Shown here piece by piece: positions 1 to 47,508 of a stretch of DNA of 47,508 bases. The notes beneath the pieces are model-generated. The model saw only the letters and a list, made by a program, of their open reading frames with translations. It was not told where the DNA came from and ran no database searches. The position numbers were made by a program, and so were the translations under genes. Source of the stretch: Candidatus Levybacteria bacterium RIFCSPLOWO2_02_FULL_37_18 (GTDB lineage Bacteria > Patescibacteriota > Microgenomatia > Levybacterales > UBA12049); NCBI GenBank assembly GCA_001784115.1, contig MFPD01000018.1:1-47508 (forward strand), in the 5' to 3' direction. Position 1 is the first letter of the stretch; each line of letters starts with the position of its first letter.

Positions 1-40
1 ATATGCTTTATCTTTATCACCTCCTTTCCGGAAAGTGATT
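1..40 (-). promoter_or_regulatory. Strong Shine-Dalgarno of a divergent gene off the left edge
   Basis: Read on the minus strand, bases 34-15 contain GAAAGGAGGTGAT, a full-length complement of the usual 16S rRNA 3' tail. It lies next to the 12-bp palindrome CTTTCCGGAAAG (24-35), which could form a hairpin beside the ribosome site. No start codon is visible; an ATG could begin at base 2 and run off the edge. A divergent gene starting just left of the window is inference. Confidence 0.45.
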
Positions 41-46
41 AAGATT

Positions 47-100
47 ATGTAACAATTGAAACTTCGTTTACATGTAACAATTCAAATGTCGTGTAACATC
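47..100 (+). repeat. Direct repeats TGTAACAATT upstream of the toxin-antitoxin promoter
   Basis: TGTAACAATTGAA (48-60) and TGTAACAATTCAA (73-85) repeat with a 25-base period, followed by a partial third unit TGTAACATC (92-100). Regular spacing upstream of a promoter suggests a protein-binding array, perhaps for the downstream antitoxin or for the divergent gene. The binding role is inference. Confidence 0.4.
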
Positions 101-111
101 GCGCATAAATA

Positions 112-141
112 CTTGACAAGTTGTCAAGAAAATGCTACATT
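112..141 (+). promoter_or_regulatory. Promoter and palindromic operator of the PhD/PIN toxin-antitoxin operon
   Basis: TTGACA (113-118) and TACATT (136-141) are separated by 17 bases, a good sigma-70-type promoter. The -35 box is embedded in the perfect interrupted palindrome CTTGACAA-G-TTGTCAAG (112-128). Antitoxins of this type usually repress their own operon, so this palindrome is the obvious operator candidate. Transcription would start near base 148, almost exactly at the ATG at 150. Confidence 0.65.
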
Positions 142-149
142 TATCTTGT

Positions 150-389
150 ATGCATCAATTAACAGTGGGGCAGTTTAAAGCAAAATTTTCTGATGTTGTG
201 CAAAAACTTCTTTCCGGACAGGAAGTTGTAGTTTCTTATGGCAAAAAAAAAGAAAAGATAGGGGTTTTTGTTCCCTACAAAAATTATCAAAAGAAAACAA
301 AAAGAAAATTGGGAATCTGGGAAGGTAAAGCCTCTGTTAGATTTGCAAAGGATTTTAAAATGACAGTTGACGAGTTTTTGAATTCATGA
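150..389 (+). CDS. Antitoxin, PhD/YefM-like
   Basis: This is a 79-residue protein if started at the ATG at 150; the ORF track starts at 132. The inner start is preferred because the protein then begins MHQLTVGQFKAKFSDVV, the usual PhD/YefM N-terminus, and because the -10 box ends nine bases before it. The family folds into an N-terminal DNA-binding half (about residues 1-50) and a C-terminal tail that wraps and inhibits the toxin. The gene overlaps the PIN-domain toxin gene by 4 bases (ATGA), which implies translational coupling. The operator palindrome over the promoter fits autoregulation. Pairing with the toxin is inferred from family habit and position. Confidence 0.75.
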   Translation: MHQLTVGQFKAKFSDVVQKLLSGQEVVVSYGKKKEKIGVFVPYKNYQKKTKRKLGIWEGKASVRFAKDFKMTVDEFLNS

Positions 390-784
390 ATTACCTTCTG
401 GATACCCATACACTCTTATGGAATTTAATTTCAACTAAAAAACTTTCAACACAAGTCAAAAAGATAATATCAAATCCGCAGTCGAGTATATTTATAAGCA
501 CGGTTTCGCTTTGGGAAATATCATTAAAATATCGGATTGGAAAGCTGGAACTTGAAGGGAAAAATCCGGAGGAAATTCCGGGTGCAATAAAGTCTTTGGG
601 ATTTAATATTCTAAATTTAGATGAAGACACCGCAGCGACATTTTATAAATTTCCTGTATCTAAAAATCAAGATCCATTTGATTTAATGCTGGCCTGGCAA
701 GCCATACGTAAAGACCTATTACTACTGACCAAAGATCCGGATTTTGCCGGCTGCAGAAAGCATGATCTGAAAATAATCTGGTAA
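386..784 (+). CDS. PIN-domain toxin (VapC-like ribonuclease)
   Basis: This 132-residue protein begins MNYLLDTHTLLW, the first acidic motif of the PIN nuclease fold of the COG3744 type. SLWEISLKYRIGKL (about residues 42-55) carries the conserved acidic residue, and DPFDLMLAWQA (about 95-105) and LLTKDPDF (about 114-121) supply the remaining metal-binding aspartates. The catalytic set looks complete, so it should be an active Mg-dependent RNase, normally acting on tRNA or other RNA. It overlaps the antitoxin by 4 bases. The length is normal for the family. Confidence 0.85.
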   Translation: MNYLLDTHTLLWNLISTKKLSTQVKKIISNPQSSIFISTVSLWEISLKYRIGKLELEGKNPEEIPGAIKSLGFNILNLDEDTAATFYKFPVSKNQDPFDLMLAWQAIRKDLLLLTKDPDFAGCRKHDLKIIW

Positions 785-858
785 AGAGAACCGCTCCTTA
801 GCGAGCGCCCTTCCCGAAACGCCTTCAACTTCACGCGAGTAGGCCCAGAGGGAATCGG

Positions 859-930
859 TAGGTCCGGAAGGATTCGAACCTTCAACCCTCAAGATATAAG
901 CTTGATGCTCCGCCATTGAGCTACGGACCT
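859..930 (-). tRNA. tRNA-Ile (anticodon UAU)
   Basis: The minus strand folds as a complete 72-base cloverleaf: acceptor AGGTCCG/CGGACCT, D arm GCTC-GAGC, anticodon stem TCAAG/CTTGA with loop CTTATAT, five-base variable loop and T arm GAAGG-TTCGAAT-CCTTC. The loop places UAU at positions 34-36 (codon AUA), with U33 before it and discriminator A73. CCA is not encoded (the next bases are CCG). Most bacteria read AUA with a CAU anticodon whose C is changed to lysidine by TilS, so a genomically encoded UAU is unusual. Confidence 0.9.
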
Positions 931-947
931 AAATAGTATTATACCAG

Positions 948-983
948 GTAGAAAAAGTAGAATAAAGTAGACGAAGTAGAAAT
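948..983 (+). repeat. GTAGA word array (left copy)
   Basis: The stretch reads GTAGA-n(3-5) five times in a row. A reversed copy lies at 1167-1203 and a further minus-strand copy at 4076-4112. The two copies flanking the four-helix fragment form an inverted pair. No coding capacity is apparent. Confidence 0.5.
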
Positions 984-987
984 CAGA

Positions 988-1152
988 TTAACTTTCTATT
1001 TGTTTTTTGTAGCGGTATAAAAGAAAAGATACTTTAGAACGCTGACTATCAAACTCTTGATATTGTTCTTCTTCCCAGTATCCAATTTCTCTAGCTACCT
1101 CACCTTGGCTTTCTAGTTCTAAAAGTGAACCTTCTGCAATTTTGATATCCAC
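988..1152 (-). pseudogene. C-terminal fragment of a four-helix-bundle (S23/IVP-like) protein
   Basis: The minus strand from a possible GTG at 1152 to TAA at 988 encodes 54 residues beginning VDIKIAEGSLLELESQ, with GEVAREIGYW after it. EGSL.ELE and the following GY are hallmarks of the small four-helix-bundle family first described from 23S rRNA intervening sequences. A normal member is about 115-125 residues, so the first half, with the usual NIAEG-type helix, is missing. TGA and TAA stops lie directly upstream in frame. It is too short for the ORF track. The fragment sits between two inverted GTAGA arrays, suggesting a mobile or rearranged unit. Confidence 0.5.
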
Positions 1153-1166
1153 TTATCATGCTTTCC

Positions 1167-1203
1167 TTCTCTACTTTCACTACTTCTTCTACCTTATCTA
1201 CTT
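1167..1203 (-). repeat. GTAGA word array (right, inverted copy)
   Basis: The minus strand reads GTAGA units again (plus strand TCTACT). It abuts the stop codon of the TraG-like gene and is inverted relative to the array at 948-983. Confidence 0.45.
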
Positions 1204-3581
1204 TATAATCTAGCCCGTTGTGCTATCTCCGCTTCCACGACATTCACGTCGCGGGCATATTTGAGGCGTGATAGCTCTTTAATGAGCTCTGCGACACGGG
1301 GGTTAGCAAGCTTTTTCTCATTGGTTAAATCACGAGTTAGGTCCATGGAAAACGGCGGGACAGGCTCACCACCAACAATAGTCTTAATATAGGTGTTAAA
1401 CCGTTCGATATTAATTAAATCCGCTTCGTTAAATGTTGGCTGGAATTCATGCTGAAGGTAATTTGCATCCGTAACTCCAACTCTAAATGATACGACCGAA
1501 CCAACATTGCCAAAAATAGCATTTTTAACTTCTTCTTCCATTTGTCCGATAAACTGATTGGCAACAATTAAGTTAAGCTTGTACTTTCTCGCCTCAGACA
1601 AAATCTGAGCAAAATCAGGCGTGGCAAAATTTTGGAACTCGTCAACGTATAGAAAAAAATCCTGCCTCTGTTCTTTAGGAATATCCTGCCTGCTCATGGC
1701 CGCAACAAGAATTTTAGGAACAAGAACCAAACCAAGAAAGCTACTATTCTCTTCTCCGATTCGCCCTTTGGAAAGATTAATAAGTAAAATTTTTCTCTCG
1801 TCCATAACTTTTCTAAAATTAAACGCGCTGTCGGATTGGCCGATAATATTTCGAATCATTTTATTGGTAACAAATCGTCCAAACTTGGAAACAATGTAAT
1901 CCAAGACTTCTGACTTGTGAAAATCCGACGTCTGGGCGATCTGGTCTGTCCAATAACGCCTGACAATCGGGTCACTCACTTTGGGCAGTAATTCCTGGAC
2001 AAAGGCCGCATCGGTTAACACACGCACAACCTCTATAAACGTGTTTCCTTTCTCTGACATAACAGTTAACATTGCGTTTCTGATTGCGTGCTCAAACCGG
2101 GGTCCAATTATTCCTGTTTGATGAGGATCAAATAATTTGTACATGAGTCCTATGATGGAAGAAACTACATAATGTTTTTGCTCCTCGGTTGCTGCTTCCA
2201 ACATGTTAAAACCCATGGGACGCTGGGTATCCGAAGGGTCAAATAAAATTACTTCTTCTGCTCTTTGGGGCGGAATCATGGGTAAAACATCCTCGATTAA
2301 GTCTCCATGCGGGTCAATTACCGCCAAACCCTGGCCGCTTCGAATGTCTTGCATAATCATGTCTTTTAAGAACTCTGATTTACCAGTGCCTGTTTTGCCT
2401 ATTATATACATGTGTCTTCGTCTGTCATCCAAAGACATATACACAGGCTTGGAAAGACCCCTGTACGTACTTTTTCCTAAGTACAGTCCCGAGTCTGGGA
2501 CTTGGGCCGGTGCGGGAGCTCGCTTTGAAGTAATCCAATGGATATGATGTGTGGCAACACTTTTATTGGGCAAGTGGAAAATCGTTGCCAATTCTTCTGA
2601 GGTTAGTAATGATTTTTGACCCCTGATAGGCATATAACGATAAATAAAATCATTCATGAATAACCCTTTAAAGCGGTGTTTATTGCTTGTAAAAGAATTA
2701 ATGCCGTCAAACTGGGCAAATGCGCTTTTTATATTATTTAAATGCGCTTTTGCAGCTTCTTGGGTAGTTGAGGAAACTACCATCCGAATCACAACTTTAA
2801 ACCCCGGTTTACCGATTTTATTTTCGATTGCTTCTAATTCTTTTGCGTCCGAAGAATATTTCGCAGTCTCAGGATTTGCTTCTGTTTTCTTAACATGGGC
2901 AATATGGTTTCTGCCATGCTCTTTCCATTTACCCGAAGCAGGCTCAACCAAAATTTGAATTGTCGCTCCCTCGCCTTCTGTCATTTTTGCCAGTACCGAG
3001 GTAATCGAAGACAAAGGATCTGTTGGCAAATCTTTAAATACCTTAATTGGTACGTATTCATGTCCTTTTGTTTTTAATGACGTAAAAGCAACTTTTCCTG
3101 TTTCTGAAAATATATTGTACTCATTGCCTAAGATATATTTTTTTCCCTGTCCTTCTTCTACAACAGTGATTTCCGCATCCGGATACGCGCCGTTTATTTG
3201 TTTTTCTACCATGTCCCGCAATTTTTGAGGTATGTAGATAAAAAATCGGATGTCTCCCGGAAGACCGGCAATTTCAAAACCAATATGAGGCTGGTGTTTT
3301 AAAAAAGAAAACCTTCCTCCCTCGTAAAGTGAAGCAAACGAAGCAAACATTTGCTCTGCTGCGTCTATTTTTATTTCATTATCCCTTGGCAGGGCAACTT
3401 GAAGAAGTACGCTATGGAGCGAGCGATCTTCCCTGTCTTTATTTCTATACCAAAGAACAAACAGGTATCCAAGTCCCCATAAAAGAAATGCTGCAATAAT
3501 CGCAGCAAACAACCCAAAAGTCAGAGCGATTAATAAATTTGTTAATGCATCAAGTGAAAAGGTTTGAATAGTAAGATTCAT
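1203..3581 (-). CDS. TraG/VirD4-like type IV secretion coupling ATPase
   Basis: This is a 792-residue membrane-anchored P-loop ATPase. A hydrophobic segment near residues 12-42 is the membrane anchor. Walker A is GKTGTGKSEF (about 394-403), and HGDLIEDVL follows it as in VirD4/TraD-type proteins. Walker B is FFLYVDEFQNFATP (about 640-653), followed by a sensor-like NLIVANQFIGQM. Residues 45-370 form an extended N-terminal region with no motif I recognise. In known relatives such proteins feed DNA or protein substrates to a type IV secretion channel or drive DNA transfer. It is the last gene of a minus-strand group behind two unknown proteins. The VirB2-like proteins at 45-47 kb would be natural partners but are far away. 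Confidence 0.8.
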   Translation of the reverse strand: MNLTIQTFSLDALTNLLIALTFGLFAAIIAAFLLWGLGYLFVLWYRNKDREDRSLHSVLLQVALPRDNEIKIDAAEQMFASFASLYEGGRFSFLKHQPHIGFEIAGLPGDIRFFIYIPQKLRDMVEKQINGAYPDAEITVVEEGQGKKYILGNEYNIFSETGKVAFTSLKTKGHEYVPIKVFKDLPTDPLSSITSVLAKMTEGEGATIQILVEPASGKWKEHGRNHIAHVKKTEANPETAKYSSDAKELEAIENKIGKPGFKVVIRMVVSSTTQEAAKAHLNNIKSAFAQFDGINSFTSNKHRFKGLFMNDFIYRYMPIRGQKSLLTSEELATIFHLPNKSVATHHIHWITSKRAPAPAQVPDSGLYLGKSTYRGLSKPVYMSLDDRRRHMYIIGKTGTGKSEFLKDMIMQDIRSGQGLAVIDPHGDLIEDVLPMIPPQRAEEVILFDPSDTQRPMGFNMLEAATEEQKHYVVSSIIGLMYKLFDPHQTGIIGPRFEHAIRNAMLTVMSEKGNTFIEVVRVLTDAAFVQELLPKVSDPIVRRYWTDQIAQTSDFHKSEVLDYIVSKFGRFVTNKMIRNIIGQSDSAFNFRKVMDERKILLINLSKGRIGEENSSFLGLVLVPKILVAAMSRQDIPKEQRQDFFLYVDEFQNFATPDFAQILSEARKYKLNLIVANQFIGQMEEEVKNAIFGNVGSVVSFRVGVTDANYLQHEFQPTFNEADLINIERFNTYIKTIVGGEPVPPFSMDLTRDLTNEKKLANPRVAELIKELSRLKYARDVNVVEAEIAQRARL

Positions 3582-3592
3582 AAGTTCATAAT

Positions 3593-3622
3593 GTCATTCC
3601 GAGCAAAGCGAGGAATCTCTGA
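3593..3622 (+). repeat. Partial palindromic element (GTCATTCCGAG type)
   Basis: GTCATTCCGAGCAAAGCGAG followed by GAATCTC is one arm and the loop of the palindromic family that recurs across this window. It fills the gap between the 142-aa gene stop and the ATPase start. Confidence 0.6.
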
Positions 3623-3626
3623 TTCG

Positions 3627-4055
3627 TCACTTTTTTTCAGCATCTTTTTCTTTTTGTCTTTTCAGTTTTTTCAACACTAAAGCTGTCCAATATCTAAGAG
3701 AATCTCTCCATGAGGTTCTTGCTATTGTTGCTTGTGCCTGATCAATTGTCCCTGGAACCGAACTTGTACCAGCCTGAGGGAAGGCTGGAACAGGTGTTGA
3801 TTCTGCTGCATATTGAACAAGTCTTGGATCAGCTAACGTAAGATCAGGTCTTTCAGGCGTAGCTTCCACTCCATGCTCTTTTAATTCAGGCGGAACAACG
3901 ACCTCTTGATTTGAAGACCTAACTACTTCTTCTTGTTCTCGTCTTACCACTCCAAGGGTTTCTACAGGAACTTGTGGGGCAACAGAAGGCACAACCGGAT
4001 CTACCGATGTTGTTGGTTGTGAAACTGGTGGTTTAACTACCGCGTCTTCCGCCAT
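3627..4055 (-). CDS. Proline-rich low-complexity protein with basic C-terminus, unknown
   Basis: This 142-residue protein has no signal peptide or membrane helix. Residues 1-100 are rich in Pro, Val, Thr and Glu and look disordered. A short ordered block TSWRDSLRYWTALVLKKLKRQ (about 112-132) is followed by a lysine-rich tail. The -10-like box TATGAT lies six bases before the ATG, so the mRNA would be leaderless and the gene has its own promoter. It lies between the 464-aa gene and the secretion ATPase, both on the same strand, which suggests a shared process. I do not recognise a function. Confidence 0.6.
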   Translation of the reverse strand: MAEDAVVKPPVSQPTTSVDPVVPSVAPQVPVETLGVVRREQEEVVRSSNQEVVVPPELKEHGVEATPERPDLTLADPRLVQYAAESTPVPAFPQAGTSSVPGTIDQAQATIARTSWRDSLRYWTALVLKKLKRQKEKDAEKK

Positions 4056-4075
4056 ATATTCATCATATCATGCCC

Positions 4076-4112
4076 CTTCTACTTTTTCTACTTTGTTGTC
4101 TACTTCTTCAAG
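4076..4112 (-). repeat. GTAGA word array
   Basis: GTAGA units on the minus strand (GTAGACAACAAAGTAGAAAA...) occupy the gap between the 464-aa and 142-aa genes, the same word as around the four-helix fragment. Confidence 0.45.
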
Positions 4113-4117
4113 TTTTT

Positions 4118-5512
4118 TCATTTGCAAACAGGCATTCCTTCTTCCTCTGCCTTCTTTTTTGTTAAACCGCATTTCTGGCATGCACCGTCTCCAATAGGTC
4201 CATCCGCTTTCCACCCACAAACACACTCAAACCATTCTCCATCGTCATCTCCACCAAGAATAGTCTTAAATGCCCTATTAAATTGATACGCAAATGAACG
4301 TTTATCTTTTGTTCCTCCTCCGGCACAGCCTGGAATCTTTGCCACATTTCTTAAAGCTCCGCCAAACGAATACCCATCCATGAGTCTCGGATCAAAAGGA
4401 ATAACGTTTTGGGGAAGTTCTGGGTATAACGTACGGATTTTCTTTTCTTCTTCTTTTCTTAGCACATAACGCGAAAGCCGAAGGATTGTTGCCGCAAGAG
4501 CTTCTTTTACATTTTTATACGACCAGTCCTTTAAGCTTCTTGAATAATCAACCCACTGATTTATAAATGTTTTTGTTGCATCATCATAATCCCACAGCTT
4601 ATTCCAGTCTTTAGCCGCCGCAAGTACGTCATCAATAGTTTTATCCCGATAAATTCGACGGGTATTCTTTTTGGCTCTTATTTTCGCCATTATCTCAACT
4701 ATATCTTCTATTTGAGTTACTGTTGAACCGTCAAAAAGTGCTGGGTTTGCCATAAAATCTTCGGGAGAAGAATCTTTGGTAAGATGCGGGTCTTTCTGAC
4801 CTGACAACGTATAAAGCCTTGTCATCAACTCTCCATGTTCTTGATAATCAAAATCATTACAAATAGTATACGTAGGAATGTCTTCTCCATTTTCTTGCAT
4901 TTTCAAAACAGTAAGACGTGACTCCGGGTACTTAATCATAACTCCATCTTCATCGGGAAGTCCGTCTCCGTGAGTACTATTTACTACCGCAAGCCGGCCG
5001 ATTTTAAAAAATGGCGCTATCTTATTAACATAGGTATCATAGACAACGCCATTTCGTTCTTTTTTAGAAAGTGTTTCTGCGAGATTAAACCCTGCACCAT
5101 GCAAAGGATCTTTTAATATATATCTTCCGTTTTCAAATCTGAATCTTAAAAGTCCTGGAAGGACCGGATCTTGCACCAAATATTCACCTATCCAGCTTCT
5201 TAATGAATATTCCGTAAGACTTATCCAGAGTTCTTTTTTTCTTTCCAAACTTAAATCTTTTAATTTAGGAGAATCTAAAAATCCCATCTGGTACCCAAGC
5301 ATAAACCCGACTCCCGGTAAATCAACCCAGTTTTTGGGGAGTTTTTCTTTTTGCCAATTATTTCTAAGATGATCTATTTCTTCCTGAAGATTCCTCTCTA
5401 GAAACGTTAACTCTTTATTGTCATGCTGAACTTGATTCAGCATCTTATTGGATCCTGAAATAAATTCAGGATGACGATAGGAAGATTCTCTTTCTAAAAC
5501 TGCAACTGCCAT
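4118..5512 (-). CDS. Unknown 464-aa protein with C-terminal zinc ribbon and N-terminal repeat insertion
   Basis: I do not recognise the family. The protein appears soluble. The C-terminus carries ECVCGW and CQKCG (about residues 437-456), four cysteines spaced as a small zinc ribbon; an extra CAGGG lies near residue 401. Residues about 13-31 (HPEFISGS, MLNQVQHD) are the translation of a palindromic repeat (5420-5475) inserted in frame near the N-terminus. The real conserved protein probably begins around LTFLERNLQEEID. AAGGAG sits five bases before the ATG at 5512, so translation is Shine-Dalgarno led within the operon, and the start overlaps the end of the adenosyltransferase gene by 19 bases. 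Confidence 0.6.
   Translation of the reverse strand: MAVAVLERESSYRHPEFISGSNKMLNQVQHDNKELTFLERNLQEEIDHLRNNWQKEKLPKNWVDLPGVGFMLGYQMGFLDSPKLKDLSLERKKELWISLTEYSLRSWIGEYLVQDPVLPGLLRFRFENGRYILKDPLHGAGFNLAETLSKKERNGVVYDTYVNKIAPFFKIGRLAVVNSTHGDGLPDEDGVMIKYPESRLTVLKMQENGEDIPTYTICNDFDYQEHGELMTRLYTLSGQKDPHLTKDSSPEDFMANPALFDGSTVTQIEDIVEIMAKIRAKKNTRRIYRDKTIDDVLAAAKDWNKLWDYDDATKTFINQWVDYSRSLKDWSYKNVKEALAATILRLSRYVLRKEEEKKIRTLYPELPQNVIPFDPRLMDGYSFGGALRNVAKIPGCAGGGTKDKRSFAYQFNRAFKTILGGDDDGEWFECVCGWKADGPIGDGACQKCGLTKKKAEEEGMPVCK
5420..5475 (+). repeat. Palindromic element inside the 464-aa gene
   Basis: The unit runs from GTCATGCTGAACTTG to TTCAGGATGAC, with nested arms (TGCTGAACTTGATTCAGCA and GGATCCTGAA..TTCAGGATGAC). 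It reads through in frame as the protein's residues ~13-31. Confidence 0.75.
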
Positions 5513-6132
5513 ATTGTCTCCTTTTTCTTTTCTTTAAAATTTATAAATCTCGCCATGGTAAACAAAAGATCTGAAAGTCGATTCATGTAGACAATAATGT
5601 CAGGAGTAACCTTCTCATTCTCCGAAAGTTCAATAATCCGTCTCTCCGCCCGCCTGGCTATTGTCCGGCATACATGCAATTGTGAACCTGTTTTACCAAC
5701 ACCGGGCAAAATAAAACACTGAAAATCAGGGATTACTTCTGCCATCTTGTCTATGAGTTTTTCGAAGCTTTGAACTCTTTTCTCTAAGAATTCCGAAGTT
5801 TCTTTGGGATACTTAGGATTGGGATTTGCAATCGATGCTCCAATATCAAAAAGGTCATGCTGAACTTGATTCAGCATCTTTTTAACTTTTGAACTGTAAT
5901 CCTGCCTGCCGGCAGGCAAGGTTTGACTTTTGCCTTTTGACTTTTGAATTTCCGCAATTACTACTCCGATTGCGCTACTGAGCTCATCAACAGTCCCCAC
6001 TGCTTCTATTCGAAGGCTAAACTTAGGAACCCGTTTTCCACCAAACAATGAAGTTATACCTTTATCTCCTGTTTTGGTATACACTTTTACTTTTTGATAC
6101 TCCCGTTGATCTTTAGTTTTTCGTTTTGTCAT
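5494..6132 (-). CDS. Cob(I)yrinic acid a,c-diamide / cobalamin adenosyltransferase, PduO type
   Basis: This 212-residue enzyme transfers the 5'-deoxyadenosyl group of ATP to cob(I)alamin, making coenzyme B12. KVYTKTGDKGITSLFGG (about residues 15-31) is the ATP-binding signature, VGTVDELSSAIG (45-56) is the conserved second motif and CRTIARRAERRI (about 155-166) is the arginine-rich helix. A compound insertion replaces the loop at about residues 63-92: a repeat-word stretch (KSKGKSQ), the peptide LPAGRQ from a GC palindrome, and MLNQVQHD from a palindromic-element half. Removing it gives a normal-sized enzyme. The product is the cofactor of the class II ribonucleotide reductase encoded just upstream. 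It overlaps its neighbours at both ends. Confidence 0.85.
   Translation of the reverse strand: MTKRKTKDQREYQKVKVYTKTGDKGITSLFGGKRVPKFSLRIEAVGTVDELSSAIGVVIAEIQKSKGKSQTLPAGRQDYSSKVKKMLNQVQHDLFDIGASIANPNPKYPKETSEFLEKRVQSFEKLIDKMAEVIPDFQCFILPGVGKTGSQLHVCRTIARRAERRIIELSENEKVTPDIIVYMNRLSDLLFTMARFINFKEKKKETIWQLQF
5854..5955 (+). repeat. Compound repeat insertion inside the adenosyltransferase gene
   Basis: From left to right on the plus strand there is a half element GTCATGCTGAACTTGATTCAGC (5854-5879), a word 'TTAACTTTTGAACTG', the GC palindrome CCTGCCTGCCGGCAGGCAAG (5901-5920) and a word array of TTTGACTTTTG type (5921-5955). All are read through in frame. Confidence 0.75.
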
Positions 6133-6673
6133 TTTTTCTTGTCATTCCGGACTTGATCAGGAATCTGTATGGATCCCGAATCGAGATCAGGATGACATTC
6201 TTAATGAATTCATAACTTCCAAAAAATACTCCTGTATAGAACAAATCCCCAAGGATTGTGTTCCGAAAGAATGGGAGGGCATACACATAGCATTGAACTA
6301 AACCCTGAAGAGTTTTTGGATATAGACTGCCAACTAGCCACACTCCAAAATTAGTGATTATAAAGAAAAGAACTGAAGATGCAAGTGTGCCTAAAATAAC
6401 GTTTTGAATTGACTTATGCTGTCGTATCCAAAGTCCTATGAGTCCTGTTAATAAAAAGCTTCCATACACAAACAAAATTGTGCTATGAAAACCAATAAAC
6501 AAGTCAGAAACAAACATTGCAAGTAATGGAACAATTAGCGCATATTTTTTATTTAAATACACTCCCCCAAACAAAGCCATCCCTGCAATTGGTGCAAAAT
6601 TTGGAGGATGCGGAAGGAGCCGTAGAAGTACGGCAAAGAGAATAATTGAAATTGGTGTAATAATCTTCTTCAT
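6113..6673 (-). CDS. Small polytopic membrane protein (DUF6580-like, possible transport component)
   Basis: The ORF track starts at 6715, but those 14 residues are repeat translation; the natural start is the ATG at 6673 (MKKIITPISIILFAVLLRLL). About five hydrophobic segments follow. HPPNFAPIAGMALFGGVYL (about 17-35) and the following YALIVPLLAMFVSDLFIG resemble the glycine-rich substrate-side helices of small ECF S-component-like proteins and the DUF6580 family. The last ~17 residues (DPYRFLIKSGMT...) are again repeat translation and overlap the adenosyltransferase start. Position in a riboswitch-led group with a cobalamin adenosyltransferase suggests corrinoid uptake. That role is inference and no energising ATPase is visible. 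Confidence 0.6.
   Translation of the reverse strand: MKKIITPISIILFAVLLRLLPHPPNFAPIAGMALFGGVYLNKKYALIVPLLAMFVSDLFIGFHSTILFVYGSFLLTGLIGLWIRQHKSIQNVILGTLASSVLFFIITNFGVWLVGSLYPKTLQGLVQCYVYALPFFRNTILGDLFYTGVFFGSYEFIKNVILISIRDPYRFLIKSGMTRKNDKTKN
6131..6200 (+). repeat. Palindromic element at the junction of membrane-protein and adenosyltransferase genes
   Basis: The unit runs from GTCATTCCGGACTTGATC through GGATCCCGAATCGAGATC to AGGATGAC. It supplies the C-terminal residues of the DUF6580-like protein. Confidence 0.7.
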
Positions 6674-6681
6674 ATAAAATT

Positions 6682-6780
6682 GTCGTCCTGAACCTGATTC
6701 AGAATCCCGAAACAAGTTCGGGACAGCGTCCTTGATGCTGAAATACCCTGCCTGCCGGCAGGTAGGAATTCAGCATGATA
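6682..6780 (+). repeat. Compound palindromic repeats between DUF4430 and membrane-protein genes
   Basis: Adjacent units here are CTGAACCTGATTCAG, CCCGAAACAAGTTCGGGAC, and a GATGCTGAA...TTCAGCAT hairpin enclosing the GC palindrome CCTGCCTGCCGGCAGGTAGG (6747-6766). The GC palindrome appears to sit inside the other element, a nested arrangement. Confidence 0.65.
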
Positions 6781-6784
6781 AGGA

Positions 6785-7165
6785 TTAGTATTTCTCTATC
6801 TTCCATTCGACTACGTCTCCATCTTTCGTCTTATAATCAGCAGGTCCTACATCAGACAACTTTCCATTTACATAAAACGCCCAATATTCATGCTTTTGAG
6901 CATCTGCTTTTCTGCCATTGATTGAAACCACCAATCCTGAACTATCCTTTTCAATTTCTGTTTTTTCTTTGAGGAGTGTTCATGCATCTTTTCCCGTTTG
7001 TCCTTTGTATGAGAATTGGTCTTGAGTTGTCTTTATGATTGTTGGTCGAACAGTCGAAGAAACAATAATCTGTTCAACAATACGTTTCTTACTATTGTTC
7101 TTAACCCAGACCAACCCGAAAACTAAAATAACAACTCCTATCCCAATGAATATTTTCTTTTTCAT
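6785..7165 (-). pseudogene. DUF4430 (transcobalamin-like) secreted protein interrupted by one in-frame UGA
   Basis: Starting at the ATG at 7165 the protein opens MKKKIFIGIGVVILVFGLVWV, a signal anchor, and reaches YKGQTGKDA before TGA at 6982-6980. The same frame then continues without a shift for about 64 codons: TLLKEKTEIEKD, then EYWAFYVNGKLSDVGPADY and DGDVVEWKIEKY, ending at TAA (6787-6785). YWaFYVNGk...G.adY...dGD.veW is the core of DUF4430, a fold shared with the beta domain of eukaryotic B12 carriers. Relatives usually have Leu where the UGA stands, so one TTA-to-TGA change explains it. A cobalamin riboswitch lies directly upstream, supporting a role in B12 capture. It may be a dead gene, a sequencing error or readthrough. 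Confidence 0.7.
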
Positions 7166-7225
7166 AAAAAAAACTCCTCGTTCCCGAAGAGTCGTTCTAC
7201 AAAAAAACTCCTGCTCGGGATATTT
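7166..7225 (-). promoter_or_regulatory. Expression platform of the cobalamin riboswitch (terminator/SD hairpin)
   Basis: ACTCTTC-GGGAAC-GAGGAGT forms a hairpin followed by a run of T and then the ATG. It thus combines an intrinsic-terminator look with capture of the GAGGAG ribosome site. Upstream, CCCGAGCAGGAGT could instead pair with ACTCTTCGGG, an alternative that would free the ribosome site. The competing pairings are visible; the switching direction is inferred from B12 riboswitches, which normally shut genes off when B12 is bound. Confidence 0.55.
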
Positions 7226-7237
7226 ACTACTACATGG

Positions 7238-7312
7238 GGCAGTATAGTTTTCTGGCTTTACAGTTGCGGCACAGCCACGGATTTTCACCGTGATTCCCTA
7301 TACAAACGTATA
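7238..7312 (-). ncRNA. Cobalamin riboswitch
   Basis: The minus strand contains GGTGAAAATCCGTGGCTGTG followed by CCGCAACTGTAA and then GCCAGAAAACTATACTGCC. These match the B12-box core (GGTgAAAATCC, CCgCaACTGT, GCCAG...CTGCC). GTATAG before the core can pair with CTATAC after it to close a stem. It lies upstream of the DUF4430 gene, the membrane protein and the adenosyltransferase. A -10-like TATAAA lies just before it. Confidence 0.85.
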
Positions 7313-7343
7313 TACTTTATAATTTTTACTTTTGAACTGTAAT

Positions 7344-7390
7344 CCTGCCTACCGGCAGGCAGGCAAGGTTTGCATTTTGCATTTTGAATT
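7344..7390 (+). repeat. GC palindrome and word repeats downstream of nrdJ
   Basis: CCTGCCTACCGGCAGGCAGG (7344-7363) is a further copy of the LPAGRQ-type palindrome, followed by TTTGCATTTTGCATTTTGAATT words. It lies between the nrdJ stop and the riboswitch promoter and could fold as a hairpin, but no T run follows it on the minus strand. Confidence 0.55.
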
Positions 7391-7396
7391 TTTGCT

Positions 7397-9856
7397 TTAG
7401 CACGCTGAATATCCGCATGAATAACATTTCTGGCAACCTTCTTCATAAGCTAAGCTTCCTCCGCCGCACTCAGGACAGAGGTCAAACAAACTCGTGTTTG
7501 ATACGCTTACGGCAAACGTTTCTTCTCTTCCATCGATTGCCAGCTGTTGCACAGGCGGGTCTATATCTGGAGCAATTGCGCCATTTGAACCACTTATCAG
7601 ACGTTCGTTTGTATGCCCGTTATTCTGCTTTGCAGAACCATTTGACCCTTCTCCTGCAACCGGTGTTGCCAACGGCTTATCTTCTACAAACCCATTCACT
7701 CGAAACCCGCAGTATTTGGCAATAACTTTAGCAACCGCATCGGGAAGCGAACGCACTTTATTTTCTCCAAATCCTACACTTCGCGCTCCTCCAAGTCCAG
7801 ATAATTCAGAAACTATTTTTCTCATTCTCTCTCTGGCCGGTACCGGACTTGAAAGTCTTAAAAATACCGAAATGACCCTTCCCAAAGCATCTGCCATCGC
7901 AGCAACGTCAGAGCCTGATTTGCCGTTAGTGATAAATACCTCAAAAGGTTTGCCTTCCTTGTGATTTATAGTGACATACATTTTCCCTACCGGGCTTTCC
8001 ACTTGATACGTTACTCCTTCAACCACCATGGGTCGTGGCACAAACGGATCGGTAGGAGCTTTTACTACTGGTTGAATTTCTTTCTTTTCTTCTTTTTTCT
8101 CGGAAACACGTTCTAAGATCGATTGCCTACTTCCATCTCTCATGTACGTTATCCCTTTGCAACCCAAGTCGTACGCTAGCATATATAATTTTTTTACATC
8201 CTCAACTGTATGGACACTGGGCGCATTGACTGTTTTTGAAATCGACGCATCAACGTATTTTTGCACAGTAGCTTGAACTCTGACATGATCTTCCGGAGTT
8301 AAGTCATTTGCCGCGACAAAATAATCAGGTCGGGCTTCTTGAGGATGTGCTTTTCTCCACTGCCCATACAAATGGTGATATACGAGTTGCTTACCAAGTC
8401 TACCCATGTGATAGTATTCAAATTCATACACCGGCTCAATTCCGGAAGAAGCAGCGGAGAGCAAGCTCGTTGTCCCTGTTGGAGCAGCTTGTAAAAGCAT
8501 TGAGTTTCGAATACCGTATTTTTTCATCTTACTCTTAATCTCTTCGGGTAACTGACTGATAAAATGTCCTTCCAGGTGTTTTTTAATATTAATTTTTGGG
8601 AAAGGTCCTTTTTCGCGGGCAATAGCAATTGACTCATCATACGCAACATCTCTGATGGTCTTGTAAATCTTATCTATAACAGGCACTACTTCTTCAGACC
8701 CGTAGCGAAGATGCATTTTAATCAAAGCATCTGCAAGTCCTAATGTACCAAGACCAATTCGCCGTTCTCCTTCTCTTTGCATTTGTTTTATTTCCGGGAA
8801 AACATACTGGTCTGCATCAACAACGTCATCCTGGAACCTAACCCCGATTCGGGCATGAACAGCTAGAGCCTCATAATCCATTTCTCCCGGCTTATCGACT
8901 TCGTATCCTTTCACAAAAGCAGAAAGGTTGAGTGAAGCTAAATTACAAACTCCCCAGGCTGGAAGTCCCTCTTCACCACATGGATTTACGCAATTAATCG
9001 TATTCCAATACCAGTTGTTGTACCACTTGTTGTAGCGCTCCATAAACACAAGTCCCGGTTCAGCCGAACGCCAAGCAGCAGTACAAATAAGATCCCACAA
9101 ATACCTGGCTTTTACCGTCTTATATACTTTTACTTTTTTACCTAAAGCTGTCCAGTGATCCAATATTCCATCCCACTTTTCATCGTACTGCGGATCCGAA
9201 GTATCCGGGAAAACCAAATCCCAATCCGCGTCTTTTTTGACCGCTTCCATGAAGGAATCGGAGACGCAAATAGAAAGGTTTGCACCGTTAATGCGGGTTA
9301 AGTCCTGCTTGACGGTAATGAATTCTTCGATATCCGGATGCCAATCCCACAGCATAAGCATTAAAGCACCTCTCCGGGAGCCTCCTTGTTGAATAATGTC
9401 ATGCGTTGCCAAAGAATACATTCCCGCCCAGTTAATAGGCCCAGATGAAAACCCGTTGACTTTTTTAACCCGTGCCCCCCGTGGCCGAAGAGAAGATATA
9501 TTAACCCCTACCCCACCGCCCCGCGCCATAATTTCTATCATGGCTTTTAAGTTATCTAGTATTCCATCCCGTGAGTCTTTTGGAGAAGGAATAACAAAGC
9601 AGTTATAAAATGTCACCCCGTACCCAGTTCCTGCTCCAGCAAGAACACGACCGCCGGGGACGAATTTAAAATCCTCCATGGCGTTATAAAACGTATCTTC
9701 CCATTTTTTTCTGACCTCTTTTTTCTCAACCGAAGCAATCCTCTTTGCAATTCTTCTCCACATTTCTTCAGGAGTTTGCTCAATGGGATTACCCTCTTTA
9801 TCTTTTAAAGAGTACCTGTCCAAAAATACTTTTTCCCTGACACCTTCAAGCTTCAT
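7397..9856 (-). CDS. nrdJ: Adenosylcobalamin-dependent ribonucleotide reductase (class II)
   Basis: This 819-residue enzyme reduces ribonucleotides to deoxyribonucleotides using a B12-derived radical. FKFVPGGRVLAGAGT (about residues 53-67) and FYNCFVIPSPKDSRDG (about 81-96) are class II landmarks, with the first redox cysteine in FYNC. INCVNPCGEEGLPAWGVCNL carries the N-x-C-x-E radical site and the second redox cysteine. APTGTTSLLSAASSGIEP is the phosphate-binding stretch. The C-terminus ends in CPECGG...CQKCYSCGYSAC, the redox-shuttle and zinc cysteines. It lies downstream of nrdR (77-base gap) and close to the B12 salvage genes, which would supply its cofactor. The length is typical. Confidence 0.95.
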   Translation of the reverse strand: MKLEGVREKVFLDRYSLKDKEGNPIEQTPEEMWRRIAKRIASVEKKEVRKKWEDTFYNAMEDFKFVPGGRVLAGAGTGYGVTFYNCFVIPSPKDSRDGILDNLKAMIEIMARGGGVGVNISSLRPRGARVKKVNGFSSGPINWAGMYSLATHDIIQQGGSRRGALMLMLWDWHPDIEEFITVKQDLTRINGANLSICVSDSFMEAVKKDADWDLVFPDTSDPQYDEKWDGILDHWTALGKKVKVYKTVKARYLWDLICTAAWRSAEPGLVFMERYNKWYNNWYWNTINCVNPCGEEGLPAWGVCNLASLNLSAFVKGYEVDKPGEMDYEALAVHARIGVRFQDDVVDADQYVFPEIKQMQREGERRIGLGTLGLADALIKMHLRYGSEEVVPVIDKIYKTIRDVAYDESIAIAREKGPFPKINIKKHLEGHFISQLPEEIKSKMKKYGIRNSMLLQAAPTGTTSLLSAASSGIEPVYEFEYYHMGRLGKQLVYHHLYGQWRKAHPQEARPDYFVAANDLTPEDHVRVQATVQKYVDASISKTVNAPSVHTVEDVKKLYMLAYDLGCKGITYMRDGSRQSILERVSEKKEEKKEIQPVVKAPTDPFVPRPMVVEGVTYQVESPVGKMYVTINHKEGKPFEVFITNGKSGSDVAAMADALGRVISVFLRLSSPVPARERMRKIVSELSGLGGARSVGFGENKVRSLPDAVAKVIAKYCGFRVNGFVEDKPLATPVAGEGSNGSAKQNNGHTNERLISGSNGAIAPDIDPPVQQLAIDGREETFAVSVSNTSLFDLCPECGGGSLAYEEGCQKCYSCGYSAC

Positions 9857-9933
9857 ATATATATGTAGCGTCTATAATTATTTTATCACACTATATGTAA
9901 GAATTATACCAAAATCTGTAATAAAACTGTAAT

Positions 9934-10383
9934 TTATCCAATCAGCCGCTTTACTTCTTTTTCAAATTCTTCAACATCAACAAACCGTCTAAAAACGCTT
10001 GAAAAACGAATATATGCTACCTTATCAAGTTTTTTTAACCGATTTGCAACCATCTGGCCTATTTTTTTACTTTCCACTTCAACTGAATCTGAGCTTAATA
10101 ATTCCCGCTCCACCTCTGTTACTATTTTTTCAATTTCAGAAATCGGTACCGTAGTCTTTTCACACGCTTTTAATATTCCCGTCCGAAGTTTGTCTCTGTT
10201 AAACTGTTCTCTTTTTCCATCTCTTTTAATTACCAGTAAGTAGATATTCTCAACTCTTTCATATGTCGTAAACCGCTTTTGACAAGAAACGCATGCTCGT
10301 CTTCTTCGAATTGTTTCTAAGTCCTCGCTGTCTCGCGTTTCTACCACCTCTGTATCTTTGCTTCCGCAATACGGACACTTCAT
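9934..10383 (-). CDS. nrdR: Transcriptional repressor NrdR
   Basis: NrdR senses ATP/dATP through an ATP-cone and represses ribonucleotide reductase genes. The ORF track starts at 10401; MKCPYCGSKDTEVVETR at 10383 is the canonical start, giving 149 residues. The zinc ribbon is CPYCG...CVSCQKRF (about residues 3-35) with RRRRAC-type basic residues between, followed by TYERVE. The ATP-cone runs from about VIKRDGKREQFNRDKL to the VAYIRFSSVFRRF segment. It precedes nrdJ on the same strand, and its own promoter carries two NrdR boxes, so both autoregulation and control of nrdJ are expected. Confidence 0.95.
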   Translation of the reverse strand: MKCPYCGSKDTEVVETRDSEDLETIRRRRACVSCQKRFTTYERVENIYLLVIKRDGKREQFNRDKLRTGILKACEKTTVPISEIEKIVTEVERELLSSDSVEVESKKIGQMVANRLKKLDKVAYIRFSSVFRRFVDVEEFEKEVKRLIG

Positions 10384-10441
10384 AACAAAATCAAAAGTCA
10401 AAAGTAATTAATTTTGAATTTTATTTGTAATTTTGACTCAA

Positions 10442-10493
10442 ACTCTATATCTAGTGCAAAAAAATCATACTGGCACTAAATATATTGTGTCAA
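10442..10493 (-). promoter_or_regulatory. nrdR promoter with two NrdR boxes
   Basis: On the minus strand TTGACA (10493-10488) and TATGAT (10469-10464) are 18 bases apart. CACTAAATATATTGTG (10474-10489) lies across the -35 and spacer, and ACTCTATATCTAGTGC (10442-10457) covers the start region. Both resemble the palindromic NrdR box (aCaCtATATatagTGt). Their centres are 32 bases apart, about three helical turns, the known spacing of functional pairs. Confidence 0.8.
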
Positions 10494-10589
10494 CTATCAA
10501 CTTCTGTATCAATTACTATCAATACAAAAAATTAGCTTCAGAGTTTGTGCTACGGAAAAAATGCAGAAAATCTTGAGTAAATATGGAAC

Positions 10590-11147
10590 TCAATTTGATA
10601 AAAATATACTTACTTGACCGTCAAAGCCCCTCAGTCTTTTATCGCTATGCATAAACTGTTCTTTTAGATTTTTTGGTCCAGTTTTGAGCAAAGAGGCAAG
10701 AATAGCTCTGTGTTTTTTAAGAGAACGGACAAGATTTTGAGCTTGATTTGCAATATCTTTTCCCTGTGTTTTTGCATCTTTTGCCAGCATTATTGCCTTT
10801 TCAAAATAATTCTCACTTTTTGAAATGGTAGAATATGCAAGCTCGGACTTATCAGCACGCTTTTTAAGAAGCATTATACCTGCTTGTAACCGCTTATCAG
10901 ACTCAAGCAGGTAAAACTCTGATTTTTTAAGTGAATCCGCGATTAAAAATTCGATGATTCTGTCTCGTATAACTTTTGCTATATATAACGGGCTGTCCGG
11001 TAAAAGACCCGGATACGGAAGTATATACTCTTCTCCTGAGGCAGTAGAAACAGAATCCAAAAACGCATCTTTTACCTGAGCGTATACCATCAAAGGATAT
11101 ATTAATAGACACATTGACAGCAGAAAGATTAAAACAAAATTTCTCAT
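10590..11147 (-). CDS. Secreted DUF5667-like helical protein, unknown role
   Basis: This 185-residue protein begins MRNFVLIFLLSMCLLIYPLMVYAQ, a signal peptide with a likely cut after YAQ. LPYPGLLPDSPLYIAKVIRDRI (about residues 43-64) is the hallmark of the DUF5667 family, followed by helices with KKSEFYLLESDKRLQAG. The rest is charged helix. It probably works outside the membrane; no catalytic motif is seen. Its start overlaps the CBS-methyltransferase stop by 4 bases, so the two are probably co-transcribed. The function of the family is unknown to me. Confidence 0.7.
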   Translation of the reverse strand: MRNFVLIFLLSMCLLIYPLMVYAQVKDAFLDSVSTASGEEYILPYPGLLPDSPLYIAKVIRDRIIEFLIADSLKKSEFYLLESDKRLQAGIMLLKKRADKSELAYSTISKSENYFEKAIMLAKDAKTQGKDIANQAQNLVRSLKKHRAILASLLKTGPKNLKEQFMHSDKRLRGFDGQVSIFLSN

Positions 11148-12388
11148 CTTTTCCCAACTATATTAAGCCAGTAACTTTTTGACTCATTAAATGGATATGT
11201 AAACAACTGCCCGTACATCTCGCTTCCATAAAACTCAAGATGCCGAAAACCGGCTTTTCGTAAAACACTGCTTACCTGATCTTTATCCATATGTAAAGTT
11301 GGAAGACTATTGGCTGTTCGAAATATCCATTTCCCCTTATTATAATCAAAAATCATACGCGTATAGGTAATCATCTTCCCTCTTTTATTGCTGTAAAAGC
11401 TTATTGAAAGATTTCCTTCCTTTTTAGATGGATTATAGCGCTGGATAAAATCCCTCATTCCTCCCTGCTCGTTATAAAACCGGTGGAAATTTGCGATCTG
11501 AAATATAAACAAAGATCTTTTTTGATTCATGACATTTTTTATTCCTGATAGAATATTTTTTTCAGTAAACGATACATGAGGCAATGCATTACCCATAAAA
11601 ATTACTGCGTCAATATCGCTAGGTATTAGATTGACAATTTTTTTATATGGCCCTCTTAAAAAGGTTATTTTTTCCTGAAGGTGTTTTGGGAGTTTCTCTT
11701 TCTTTTTTTCGGCAAAATCAGTCATAATTCCGCTTACTTCAAGCCCAAATACCTCAAATCCTTTTTGCGCTAAAGCAATCGTATGTTCACCAGTACTTGA
11801 AGCGATATCAATTACTTTTACCACTTTTTCTCGCCTAAAAAGAGTTAATAAATCTGGGATTTCACCAGCAAGTCTTTTTTTCCAATCTATAACTAAGTCA
11901 TAATATCGAGCAAGCCAATCGTAAAATCCTTCTTCTTCATGTAAGGGAAGCCTTTTTTGAATAACAGCTTCAAAAATATCACCCTTAGATACTATACCAA
12001 TTAGTTTATCTTGTGAATCAACAACTGGAAGACGCCCGATTTTATGAACAAACATGAGTGATTGGGCTTTTAAAAGAGGTGTGTCTTCGGTTACTGTCTG
12101 AAGGTTTTTACTCATGATTTTTTCTGCCGGCAGGCTCAAAACATCGGCTGTCTTTTTTTCCATGCTCTCAAAATCCGAGGCATGAACCGGATCTTCGATA
12201 AATTCTGATACCGAGGGAAAAAGTTGCGCAATAATATCTCTTTCTGTTATAAAACCAACAAGTTTTAATCCGTCTACTACGGGAACTCCGTTAATTCCTC
12301 TGCCAAAAATAATCCGCGCGACATCTTTGATGGCCGTGTTGACGGTTACATAGTCAACTTCCCGATTCATTACATCAGAGACTTTCAT
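11144..12388 (-). CDS. Fusion of two CBS domains and a SAM-dependent methyltransferase
   Basis: The ATG at 12388 (MKVSDVMNREVDYVT) is preferred over 12442 because it begins the first CBS domain exactly; it gives 414 residues. CBS 1 spans about residues 1-55 (GINGVPVVDG..LVGFITERDI) and CBS 2 about 88-145 (IGRLPVVDSQDKLIGIVSKGDI). A class I methyltransferase follows: WLARYYDLVID, motif I VIDIASSTGEHTIALAQKGFEVFGLEVS (glycines partly replaced by serines), then DAVIFMGNALPHV. CBS pairs sense adenine nucleotides, so methylation may be gated by nucleotide level or SAM itself. The substrate is unknown; the C-terminal half resembles small-molecule methyltransferases more than rRNA enzymes. Confidence 0.8.
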   Translation of the reverse strand: MKVSDVMNREVDYVTVNTAIKDVARIIFGRGINGVPVVDGLKLVGFITERDIIAQLFPSVSEFIEDPVHASDFESMEKKTADVLSLPAEKIMSKNLQTVTEDTPLLKAQSLMFVHKIGRLPVVDSQDKLIGIVSKGDIFEAVIQKRLPLHEEEGFYDWLARYYDLVIDWKKRLAGEIPDLLTLFRREKVVKVIDIASSTGEHTIALAQKGFEVFGLEVSGIMTDFAEKKKEKLPKHLQEKITFLRGPYKKIVNLIPSDIDAVIFMGNALPHVSFTEKNILSGIKNVMNQKRSLFIFQIANFHRFYNEQGGMRDFIQRYNPSKKEGNLSISFYSNKRGKMITYTRMIFDYNKGKWIFRTANSLPTLHMDKDQVSSVLRKAGFRHLEFYGSEMYGQLFTYPFNESKSYWLNIVGKR

Positions 12389-12503
12389 AGACGAATTTTT
12401 CTCCCCTACTTTATCATTTGCAGAAAAAAATAGCAAGAACAAAGAATTCTTCTTACAAGCTTATTACCCCCCCCTTCCGGTATGTTTCCGTAAATATCCG
12501 GCA

Positions 12504-12650
12504 CTACTCTCTTCTTAACAGCGTTTTCATACCAAGACCAAGATGCGGTCTATGATAGAGATATCTATCTAAGAAAACTTCTACATATTTGTTCAGTTCC
12601 GGTATCTCTTTTGGTTTGTATTTAATCCATCCTAAACATTCTTTTCTTAC
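12504..12650 (-). pseudogene. Transposase C-terminal fragment (IS481/IS3-like)
   Basis: The frame ending in TAG at 12504 encodes KYKPKEIPELNKYVEVFLD followed by RYLYHRPHLGLGMKT. The N-x-x-x-x..(H/E)RPHxxLGMKT ending is the C-terminus of integrase-type DDE transposases. No catalytic residues remain. Its reading frame overlaps the end of the reverse transcriptase remnant, so two mobile-gene remnants are joined here. Confidence 0.6.
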
Positions 12651-13193
12651 TACTTGTTCTAAGTACTCTGTGGTACGGGAAATGAATCCATCCTAGGAAA
12701 TCAACACCGGAAAAATGGGTTTTAATATAAACTTTATCTGGATGTAATGAGAGCTTTAATCTCATCTCTAAAAATTTAGATATTTTGGGTATCAGATTTT
12801 CCAAATAGGATTTATCTGTATGAAAAACTACAAAGTCATCAGCGTAACGAACAAAACTTGATGGTCGATAGTTGCAAAAAATTTCCTAATGTCACCCTTT
12901 AGGACCCATGTAGTTTTGTTATTGTTTTTAGAGACTTTTCGAGAGAATTCTCTAAAACGGTTTAATGCTTTGTGCGTACCCTTATTGTTTCAGCAGGAAT
13001 AGGAATCAAAAATGAACTTCTGGTCGAAGTAAGGATATAAAATTCTATAAATTGCGTGATGGACAATCCGGTCAGCCACTGTGGCCTTGTGTATATCACG
13101 AGGTTTTGGGTCGTTAATCTTGAAAGCGTAGTAGGTGCTGTGCGTATAGGTCTTACTAAGAAGTGCATTGCGAAGTTGCATTCTCTCTCTCAT
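12622..13193 (-). pseudogene. Decayed reverse transcriptase
   Basis: From the ATG at 13193 the frame encodes RERMQLRNALLSKTYTHSTY, then INDPKPRDIHKATVADRIVHHAIYR, typical of group II-like bacterial reverse transcriptases. It hits TGA at FDSYSC*, then continues in frame as NNKGTHKALNRF and KGDIRKFFATIDH (the catalytic D of palm motif). A deletion of perhaps 70 residues with a frame change follows, and the sequence resumes at SFVRYADDFVVF, the YADD active site, and VDFLGWIHFPYHRVLRT. The N-terminal portion upstream is lost. It cannot be a working enzyme. The two ORF-track entries here are pieces of it. Confidence 0.8.
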
Positions 13194-13316
13194 AAAGCCT
13201 TAGCCGTATATAATCTCAATCTGTATCTGCCGGAAGGGTCTCGAAAAGAGTATATCCGTTCGATATAACCAATCTGGTAATAAGGATAACAGGTATCTCA
13301 TAAATACCCATTTTTA

Positions 13317-13331
13317 TGGTATAATTTAAGC
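13317..13331 (+). promoter_or_regulatory. Extended -10 promoter directly before the AbiEii pair
   Basis: TGGTATAAT (13317-13325) is an extended -10 box ending six bases before the ATG at 13332. Transcription would start at or within a few bases of the ATG, so the message is probably leaderless. Confidence 0.55.
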
Positions 13332-13595
13332 ATGTATAATTGGTCTATCGATGAAGAATACTTCAAAAAAAATAATCCTAAAAAGTATAAATTATGGAGG
13401 CTAACCCAGCTTATTAACTATGGACTAGATGGGGAAAAGCTAGATAGGGAGGAGGTTAAAAAAGCCTGGCCAGAGATTAAAGATCAACTTGATCCTTATG
13501 CTAAGAGGGCTATAGAATTTTTATTATGGGGAAAAGTATACTCACTACCGAACAACTTAACTTTCTGGAATATGCACAAGCACAAGCTTCCATAG
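13332..13595 (+). CDS. Antitoxin-like partner of the AbiEii-type nucleotidyltransferase
   Basis: This is an 87-residue acidic and basic helical protein (YNWSIDEEYFKKNNPKKYK, then WRLTQLINYGLDGEKL). A short protein with a 'LWRLTQLINYGL.GEKL' motif commonly sits ahead of DUF1814/AbiEii nucleotidyltransferases in CPR and other genomes. It overlaps the toxin gene by 70 bases, tight enough to couple translation. It has no recognisable DNA-binding motif, so whether it acts as a protein antitoxin is inference from position. Confidence 0.6.
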   Translation: MYNWSIDEEYFKKNNPKKYKLWRLTQLINYGLDGEKLDREEVKKAWPEIKDQLDPYAKRAIEFLLWGKVYSLPNNLTFWNMHKHKLP

Positions 13596-14206
13596 TCAAA
13601 AACTTCTACCTTACAGGTGGCACTGCTTTAGCTGAGTTTTATTTCCAACACCGGTTATCAGAAGATATTGATCTTTTTTCAGAAAACGAGGTAAGGGTAG
13701 CTGCGGTAGAGGCGTTTTTACAAGGAGCTTCATCTAAACTTGGCATTTCAGAAATCGTCAAGCAAAACTTTCTTGGTCTTTATACATACCAACTGAAATA
13801 TAAAAATGGCACAACACTAAAGGTTGATTTTAGCTATTATCCATTTCCTAAAATTGAAGAGGGTATCCGCTTTGGTAAATTGGAAGTCTCCAGTATGTAT
13901 GATATTGCTGTTAATAAAATTCATACCATTGCCTCAAGAACGCGTGCCAGAGATTATATTGACATGTTTTTTATTATTAAAAGCTCCAATATACCCTCTG
14001 GTAAATACCTTGAACAGTTAAGGTTAGATAGTAAGGCAAAGTTTGATTGGCCTTTGGAAAATAAAAACCTCGTTGCGGCATTTTTGAAAGTTAAAGATCT
14101 TAAAAATGAGGATTTTCCTAAAATGTTGGTAGACTTTGATCAAGAAGAGATGGAAAAATTTTTCCTTGACCTTGCCAGATCATTAGAAAAGCAAATATTT
14201 AAATAA
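13526..14206 (+). CDS. AbiEii/AbiGii-type nucleotidyltransferase toxin
   Basis: This is a 226-residue protein of the nucleotidyltransferase fold. FYLTGGTALAEFYFQHRLSEDIDLF (about residues 29-53) holds the GG..AL motif and the DxD metal ligands (DIDLF). A third acidic residue is probably in LKVDFSYYPF (about 98-107). KIHTIASRTRARDYIDMFFI is the conserved helix seen in DUF1814 proteins. Characterised AbiEii proteins use NTPs and block growth; some relatives modify tRNA. Here the partner is the overlapping 87-aa gene, not a classical AbiEi. It lies next to mobile-gene remnants, a typical setting. Confidence 0.8.
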   Translation: MGKSILTTEQLNFLEYAQAQASIVKNFYLTGGTALAEFYFQHRLSEDIDLFSENEVRVAAVEAFLQGASSKLGISEIVKQNFLGLYTYQLKYKNGTTLKVDFSYYPFPKIEEGIRFGKLEVSSMYDIAVNKIHTIASRTRARDYIDMFFIIKSSNIPSGKYLEQLRLDSKAKFDWPLENKNLVAAFLKVKDLKNEDFPKMLVDFDQEEMEKFFLDLARSLEKQIFK

Positions 14207-14207
14207 A

Positions 14208-16208
14208 CTAAAAAGAGGACAAAAAGTTACGTAAGATTCCAAGTTTCGAAGTTTTCTTTTCCGCCTTGCGGAGACTGAAGACAAACTCATCGTCGGGACT
14301 CCAACGATCGTCAGGAAGGGTAAAATAGTCGTACAGACAGGCTCCGCCGTCCTCATTGCGCCCCAGATAGAACACAGGCGGGTTGCGACCAGCTATCTGT
14401 TTCATAGCCATGAAGTACCATTCTCCTAATGGTTGGTTCGTGTCTTTAAGTCTTTGATACACTGCCACCTCAGGCAAACAAAGATCTAAACCCAGTTCAT
14501 TGGCTTTGGCGTAAATTTGGTCTGTTGTGGATGATCCATCTAGTCCTAAGTCTTGGACTTTCAGTTTAGCTGTTTTAATAGTTTCTGGATTTGAGAGAGT
14601 GGTAAAATCACGGCTTTTTATCATATCGTCTACGTATGATGAGGTTTGAATATTCCTCTCTTTTAAATCTTCCTGTAACTGTTCTTTTGGTCTGCCACCA
14701 ATAGCTAGATCTTCAATTCTAATTTTCTCTTCAGGAAAGGAAGTATATACCTGATCAATATTATATCTGGTTAAAATATCAAAGATACCTGGTTCTAACG
14801 GTCCTATGTAACCTCTGGTTTGCGGATTAATTTCTTTGACAGATTTGGCGATCTGTGCCTTCTCACATCCCAACACAATAGGCATATCTTCGTCGACACT
14901 TCTTTGAGATCGGATTTCAGCAATGCGAGGGTCTTTCTGGTACCCAAATCCTTCAATAGGAGAATTTATCTCATAAAGAAATACAAGATCAGTTGCATCA
15001 AGGGATACTCCAGTTTTTGTTTTGCGATCAACACTCGTGAGAGCTCTCATATCAGTGCTTTTCTTTTTCCACAATCTTCCTTGTTGTTCAAATTCTGGCT
15101 CTGAAAGTTTTGTCTCTACAACATCACCTATATACGCATCAAGGTTTTCCTCTTTTTCAACTCCTCTGACCTCAGCAATCGTACTACCTCTATCGATAAC
15201 CATAACCACACGGGGAACAACTGGGTTTCCATTCGCATCATTTGAATAGTAAACATGTAAATCATACTGGTCTCTAACTAGATATCGCTGTGCCATTTGT
15301 TCTCCTCTTATACACCAACCAGTACCATATGGCGCAATCGAGTCAACAAGCTTCCTATGGTCTGAGCCTTTTGGATATTTCACCCATTTTCCTTCAGTAA
15401 CTCTAAGAAGATATTCGGAGATTGGTTTAAATTCTTCTATGGCAAGGGCGTAAAGTTTGGCAAAATTCTTATTCTCTAGCGCCTGACGATATTTTTGTTT
15501 TGCCTCCTCAGATATATCGAAACGACGAGTAAACTGAAGGTCTGACTGTCCTGGATCAGACCTAGCGTTTTCATTCGGATACTTCTTTTCTAAATCCCCA
15601 AGAACTATCGCCAAAGCCTCCCTATTGAGATCGGCGAATGGACTCACTGTTCCACCGGTTCTCTCGGTAAATGAACTCTTCTGCTTATCGTATCTACCCA
15701 TGCGCAACACACTTCGGAAGGCAAAATATTTTAGCCAATCAGGGTATTTCGCATCGTCTGATGCCAAATAATCAGCCCAATTGTCCAATGACCTCTCCTG
15801 GTCTTTAATAAGGGTCTCTGTTAACTCTTTTCTGTAATCATCAGGAATTTCAATATCTCCATGACCTTCTTCCCTGTGTTTACGTTTTATAGAGTCAAAG
15901 TATGCTTCGGGGACTTCTTCAGGTTTGATAACAAAACGGTTATGGAGGCCATGCTTTAACATTGAGAGGTTCCGCTCTCCTCTGCTTTCAGCATCTTCTT
16001 TACCTACTAATTTCGGGGGGTGAATAATATTATTTAACCGATCAAGATAATTTTGGATTCTAAGTACGTAACTACTTTGAGGTATAACTTCCCATGTTCG
16101 TTGCTCAAAGCGTCTCGCCGACGCTTTGACACCAGGGTCGGTATTTAATTGGTATTTTTGTTGAAGAAACTCTGCACCTGTATTTTCTGCCATACGCTCT
16201 ATTCCCAC
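14208..16208 (-). CDS. Large soluble protein of unknown function
   Basis: This 666-residue protein starts at GTG 16208 or at the ATG at 16193 (MAENTGAEF); TATAAT (16227-16222) lies 13 bases before the GTG, so both are possible. No signal peptide or membrane helix is present. The most conserved-looking block is YGTGWCIRGEQMAQRYL (about 293-309), then DLHVYYSNDANGNPVVPRVVMVID and TIAEVRGVEKEENLDAYI. This 'GTGWC..G...A..YL...D..VYY' block recurs in long CPR hypothetical proteins and vaguely resembles PcfJ-like proteins; I treat that as unproven. Its stop lies 2 bases from the convergent AbiEii stop. Confidence 0.55.
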   Translation of the reverse strand: MGIERMAENTGAEFLQQKYQLNTDPGVKASARRFEQRTWEVIPQSSYVLRIQNYLDRLNNIIHPPKLVGKEDAESRGERNLSMLKHGLHNRFVIKPEEVPEAYFDSIKRKHREEGHGDIEIPDDYRKELTETLIKDQERSLDNWADYLASDDAKYPDWLKYFAFRSVLRMGRYDKQKSSFTERTGGTVSPFADLNREALAIVLGDLEKKYPNENARSDPGQSDLQFTRRFDISEEAKQKYRQALENKNFAKLYALAIEEFKPISEYLLRVTEGKWVKYPKGSDHRKLVDSIAPYGTGWCIRGEQMAQRYLVRDQYDLHVYYSNDANGNPVVPRVVMVIDRGSTIAEVRGVEKEENLDAYIGDVVETKLSEPEFEQQGRLWKKKSTDMRALTSVDRKTKTGVSLDATDLVFLYEINSPIEGFGYQKDPRIAEIRSQRSVDEDMPIVLGCEKAQIAKSVKEINPQTRGYIGPLEPGIFDILTRYNIDQVYTSFPEEKIRIEDLAIGGRPKEQLQEDLKERNIQTSSYVDDMIKSRDFTTLSNPETIKTAKLKVQDLGLDGSSTTDQIYAKANELGLDLCLPEVAVYQRLKDTNQPLGEWYFMAMKQIAGRNPPVFYLGRNEDGGACLYDYFTLPDDRWSPDDEFVFSLRKAEKKTSKLGILRNFLSSF

Positions 16209-16337
16209 TTATCTGTAATCTATTATAGCAATTATGATCTTGGGGTGTCTATTCTTCCACATCTTCTGAAGAAATCTTTAGAGGATATTATTTATTTGAC
16301 TAATTCAAATTGACCCACTACCGAATAATGCGAATAC

Positions 16338-16366
16338 TTGACTTTATTAACCTCTATCATATAGGA
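16338..16366 (+). promoter_or_regulatory. Promoter of the methyltransferase-like gene
   Basis: TTGACT (16338-16343) and TATAGG (16360-16365) are separated by 16 bases. The ATG at 16402 follows after a short leader. Confidence 0.4.
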
Positions 16367-16401
16367 TGTAAATCCTGCCAATTTAATTATTGGATTTTTT
16401 T

Positions 16402-17247
16402 ATGGCATTAGCAATAAATACACTTGAGGGAGAAAGAAGACCACCACTGAATGGAAATATACCTATTGCTGCAATTGGTACTTCTGTTCCCGAAAATTGT
16501 CACCATATTCATCATCCTCGTTATCCAACAACACGCGAAGAGTGGACAACATTTCCAGTGACAAGGACCAAATATGACGATGGTGTTGTCAAAGGTGAAC
16601 GACTTATGATCGGTGGATGGTCTGTTATGGAAGAATGGGAAAAAAACATGGAACAACTGACAGTAGCACGATTACTTAACGATCTTCCTGAAAGAGCAAA
16701 TATACTTATCAGAGGCGAAGGATTAGGATACTGCACAGAAGCTTTTATTCGAGGATTAAGCATGACCGGAGGAGGAGAAATTCATGTCATCGAACTTCAC
16801 CCTGAAATTTTAGAGCAAGGAAGAAAACGAACCAAACGCATCTTAAAAACCTTACCCCCACATCAAGAGAAATCTATAAAAATGGTTTGGCATGAGGGCG
16901 ACGCGCTTAAAGTTACGCGAGGTCTTCGATCTAATTATTTCCACCGTGTTCGTTCTGATACCTTTCCTTTGAGTAAAAGCGAAAAAGACGTAAATGATGT
17001 TATAGACAGAGATGAAATTATTCGAATAATGACAGATAGCGGTGCATTTAGTCCGTATGTCGGGCATAGATCAGCAACTCCTGAACAATTAGCGTATATG
17101 AATACTCGATATTTCCGACATATAGAACAATTCGTTGTACCTGTAACACCTCCAAGAGATTGCCATTACTACAAAGATACTGAAATGGCTATAATGATTT
17201 GCAAAGGTCCGAGAAAAGGAGAAATAGTATTTCAGGCTTCTAAATAA
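16402..17247 (+). CDS. Class I SAM-dependent methyltransferase-like protein
   Basis: The ATG at 16402 (MALAINTLEGER) gives 281 residues; the track's 16390 start adds MDFF. IGGWSVMEEWEKNMEQL (about 71-87) resembles the segment before the SAM site in guanidinoacetate and arginine N-methyltransferase relatives. NILIRGEGLGYCTEAFIRGL (about 101-120) is motif I (GxGxG variant) and EIHVIELHPEIL holds the acidic residue that binds the SAM ribose. The WHEGDAL segment matches motif II. The C-terminal PVTPPRDCHYYKDTEMAIMI is a beta strand set of this fold. The substrate is unknown. It converges with the kinase-like gene with a 16-base overlap. Confidence 0.65.
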   Translation: MALAINTLEGERRPPLNGNIPIAAIGTSVPENCHHIHHPRYPTTREEWTTFPVTRTKYDDGVVKGERLMIGGWSVMEEWEKNMEQLTVARLLNDLPERANILIRGEGLGYCTEAFIRGLSMTGGGEIHVIELHPEILEQGRKRTKRILKTLPPHQEKSIKMVWHEGDALKVTRGLRSNYFHRVRSDTFPLSKSEKDVNDVIDRDEIIRIMTDSGAFSPYVGHRSATPEQLAYMNTRYFRHIEQFVVPVTPPRDCHYYKDTEMAIMICKGPRKGEIVFQASK

Positions 17248-17837
17248 GTTATCCCTTGATACCCCACCGCTTCAAAGGCAAGTTTGAGCGTTTGTTGGGC
17301 GTTATTGGAATACGTATTAATTACCAAGTCATAATATCTTTTATCCCAATATACCCAATTTTGGTCATTATGAGCATACATTCTCCTCCACTTTTCTAAA
17401 TTATTCTTTTCCCGCTCAAGTATCTCCTGCTTTGCTTCATCAATGGAAATTTTTCGCCTGTTTGCCAATCTGTCAATTCTAATTTCCGTTTTATCATTGC
17501 CTCTATCATCTTCGCATATAATTAAAATCTTAAAAATATTATGGATTCCTTGCGCATCAAATCCTGCTAAATGACTTTGAATCACATAATGATTTTTTTC
17601 TTTTAAGAGATTTTTTATTTTATCTTCGTAAGTTAAATCAAAACTGTCAGGCCTGTCTTCAACTTGAATTTCGGTAAGATGTAAATCTTTATGTATGTGT
17701 TCAAAAAGCACTCCTCCTTCTAACAACTCCCAACCCAATGTGTTTGCCAAACCTTTGGCTAATGTGGTAGTCCCGGATGCAATCCGGCCGGAAACGGTAA
17801 TATTACGAATATTTGGTAAATCAATAGGAGTGTTCAT
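17232..17837 (-). CDS. Cytidylate-kinase-like P-loop protein
   Basis: This is a 201-residue protein with N-terminal NITVSGRIASGTTTLAKGLA (about residues 12-31), the P-loop of CMP-kinase-like enzymes (GxxxSGTTT). EDRGNDKTEIRIDRLANRRKIS and AKQEILEREKNNLEKWRRMY contain the basic lid-like region seen in the cytidylate kinase-like family. YYDLVINTYSNNAQQTL is the usual 'D.vidt......' ending. It may phosphorylate CMP/dCMP or act on another small substrate. CPR genomes often carry such a divergent Cmk in place of the standard one. A good CMP-binding domain is not evident, so specificity is uncertain. Confidence 0.7.
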   Translation of the reverse strand: MNTPIDLPNIRNITVSGRIASGTTTLAKGLANTLGWELLEGGVLFEHIHKDLHLTEIQVEDRPDSFDLTYEDKIKNLLKEKNHYVIQSHLAGFDAQGIHNIFKILIICEDDRGNDKTEIRIDRLANRRKISIDEAKQEILEREKNNLEKWRRMYAHNDQNWVYWDKRYYDLVINTYSNNAQQTLKLAFEAVGYQGITYLEA

Positions 17838-17839
17838 AA

Positions 17840-17965
17840 ATATCTAATTTCTAATATCTAAATCCTAAACAAATTCTAATGCTCAAATACCTTAAATTCT
17901 AAAAGTTTTGAACTTTGGTTATTTGTATTTTGATATTATTTAGAATTTAGAGCTTAGTATTTGGA
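17840..17965. repeat. AT-rich word array between the kinase-like gene and gapA
   Basis: The stretch is built of TCTAAATTCTAA, AAATACCTTAAATTC and AATTTAGAGCTTAGTATTTGG words, partly in opposing orientation so that arms such as TTAGAATTTAG and CTAAATTCTAA can pair. This is the same style of word repeat found inside pgk. No coding sense is seen. Confidence 0.5.
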
Positions 17966-17967
17966 AT

Positions 17968-19056
17968 TTATTGGCTAGCGGATCCAACCATAATCGTTTC
18001 TTCCACCAATCGATTCACATATCCAAACTCATTGTCATACCAAGCTATAACTTTGACTAAATTTCCTCCGACAACCTGGGTTAAAGAAAGGTCAACAATA
18101 CTTGAATATGAACTTCCGATAACATCCGATGAGACAATAGGATCTTCTGTTACCGCTACAATTCCTTTATATGCTTCACTTTCCGCTGCTTTTTTAAGAA
18201 CTTCGTTTACTGCTTCTTTTGTGGTTTCTTTTTTAAGCACAAAAGTAAAATCCGAAAGTGAACCAACAGGAACAGGAACGCGAATTGCTAAACCGGCAAA
18301 CTTGTTCTCAAGTTGAGGGAATGCTGCCGCTGCTGCATACGTTGCTCCGGTTGATGTAGGAATAATGTTTTGCGCTGCCGCCCGAGCCCGCCTATAATCT
18401 TTATGCCCCCCGTCGGCAAGCCGTTGATCTGAAGTGTAACCGTGAATAGTTGTCATCATTGCTTTTTCTATACCAAAATTCTCTTCTATTATTTTTGCAA
18501 TAGGAGTTATGCAATTTGTTGTACACGAAGCATTGCTAATGATTGGTTCACCGCTGTATGTATCTTGATTTACGGAAAGAACATAAGTGGGTATATCTCC
18601 GCCTTTTTCAGGAGCAGACAGTACAACTTTTTTTGCGCCGGCTTGAATATGTTTTTCCAAATCTTCTTTTTTCCGAAACACTCCGGTTGATTCTATAACA
18701 ACATCAACGTCTAAATCTTTCCAAGGTAAAAGTGAGGGATCTTTTTGAGAGTAAACTGGAATTTGAACTCCATCAATCACCAAACAACCAATGTCATTGC
18801 GAGGGTTTGCAAAACCCGAAGCAATCTCTGTTCCTATTGGGGATTGCTTCGCGGAGTTTACAATGACATCAAGAGTATGATTTGCAAGTGAACCATAAAC
18901 ACTATCATACTTCAAAAGAAACATCCAACCCTGTATATCAGTTGAGCTTCCCGCATTAATCCCAACTACCTCTGCTTGATCGAAAAATCGTTCTAAAAGA
19001 ACTCTATGGACAAGCCTGCCAATCCGTCCAAACCCATTTATCGCAACCTTTATCAT
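17968..19056 (-). CDS. gapA: Glyceraldehyde-3-phosphate dehydrogenase with an in-frame repeat insertion
   Basis: The ATG at 19056 (MIKVAINGFGRIGRLV) is the true start; the ORF-track start adds 12 spurious residues. TATACT ends seven bases before it, so the mRNA is probably leaderless. SNASCTTNCITP carries the catalytic cysteine, and HGYTSDQRLADGGHKDYRRARAAAQNIIP is the substrate-phosphate region. WYDNEFGYVNRLVE ends the protein. Between the beta strands after YDSVYG the normal short loop is replaced by about 25 residues (NSAKQSPIGTEIASGFANPR) encoded by a 75-bp palindromic element. The reaction interconverts GAP and 1,3-bisphosphoglycerate in glycolysis; pgk lies just upstream on the same strand. 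Confidence 0.95.
   Translation of the reverse strand: MIKVAINGFGRIGRLVHRVLLERFFDQAEVVGINAGSSTDIQGWMFLLKYDSVYGSLANHTLDVIVNSAKQSPIGTEIASGFANPRNDIGCLVIDGVQIPVYSQKDPSLLPWKDLDVDVVIESTGVFRKKEDLEKHIQAGAKKVVLSAPEKGGDIPTYVLSVNQDTYSGEPIISNASCTTNCITPIAKIIEENFGIEKAMMTTIHGYTSDQRLADGGHKDYRRARAAAQNIIPTSTGATYAAAAAFPQLENKFAGLAIRVPVPVGSLSDFTFVLKKETTKEAVNEVLKKAAESEAYKGIVAVTEDPIVSSDVIGSSYSSIVDLSLTQVVGGNLVKVIAWYDNEFGYVNRLVEETIMVGSASQ
18793..18867 (+). repeat. Palindromic element inside gapA
   Basis: The element runs from GTCATTGCGAGGGTTTGC to GGAGTTTACAATGAC with inner arms GAAGCAATCTC / GGGATTGCTTC. It is exactly 75 bases, a multiple of three, and is read in frame. The same family (GTCAT.GCGAG...GAAGCAATC...) occurs in comF and after the metalloprotease-like gene. 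Confidence 0.85.
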
Positions 19057-19113
19057 TACCTTGAGTATAGTTTCTAAAAACAGAAGAATCAAGAGGAAAA
19101 TACCACGTGATAT

Positions 19114-19256
19114 AATTTTTGTATGACTGGGACATAAATGTCATTCTGAACTTGATTCAGAATCTATAAAATGGAGATGCTGAAACCGAGTCTGACTCGG
19201 TGAAATAAATCCAGCATGACAATGTGAATTATGTCTCACTCACAATTTTTGTATGA
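19114..19256. mobile_element. MITE-like element A, copy 1, with target duplication
   Basis: An element of 117 bp (19127-19243) starts CTGGGACATAAATGTCATT and ends AATGTGAATTATGTCTCACTCAC. The ends are imperfect inverted repeats (GACATAA...CATT). AATTTTTGTATGA stands immediately on both sides (19114-19126 and 19244-19256), a clean 13-base duplication. Inside is the GTCATTCTGAACTTGATTCAG palindrome. A second copy is at 38964-39092. It has no coding capacity and separates pgk from gapA. Confidence 0.8.
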
Positions 19257-19261
19257 AAAAA

Positions 19262-20335
19262 TTATTGTAGAAGTGCTTCGATTCCCGGGAGTTTTTCACC
19301 GGCTAAGAAAGAAAGCATGGCTCCCCCTCCGGTTGAAACAAAATTGAATTTATCAAAAAGTCCTTCTTTCTGCAAAAATTCTATAGTATCTCCTCCGCCG
19401 GTCACAGAATATGCTCTACTTTTAATAATTGCCTGAGCAATTCTTCTCGTCCCCTCCTCCGTATCCTCTTGGTCTAACTTTGAACTTTGAACTTTGAACT
19501 TTGAACTTAATTTCCCCATGGAACCGTTCCAGACAATTGTTTTAGCTTGTGATATTACTCTGACAAACTCATCGGTACTGACCTGAGCAATATCTGTTGC
19601 GTCTTTATTTTGTCTGGCAAGTTTTAATTTCGCGTTATAGATTGGATGATGTTCTTCTATTTCCTTGGCAATCAAACCTCCAACTAACACAAAATCTGCA
19701 ATTTCTAGCATTTTTTCAACCAATGGCAATTTTGTCTCAAGTTTTTTTCCTCCTATAATAACTATACATGGTTTTTGAGGATTATCCGTGATTTTTGATA
19801 AGCTCTCTATTTCTTTTTGTAGTTGCAGCCCGGCAAAATGATGCAAAAGCTTGGGAATGCCGACAATTGAAGCATGATCTCTATGACTTGCCGCAAACGC
19901 GTCATTAACATATATATCTCCCAACCAAGATAGCTTCTGAACAAAAGAAGAATCCTTACTCTCCTCTCCCGGATAAAACCTGAGGTTTTCCAGAACAACT
20001 AACTTCTCTCCAATCTTCCACCCGCTAAATTCTCCGATACTAAATACTAAATACCGAATACTAAATACTTGCGAGTACCATTTGGCAATTGGCTCAAGAC
20101 TATACTCAGCTTGAACTTTTCCCTCAGGCCTTCCCAAATGCCCGATTAAAATAACAGTTGCCCCTGATTTTAATAGATAATCAACAGTTGGGAAACCTGC
20201 TACAATTCTTGTATCATCATCAATTCTAAACTCTGAATTCTGAACTCTGAATTCTGTTAATGGCACATCCAAATCGCCTCGTACCAATATTGTCTTACCT
20301 GCGACCTCTGCTTTTAGTATGTCGGGTAGGTTCAT
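19262..20335 (-). CDS. pgk: Phosphoglycerate kinase, compact form with three in-frame repeat insertions
   Basis: This 357-residue enzyme converts 1,3-bisphosphoglycerate and ADP to 3-phosphoglycerate and ATP. Landmarks are TILVRGDLDVPL (usual RvDfNvP, so one Asn is Asp), GHLGRPEG, LENLRFYPGEE, YVNDAFAASHRDHAS, IIGGKKLETKLP and TGGGDT plus STGGGA at the C-terminus. Three stretches are translations of short word repeats: TEFRVQNSEFRI (about 27-38), VFSIRYLVFSIGEFS (about 90-104) and KLSSKFKVQSSKLDQ (about 276-290). Each sits in a loop between core motifs. The nucleotide domain lacks much of the usual 'LP.D' region, so without insertions the protein would be only about 320 residues. It may be translated from its own start close to repeats. 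Confidence 0.92.
   Translation of the reverse strand: MNLPDILKAEVAGKTILVRGDLDVPLTEFRVQNSEFRIDDDTRIVAGFPTVDYLLKSGATVILIGHLGRPEGKVQAEYSLEPIAKWYSQVFSIRYLVFSIGEFSGWKIGEKLVVLENLRFYPGEESKDSSFVQKLSWLGDIYVNDAFAASHRDHASIVGIPKLLHHFAGLQLQKEIESLSKITDNPQKPCIVIIGGKKLETKLPLVEKMLEIADFVLVGGLIAKEIEEHHPIYNAKLKLARQNKDATDIAQVSTDEFVRVISQAKTIVWNGSMGKLSSKFKVQSSKLDQEDTEEGTRRIAQAIIKSRAYSVTGGGDTIEFLQKEGLFDKFNFVSTGGGAMLSFLAGEKLPGIEALLQ
19476..19508 (-). repeat. Word array (AAGTTCAAAGTTCAAAG) inside pgk
   Basis: Four near-perfect 8-base units of TTTGAACT lie in tandem on the plus strand and are read in frame as SSKFKVQSSK. Confidence 0.75.
20036..20070 (-). repeat. Word array (AGTATTTAGTATTCGG) inside pgk
   Basis: TACTAAATAC units occur three times, once as TACCGAATAC, and are read in frame as VFSIRYLVFSI. 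Confidence 0.75.
20224..20256 (-). repeat. Word array (CAGAATTCAGAGTTCAGAA) inside pgk
   Basis: TCTAAACTCTGAATTCTGAA followed by CTCTGAATTCTG gives repeated CTCTGAATT words, read as TEFRVQNSEFRI. Confidence 0.75.
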
Positions 20336-20342
20336 AATTCTT

Positions 20343-20410
20343 TCTTTGTCATCCTGAACTTGTTTCCGGATCCATCAAGATAGATTCCGGATCAAGTCCG
20401 CAGTGATAGT
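20343..20410 (+). repeat. Palindromic element between pgk and the CvpA-CAP gene
   Basis: GTCATCCTGAACTTGTTTCCGG, then TAGATTCCGGATCAAGTCCG and CAGTGATAG form a degenerate copy of the element, occupying the intergenic gap. Confidence 0.6.
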
Positions 20411-20411
20411 A

Positions 20412-21455
20412 CTAGTCTGTAAATTCCTGCGTAAACATAATACCATACACTCCCGCGTCAACTGCGCCAATACCAATTTTATGAAACTTCTCAGATAAAA
20501 TATTTGCCCTATGCCCGGGACTATTCATAAGCCCTTGCATTGCTAAATCCACACTCGGAGCAAGCGCTAAGTTTTCTCCTGCGACAGAAAAAGAAATTCC
20601 AACCATTCGATCAACGGGTCCTGCTCCTTCGGGTGTATGGTGAGAAAAATATCCTCTCTCAAACATATCTTTTGAGTGTTCTAGTCCAACCTCAGAAAGC
20701 TCTTCGTCAAAAAGTAAAGGCAAAAGACCTGCCGAAGTTCTTTCTTTATTTACCAACTCAAACATCTGTTTTTCGGATTTTGTATCTCGGGTACCATTTT
20801 GGACTTTGAAACGAAGAGATACAAAATCATCACCATGAGGAGAAACGGTAAAAAAATGCACTGTGTCATAGAGCGACCCGCCAAAAATATCTCGAAGGTT
20901 TTTTTCAAAATTTTGCGTCCTGCTCACAAGCAATTTTCCAACATACGATCGAGAAATCGAGCGGCTCAAAAACACAGAAATCGGTAACGATACTAAAATA
21001 GAGAAAAGAAACGAAAGTAAAACAAACGCACTGGCAATTCCCGAGAAAAACCCCAACAATTTATTTGCAAATGCAAGTGTTTCAAGCCGGTCAAACCGAG
21101 AAATTTCAGAAAGCCGGGGAAACAGTTTACCAAAAATGATTTTAAATATAATCTCAAAGATGGTTGCAGCCACAAAAAATCCAATAGCATTCGCAAATCC
21201 AGGCGAAAGAGAAAAAGCACTCATAAGCAGTTTTCCTACGATGCCATATAATTTGAGTCCAAACGTAAACGACAAAGCAAAACTGATAAGCTCTGTAAAA
21301 CTTTCGATAAAGCCAATGGAAAATCCTTGAACCGCATAAAACAGAAATATTACAAAAACAATATAATCAAGCCAGGTAAACGGGTTTTGAGAGGTAAACA
21401 ACGCAGAGAGATTATCCAACAAAGAGGTTAAGAATGAAGGAAGTACCATGTTCAT
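20412..21455 (-). CDS. CvpA-like membrane domain fused to a CAP/SCP domain
   Basis: This is a 347-residue protein. Residues about 27-190 contain four hydrophobic helices with WLDYIVFVIFLFYAVQGFSIG and SFALSFTFGLKLYG, as in CvpA (colicin V production) proteins. Residues about 225-345 form a CAP domain: MFELVNKERTSAGLLPL, LEHSKDMFERGYFSHHTPEG, GENLALAP and MNSPGHRANILSEKFHKIGIG, with the His and Glu residues typical of the CAP cavity. The CAP part should face outward. Similar fusions occur in Firmicutes. TATAAT ends seven bases before the ATG at 21455, so the mRNA is probably leaderless. The function is unknown; an envelope or defence role is speculation. Confidence 0.85.
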   Translation of the reverse strand: MNMVLPSFLTSLLDNLSALFTSQNPFTWLDYIVFVIFLFYAVQGFSIGFIESFTELISFALSFTFGLKLYGIVGKLLMSAFSLSPGFANAIGFFVAATIFEIIFKIIFGKLFPRLSEISRFDRLETLAFANKLLGFFSGIASAFVLLSFLFSILVSLPISVFLSRSISRSYVGKLLVSRTQNFEKNLRDIFGGSLYDTVHFFTVSPHGDDFVSLRFKVQNGTRDTKSEKQMFELVNKERTSAGLLPLLFDEELSEVGLEHSKDMFERGYFSHHTPEGAGPVDRMVGISFSVAGENLALAPSVDLAMQGLMNSPGHRANILSEKFHKIGIGAVDAGVYGIMFTQEFTD

Positions 21456-21546
21456 ATTCCTTATTATATCTCAAAACTCACTATATAAGTACACAAAATT
21501 GGATATTAACAGGAAGCAGGAAACCCGGACCAAAGTTCCTCACAAT

Positions 21547-21810
21547 ATGACTCCTTATGAAGAGATGAAACCTGGTGATAGGGTTGTCTTTACCCGTAAG
21601 ACTGATCAAGGAAAGATGGTTGTAGAAATCTTGGGGGCGAGACACTACAAAAACGTGGCAGAGATGTTAGATGCTGAAGGACAGGATAATTGTATGTCTT
21701 ATGATGCACCCAGAGATAAGGCTATAACAAGTTATGATCAACTAAGAGGTTACACAGAAGGGATAAAACAATATGGCATTTGGGCAATAGAAGTCAAACC
21801 AATAATGTAG
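21547..21810 (+). CDS. ASCH/PUA-like domain protein
   Basis: The track starts at 21448, but the compact domain begins at MTPYEEMKPGDRVVFTRK (21547), giving 87 residues. MKPGDRVVFTRKTDQGKMVVEILGARHYKNVAEML matches the ASCH pattern (low-pI start, GD.v.F, strand, Y..v.eML), and YGIWAIEVKPIM ends it as ASCH domains do. Such domains bind RNA or nucleotides; one ASCH protein is an acetylcytidine amidohydrolase. No clear catalytic Lys/Glu set can be asserted here. The gene faces a transposase remnant downstream. Confidence 0.6.
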   Translation: MTPYEEMKPGDRVVFTRKTDQGKMVVEILGARHYKNVAEMLDAEGQDNCMSYDAPRDKAITSYDQLRGYTEGIKQYGIWAIEVKPIM

Positions 21811-21911
21811 GTGAGCTAGCGGATCATATACGCCTTTCAGTTAGAATTAAGCTCTCAGATATATTAAAACGGCACTCAAACTTGCTGGTATTAATTCACT
21901 ATCTGAGCTGA

Positions 21912-22715
21912 AAGGAGGAATTGATGAAAGCTGATCAACAGTTAGATGTAATCTTGAACTACTCTAGCTTATGCAAGCTAAACCCTGAAACAGCAATGGT
22001 TGTAATACTGGAGGTTTTTAAACAGACTAATAATATTTCTCAAACAGCAAGAGTTAAGGATCTGATTAAGGGAGAAAGAGTTAGGGGTGTCAATGGTAAG
22101 AAAGTGCTTTTATGACTGGTATATAGCCCAACCTTTTGAGATTATCCAGACTGATTTAAAGGATATTCTGGATAAAAAAGCCCTGCCCCAAGAGGTTTAC
22201 CACCATCTGCAAAGATATAATCTACCACCCTACCAGTGGACAGCAGAGTGTGTGAATACCAGGATCAGATTTTTGTGTTACTCCTATGAAAAATCATTTA
22301 CTAATGGGTTATGTTTTTACCTGATGGTGATTGCATGGTTAAGAGCACATAATATCAGGGCAGAGTTAGTCTTTACAGTTGATTGGGGTGAAGAGTTTTG
22401 TGGTAAATCCAGGCAAAAGATAACTGATGTAAGGAAATTGCTCAAACCATTAGGAGCAACCATCCACCAAAACCATAAGGGTAGGCCAGAAGAGAATGGT
22501 TTTGTGGAAAGATCACATAGAACTGATGATGAGGAGTTATACATACCAAAAGAGGACATACTGGCAATGGCATGCAAGACAAACCACCCCACCAGAAACT
22601 CCAAAAACAGCGCTGCTGGATAGCTAAAGATATTTGTGCTTTTCCACCCTTGTTACTGGATAACATATCTACTACTATTGGTCCCTGGGGTGGATACAAT
22701 CACCTAGCTCATTAC
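21912..22715 (+). pseudogene. Decayed DDE transposase (IS481/IS3-like)
   Basis: AAAGGAGG precedes the ATG at 21924. The first frame (MKADQQLDVILNYSSLCKLN and NISQTARV) is the helix-turn-helix N-terminus, which then breaks at KKVLL. The overlapping frame 22087-22623 supplies the catalytic core: QTDLKDILD (first D), VFTVDWGEEFCG (second D) and NHKGRPEENGFVERSHRTDDEE (catalytic E). It then diverges, and a third frame (GMQDKPPHQKLQ and PPLLLDNIST..GGYNHLAHY, to about 22715) is the C-terminus. At least two frameshifts and an internal loss make it inactive, though all three catalytic residues survive. No terminal repeats were identified. Confidence 0.75.
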
Positions 22716-22762
22716 CATTGTATATCTTTGGCAAATTTGGTGTTGTTTTGGTATCATATTGG

Positions 22763-22774
22763 TATCATATATAG
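22763..22774 (+). promoter_or_regulatory. -10 box directly before the first PBP gene
   Basis: GGTATCATAT carries an extended -10-like TATCAT (22763-22768) six bases before the ATG at 22775; another TATCAT lies 12 bases upstream. A leaderless message is likely. Confidence 0.45.
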
Positions 22775-24907
22775 ATGAAAAAAATCCTTAACACTCGCAA
22801 GATTAAATGGACAATTGCAGGCATTATACTAACTGCAGCAGTTTGCTTTTCCCTTCTTTTTTATTTTTATATTATCAAAGACCTTCCTTCTCCAACCCGG
22901 CTCGTAAGCGCTTCTATTCCTCAGTCAACTCAAATTTTCGACAGAAATAATACGCTCCTTTATACCATTTACTCCTCAAAAAACCAGACCTTTATTCCCC
23001 TGTCTTACATTCCTGCCTCCATGCAGCAAGCAATTATTTCCATCGAGGACAAAGACTTTTATAATCACGGCGCAATTGACATAAAAGGCACTGTCAGAGC
23101 TTTTATTTCAACGGTTTTCAAACGAGAAATCCAGGGAGGATCAACGATTACCCAACAACTGGTAAAAAATTCATTACTTACTTCTGAAAGAACAATTATA
23201 AGGAAAATCAAAGAAGCCCTTCTTTCTTTTGCAGCCGAAGCTTTATATTCAAAAAAGAAAATTTTGGAAATGTACTTAAATCAAGCTCCGTTTGGCGGAA
23301 CTGCCTGGGGCATTGAAGCTGCTTCTCAGAGGTATTTTGGCAAATCAGCAAAAGACCTCACCCTTGCCCAAAGCGCGCTTTTGGCAGGCCTTACCGAAGC
23401 GCCAACAGCATATTCTCCTCAAACCAATCCCCATCTGGCCAAGCAAAGACAAATTGAAGTACTCAAAAAAATGTACCAGCAAAAATATATCTCAAAAAAA
23501 CAACTGGATGAAGCAATTAAAACTCCACTTACCTATCAACAGATATCAGAAGGCATTAAAGCGCCTCATTTTGTCTTGTACGTCAAAGAGTTATTAGTGC
23601 AAAAATATGGAATTAAAAAAGTTGAGCAAGGCGGTTTAAAAGTTATTACAAGCCTTGATTTACCGACTCAAGAATATGCCCAAGCTACAGTTTCAGCAGA
23701 AATTTCCAAGCTGGTATCCTTTGACGTTGGCAATGGGGCAACTCTTATCACCAATCCCAAAACAGGAGAAATCTTAGCCATGGTTGGCAGCCGGGATTAT
23801 TTTGACACCGAGCATGACGGAAATGTCAATGTTACCTCATCTCTTCGGCAACCAGGTTCTGCCATAAAACCAATCAACTACGCTGTTGGACTTATAAAAG
23901 GATTTACCGCTGCTTCTCCTTTTGTTGATCAAAAAACCTGCTACCCAAATCCCACTGGCAGTCCCTATTGCCCGGTTAACTATGACGGGAAATTCCATGG
24001 TGTAATGCAAATGCGGTTTGCGCTGGCAAATTCAATCAACATTCCGGCGGTAAAAATGTTAAAAGCAAATGGAGTTTCGGATATGATTGCCACTGCTTCT
24101 GCCATGGGTATTACTTCTTTTACCGATTCTAGCAGATATGGACTTTCTCTCACCCTAGGAGGAGGCGAAGTCACCATGCTTGAGCTTACAACCATGTATG
24201 GCGTATTTGCCAATAATGGCTATCGGGTAGATTTGCATCCGATTTTAAAAGTAACCGATGCAAACGGAAAAGTACTGGAAGAATACAAGCCAAAAGAAAT
24301 TTTATTTGCCAAAAAAATCCTCCCGGAAGGAGTCGCGTTTATTATTTCCCATATTCTCTCTGATAATGGCGCTCGTGAACTTGAGTTCGGGCCAAATTCA
24401 GAGCTTAAAATCAGCAATTTTCCCGTATCAGTCAAAACAGGAACCACGAATGATTTCAGAGACAACTGGACTGTTGGATACACCCCGGATAGAGTTGTAG
24501 CCGTATGGGTTGGAAATAATGACAATCACCCCATGAGCGGACTGGTATCTGGAGTAACTGGCGCAGCTCCCATTTGGCATAAACTCATGAAGCACATGCT
24601 GGAAGGCACAAAACCCAGACTTCCTGTTATGCCGACAAATGTTATCGGCAAAACCATTTGTGCTGCTTCTGGTCTTTTGCCACCTGAGGAAAGTACTCCC
24701 GACCGCTGCCCAACGAGATTTGAGTATTTTATACGAGGCACTCAACCCGCAAAAGTAGATCCGGGAAGGCAAAAAGTTTTAATAGACAAAGCAACCAATG
24801 ACCTGGCAAAGCCAGATCAAAAAGATAATGTTGAAGAAAAAGATGAACTGGTGGTAACCGACGTTGTCGGCGACCGCTATTGCATCACCTGCCCCCACCC
24901 CGAATAA
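22775..24907 (+). CDS. Class A penicillin-binding protein (first of tandem pair)
   Basis: This 710-residue bifunctional peptidoglycan synthase has a membrane anchor at about residues 10-33. The GT51 glycosyltransferase domain follows: SIEDKDFYNHGAIDIKG (catalytic Glu in EDKDFY), GGSTITQQLVKN and ILEMYLNQAPFG. The transpeptidase domain has QPGSAIKP (SxxK nucleophile, about residue 366), ANSINIPAV (SxN) and VKTGTTNDFRDNWTVG (KTG). Both active sites look intact. It ends in a low-complexity tail with CITCPHPE. A paralogue starts 76 bases downstream. Confidence 0.95.
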   Translation: MKKILNTRKIKWTIAGIILTAAVCFSLLFYFYIIKDLPSPTRLVSASIPQSTQIFDRNNTLLYTIYSSKNQTFIPLSYIPASMQQAIISIEDKDFYNHGAIDIKGTVRAFISTVFKREIQGGSTITQQLVKNSLLTSERTIIRKIKEALLSFAAEALYSKKKILEMYLNQAPFGGTAWGIEAASQRYFGKSAKDLTLAQSALLAGLTEAPTAYSPQTNPHLAKQRQIEVLKKMYQQKYISKKQLDEAIKTPLTYQQISEGIKAPHFVLYVKELLVQKYGIKKVEQGGLKVITSLDLPTQEYAQATVSAEISKLVSFDVGNGATLITNPKTGEILAMVGSRDYFDTEHDGNVNVTSSLRQPGSAIKPINYAVGLIKGFTAASPFVDQKTCYPNPTGSPYCPVNYDGKFHGVMQMRFALANSINIPAVKMLKANGVSDMIATASAMGITSFTDSSRYGLSLTLGGGEVTMLELTTMYGVFANNGYRVDLHPILKVTDANGKVLEEYKPKEILFAKKILPEGVAFIISHILSDNGARELEFGPNSELKISNFPVSVKTGTTNDFRDNWTVGYTPDRVVAVWVGNNDNHPMSGLVSGVTGAAPIWHKLMKHMLEGTKPRLPVMPTNVIGKTICAASGLLPPEESTPDRCPTRFEYFIRGTQPAKVDPGRQKVLIDKATNDLAKPDQKDNVEEKDELVVTDVVGDRYCITCPHPE

Positions 24908-24998
24908 CCCCATCCAACTAAGTCTCCATAATTCTTCCCCTTCCAAAAAAATCGCTCCTATAGTATAATCTTCTGACCGAAATTTGAGCTTATCTTAT

Positions 24999-27401
24999 AT
25001 GGATTATCTTACCCGCCTGATTGTCTTCATTTTACTCGTGTTTATAAAAATAGGTGACCCTGTGTTTTGGGTACTATCAACTCTAACTAAAATAGTGTGG
25101 CAGATCTGCCTTGTAGTACCTAAAACTATTACAGCCCTTGCAAAACTGAGTAAGCGAATTGCCAAAAGAACTTCCAAAAAAGAAGTAGTTATTTTTGAAA
25201 CCAAACCTTATTTACTAGAAAAAAAACCAAAGAGAAAACCTAAAAGAAAGTTTAAATTCCCAAAATTCCATTTTTCCCTGCCGAAGATTTCTATCCCAAA
25301 ACCTTCTTTTTCTTTTTTATTTGTAAAAAAACTTAAGAAAAAAGCTTCTCATAAAAAGAAAAAACAAGTATTGCTTCCGCAAAAAATTAAAAAACCAAAG
25401 CGTTTTGCTACGTTTCAATTTCCATTTTTATTAAAATTCAGATACTTTTTTATCGGATTTTTCTTTTCCACTTGTTTTGTATTTATTCCGGCAGTCTTAG
25501 TTATTTTTCTTCAAGACATCCCAAGCCCAAAAGAGCTTTTATTTCGCCAGATTCCCCAAACTACTAAAATCTACGATCGAAACGGCATTCTCTTGTATCA
25601 AGTCTATGCCTCACAAAACAGAACTCTCGTAACTCTCTCTGACATTCCTGTGTCTCTAAAGCAAGCCACCATTTCCATAGAAGATAAAGATTTTTATAAG
25701 CATCCAGGATTTGACCTTGTAGCCATAGCCCGGGCAACCTATGTAAATCTTTCTGGAAAAGATATACAAGGCGGTTCAACTATTACTCAACAACTCGTTA
25801 AATCCGCCCTGCTTTCTTCGGAACAAACTTTTTTACGCAAACTCAAAGAAGTTATTATCGCGTTCTTAGCAGAAAAAATATACACAAAGGAACAGATTTT
25901 GGAGATGTACTTTAATCAAGTTCCTTATGGAGGCACAGCCTGGGGTGCGCAAGCTGCTTCGGAAAAATACTTTGGTAAGAGTGTAAAAGAGATAGACCTT
26001 GCCCAAAGCGCTTTTTTAGCCGGCATGCCTGGGGCTCCCACCTTTTATTCACCATATGGAGAAAATAAAACTGCCTGGAAAAAGAGACAAAAAGAAGTAT
26101 TAAACCGCATGCTTGCACTCAGGTTTATCTCTCCCGAACAAAAAATCCAGGCAGAAGAGGAAGAATTATTTTTTATCAACGAACAACCACCGCTCAGAGC
26201 TCCCCACTTTGTCTTATATGTCAAGGATGTATTAGTCAGGAAGTATGGACTGGCTGCGGTCGAACGAGGCGGATTGTCAGTAACAACCAGTATTGATTTA
26301 AATCTGCAAGAACAAGTGCAAAAAATCGTCCAAGAAGAAGTAGAAAAAGCTTCTCCCCTCCATGTCACCAATGGCGCCTCACTTGTCACCAACCCGCAAA
26401 ACGGAGACATTTTAGCTATGATTGGCAGTATTGATTACGATAACGAAAATGGAGGGAATGTAAACGTGACTACGTCTCTTCGCCAACCAGGTTCTTCCAT
26501 AAAAGTTGTGACCTATGGGGCAGCACTTTCCAAAGGGTATACATCGGCTTCTCTTTTAGACGACAGCCCCATTACATTCACAAATCCCTATGGCCAGTCG
26601 TACTCTCCGGTTAATTATGATGGTAAATTCCGTGGAAAAGTCTCTTTACGCCTTGCATTAGGAAATTCATTTAATATTCCTGCTGTTAGAACTATTAATC
26701 AACTCGGAGTTCCAACCATGGTAGATTTAGCCAAAAAAATGGGTATAAAAAGCTGGGGACTGCCTAATCAATACGGCGTATCTATTACGCTTGGGAGCGC
26801 CGAAGTAACCATGCTTGATTTGAGCAATGTGTATGGAGTGTTGGCAAACAGAGGTATCCGAGTCGACGTCAATCCCATTTTAAAAGTAACAGATTACAAA
26901 GGGAATGTGCTTGAAGAAAAATCACAAGATTATTGGTACACCCAACCGTCAACGAATAACCAGCGCGTCCTAGACGAAGGCGTGACATATATAGTATCTG
27001 ATATACTTGCCGATAACAGTGCCCGTGTTTTAGAATTCGGCCAAAATTCCCCTCTGTATATTCCTGGAAAAAAAATATCTGTAAAAACAGGCACCTCCGA
27101 TAACAAACGGGACAACTGGACAATCGGGTATTACCCAAAAAGACTTGTGGCTGTATGGGTCGGCAATAATGACAACACACCCATGAGCCCAAACTTAGCC
27201 TCCGGAATCACTGGCGCGGCTCCCATTTGGAATCGAATTATGAATCTTTTGACTTCTTCTATTCCTGTTGAGAATGTAAAAATGCCGGATGATATTGTTG
27301 CAAAACAATGTCTTGGAAGAACCGAATATTTTATTAAAGGGACGGAAAATTCAGTCAACTGCGCCCCCCCGCCAAAACCAAGTCCAACGCCTACTCCGTA
27401 G
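24999..27401 (+). CDS. Class A penicillin-binding protein (second of tandem pair) with basic N-terminal extension
   Basis: The ATG at 24999 (MDYLTRLIVFILLVF) is preferred over the TTG at 24984; it gives 800 residues. TATAAT at 24964-24969 supplies a promoter. A first hydrophobic segment lies at residues 5-40, then about 100 residues very rich in Lys and Pro (KPKRKPKRKFKFPKFHF), then a second hydrophobic segment (about 150-172). GT51 motifs are SIEDKDFYKHPGFDLV, GGSTITQQLVKS and MYFNQVPYGG. Transpeptidase motifs are QPGSSIKV, GNSFNIPAV and VKTGTSDNKRDNW, all intact. The double-membrane-segment and lysine-rich region could place the basic stretch outside or in the cytoplasm. The tail is proline rich (PPPKPSPTPTP). 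Confidence 0.93.
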   Translation: MDYLTRLIVFILLVFIKIGDPVFWVLSTLTKIVWQICLVVPKTITALAKLSKRIAKRTSKKEVVIFETKPYLLEKKPKRKPKRKFKFPKFHFSLPKISIPKPSFSFLFVKKLKKKASHKKKKQVLLPQKIKKPKRFATFQFPFLLKFRYFFIGFFFSTCFVFIPAVLVIFLQDIPSPKELLFRQIPQTTKIYDRNGILLYQVYASQNRTLVTLSDIPVSLKQATISIEDKDFYKHPGFDLVAIARATYVNLSGKDIQGGSTITQQLVKSALLSSEQTFLRKLKEVIIAFLAEKIYTKEQILEMYFNQVPYGGTAWGAQAASEKYFGKSVKEIDLAQSAFLAGMPGAPTFYSPYGENKTAWKKRQKEVLNRMLALRFISPEQKIQAEEEELFFINEQPPLRAPHFVLYVKDVLVRKYGLAAVERGGLSVTTSIDLNLQEQVQKIVQEEVEKASPLHVTNGASLVTNPQNGDILAMIGSIDYDNENGGNVNVTTSLRQPGSSIKVVTYGAALSKGYTSASLLDDSPITFTNPYGQSYSPVNYDGKFRGKVSLRLALGNSFNIPAVRTINQLGVPTMVDLAKKMGIKSWGLPNQYGVSITLGSAEVTMLDLSNVYGVLANRGIRVDVNPILKVTDYKGNVLEEKSQDYWYTQPSTNNQRVLDEGVTYIVSDILADNSARVLEFGQNSPLYIPGKKISVKTGTSDNKRDNWTIGYYPKRLVAVWVGNNDNTPMSPNLASGITGAAPIWNRIMNLLTSSIPVENVKMPDDIVAKQCLGRTEYFIKGTENSVNCAPPPKPSPTPTP

Positions 27402-27409
27402 GAAAAAGT

Positions 27410-27480
27410 TCAAATTTCAAAATTAAAAGTTAAAAGTAATGTCATCCTGAATTTTGCATTGTAATTTTTCATTTGATATT
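27410..27480. repeat. Word repeats and a truncated palindromic element after the PBP genes
   Basis: AGTTCAAATTTCAAAATTAAAAGTT words are followed by GTCATCCTGAATTTTGCATTG, a half copy of the palindromic element. It separates the plus-strand PBPs from the convergent rpe gene. Confidence 0.5.
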
Positions 27481-27489
27481 GAGGGAAGA

Positions 27490-28125
27490 TCAGTGCAGAC
27501 TACAAGATTCTAGAAGAGTTTTGAAAGCAAAATGTGGGTCGGGGTTTTTGTAGATAAAACTGGTTGAAACAAAATCTGTTGCGCCTGCGTTACGTGCTTG
27601 AATTAAACTGATATCATTGATTCCTCCATCAACTTCCAGAGGAATTGCAGTTTTTTCTCGCAAATCCTGGACTTTTTTTAATAACTCAGAGGTAAACGCT
27701 TGCCCGGAGAATCCTGCCTTAATTGTCATTACTAATACCATATCTAAATCATTAAACGGGACTCGTATCGCATCAATTGGCGTTTCTTTATCAAGCGCAA
27801 GTCCTACTTCCCCCAACTGCTCTCCAATAGCCACAAACTCTTCCTGATCTGACATTTTTTCAACGTGTCCCAAAAATCTTCTGAATCCTGCTTGGGCAAA
27901 TGGTTTTAGATATTGGATCGGATCTTCCACCATCATATGAAGCTCAAAAAACAAATCTTTTGCGTATTTGGCAAACGGTTTGGGGTCTAAGAAAGAAGTG
28001 TTATTCGTAAATTCTCCGTCAAGAATATCAATATGAAAAGCATCAGCAAACCCACGTCCGATTTCAATCTTTTTTTCTATACTTTCCCAATCTTTTTCTA
28101 AAATGCCAGGGATAACTTTAAACAT
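27490..28125 (-). CDS. rpe: Ribulose-phosphate 3-epimerase
   Basis: This 211-residue TIM-barrel enzyme interconverts ribulose 5-phosphate and xylulose 5-phosphate. FHIDILDGEFTNN (about residues 31-43) holds the metal-binding His and catalytic Asp, ELHMMVEDP (about 62-70) the second metal His, TIKAGFSGQAF (about 134-144) the phosphate loop and LEVDGGI (about 163-169) the second catalytic Asp. The sequence is divergent from textbook Rpe, but all metal and catalytic residues are in place. It is grouped with rpiB, an aldolase and a PfkB kinase on the same strand. Confidence 0.85.
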   Translation of the reverse strand: MFKVIPGILEKDWESIEKKIEIGRGFADAFHIDILDGEFTNNTSFLDPKPFAKYAKDLFFELHMMVEDPIQYLKPFAQAGFRRFLGHVEKMSDQEEFVAIGEQLGEVGLALDKETPIDAIRVPFNDLDMVLVMTIKAGFSGQAFTSELLKKVQDLREKTAIPLEVDGGINDISLIQARNAGATDFVSTSFIYKNPDPHFAFKTLLESCSLH

Positions 28126-28228
28126 AAAATAAATCGCAAAACTAACAACTCAAATCGTAAATGTTTGGAGCCTAAGATTTTAGATTTACTATATAGATTT
28201 GCCATTTGAGATCTAAGATTTAAGCTGT

Positions 28229-28687
28229 TCACTTTTTATCTTCGATATCTTCTATCTTACCTATTCTCCTTATGTGTCTTTCTTCACCGGAAAATTGAGT
28301 TTTAAGAAAAACATCTACTGCCTGCAAAGTAATTTCTTCTTTCGTAAATCGAACCCCAATTGAAAGAATATTTGCATTGTTATGCTCCCTAAATACCTTG
28401 ATTATGTCAATATTGTCTCCATAAAATACAACCGAACGGATGTTTTTAAATTTATTGGCAACAATATTTTCTCCTTGCCCAGACCCGCCAAAAATAATTG
28501 CTTTTGAACTATCAGGATCTTTTGAAACTTCCTCTGCTGCTTTTGCAATAAAATCCGGATAATCATCTTCTGGATCAAACGTGTATGCTCCACAATCCTC
28601 TGCATCATAGCCTTTTTGAACAAGAAATTCTTTGACTTTTTCTTTTGCTTCAAATCCTGCATGGTCGGTTGCTAAAAATATTTTCAT
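28229..28687 (-). CDS. rpiB: Ribose-5-phosphate isomerase B
   Basis: This 152-residue protein interconverts ribose 5-phosphate and ribulose 5-phosphate. IFLATDHAGFEAKEKVKEFL is the N-terminal signature, DDYPDFIAKAA follows and FGGSGQGENIVANKF replaces the CGTGiGm..aANK motif of the E. coli enzyme. Thus the catalytic Cys is absent and a Glu stands in the loop, as in the mycobacterial type which uses Glu as base. EHNNANILSIGVRF is the usual C-terminal motif. It sits between rpe and the aldolase and belongs to the non-oxidative pentose phosphate pathway. Confidence 0.9.
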   Translation of the reverse strand: MKIFLATDHAGFEAKEKVKEFLVQKGYDAEDCGAYTFDPEDDYPDFIAKAAEEVSKDPDSSKAIIFGGSGQGENIVANKFKNIRSVVFYGDNIDIIKVFREHNNANILSIGVRFTKEEITLQAVDVFLKTQFSGEERHIRRIGKIEDIEDKK

Positions 28688-28746
28688 ATCTTTTATTTTA
28701 TTATTGTAGCAAATTTATCAGAAAAAATGTAAGCATTTGCAGAAAA

Positions 28747-28870
28747 GTAACAGGTCACAGTTCTAACATAAAACTGTCATTCTGAGACTGAAAGCAGAAG
28801 AATCTTTTACCGAATAGATCCTTTACTACGCTCAGGATGACGAGATCGTGTCGGAAGCGTGAACAGTTAC
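28747..28870. mobile_element. MITE-like element B, copy 1
   Basis: A 124-bp unit begins GTAACAGGTCACAGTTC and ends GAAGCGTGAACAGTTAC; the ends are inverted repeats matching at 13 of 17 bases. The core is GTCATTCTGAGACTG...CAGGATGAC, the same palindromic style as in the other repeats. A second, reverse-oriented copy of the same length lies at 39141-39264 and differs at only a few bases. No ORF is present. Confidence 0.8.
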
Positions 28871-28910
28871 CTACAAAAGCTTAATTTGACACAGAACCTT
28901 TTTTATATGC

Positions 28911-29042
28911 AAAAAGATAACATCTTATTCGCTTGGAGACTATAGATGGAGAGTAGGAAATTACCGCATAATTTTTGAGATACATAAAGAAGAAGTCACT
29001 ATCCTTCGTATTGAACATAGAAAAGAAATCTATGAGAAGTGA
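28911..29042 (+). pseudogene. RelE/ParE-type toxin C-terminal fragment
   Basis: The plus-strand frame ending TGA at 29040-29042 encodes YSLGDYRWRVGNYRIIFEIH followed by KEEVTILRIEHRKEIYEK. yR.RvG.YRIIfei...v.IlrieHRkeiYek is the C-terminal half of RelE-superfamily toxins. A normal toxin has about 85-95 residues; roughly 40 are left and no start codon with ribosome site was found. The fragment begins 41 bases after MITE-like element B, so insertion or deletion at that element may have removed the front half. It ends 2 bases from the convergent aldolase stop. Confidence 0.6.
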
Positions 29043-29043
29043 A

Positions 29044-29805
29044 TTAGCAAGTTTGATCAAAGATAATTTCTTTCAACTTCCTTGTCACTTCCAATGGTTC
29101 TTTGCTTTGCCAAATATTTCTTCCCACAGCCATACCAAGTGCGCCACTTTTTACAACTATTCGCGCCGTTTCCAAAAACTCCTCCTCGCTTTCTTTTTTT
29201 CCTCCGGAGACAACTACTTTTGTTTTCCCTGCTGACTGTATCACGTGTTTTAAAGATTCGAGTGAACCCGGGTACTGCACCTTCACAATATCCGCTCCTA
29301 ATTCTAAACCAAGTCTGGCAGCATATGCAATAATTTCTGGATCAGTTGGATTTGGAACATTTTTTCCCCTGGGATACATCCACCCAACTACAGGAATTCC
29401 TTGTGCGTGTGCTTCTCGAACAACTGTTGCCAACTCCTCTGTCATTTTTGCTTCAAACTCACTCCCCGGATATACAGTGTATCCTACTCCCACTGCACCA
29501 AGTTTAATTGCTTCATCTACCGAACAAAGAAGTGGGGAGTATGGATCTTGATCTTTTACTAAATTTGTTTTTCCATTCAATTTGACTATAAGCGAAAGTT
29601 CATTCTTTAACTCAGAACTATAGTATTTCTCAGCGATCCCTTTCTGAAATATGATTGCGTTGAACTTACCATCAAGTCCTATTTTGAGAATGAACTCAGG
29701 ATCAATAGTTTCATCATTAAAATCAGTCGGCCCATGCTCTAACCCTTGGTCATATGCCAAAAACAACGCACGACCGTTGGATGTAATATGAGAAAGATCT
29801 ATCAT
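29044..29805 (-). CDS. Class I fructose-bisphosphate aldolase, archaeal/DhnA type
   Basis: This 253-residue Schiff-base aldolase of the FbaB/DeoC-like family joins or splits fructose 1,6-bisphosphate. ALFLAYDQGLEHGPTDF (about residues 13-29) is the family signature, GVGYTVYPGSEFE and GWMYPRGKNV follow, and ADIVKVQYPGS (about 172-182) carries the Schiff-base lysine. VVSGGKKESEEEFLETA and MAVGRNIWQ bind phosphate. It belongs to the sugar phosphate group between rpiB and the PfkB kinase. Confidence 0.88.
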   Translation of the reverse strand: MIDLSHITSNGRALFLAYDQGLEHGPTDFNDETIDPEFILKIGLDGKFNAIIFQKGIAEKYYSSELKNELSLIVKLNGKTNLVKDQDPYSPLLCSVDEAIKLGAVGVGYTVYPGSEFEAKMTEELATVVREAHAQGIPVVGWMYPRGKNVPNPTDPEIIAYAARLGLELGADIVKVQYPGSLESLKHVIQSAGKTKVVVSGGKKESEEEFLETARIVVKSGALGMAVGRNIWQSKEPLEVTRKLKEIIFDQTC

Positions 29806-29848
29806 AAAATGAATGATATCGCTAATGGTAAAAATCTAGAATTCTGAA

Positions 29849-30865
29849 TTAGTCTAATATTACTGTCTCCATCTCCGGATGCTCTATCACTTTTTCTTCT
29901 ATTTCTTCTCTTTTTAATAGTCCCCCTTGGGCTCCTGTTTTTTGGACAACACTCCAGGCATTTATTGTCCCCCACTTCATTGCTTCTTCAAGTGGTTTTC
30001 CCAATATTACTGCTGACAAAAACCCTGACGCATACCCATCTCCTGCTCCGGTTCTTTCAATAATAGGGCCATTGGCAATGGAACAATAATACGCTTTTCC
30101 CAGCTCATCATAAACAAACGAACCCTTCAACCCGTCTGTTATTACTACAATCTTAGGCCCCAAAGTTTGAACTTCAACCAAAAGCTCTCTCATACTTTTT
30201 TTATTATCTTCCCAATCATTAGAAATTAGAAATTTGAAATTGGAAATTCTTACTCCTTCTTCTTTATTTACAAACAAAATATCTGTATGTTTAAGAATTG
30301 GTTGTAAGCTACGTACGTCTCCTTCTAACTGATGCGAACCAGGGCTAAAGGCAAGTTTTATATTGCTGTTTTGAACAAACTCTACGGCTTTATCGTACGC
30401 TTTTTTCCACTCTTCTCCCAAAGATGTGAGATACAACCATTGAGTTTGTAGTAAATCGAAATCAAACTCATGGTTTCTATTGATATGTCTGGAAAAAATT
30501 GTCCGTTCTTTTTGGAAATTAATAATTACACTAAATGTTGAAGGAGACTGAGAATGAACTAAAAATGATGTATCTACTTGTTCATTCTTAAGCGTATGAA
30601 TAATTTTACTTGAGAACTCATCATTGCCAATTTCTGCGATAATGCTGCTTGTAAAACCGAGTCTTGAAAATCCGACTGCTGTACTTGCTCCATTTCCGCC
30701 TAAAAGAAACTGGCAATCCTCAACCGGAATTTTGTCGCCGAAGCGAAAACAAAGCTCCCGATTTTTTTCTTCCACATGACAATGAATACTAGCCTCATGG
30801 ATTTGCAAAAACGCATCTATAACACAATCACCAATGGAGACAATATCAAAAGAAGAACTATTCAC
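29849..30865 (-). CDS. PfkB-family carbohydrate/nucleoside kinase with an in-frame word repeat
   Basis: This 338-residue ribokinase-fold enzyme starts at GTG 30865, with TATTATAAG just upstream. LGGNGASTAVGFSRLG (about residues 54-69) binds substrate, and RTGAGDGYASGFLSAVI (about 270-286) holds the anion hole and catalytic Asp. INAWSVVQKTGAQGG closes the active site. Residues about 204-217 (RISNFKFLISN) are the translation of a word array (30218-30250) inserted in a surface segment after FVNKEEGV. The substrate cannot be decided; next to rpe, rpiB and aldolase, ribose, a sugar phosphate or a nucleoside are candidates. Confidence 0.85.
   Translation of the reverse strand: MNSSSFDIVSIGDCVIDAFLQIHEASIHCHVEEKNRELCFRFGDKIPVEDCQFLLGGNGASTAVGFSRLGFTSSIIAEIGNDEFSSKIIHTLKNEQVDTSFLVHSQSPSTFSVIINFQKERTIFSRHINRNHEFDFDLLQTQWLYLTSLGEEWKKAYDKAVEFVQNSNIKLAFSPGSHQLEGDVRSLQPILKHTDILFVNKEEGVRISNFKFLISNDWEDNKKSMRELLVEVQTLGPKIVVITDGLKGSFVYDELGKAYYCSIANGPIIERTGAGDGYASGFLSAVILGKPLEEAMKWGTINAWSVVQKTGAQGGLLKREEIEEKVIEHPEMETVILD
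30218..30250 (-). repeat. Word array inside the PfkB kinase gene
   Basis: ATTAGAAATTAGAAATTTG followed by AAATTGGAAATTC is a GAAATT word array read in frame as RISNFKFLISN. Confidence 0.7.
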
Positions 30866-30928
30866 AATCTTATAATATACAATCGAGGAACTGTAATCAA
30901 CTTTTAACTTTTAATTTTGAACTTTAAA

Positions 30929-31531
30929 CTATTTCCCCACCGTCACCACTGCATCTGCAGATGCACTTGCCGATAGCGTTGCTGATGTTGAACCAATGGT
31001 ATAGGATAATCCTAAATCTTTTTTAAGAAGAGATAAAAACTGATTTTTTGTACTGTTTATTTCAATCTGTATGTCTTGATAATCAAAATTATCCGCGTTT
31101 CCAACAGAAACAACGTGATATCCTAATTCTTTTAAAATATCCGATGCCTTAGAAGCTGCTCCGACTTCTCCGCTTCCATTCCTGACAACAATCGACAATT
31201 CACTCCTGTCAAGACCAGTTACCTTATCAACCGGGTTTATAGTTGGACGTGGAGTAGTTACCGAGGGAGTTGCCAACGCAATTGCCGCAGGCGCTTCTGT
31301 AGGTTGAACCTCTTGAGCTTGTTCTATTGTTGGAACAGGAGTAACTTCTGTCTCTTTTTTAACCGAAGCATTTTTATAAAAAAACGTCTTACCTAAAAAT
31401 AAAAGTAACCCAACACTGCCGATAAAAAGAAGCAAAAACAGAAATCTATTGGGTTTTTTGCTGTTTGGGGATGGGGAGTATTCTCTTTGAGCAACAGAGG
31501 TATGTGTTAAATTTTGAAAACTTTCTTCCAT
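30929..31531 (-). CDS. Membrane-anchored LytR C-terminal domain protein
   Basis: The ATG at 31531 (MEESFQNLTH) is chosen because TATACT ends eight bases before it; this gives 200 residues. A single membrane helix (FLFLLLFIGSVGLLLFLGKTFF) lies at about 26-47. A Thr/Pro/Ala-rich linker follows. ELSIVVRNGSGEVGAASKASDILKELGYHVVSVGNA is the LytR_C domain, which is linked to cell-wall polymer attachment proteins but here lacks the LCP catalytic domain. It is divergent with the SpoIID-domain gene. Confidence 0.8.
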   Translation of the reverse strand: MEESFQNLTHTSVAQREYSPSPNSKKPNRFLFLLLFIGSVGLLLFLGKTFFYKNASVKKETEVTPVPTIEQAQEVQPTEAPAAIALATPSVTTPRPTINPVDKVTGLDRSELSIVVRNGSGEVGAASKASDILKELGYHVVSVGNADNFDYQDIQIEINSTKNQFLSLLKKDLGLSYTIGSTSATLSASASADAVVTVGK

Positions 31532-31554
31532 TGGCTTTGAGTATAACACAAACC

Positions 31555-31589
31555 AAATTCAAAATTCAAAATTCAAAATTTGCTATAAT
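31555..31589 (+). promoter_or_regulatory. Repeat-built promoter of the SpoIID-domain gene
   Basis: TTCAAAATTCAAAATTCAAAA words are directly followed by TGCTATAAT (31581-31589). The -10 ends ten bases before the ATG at 31600. Confidence 0.55.
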
Positions 31590-31599
31590 ACTTCTGCCG

Positions 31600-33336
31600 A
31601 TGAAACAGCATATCCTACGCTTGTTTTTCCTCATTTCTTTGTGTCTCTTTTTTTTCTTTGCACAAACTTCTTTTTCCGAAGATCAAATTGACACGCTTGG
31701 CAAGCAGATTGACGAACTGACGAGGGCTTTAAATATGTCCATCAACGCCACAAGACCATTAGAATCAGAACTAAGCAGGCTCCAAAACCAAATCACGGGT
31801 ATAAAAGGACGGGTTTCTGCTATCGAACAAGACATCTTTGTAAAAAGAAGAAACATTGAGGAAGGGTATACATCGCTTGACAAACAAACAGCGATTTTAG
31901 AAAGAGCAATTCGAGACTTTTACATTAAAAGCTACTACTCTTCTCCCTTTTTGATATTTATTTCTGCTTCCTCTGCATCCGAAATCACCCGTCTTTTGAC
32001 GTACCAAAAAAAAGCCACAGAGCAAGACAAGGCAATTATTACCAATATTGCCCTGACCATTGCCGACTTAGAAACAAAGAAAAAAAATTTAGAACTGGAA
32101 CAAACTCGTTTAACAGCATTTAAAAAAAACTTGGACGAGCAGTCTGACAAACTTGACAAAGTAGTAACTGGTGCAAAAGCATACCAGGCAAACCTTTCTT
32201 CCCAAATCGCCCAGCTTTCGGCCCAACAACAACAATTAATTTCTCAAAGACAGTCTGGTTTAAACATTCCAAGGTCTGCCGGAACAGGCGCTCCCGCCTG
32301 CATTGATGACAGAACCATTGATCCTGGTTTTTCTCCGAGAATTGCTTTTTTTACGTACGGTGTGCCCAATCGAGTCGGCATGAACCAGTACGGCGCTTTT
32401 GGGAGAGCCAGGACAGGCCAAGATTACTCAACAATTTTACATGCATATTATAATTTTGACGAAGTCAAAGACGTTGATGCCAACATTCAAATTAGAGTTG
32501 ACGGCCATGGCACCTATAGCCTTGAAGACTATGTAAAAAGAATCTATGAAGTGCCAAATTCCTGGGGCGATAATGGCGGCATGGAAGCGCTCAAAGCCCA
32601 AGCCATTGCTGCCAGATCATACGCGCTTGCGTATACTAATAATGGATCTGGGTCAATTTGTGACTCGCAAAATTGCCAGGTATTTCAAGACGGAGAAAAA
32701 GGAGGTAATTGGAATAGTGCTGTGGAGGCAACCCGTGGCAAAGCAATGACGCAAGGAGACCAAGTTATAAAAGCCTGGTTTTCTTCAACCCATGGAGGAT
32801 ATATTTTTAGCTCCAGTGAAATTGGCTGGAACTCAACATCCTGGACAAAACACGCTATTGATACGCCTTCCGGAGGCGCGGGAGGATTTGGAGAGCTGCA
32901 AAACAACGCCTATGACAAAGACTCGCCATGGTTTTACTGCGACTGGGGAGCACGAGGCCAGTATAATAAAACCGCCTGGCTAAAATCAGAAGAAATTGCA
33001 GATATAGCCAATGTGATTCTCTTTGCCAGAGCCGACTCTTCTACCAAGGACCATTTTTATCAAACCGACAGACCTCATCCGTATGGAGGAGAAGTTTGGA
33101 ATGCTGATCGGGTCCAATCGGAACTAAAAAATAGAGGCATTACTCCGTTTACGTCTGCTTCTGATGTGTCTATTTCCGATGTTGATTTTTCCGGCGGCAG
33201 AACAAATAGAGTAACTATTTCTGGAAATGGCAAAACAGAATCGTTTTCAGGTTCTGAGTTTAAGGACTGGTTTAATCTTCGAGCTCCTGCTAATATTCAA
33301 ATTGTAGGTCCGTTGTATAACGTAGAAAAGAGGTAA
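31600..33336 (+). CDS. Secreted coiled-coil protein with SpoIID/LytB-like domain
   Basis: The track start (31465) runs through repeats; the real start is MKQHILRLFFLISLCLFFFFAQ at 31600, a signal peptide, giving 578 residues. Residues about 27-220 form long coiled coils (LGKQIDELTRALN, ISSQIAQLSAQQQQL-like stretches) resembling the helical part of PcsB/EnvC-type wall-hydrolase regulators. The SpoIID part follows: VPNRVGMNQYGAFGRA, MEALKAQAIAARSYALAY and SQNCQVFQDG, where the conserved Cys and acidic residues are seen. SpoIID is a lytic transglycosylase acting on peptidoglycan. It likely works with the two PBPs on the envelope. Confidence 0.85.
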   Translation: MKQHILRLFFLISLCLFFFFAQTSFSEDQIDTLGKQIDELTRALNMSINATRPLESELSRLQNQITGIKGRVSAIEQDIFVKRRNIEEGYTSLDKQTAILERAIRDFYIKSYYSSPFLIFISASSASEITRLLTYQKKATEQDKAIITNIALTIADLETKKKNLELEQTRLTAFKKNLDEQSDKLDKVVTGAKAYQANLSSQIAQLSAQQQQLISQRQSGLNIPRSAGTGAPACIDDRTIDPGFSPRIAFFTYGVPNRVGMNQYGAFGRARTGQDYSTILHAYYNFDEVKDVDANIQIRVDGHGTYSLEDYVKRIYEVPNSWGDNGGMEALKAQAIAARSYALAYTNNGSGSICDSQNCQVFQDGEKGGNWNSAVEATRGKAMTQGDQVIKAWFSSTHGGYIFSSSEIGWNSTSWTKHAIDTPSGGAGGFGELQNNAYDKDSPWFYCDWGARGQYNKTAWLKSEEIADIANVILFARADSSTKDHFYQTDRPHPYGGEVWNADRVQSELKNRGITPFTSASDVSISDVDFSGGRTNRVTISGNGKTESFSGSEFKDWFNLRAPANIQIVGPLYNVEKR

Positions 33337-33370
33337 ATAATTAAAAATTGTAAATTGAAAATTTTTTAAT

Positions 33371-33973
33371 ATGCCAGATATATTCGTTAAAGACGATACA
33401 ATACATGCGACAAACAATCAACCCCTTACTTTTTTTTCTGCTTTTTGTAAAGACCCTCTTGGTGTTAGGTTTCAGTCGCAGGAAGATAACGAAAAGGTAA
33501 TTTTGTTTGTCAGGAAGCACTTTATTACCAATATCTCCTGGATATTAACAGGTGCAATATTTTTCTTCCTTCCTCCTGTTATACAAATATTTAAAGCATA
33601 TATCCTTTTACCGTTTTACCTCCCAAACCAATACGTATTCCTGCTTATATTGTTTTACTATGGTCTGGTATTTTCATATCTTTTTAGTCAATTCATCACT
33701 TGGTATTACACAGTGTCCTTAGTTACCAATAAACGCATTGTTGACGTTGACTTCTTCTACCTGCTGTATCATGATGTTGCTATTACCAAATTAGATCTGG
33801 TTGAGGATGTGCATTACAAAAAAACTGGGTTTTTTAGTTCGTTTTATAACTACGGCGACGTATATGTCCAAACAGCTGCCGAACGCGGACTTTTTGATTT
33901 TCTTCAAATTCCAAAACCGGAAATTGCTGTCGAGATTATTGGTGATTTAATAGGTAAACAAAACCATGCTTGA
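33371..33973 (+). CDS. Membrane protein with PH-like (YdbS/bPH_2) domain
   Basis: This is a 200-residue protein with two membrane helices (about residues 55-77 and 85-115). After them, WYYTVSLVTNKRIVDVDFFYLLYHDVAITKLDLVEDVHYKKTGFFSSFYNYGDVYVQTA is a bacterial PH-domain pattern (TN.RII......i...Ldkiqdv....g....i..yGdi.i.TA). The usual role is unknown; such proteins are membrane associated. It overlaps the next gene by 8 bases. Confidence 0.7.
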   Translation: MPDIFVKDDTIHATNNQPLTFFSAFCKDPLGVRFQSQEDNEKVILFVRKHFITNISWILTGAIFFFLPPVIQIFKAYILLPFYLPNQYVFLLILFYYGLVFSYLFSQFITWYYTVSLVTNKRIVDVDFFYLLYHDVAITKLDLVEDVHYKKTGFFSSFYNYGDVYVQTAAERGLFDFLQIPKPEIAVEIIGDLIGKQNHA

Positions 33974-34196
33974 ATCAACGCTGTCTATGGCACTCGAACC
34001 GCTTTTTATCACAAAACTTATATTTTTAATAGTATTAGGCATGTACTCCGCTTTTGCCTTTGTGCTCTCAAGTCAAATTAAGACCATGAACGCGATTGTA
34101 GAAATTAAAAATTCTTCAGCTTTATTATATGCCGTCTCCCTAATTCACCTTGTTTTAGTACTTTCGCTTTTTATCGCAGGACTTGTTATACTGTAA
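33966..34196 (+). CDS. Small two-helix membrane protein, unknown
   Basis: This 76-residue protein has hydrophobic segments at about 14-34 and 53-76, separated by a short charged loop SQIKTMNAIVEIK. It overlaps the PH-domain gene and precedes the PPM-like gene by 42 bases, in a likely operon. No motif is recognised. Confidence 0.6.
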   Translation: MLESTLSMALEPLFITKLIFLIVLGMYSAFAFVLSSQIKTMNAIVEIKNSSALLYAVSLIHLVLVLSLFIAGLVIL

Positions 34197-34238
34197 GTGA
34201 ACTTTTGAATTTTGACTTTTACCTTTTAACTTTTCATT

Positions 34239-35963
34239 ATGGACTCGCATATTTCTTTTGGTAAAATTGTCGCAAGTCCTACGTTTTCTTCCTGGTCTCA
34301 GGTTTATAGCACAGGCTCTCTTTTTGCCGTTATCTCCCTTTCCAAAACTCAAGCAGACCAAGACGAACATACCTCCCTTTCTTTAGCGGGAAAAGAGATG
34401 TTAGACACTCTCGAACAAGAGTATTTTTCTCTTGAAGAAAAGAATCTGGACACGATAAGGCAAACAATTTTGCAAACGAAAGAAAAGCTACCAGATGGTA
34501 TTTTACTTTGTTTTGTCGTAACTGCAATTGTTAAAAATATTGCTTATTTGATAATCATTGGAAACGGAAAAATAATACTCAAAAGGCAGGAAAAAATCGG
34601 TGTGTTGCTTTCAAATTCCCATGATCAAGATGTACTTTCCGCCTCAGGCGTGCTTAAACCCGATGACTTGCTTATACTCCAAACCCAAAGCTTTGCCAAA
34701 CTGGTATCCTTTGCGACCTTAAAAGAAGCAATTGATCACAACTCCCCTTCTGAAATCGCAGAAACACTTTCTCCGACAATACATGAAAAAGAAGAAGGAG
34801 CAGCAGCATGCATAATTATCCGCTACACTCCTCCGCTGGTTTCCCACGAACATGAAGATGCAGAACAAGAAGTTGAGGATGGAGAACCTTCCTCATTTTC
34901 CACATTTTCCTCCATTATAATACTTATAAAACGTATCGTACGCCTAAAACAAGAAATTCAGTCTTCAAAAAAACTCTTTTTAGGCCTTGCCGGAATTATT
35001 ATTGTCATTCTTGTCATAAGCGTTTTACTGTCTGTAAAAGGAAGGGAAAATACGAAACGAAATCAATTATTTAAGGAAGTGCTTACGTCTGCTCAAAGAA
35101 AATACGATGAAGGACAAAATCTTATGTCTTTAAATAAAAACATAGCCCGAGACGATTTTTTGCAGGCTTATAAGCTTATCAAAGACAACCTGTCTAAATT
35201 TCCCAAAGGCACATCTGAGGAAAAACAATTATCAGAGTTTCTAAAAAAATCTCAAGACGCGGTACGTTCTTCGCTGGAAACCTCATATATAAATCCAAAA
35301 GAAGTAAGCAATAACATGTCCCCACTATTATCTGCAATAATCGAACATCATGCGCTATTTGGAACGCAAGATGAAGAAAGAATATATTTTCTTGATCAAA
35401 TAGGCATATCTTTTATAGATAAAAAAACCAAGGCAACAAAACAAATTATAAAAAAAGACGAGTACAAAAACCCGGTTGGCCTTGGCACGTTTTTTTCCAA
35501 TATCTATCTCATTGACGATAGTAAGCTTAGTAAATTTGTTTCTTTAGGTTCGGGTTATGCCAAAACAAATTATTTTCCAAAAGACACAAATCCGGATCTG
35601 TCTAAAGCAGTATCCCTGACAATTGACGGAGCGGTATGGGTTTTAAGAAACGATGGCACAATTCAAAAATTTTTAAAAGGCAATGTCGAGAATTTCTCCG
35701 TGAATGGCTTGGATAAACAACTCAACGGCGCAGTCCGTATATTTACCATGATTGATTCAAGCAAGCTATATGTTTTAGATAATGGCAACAGCCGAATTGT
35801 GGTTATTGACAAAGACGGAACGTACAAACAGCAATACCAATCAGACCTGATTAAAAAAGCTAAAGATTTTGAAATTGTAGAAAAAGACCTGCCTGCCGGC
35901 AGGCAAGGCAAAAAAGGCTATCTCCTTGTGGATAATAAAGTATTTGAGTTTGAATTGAAATAA
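34239..35963 (+). CDS. PPM-phosphatase-like domain, membrane helix and extracellular propeller-like domain
   Basis: This is a 574-residue protein. Residues 1-205 have the layout of a PP2C/PPM domain (GSLFAVISLSKTQADQDEHTSLSLAGKEML, ILLCFVVTAI, GNGKIILKR, LKPDDLLILQTQSFAKLV), but the metal-binding Asp residues typical of active enzymes are hard to place, so it may be inactive. A membrane helix (LGLAGIIIVILVISVLLSV) lies at about 248-266. The outer part has a helical stalk and then repeated short strands (LYVLDNGNSRIVVIDKDGTY) resembling a beta propeller. LPAGRQG near residue 554 comes from a GC palindrome repeat (35888-35908). Confidence 0.6.
   Translation: MDSHISFGKIVASPTFSSWSQVYSTGSLFAVISLSKTQADQDEHTSLSLAGKEMLDTLEQEYFSLEEKNLDTIRQTILQTKEKLPDGILLCFVVTAIVKNIAYLIIIGNGKIILKRQEKIGVLLSNSHDQDVLSASGVLKPDDLLILQTQSFAKLVSFATLKEAIDHNSPSEIAETLSPTIHEKEEGAAACIIIRYTPPLVSHEHEDAEQEVEDGEPSSFSTFSSIIILIKRIVRLKQEIQSSKKLFLGLAGIIIVILVISVLLSVKGRENTKRNQLFKEVLTSAQRKYDEGQNLMSLNKNIARDDFLQAYKLIKDNLSKFPKGTSEEKQLSEFLKKSQDAVRSSLETSYINPKEVSNNMSPLLSAIIEHHALFGTQDEERIYFLDQIGISFIDKKTKATKQIIKKDEYKNPVGLGTFFSNIYLIDDSKLSKFVSLGSGYAKTNYFPKDTNPDLSKAVSLTIDGAVWVLRNDGTIQKFLKGNVENFSVNGLDKQLNGAVRIFTMIDSSKLYVLDNGNSRIVVIDKDGTYKQQYQSDLIKKAKDFEIVEKDLPAGRQGKKGYLLVDNKVFEFELK
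35888..35908 (+). repeat. GC palindrome (LPAGRQ type) inside the PPM-like gene
   Basis: CCTGCCTGCCGGCAGGCAAGG, with the perfect palindrome TGCCTGCCGGCAGGCA, is read in frame. The same unit occurs at 5901, 6747 and 7344. Confidence 0.75.
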
Positions 35964-36052
35964 ACCGGTAAATTTGAATGTCAACTTCCTTCGCCTATAC
36001 TTCGTCCCACATTGATTGCTATTTTTTCAATTTTTCTGTATACTTAAAAAGT

Positions 36053-37318
36053 ATGGGAATTGGAGATAACGAGAAAAAAATCTTCATCAAACCGACGATT
36101 ACAACTAAGAAAATACTTGTAGGAGATATTGCACCTCAAAAGACGACTACTGATCCATATGAATTGAACAGAAGATCTGCTGTAGAAAGATTATTAAGGC
36201 AAGGTACTCCTGCTCCTTTAGTCCGTGTAACTAACGCAGAAACAGTTCATCCAAAACCAGAACCACAAAGAGACCCTGATGCAGTAACGCTCGAACAGCT
36301 TGCAGACAGGTTAAATCCAGATAGTAAAACCGCTCCAGATTTTCATTCCAGTGCCAAAATATTAGATACTAAAACAGACTGGAGAATGGTCGAAGGAGAA
36401 AGACGTTCTACCCTGCCTCCAATTGACAGGTTAAAAAAACTAAGAGATCGTTTAACCCAAGAGATTGACGAAATTAAAGACAAAGAAAGAGATCCAAGTT
36501 ATGGCAGCTTACTCGGTGCGCTTCACGGAGTTGAAGATGCTATTGCTGAGGCACGGGGTGGAAACGGAGGGCCAGAGCTGCCTGATCCTAACGAATTTGT
36601 CAGAAGGGCGAGAGCAGAATATCCCCAAGAACTGCCTCCTGATACTTCAACAATCAGCATGAGGAAGGGACGGTTGGGCGCAATCGCAACTGCGGCCTTA
36701 AGCGCTGTAGGTCTGGGTGGTTTGTTTGGAGGATGGAAAGCTAGAAAAACATGGGAAGATATTGAATCGGACGCACAGGGAAGAGACCAAGAAAAGCAGA
36801 CCCGAAGTAAGGATGAAACCATGAGAAAAAAATGGGAGAAAGAAACGGAATATCAGGCGACTCATACTTTAGGGATAGATAAAGAACCAATAGTCAGCAA
36901 TGACGGTGTATCTGTTTTACCTGTCAAACATGACCCTGATATTACATTTGAAAAAATTGCTATAGATGGTTATACCTATCCCTTAGAGTCTGGAAGAACA
37001 ATCAGGTTGCCAAAGCCTGGATCAAGCGCAAAGTTTAATCCTTCCGTCCTTGGAGCAGACAACAGAACTGCGATCGAACTAGATGATAGAGAATTACCCG
37101 ATAGGACTATTGAACCTGTGTTTCATATTATTGCGGGAAGAAAAGACATTGAACGTACTTTTCCTAAAGATCCAAAGCTTGGATTTGAACCTGATGTTTT
37201 CCTTTTTGAATGGAATGACAAGAAAGGTTATCTAGTTAAAATTACTCCGCTACCTCCAGATAGAAACAACCGAACAGCTTATACAATTTCTATCGTTGAG
37301 GCAAAAAGGGACGAATAA
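36053..37318 (+). CDS. Unknown protein with one membrane segment
   Basis: The ATG at 36053 (MGIGDNEKKIF) is chosen over 35978 because TATACT ends eight bases before it. The protein has 421 residues. Residues 1-200 are charged and low in hydrophobics (Pro, Asp and Arg rich), with a helix LKKLRDRLTQEIDEIKD. GRLGAIATAALSAVGLGGLFGGW (about 204-226) may be a single membrane or membrane-associated segment. The rest is strand-like with no motif I recognise. It stands just before a tRNA gene and may be an envelope or cytoplasmic structural protein. Confidence 0.55.
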   Translation: MGIGDNEKKIFIKPTITTKKILVGDIAPQKTTTDPYELNRRSAVERLLRQGTPAPLVRVTNAETVHPKPEPQRDPDAVTLEQLADRLNPDSKTAPDFHSSAKILDTKTDWRMVEGERRSTLPPIDRLKKLRDRLTQEIDEIKDKERDPSYGSLLGALHGVEDAIAEARGGNGGPELPDPNEFVRRARAEYPQELPPDTSTISMRKGRLGAIATAALSAVGLGGLFGGWKARKTWEDIESDAQGRDQEKQTRSKDETMRKKWEKETEYQATHTLGIDKEPIVSNDGVSVLPVKHDPDITFEKIAIDGYTYPLESGRTIRLPKPGSSAKFNPSVLGADNRTAIELDDRELPDRTIEPVFHIIAGRKDIERTFPKDPKLGFEPDVFLFEWNDKKGYLVKITPLPPDRNNRTAYTISIVEAKRDE

Positions 37319-37362
37319 CTCTTCTTTTTTTATCTCCCCAACTTGCCGAAGCATTGATGCCC

Positions 37363-37449
37363 TGGCGGAGGGTATGGGAGTCGAACCCATTAGACCCTTT
37401 CGGGTCACGGTTTAGCAAACCGTCCTCGTAACCGTCTGAGTCACCCTCC
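37363..37449 (-). tRNA. tRNA-Ser (anticodon GCU)
   Basis: On the minus strand the acceptor GGAGGGT/ACCCTCC, anticodon arm ACGGT-TTGCTAA-ACCGT with GCU at 34-36, and a long variable arm GACCC-GAAA-GGGTC define a class II serine tRNA. The discriminator is G and CCA follows directly, so CCA is encoded, unlike the tRNA-Ile at 859-930. Confidence 0.95.
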
Positions 37450-37493
37450 GTATCTTGATTATACCACGAACCGCTATTTGATACACTGTACGT

Positions 37494-38273
37494 GTGAGCC
37501 TCTCAGACATTCTCTTTCCCAAATATTGTATCAATTGTAAAAAACTGGGACATTACCTCTGCAGCAATTGCTTTTCGTATATTTCTTTTGACGAAAACTC
37601 AATTTGTCTTATGTGTGGCAGACCGAGTTTTGACGGAAAAACTCATCCTGGTTGTAAAACTCGATACGCAATCGATGGGGTATTTTCTGCTTTAAAATAT
37701 AAAGGAATTGTAAAAAAATTAGTCTATCAATTTAAATACAAACCATTTCTTTCGGACTTAAAAAGTGTCCTATCGGATTTCTTGTATGAAAGCCTTATCC
37801 AGAACGAAAATTTTATGACAACAATGCAACAATTTAACAATGTAACAATTTTTTTTGTCCCCATTCCTCTCCACTCTTCCAGATTTAAACAGCGGGGATA
37901 TAACCACGCGGAAATCCTGGCAGAAGAACTAGGTAAAAAGTTTGATATTCCCGTTGCAAATCTTTTGGAAAGAACCAAGCAGACACGTTCACAATTCGGT
38001 CTCAAGCGAGATGAGCGCAAAGAAAACCTCAAAAACGCCTTTTCTTACTCTTCCTTACATACATTGTCATCGCGAGCGAAGCGTGGCAATCTCTTACCGC
38101 AAGAGATTACTTCGTCTGGTTCGACTTCGCTCACCATTCCTCGCAATGACAGTACCACTGTCTTTCTCATCGACGACATCCTTACCACCGGCTCAACTCT
38201 CCTAGAAGCTGCAAACATACTCAAAAGACACGGTACCAAACACGTCTGGGGAATAACCTTAGCAAGGGATTGA
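37494..38273 (+). CDS. comF: ComF-family phosphoribosyltransferase with an in-frame palindromic element
   Basis: This 259-residue protein starts with GTG. A zinc ribbon CINCKKLGHYLCSNC...CLMCGRPS (about residues 12-45) leads. The phosphoribosyltransferase domain has the PRPP loop FLIDDILTTGSTLLEAANIL (about 224-243), and VPIPLHSSRFKQRGYNHAEILA precedes it. ComF proteins assist DNA uptake or recombination. Residues about 190-218 (SSRAKRGNLLPQEITSSGST, SLTIPRNDS) are the translation of a palindromic element; in ComF this region (after KNAF) is normally a short link to the PRPP strand. The core motifs remain intact. Confidence 0.9.
   Translation: MSLSDILFPKYCINCKKLGHYLCSNCFSYISFDENSICLMCGRPSFDGKTHPGCKTRYAIDGVFSALKYKGIVKKLVYQFKYKPFLSDLKSVLSDFLYESLIQNENFMTTMQQFNNVTIFFVPIPLHSSRFKQRGYNHAEILAEELGKKFDIPVANLLERTKQTRSQFGLKRDERKENLKNAFSYSSLHTLSSRAKRGNLLPQEITSSGSTSLTIPRNDSTTVFLIDDILTTGSTLLEAANILKRHGTKHVWGITLARD
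38066..38150 (+). repeat. Palindromic element inside comF
   Basis: GTCATCGCGAGCGAAGCGTGG starts and ATTCCTCGCAATGAC ends the unit, with internal AATCTCTTACCGCAAGAGATTA hairpin. It belongs to the CGAG/AAGC subfamily also found in gapA. Confidence 0.8.
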
Positions 38274-38702
38274 TTACTTGGTGGAACGAGAATATTCGCT
38301 TACGTGTTTTACGAAAGGCAAACGTACTTGTTTTATAAATTGTAAATCTGCGGTAATGAGGTAACATTTCTTTTCTTCTGCCAATACTGCATAGAAAGCA
38401 TCATACACCGTGGTTTTATATTTTTTGGCAAACTCAGAAGCTTTTGTAACAAGTGGAATGGTTATCGGCTTAATGGTAAGGCGAATTGTTTCAAGATCTG
38501 CTAGAAATATCCGAATTTCCCCTGCTGTAAGTTTGGTTTTTGTTGTAAAAGCATTAGCAAGTTCGTAAACAATCATATCAGGAACAAGAATAGGCTCTTT
38601 TTTGTCTAAATGGTTTTTCAAGAGCAACAAAGCTTTGGGAAGATGATCTTCTTTATCCGAAGCAAACCATTTGAATGCAACAGAGGTATCAACAACTACC
38701 AT
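38274..38702 (-). CDS. PIN-domain toxin (VapC-like)
   Basis: This 142-residue protein begins MVVVDTSVAFKWF with the first PIN aspartate. MIVYELANAFTTKTKL (about 43-58) carries the conserved Glu, and TVYDAFYAVLAEEKKCYLITADLQFI (about 94-119) holds the last Asp residues. Probably an Mg-dependent RNase. It overlaps the upstream RHH antitoxin gene by 7 bases and its stop abuts the comF stop. The sequence differs from the PIN toxin at 386-784 and is of another PIN subgroup. Confidence 0.85.
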   Translation of the reverse strand: MVVVDTSVAFKWFASDKEDHLPKALLLLKNHLDKKEPILVPDMIVYELANAFTTKTKLTAGEIRIFLADLETIRLTIKPITIPLVTKASEFAKKYKTTVYDAFYAVLAEEKKCYLITADLQFIKQVRLPFVKHVSEYSRSTK

Positions 38703-38947
38703 TTCGCCCCATCTCTCATCTCTCTTACCGTTTTAACGGTATCAATATCCTGTAAGGAACTTCTATTTCCCAAAGCATGCTTTCTGATAGTTTTAAAAAT
38801 ATCCTCAGGAGATTTTTCTGTATGTGCTTTTGTAATTTTAGCTCGAATTATAGAAGCCAGGCTTTTTCTGGTTTTGAGTGCTTCTTCCTTAAGCCGTATA
38901 TAATCCTCTTCGGGAATTCTGATATTTGTAGTTATAAAACTTCCCAT
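38696..38947 (-). CDS. Ribbon-helix-helix-type antitoxin (VapB-like)
   Basis: This 83-residue protein has FITTNIRIPEEDYIRLKEEALKTRKSLASIIRAKI (about 4-38), a ribbon strand and two helices of the RHH/CopG pattern, followed by an acidic, disordered tail suited to toxin binding. It overlaps the PIN toxin gene. MITE-like element A copy 2 starts 16 bases upstream of its ATG, so the promoter of this pair would lie inside or across that element. Confidence 0.75.
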   Translation of the reverse strand: MGSFITTNIRIPEEDYIRLKEEALKTRKSLASIIRAKITKAHTEKSPEDIFKTIRKHALGNRSSLQDIDTVKTVREMRDGAKW

Positions 38948-38963
38948 ACAAATATATTATGAC

Positions 38964-39092
38964 TGGGACATAAATGTCATTCTGAACTATCTGAAAGCAG
39001 CGAATCAGAATCTATAAAATGGAGATGCTGAAACCGAGTCTGACTCGGTGAAATAAATCCAGCATGACAATGTGAATCATGTCTCACTCACA
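38964..39092. mobile_element. MITE-like element A, copy 2
   Basis: This 129-bp unit starts CTGGGACATAAATGTCATT and ends GTGAATCATGTCTCACTCAC. It matches copy 1 at 19127-19243 except for a 12-base longer core (GAACTATCTGAAAGCAGCGAATC) and one base near the end. ATATATT stands on both sides (38954-38960 and 39095-39101), possibly a shorter or decayed target duplication. Confidence 0.8.
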
Positions 39093-39140
39093 GATATATT
39101 GTATCTAATTCTTTGAATTTATAAAAGTTTACAAAAGGTG

Positions 39141-39264
39141 GTAACTGTTCACGCTTCTGACACGATCTCGTCATCCTAAACGTAGTAAAGGATCTATTCG
39201 GTAAAAGACTCTTCTGCTTTCAGTCTCAGAATGACAGTTTTATGTTAGAACTGTGACCTGTTAC
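39141..39264. mobile_element. MITE-like element B, copy 2
   Basis: This is the reverse complement of the 28747-28870 unit, also 124 bp, from GTAACTGTTCACGCTTC to ACTGTGACCTGTTAC. It lies 48 bases after MITE A copy 2 and replaces the downstream end of a small minus-strand gene. Confidence 0.8.
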
Positions 39265-39402
39265 TTTAAATGCTTGTTCTAGTTCTTCTTTAGAGGATTC
39301 TGTTTGGGCAGGTTGCAGTCGTTGCCTAACTTGAGCAATAGTTTCGGGGGTTGCGCCTCTTAGTTGTTGCTGTAATGCAGCAAGTTTTTCTGCTTGTATC
39401 AA
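39226..39402 (-). CDS. Short helical ORF truncated by MITE-like element B
   Basis: The minus strand from a TTG at 39402 (3 bases after the FliG-like gene's stop) reads LIQAEKLAALQQQLRGATPE and QTESSKEELEQAF before entering the repeat, which supplies VTGHSSNIKLSF and the stop. It is missing from the ORF track. The natural part is about 45 residues of Gln/Leu-rich helix. It could be the remaining start of a third gene of the operon, or a frame-shifted tail of the FliG-like gene. The stop and last 13 residues come from the element, so the original end was lost. Confidence 0.45.
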   Translation of the reverse strand: MIQAEKLAALQQQLRGATPETIAQVRQRLQPAQTESSKEELEQAFKVTGHSSNIKLSF

Positions 39403-39405
39403 TTT

Positions 39406-40590
39406 TTAAAAATCACCTCGTTCCATTTCGGCGGCAACAATGGTTTTGGCATCCTCAAGATTTGTTATAGGATTTTCTGGTTTACTCATAAGTTCGGAAA
39501 TACGTTCGGCAGCTACTTTTGTTCGCGCTGTTGCCTCGCCATCTCCTAACATGCGAAGATCGTTTACTCTCTGCCGAAGATCATTTCTTCCTTCTTGTTC
39601 TCTTGCCGCGTCTTGAGGTATGTTTTGTCGTCTTCCAAGCGTCCACCAGCTTCTTCCTTGAGAAGGAGTTGGATGTGGTGGAGAAGTTGGTTGTGGACGT
39701 GCTTCTGGCCGAGTCGCTGCCCGCAAACGCTCGATGTCTTCGGCAGTTACCTCAGGCTGCTCTTCTTCTGTCGCTTGTCTTAGATAAATTTCTCCAGCCT
39801 GGTTAAGTCTTCTGGCTCTTGCAACCATTTCCTGCTGAGCGTCTTCAATTCTGGATAGTCTTTGCGGACCCATTTTGGCAAATGCGTCAATTACCGCTCC
39901 GCTCCGGTTGCCTAGTGTTTTAATAATCTTTTCTCGAGTTTTTTGAGAGGCGCCGCGCAAGGCAAGAGCAATAGTTTCCACATCGTTTACACCTTGAAAA
40001 ACCCGGGCAACAGTTGTGGGATCTAAATTTGCCAAGTCATCAAACGTAAACATATTCTTTCTAATTTCATCGGCAAGTTCTGGTGAGGATTCATCAAGGA
40101 ACTCCAAAGCATCTTCTCGACTAACAGGATCTTCGGCTTTAAGTATCTCAACAAGTTGTTTTACTCCGCCAACACTTGTATACTTACCTTGCGTTGATTC
40201 TACTTTTTTTCTGAGTAAATCAGATGCTTGCCGTATGACCTGGGAATTTGTTCCGGTTGCCTCCAACTGCGCAATCCGCATGGCAACATCTGCTTGGGCT
40301 TCTGAAGATAGTGAAGTTAAAACTTGCGCTGCTTGTTCTGGGGGCATATGAGACAACGTAAGGGCAATGGCCTGCGGATGTTCACCTTGAATAAGGGGAA
40401 CTAACTGAACTGGAGCTACATCAGCAAGAAAATCAAATGGACGATTTTCTGTCTGAGTTCCTGGCTCGGTAATCTGTGGATTGGTAGAGAACGCAGTGGT
40501 TAACTCAGCAGACGATAAAGCAGAAACAGGCAGAATTGCCAGGGGATTAACCGGTTCGCGAGGCGGAATTTGTACAGCTTCACTAATCAT
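39406..40590 (-). CDS. FliG-like protein (motor switch middle and C-terminal domains)
   Basis: This is a 394-residue protein. After a variable N-terminus (1-50), residues about 52-265 align with the FliG middle and C-terminal domains. GEHPQAIALTLSHMPPEQAAQVL (69-91) has the EHPQ motif typical of FliG. GGVKQLVEIL, FLDESSPELADEIRKNMFTFDDL and ALALRGASQKTREKIIKTL follow in FliG order, and MGPQRLSRIEDAQQEMVARA (240-259) matches the torque helix region (GPvrl.dvEeAQ..iv). The last 120 residues are a Pro/Arg-rich linker and helices. TATACT lies 8 bases before the ATG. No FliM, FliN, MotA or MotB is in the window, so a non-flagellar role is likely. Confidence 0.82.
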   Translation of the reverse strand: MISEAVQIPPREPVNPLAILPVSALSSAELTTAFSTNPQITEPGTQTENRPFDFLADVAPVQLVPLIQGEHPQAIALTLSHMPPEQAAQVLTSLSSEAQADVAMRIAQLEATGTNSQVIRQASDLLRKKVESTQGKYTSVGGVKQLVEILKAEDPVSREDALEFLDESSPELADEIRKNMFTFDDLANLDPTTVARVFQGVNDVETIALALRGASQKTREKIIKTLGNRSGAVIDAFAKMGPQRLSRIEDAQQEMVARARRLNQAGEIYLRQATEEEQPEVTAEDIERLRAATRPEARPQPTSPPHPTPSQGRSWWTLGRRQNIPQDAAREQEGRNDLRQRVNDLRMLGDGEATARTKVAAERISELMSKPENPITNLEDAKTIVAAEMERGDF

Positions 40591-40646
40591 ATAGGTTTAG
40601 TATAGGCATATTTTTACGAGAATGCAAGCGTTTTCTCTAAAGCGTT

Positions 40647-41801
40647 TTAACGGCGTACGGGAGTAGCGGGAGGGGTCTCTTTAAGGAGCGATTCTAAATC
40701 TAAAAATTCGGATTCAGGCTGAGCCAGCGCTTTGGCAACAGGTGGTTTGGAGGCTTGTAGAGCCGAAGCTGCTTTTCTTGCTTTTCCTCTACGGCTGAGC
40801 TGGGCTGTTTGAATAGTTGGACTGGCAGCAGGTTCGGCACGTTCGAGTATAGTTTCTTCAAGTATCGTAAAATCAACCCTTCTTCCTTTTGTATGGGCTG
40901 CTTCATAAGCTTGAGCTATAACTTGTTGGTATTTCTCTGGTTCCTCCTCTTTAAAAAGTTCTTCAGGATCTTGATCTAATTGGTCAGTTATGTATTTTTT
41001 ATATTCTTCAGAAGAAGTAGTCATGCCTTTTCTTTGCAGGATTTCTGCAATAAGCTCTCTACGATACTTCTGATACAAGGGGTTCTCATGGAGAAATGCT
41101 TGGATGGTATTTTGTTCTCGAATTTTAGTAGCTTCTTTTTCTGGATTAACAAATGTGCCTTCTAGGATATTTTCTCCAATTTTATAATCTACATATGATC
41201 CGGGTTTATAGTCTGGAGGAAGGGTATATTGCAATCGGTGTCTTAGCCTGGCATTTTCTTTTTGACTTTCATCAAGCAATCTTCTCGTGTTTACCAGTTC
41301 TTCTGCTTGTTGCCGATTTTGTTGTGAGGACGATTCTTGGATTCCTACAGCTTCTTTTTTTGCCCGTGCAGTTCTTATATGAAGCCTTTCAAGCTCTGCT
41401 TTTGCAGCTTCGATTTGAGGAGTGAGCTCGTCTAATACAGCTTGTGCTGCTGTTTTTATTTTCTTAAGAGGTAGTTCTTTTATTTCTCTCGCTCTAGCGG
41501 CTTGACTTACGCTTTTACGGACGCGTTGTCTGTTTTGTAAATCTTCCACTTTTAAAGGAAGCGATGTTGCCGCGATTTGTTCTTGGGGGGCTGACGGCGG
41601 TGGTTGGTATTCCTCAAGTCGCTTCCGAATAGTATCTAAAGATTGAGGATTTTCTTTTTGGGCGGTATTCCCGGATACAACAGAGGAGAATGCGGATGCT
41701 AAGTCTGCTGATGACAATTGAGTAGCCGATCGGAAGGCATGTCCTGTTTGAGGCTCACTTTTCGGTTGTATTTGATGTGGAAAAGGCAGTTCGGATGGCA
41801 T
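40647..41801 (-). CDS. Coiled-coil protein next to the FliG-like gene
   Basis: The ATG at 41801 (MPSELPFPHQIQ) is chosen because TATAAT ends six bases before it; it gives 384 residues. The N-terminus shares the motif SSADLASAFSS with SSAELTTAFS of the FliG-like protein, hinting at a common binding or targeting tag. Residues about 115-200 form a coiled coil (LTPQIEAAKAELERLHIRTARAKKE). A middle helix-rich domain (YQKYRRELIAEILQRKGMTT) and a Pro/Ala-rich end follow. It resembles no family I know. A structural partner of the FliG-like protein is plausible by position and the shared motif. Confidence 0.6.
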   Translation of the reverse strand: MPSELPFPHQIQPKSEPQTGHAFRSATQLSSADLASAFSSVVSGNTAQKENPQSLDTIRKRLEEYQPPPSAPQEQIAATSLPLKVEDLQNRQRVRKSVSQAARAREIKELPLKKIKTAAQAVLDELTPQIEAAKAELERLHIRTARAKKEAVGIQESSSQQNRQQAEELVNTRRLLDESQKENARLRHRLQYTLPPDYKPGSYVDYKIGENILEGTFVNPEKEATKIREQNTIQAFLHENPLYQKYRRELIAEILQRKGMTTSSEEYKKYITDQLDQDPEELFKEEEPEKYQQVIAQAYEAAHTKGRRVDFTILEETILERAEPAASPTIQTAQLSRRGKARKAASALQASKPPVAKALAQPESEFLDLESLLKETPPATPVRR

Positions 41802-41977
41802 GCTTGCATTATACAAATACAGAGGAGTTGTTTGCAAGCTTGTTACTTGACCGCACACATTTTACCGTTCGCCTTTTCAGTACTATTCGTACACGGTTCA
41901 CGGAGCAATGTTGAAGGGTCTTCGCTTAGGTTTTGACGACTTGACTTTTTATTTGTTAAATATAACAATGGATATAT

Positions 41978-42310
41978 ATGGAGCTTTCAAAAGAGCGGTT
42001 GTATCGTGTAGAGCAGTTGCTTGTCGAGACAGTTATTAAAGCATTGGAGCAGGGTGGAATAAAAGAAATAGATCTTCCTCCTGTTTCTTCTTATATCTTA
42101 GACCATGTGCAAATCATAAAAACAGAAGAAGAGTTAATGAAATTCCTGCGGGAACTTTCTAGCAAATGGTCAATTTTTACACCGGTATTAGTACTGGAAA
42201 GCGGGGAGGTGCAAAAAAAAATGGAATCTGAAGTTATTTCAGGAATTTTAGAACTTGCAAAAGATAATAAAATTGACGAAGCGGTAAGCCTAGCAAAGTC
42301 AGCAACTTAA
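41978..42310 (+). CDS. Small helical protein, unknown
   Basis: This is a 110-residue soluble protein with amphipathic helices and a central strand pair (WSIFTPVLVLESGEVQ). It is divergent from the coiled-coil gene and five bases ahead of the 574-aa gene, so likely co-transcribed. TTGACT (41941) and TATAAC (41961) lie upstream, with 14-base spacing. No motif gives a function. Confidence 0.55.
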   Translation: MELSKERLYRVEQLLVETVIKALEQGGIKEIDLPPVSSYILDHVQIIKTEEELMKFLRELSSKWSIFTPVLVLESGEVQKKMESEVISGILELAKDNKIDEAVSLAKSAT

Positions 42311-42314
42311 ATTT

Positions 42315-44039
42315 ATGCCACCAAGTACAGTGCCTGGTAGTCAAGTAGAATTAGCCAGATCAATGGCGCAAGCTCCGGCAGTGCGAACATTGGGGTGGGA
42401 ACGCGCGGAAAAACTAAACCAAAGATATCAGGAAATAAAAAACACAGAGCACCCAACAGACGCGCTTCGTCCGGAAACTCGAGGAGCATTTACCATAGAT
42501 ACGGCAGCAGAAATTAGTAGGCGCATCAAAGACCCAACGCGTCTTGGGCAAGCAGATGCCGCAGTCAGAAGATCAGAGGCAGCAAGACGAGGACAATTAA
42601 CTGTTCCTCCTCTTGCTCCGGCCCAACGAGCTGCCCTTGTTGAAAACCTTACCAGGGAGGCAGTTATGTCCCGTCCTGCGTTTCGGGCGCTTCTAGATCC
42701 TACAACAGGCGCAATGACGTCGGAGGCGTTGTCTGTTATTGATCAAGTAATAGACAGTACGCGGTATCAGGAAAAGGTTCAAAAACTCATGGAGGCAAGT
42801 CTTAATCCCGATGAGGATATTGTCACCGCTTTGGCAGCGGTTGTAAAAGAAGAATTAGACGCAAAAACAGCCCTCGATACAAAAGTTGCCACATTTCCTT
42901 CGGCCCGAGGTATAACAGAAGCCCAGCTTCAAGCAGAAATTGATGAATTCGCGGAAAGTCCTTGGAATACAGCAGGTACAAAAGGAGATTGGATAAAAGC
43001 ATTAGCAACAAATGAAGCAACAGATAGACAGCTTATAAAAGATATTACAGATGAAGCAAATGATCTTGTAACAGCTGGCAGGCTTACAAGAGCGCAGTGG
43101 GATGCGCAGTTAGCAGATGTAAGACACAAAGTTCGTACAGGAGTCGCGTTAAGCGCAAGTGAACAAAATCTTAAAGATTTTATGGATGCTCAAAATCGTA
43201 TGCGAGAGCTTGATGGATTAAAAGTAGAAAAGGCGAATTGTGAAGAAGTTCTTAAGCTTACCAAAGATCACGCTGCCGCAAAGGAAAAATTAGATACCGC
43301 GAAAGCACGTCAAGAAGACGCAGTGGTAAAGAAATTAGACAGTATTATTAAAGACGCTGCGGATATAATATTAGACGAAGAAATCAATGCTCGACTAGAA
43401 GTCTTAAATACGCAACTAGCTGAGGACACTACTAACGCCAAATCAGAAGATGAAAAACATCTGTTTGAAAGTCTTAAGCTACAACTAGAAAAACCGGTAT
43501 ATAAAAATGGCGTTGAGGTAGATTCTAAGATAGACAAAGATATGACCCGAATGTATTTTGGCGAAATGATGGCAAAAGGACCTGAGCATGCAATAAGAGA
43601 ATTACTCATGGGAGATATTACAAGGAGAATAGATCCAACAGCAGTACCACCTGCTCGGTATAGACCAGGAACTCCTGGATATATTGCAGAAGTTGTCCGC
43701 ATCAACAAACAATTAAGCAATAGAGAGTTTATGGATGCAGTAAGAGGAAAGGTTGTCAAACACGTAGCTTCTAGACACTTCTTAACCGGCGGTAAGATTA
43801 CAAAAAATCAAATCAGGTTGCTTAGAGAGACAGACTGGGGTCAGGCATTAGTAAGCGACGCGATGGAAGAAAATAGAGAGCTTATGAGGCAGATATCAGC
43901 AGCAGGAGATAATCTTGCCGGATTCTGGAATAAGGTTAAGCGTGCAAGTAGTGGAAACTTCCTTTTGTTTCTCGTCATGCTTCTTGCGATCCCAACAGTT
44001 ATGAAGCTTGGCGGAGTAGTGAATCCTAACAAATTTTAA
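42315..44039 (+). CDS. Long helical protein with C-terminal membrane anchor
   Basis: This 574-residue protein is mostly alpha-helical and rich in Ala, Glu, Lys and Thr. A coiled-coil region lies at about 280-395 (LTKDHAAAKEKLDTAKARQED). The C-terminus SGNFLLFLVMLLAIPTVMKL (about 548-567) is a single membrane helix, giving a tail-anchored protein with the bulk in the cytoplasm. Next to the FliG-like and coiled-coil genes, it could be part of the same membrane-associated assembly. I do not recognise the family. Confidence 0.55.
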   Translation: MPPSTVPGSQVELARSMAQAPAVRTLGWERAEKLNQRYQEIKNTEHPTDALRPETRGAFTIDTAAEISRRIKDPTRLGQADAAVRRSEAARRGQLTVPPLAPAQRAALVENLTREAVMSRPAFRALLDPTTGAMTSEALSVIDQVIDSTRYQEKVQKLMEASLNPDEDIVTALAAVVKEELDAKTALDTKVATFPSARGITEAQLQAEIDEFAESPWNTAGTKGDWIKALATNEATDRQLIKDITDEANDLVTAGRLTRAQWDAQLADVRHKVRTGVALSASEQNLKDFMDAQNRMRELDGLKVEKANCEEVLKLTKDHAAAKEKLDTAKARQEDAVVKKLDSIIKDAADIILDEEINARLEVLNTQLAEDTTNAKSEDEKHLFESLKLQLEKPVYKNGVEVDSKIDKDMTRMYFGEMMAKGPEHAIRELLMGDITRRIDPTAVPPARYRPGTPGYIAEVVRINKQLSNREFMDAVRGKVVKHVASRHFLTGGKITKNQIRLLRETDWGQALVSDAMEENRELMRQISAAGDNLAGFWNKVKRASSGNFLLFLVMLLAIPTVMKLGGVVNPNKF

Positions 44040-44103
44040 CTCCTCTTGCCGTGATTTTTTCTTCTCCCCTCCCAAGCTTTGTGGAGTTTGCTACAATTTC
44101 TCC

Positions 44104-44901
44104 ATGGCGTATTTTTTCCTGTTTTTATTTGAGCTTTTGGTTTTGTTTTTTGTTTCCCAAAAACTCACAAAATCACTCTCACAGTTTTTGTTCTCACTCA
44201 CTAAAAATCAACGATTAACTATTAATCTTTTGTCTATTTTGTTTTTACCGGGAGTGATTGTGCATGAGCTGTCTCATTTTATCATGGCCAGAATTTTATT
44301 TGTGTATACGGGAGAAATAGAATTTTTTCCCTCCATCCGTCATCAATCACGTCATTCCGAACTTGCTTCGGAATCCCATGGGATACTGAATCAAGTTAAG
44401 GATGACAGAAAGTCGGTTCGCAGTGACACCGTTGAAATCAAATTAGGTTCTGTGACGATTGCCAAAACAGATCCTGTGAGAAGACTTTTGATTGGAATTG
44501 CGCCGCTACTTGTGGGTATAGCAATTCTTTTATATATCCTTTCTTTAATCATAAATAACACTTTAATGATATATATCATTAAAGTGTCGTGGTTTATGCA
44601 AATTGGTGAGTGGGTTTTGGTTTTTTATGTTATTTCTAATATTAGTTGTACTATGTTTTCGAGTAAAAAAGATATGGAGGGGAGTGCGATTATTGTTGTT
44701 ATTGTTATATTGCTGCTATTGTTTTTGTATGTAGCTGGGGTTCGGGTTCAATATTCCTTTATAGAACAGTTATTTACACCAAGAGTGAGTGAGTTTTTTT
44801 GGAAAAGTGATTTGTTTCTGTTAGTTCCGCTAGTAATAAATTCAATTATCAGTTTTCTCTTGTCATCGCGAGCGAAGCGAAGCAATCTAAATAGATTCTG
44901 A
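44104..44901 (+). CDS. Membrane metallopeptidase-like protein with repeat insertions
   Basis: This is a 265-residue protein with about five hydrophobic segments. LPGVIVHELSHFIMARILFVYTGEIEFFP (about 49-77) contains HELSH, the HExxH zinc motif within a helix, as in M50-type intramembrane or related peptidases. Residues about 80-105 (RHSELASESHGILNQVKDDR) are the translation of a palindromic element (44351-44406), and the C-terminal SSRAKRSNLNRF comes from another. A perfect 30-bp palindrome (44558-44587) lies in a hydrophobic segment. TACAAT ends six bases before the ATG, so leaderless translation is likely. Function: possible membrane protease; the second zinc ligand is not evident. Confidence 0.6.
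   Translation: MAYFFLFLFELLVLFFVSQKLTKSLSQFLFSLTKNQRLTINLLSILFLPGVIVHELSHFIMARILFVYTGEIEFFPSIRHQSRHSELASESHGILNQVKDDRKSVRSDTVEIKLGSVTIAKTDPVRRLLIGIAPLLVGIAILLYILSLIINNTLMIYIIKVSWFMQIGEWVLVFYVISNISCTMFSSKKDMEGSAIIVVIVILLLLFLYVAGVRVQYSFIEQLFTPRVSEFFWKSDLFLLVPLVINSIISFLLSSRAKRSNLNRF
44351..44406 (+). repeat. Palindromic element inside the metallopeptidase-like gene
   Basis: The element runs from GTCATTCCGAACTTGCTTCGG to AAGTTAAGGATGAC. It is read in frame and lies in the loop after the HExxH helix. Confidence 0.75.
44558..44587. repeat. Perfect 30-bp palindrome
   Basis: ACACTTTAATGATAT is followed at once by its exact reverse complement ATATCATTAAAGTGT, with no loop. It lies inside a coding sequence. 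Confidence 0.9.
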
Positions 44902-44961
44902 ATCAAGTTCAGAATGACAGGAATGAGATTGCTTCGGAACTAAAGTTCCTCGCAATGACAT
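44859..44961. repeat. Nested palindromic elements after the metallopeptidase-like gene
   Basis: An outer unit TGTCATCGCGAGCGAAGCG ... CCTCGCAATGACA encloses TAGATTCTGAATCAAGTTCAGAATGACAGG. The inner arms belong to the CTGAAC family, the outer arms to the CGAG/AAGC family. It may serve as a bidirectional terminator between convergent genes. Confidence 0.7.
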
Positions 44962-44976
44962 GGGTAACGTTGAGAT

Positions 44977-45381
44977 TCATTTGCACGTATCAAATCCTAC
45001 CATTCTAATGCAGGGGATGCTAAGAACATAAGAGAGAGTGGAGAGGATAAAGCCGGATAACAATACTAAGACGAGTCCAACAATGGCATACGTTATTACG
45101 GTTCTGGCTTCTTCGACTTTTTTCGGATCACCATGGGACAACAGAAATTTTACCCCGGACCAGATAATGAGCAGTACCGCAATTGACCCGGCAAGCGTAA
45201 AAGCGGCAGTGATGAGGTTTTGAAATAAATACGGAACACAGCTTAAGGTAGCAGCGCCTTCTTTGAGACAATCTCCCCAGAAATTAGTTTGGCCGGTGGT
45301 ATTTCCCGGATCAAGCTGAGGATCTTGGGCAAGAAGGTTGTCCATACCTTGTAGCATAGCAAGGAAAAAAACAGAAAACAA
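44977..45381 (-). CDS. VirB2/TrbC-like two-helix membrane protein (pilin-like)
   Basis: This 134-residue ORF begins MFSVFFLAMLQGMDNLLAQD, a signal-like hydrophobic start (a start at MLQG at 45354 is possible). Two membrane helices follow: LITAAFTLAGSIAVLLIIWSGVKFLLS (about 52-78) and VITYAIVGLVLVLLSGFIL (about 88-106). HGDPKKVEEART lies between them. The helix-GDPxK-helix pattern is that of TrbC/VirB2-like pilins of CPR and mycoplasma conjugative elements. Four cysteines in the outer parts (DCLKEG, LSCVPY, IPCIRM, FDTCK) could form disulfides. Confidence 0.75.
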   Translation of the reverse strand: MFSVFFLAMLQGMDNLLAQDPQLDPGNTTGQTNFWGDCLKEGAATLSCVPYLFQNLITAAFTLAGSIAVLLIIWSGVKFLLSHGDPKKVEEARTVITYAIVGLVLVLLSGFILSTLSYVLSIPCIRMVGFDTCK

Positions 45382-45441
45382 GACTTAGATTTGTTATAGA
45401 TTTGGTAAAAGAAAGTAAGTGTCACTTGCCACACCAGGAGT

Positions 45442-45900
45442 TTAAGTTGGAACTGGAATAGCTGTGGGTTGATCTGTTACAGTTTTAAGAGTTGGAATTT
45501 TAAGATTGCTAAGATTTACCCCAGATCCCAGGAAAAAGTTTAATACTAAGTTGATAATAAGATAGGAAAGAGCAATGATAACAAGACCAATGATAGCTGC
45601 AATAATCTGATTTCTGGCTGTTTCTACGTGTCCTTTGTCTCCTTCGGATGTAATCCACTTAATAGCGCCATAAATAAGGTAGCCTAAAGCCAAAATTATA
45701 GCAAGAACAAAGATTAATCCAATTGCCTGACCGACAATGGGACCAAATCTGTCAACAGTAAGGCCGCAAAGTGGACTAAACGAACCATCTTTGGGACATA
45801 CGTCAACTTCAGTTTCCACTGCAAATGCAGGCATCGCAAGAGTTAGATATGAAATAGCAGCAACAAGAGGAGCAAGAATTTTTCTCATTACTACAATCAT
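45442..45900 (-). CDS. VirB2/TrbC-like pilin-like protein with signal peptide
   Basis: This is a 152-residue protein with signal peptide MRKILAPLVAAISYLTLAMPAFA (start at M5 is likely), two helices (AIGLIFVLAIILALGYLIYGAIKWI and IIAAIIGLVIIALSYLIINLVLNFFLG) and the SEGDKGHVETARNQ link. This is the typical arrangement of CPR 'pilin-like conjugal transfer' proteins. Two cysteines (VDVCPK, SPLCGL) precede the first helix. It probably assembles in the membrane, perhaps in a secretion channel or filament. Confidence 0.8.
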   Translation of the reverse strand: MIVVMRKILAPLVAAISYLTLAMPAFAVETEVDVCPKDGSFSPLCGLTVDRFGPIVGQAIGLIFVLAIILALGYLIYGAIKWITSEGDKGHVETARNQIIAAIIGLVIIALSYLIINLVLNFFLGSGVNLSNLKIPTLKTVTDQPTAIPVPT

Positions 45901-45954
45901 AAGACTTTTTTTTCACACTTGTCAAGATGGGAAAAAGAAGATAGGATAAAAAAG

Positions 45955-46269
45955 ATGAAGCTTCTAGCGCTTTCTATTCCCACATTTGGTGATGTAAGAG
46001 GACCATCGGGGATTCCAACCGGCGGATATGGGAGTTTGGGTACTATTATTCAATTTTTAGTGAGCTTTGCTTTTTTTGGAGCAATTATTATCTCGTTATT
46101 TTTTGTTGTTTGGGCTGGAATTAAGTTTACTATGTCCCAAGGTGACAAGCAAAAAATCGAACAATCCAAAGATATAATAAAATACGCGGTTATTGGTATT
46201 ACGATTATTGCGCTTTCGTTTTTGATTGTTGGAATAATTGGTAATTTTTTTGGAGTTCCATTGGTGTAA
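45955..46269 (+). CDS. VirB2/TrbC-like small membrane protein
   Basis: The ATG at 45955 (MKLLALSIPTFGD) gives 104 residues; the track adds 12. A Gly/Pro-rich front is followed by helix LVSFAFFGAIIISLFFVVWAGIKF, SQGDKQKIEQSKD, and helix YAVIGITIIALSFLIVGIIGNFFG. It is the same fold pattern as its neighbours but on the opposite strand and without a classical signal peptide. Confidence 0.75.
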   Translation: MKLLALSIPTFGDVRGPSGIPTGGYGSLGTIIQFLVSFAFFGAIIISLFFVVWAGIKFTMSQGDKQKIEQSKDIIKYAVIGITIIALSFLIVGIIGNFFGVPLV

Positions 46270-46309
46270 ACTGACACAATTAAATTCGATATTCGAAATT
46301 TTCTTTGGC

Positions 46310-47488
46310 CTATCGGCCAAGGCCCGGTAAATGCAAAATATCCACTCCTACTACCTCTAGAATAACCAGAGAAAAAACAATAAAAAGAAGGCCGACGATT
46401 GCAGAAGTGAGGGTTTCCCGCGCGCCTTGCAATTTGGCCTGGTCGCCGGCTGCCGTCATGTACCTATAACCTGAAAAAATAATAATAAGCATGGCAACAC
46501 CGCCTGATAGAGACAGTAAAATCGAAAAGACTTTTTTGACAAATTCCATGGGATCTGTGCCGATAATGCCAAGCCCCGTATCAAACTCAACACATTTGTA
46601 TTTAATAGCTTTATCCTTTTTTATCTGATCTACTGTAACCTCTTGTCCATCTTGTATGTTTATAAACTTTTTGCAAGGAGGAAGAGGGGGAGTGGGTGAG
46701 GAAGAAGGAAGAGGAGTTGCGGTTCTTAAATTTGTAATATTAAAATTTGCTGTACCTGATTTATATTCTGTGCTTCCTATATTAAAAACAGCATATGCAC
46801 AAACCGTACCCGTTGTTGACGTGGTGGCCCTAATGGATCTAACCTCTGTTGAGATATCTTTTGAAAAAAGTCCAGCTTCATCGCTAGTGACAGTTGCAAG
46901 CGCAGAATACGTTTTACAATCATCTGCATATAAAATATTAATAGGAGTTTCAGAAGGATTTGTTATATTTAATACTTTTCCACTAAAAATAAAAGTATCT
47001 TCAAAGGCTCCGGTATTTGTACATCCTCCATTCGGGAGAAAAGGTGGAGCTGGTTCTCCTTGCTTGTATACACAAATACTAGCATCCTGAATTTTTGGTC
47101 CCGTAGTATTCTCAGTTACAATAAGAGTAATAGTTGCAGAATCATTTCCTACAGAATTATAACCACTTATTCTTAACGTATAAGTTCCGGCATTTGGAAT
47201 ACCTCCCATATAAAGCGATCTACTTCCCGACTTTAGTTTATACCCTGCGTAGGCACCGGTTGGTACTGTACAGGTTGATATAAGAGAAGAAGGAGAACCA
47301 CTTGGGACAGAAGGAGTGTAAAAAAATCCGTAACAACCATTTCGTACAGCTCCGCTGTATTGAATAGAAAAAGACTGGCCTTTAGCAAGTGGACCTGTTG
47401 GAGGAGTGACGCGAAAACCTGCGTATGCTTTTTGCGCAGAAGAAAAACTAAGAAGTAATAAAATGAAAAAAAAGAAAAACTTTTTCAC
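46310..47488 (-). CDS. Secreted beta-domain protein fused to a VirB2/TrbC-like membrane pair
   Basis: This is a 392-residue protein. MKKFFFFFILLLLSFSSAQKAYA is a signal peptide. Residues 25-260 are strand-rich with Ser/Thr/Gly, including SFSIQYSGAVRNGCYGFFY and NAGTYTLRISGYN, an immunoglobulin-like sandwich look. A Pro-rich linker leads to the C-terminal part: PMEFVKKVFSILLSLSGGVAMLIIIFSGYRYMT, AAGDQAKLQGARET, and AIVGLLFIVFSLVILEVVGV, the two-helix VirB2-like module. It may be a minor tip-like or surface-exposed variant of the pilin-like proteins. The gene is complete in the window. Confidence 0.75.
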   Translation of the reverse strand: MKKFFFFFILLLLSFSSAQKAYAGFRVTPPTGPLAKGQSFSIQYSGAVRNGCYGFFYTPSVPSGSPSSLISTCTVPTGAYAGYKLKSGSRSLYMGGIPNAGTYTLRISGYNSVGNDSATITLIVTENTTGPKIQDASICVYKQGEPAPPFLPNGGCTNTGAFEDTFIFSGKVLNITNPSETPINILYADDCKTYSALATVTSDEAGLFSKDISTEVRSIRATTSTTGTVCAYAVFNIGSTEYKSGTANFNITNLRTATPLPSSSPTPPLPPCKKFINIQDGQEVTVDQIKKDKAIKYKCVEFDTGLGIIGTDPMEFVKKVFSILLSLSGGVAMLIIIFSGYRYMTAAGDQAKLQGARETLTSAIVGLLFIVFSLVILEVVGVDILHLPGLGR

Positions 47489-47508
47489 TCTTCAATCGTA
47501 GCGAATGA

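Follow-up and report, generated by a model that had tools for sequence, protein, structure and literature searches.

A private in-frame UGA in the DUF4430 gene of a cobalamin riboswitch-controlled operon, probably a recent null allele

The gene for a DUF4430 protein, which follows a cobalamin riboswitch in a B12-salvage operon, is interrupted by a single in-frame UGA. Most probably (roughly 0.7) this codon is an ordinary premature stop, that is, a recent, lineage-private single-base nonsense mutation that is either fixed or segregating. A base error or minority variant in the assembly ranks second and functional readthrough third. The initial annotation had offered a null mutation, a polymorphism or a readthrough site; that set of possibilities is supported, and the tests point to a recent null allele rather than to programmed readthrough because the stop occurs in no relative and is accompanied by no stimulatory structure, while TAA interrupts a second gene of the genome and several relatives have no DUF4430 in the corresponding operon. 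The window, as used here, is the whole stretch of 47,508 nucleotides that was analyzed.

The interrupted gene lies on the minus strand at 6785–7165, from an ATG at 7165 that is preceded by a GAGGAG ribosome-binding site to a TAA at 6785–6787, and was delimited by its translation, its Pfam match and the family alignment. From 7165 to 6788 the frame runs for 126 codons before the TAA, and the sole stop inside it is the UGA at 6980–6982 (codon 62), after which 64 sense codons follow (6788–6979). Both the in-frame UGA and the continuation of the frame for about 64 codons had been claimed beforehand, and both are borne out by the sequence and its translation. If read through, the frame encodes 126 residues that form an N-terminal hydrophobic helix, then a linker, then a DUF4430 domain, which matches PF14478 over residues 60–124 with 60.2 bits against a curated cut-off of 23.8 (E = 2.7e-16). 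The UGA stands where this domain begins, so the product that precedes it is without a recognizable domain: positions 6983–7165 encode the membrane helix, the linker and the first domain residues, and the truncated 61-residue product gave no match when searched against Pfam. The DUF4430 core lies nearly whole in the 64 codons past the stop. Homologues in the family align along the entire frame with 39–55% identity, which indicates one gene with one stop and not a chance arrangement. Structure prediction for the read-through protein alone gave a pLDDT of 43, too low for the model to be of use, and a PDB sequence search returned no real relative.

Homologues were sought in 73 genomes at the level of the family and, using a profile, in 374 genomes of the class. 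The DUF4430 protein was found in 11 further family genomes, with 50 more matches outside the family, and an internal stop is present in neither set (0 of 11 and 0 of 50). The UGA thus appears private to this genome among the 61 other homologues compared, and the conservation of the stop in orthologues that would speak for programmed readthrough was not observed (0/61). The remark in the initial annotation that relatives usually have leucine at this position agrees with the codons found in the family, where ten of the 11 members carry Leu (CTC, three CTG, two TTG, two CTT, CTA and TTA) and one carries Met (ATG). A single-protein scan of genome contigs recovered one distant relative only, from Bacillaceae.

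The residues past the stop fit the family as well as those of intact members do. In leave-one-out profile scoring these 64 residues ranked second of 12 with 126.2 bits, and at the positions that are invariant in the other 11 proteins there is a single departure, from I to V. This absence of decay, which is the sole indication of the age of the stop, points to a recent event; an undecayed frame fits a recent mutation, an error, a polymorphism or functional readthrough equally.

Single nonsense codons arise in this genome at a low rate, whatever the type of stop. A coding-potential scan for in-frame stops across a 285-kb sample of the 1.11-Mb genome revealed one other convincing case, a TAA on the minus strand of contig 7 (G000, L057, 15404–15406) in the gene for a 435-residue protein. 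This protein is continuous in family relatives, which are uninterrupted and aligned over most of its length. That the second gene is broken by TAA and not by UGA argues against a UGA-specific decoding. The scan yielded many candidates, and most of those inspected proved to be successive genes or antisense frames.

The alternative that survives best is a base error in the assembly or consensus, or a minority strain variant that entered the consensus, in which case the gene would be intact in most cells. We regard this as unlikely. The assembly is fragmented (31 contigs for 1.11 Mb), there are two single in-frame stops within 285 kb, and the undecayed codons past the stop are what would be expected of it; however, a consensus sequence normally carries few single-base substitutions, and other frame-breaking changes were found in none of the 15 window genes checked.

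Functional low-level readthrough of the UGA, by near-cognate tRNA-Trp or otherwise, would supply a little full-length DUF4430 protein and is less probable again. In E. coli the leaky stop context is UGA-C, whereas here an A follows the UGA, and the RNA downstream shows no unusual stability (z of −0.43 and −0.91). The frame past the stop is undecayed, as readthrough would predict, and the tRNA-Trp of the genome has an A at position 24, the base that results from the Hirsh G24A mutation of E. coli tRNA-Trp, where it enables UGA readthrough (PMC13092985). The same A24 is however found in the tRNA-Trp of G005 (L147), the sole relative examined, so that it is no special adaptation of this genome. 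The genome also differs from the known cases of near-cognate readthrough by tRNA-Trp in that the anticodon stem here has the normal 5 base pairs instead of the 4 of the readthrough-prone state (PMC13092985), and in that it has no genome-wide set of UGA-interrupted genes; furthermore none of the 61 homologues shares the stop. A more specific version, in which the UGA has been retained as a leaky stop and rations the putative cobalamin-capture protein through near-cognate decoding by tRNA-Trp, is improbable. Were it true, the UGA would be a translational throttle beneath the riboswitch in a B12-controlled operon. No sign of recoding was found.

That a dedicated system reads the UGA as an amino acid, by selenocysteine insertion or genome-wide reassignment, is contradicted by the tests run and deserves almost no credence, even though some Patescibacteria, the probable phylum of this genome, reassign UGA to Gly and in one reported case to Trp (PMC13092985). 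Among long ORFs, UGA terminates 9 of the 35 that lie in the window and 50 of 212, about a quarter, in the 285-kb sample, as the initial annotation had held in stating that UGA ends other genes here, and prfB, encoding RF2, is intact (405 bits). A search of the genome for tRNA-Sec gave nothing above the gathering score, a UCA anticodon was absent among the tRNAs recovered (an incomplete list), and UCA-tRNA-like patterns in the sequence did not exceed the reversed control in number (67, compared with 83). The family has Leu or Met at the site, not Cys, Gly or Trp. The earlier exclusion of a code change therefore stands. The best tRNA-Sec match (37366–37450 of the window, minus strand) has a GCU anticodon and is a tRNA-Ser(GCU), not a suppressor. 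This tRNA-Ser gene (37366–37449, minus strand) has an encoded CCA and was missed by ARAGORN; it is hidden in the default Rfam scan because the tRNA-Sec model scores higher there, yet under its own cut-off.

For the recent null allele, translation would begin at 7165 and be ended by RF2 after 61 residues, leaving a product that would comprise an N-terminal membrane anchor and lack the DUF4430 domain. The case resembles an ordinary nonsense-interrupted gene in its lineage-private stop, its intact homologues, its otherwise undecayed frame and the loss of the accessory gene elsewhere, and no feature that departs from this was found. By itself the stop would be one more young null allele, and the operon is of more interest than the stop.

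The operon runs on the minus strand in the order NrdR, NrdJ, riboswitch, DUF4430, DUF6580 and cobalamin adenosyltransferase. The same order is common to most of the family members that bear DUF4430, with some riboswitches falling below the cut-off and some contigs ending. The NrdR repressor (9934–10386; TIGR00244, 187.4 bits) is followed by the adenosylcobalamin-dependent ribonucleotide reductase NrdJ (7397–9856; TIGR02504, 558.7 bits). NrdJ is the only PF02867 protein found in the genome; it is the sole ribonucleotide reductase (PF02867) detected in this bacterium of reduced genome, and the salvage operon feeds it. The riboswitch that the initial annotation had placed ahead of the DUF4430 gene is real: an AdoCbl-II (cobalamin) aptamer lies at 7237–7315 on the minus strand (RF01689, 45.6 bits; gathering score 36.5) and is the one copy above the cut-off in the genome. 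Past the interrupted gene lie an intact membrane protein, DUF6580 (6113–6673, minus strand; PF20221, 192.5 bits), and an intact cobalamin adenosyltransferase of the PduO type (5494–6132, minus strand; PF01923, 194.9 bits; TIGR00636, 178.6 bits).

In most of the relatives whose loci were retrieved, DUF6580 adjoins DUF4430; it is a probable component of a cobalamin transporter. It shows weak similarity, by way of a relative, to the S components of ECF transporters. No EcfT partner (PF02361) was found in the genome, and DUF6580 may act alone, as BtuM and other solitary B12 S components do. Domains of the DUF4430 (PF14478) type form the C-terminal part of vertebrate transcobalamin and intrinsic factor (PMC4350170), and from this kinship an anchored role in cobalamin capture is a natural inference: the domain would probably capture cobalamin on the outer side of the membrane to serve the DUF6580 transporter. 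The likeness to the vertebrate proteins consists in the 60-bit DUF4430 match and in the position of the gene, downstream of a cobalamin riboswitch within a B12 operon; unlike them, the form here is short, membrane-anchored and without the alpha-alpha barrel partner domain, and the copy in this genome is interrupted. With DUF6580, the adenosyltransferase and NrdJ all intact, the cell would probably continue to take up B12 in the absence of the capture protein, as several relatives lacking DUF4430 must.

Several relatives keep the operon without DUF4430, which suggests from gene content that its loss is tolerated and the protein not indispensable. In G017 the riboswitch runs directly into DUF6580 with no room for a DUF4430 gene, the stretch from NrdJ to DUF6580 yielded no DUF4430 in G018, G031 or G051, and G072 and G009 have a divergent form in its place; in G040 DUF4430 follows DUF6580 and neighbors a protein with an alpha-alpha toroid. 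The loss of DUF4430 is thus recurrent, and loss by nonsense mutation fits the pattern seen in these relatives, which have lost, replaced or moved DUF4430 yet kept the transporter-like DUF6580. The value of the interrupted gene lies in the support it gives to the view that the DUF4430 capture protein is the dispensable component of a conserved B12-salvage operon under riboswitch control; if confirmed, this would show which step in B12 uptake a cell can do without. As a possible hidden second copy of DUF4430 in the genome, the sole weak match lay inside a polynucleotide phosphorylase-like ORF and was rejected.

In G040 the operon (L150, 6004–8669) encodes DUF6580, DUF4430 and, next, an alpha-alpha toroid protein of the prenyltransferase type, so that both domain types of transcobalamin occur as separate neighboring bacterial genes. 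The NrdJ of several relatives carries intein-like in-frame inserts of about 350–400 codons, three of them at an NPC/GE site and one elsewhere (L102 at about 4978–6044, L106 at about 4186–5288, L099 at about 3146–4254 and L100 at about 4064–5277); the NrdJ of the window has none. Dispersed repeats, made up of a CTGCCGGCAGG palindrome and a KMLNQVQHD-type peptide element, occur in the window at about 5850–5945, about 5420–5500 and 6690–6790, that is within the adenosyltransferase frame, at the start of a gene for a protein of 464 residues and between DUF4430 and DUF6580, respectively. The 464-residue protein (4118–5512) has a Cys-rich C-terminal end and no Pfam or NCBIfam match, and also adjoins the adenosyltransferase in some relatives (L096, L098 and L103).
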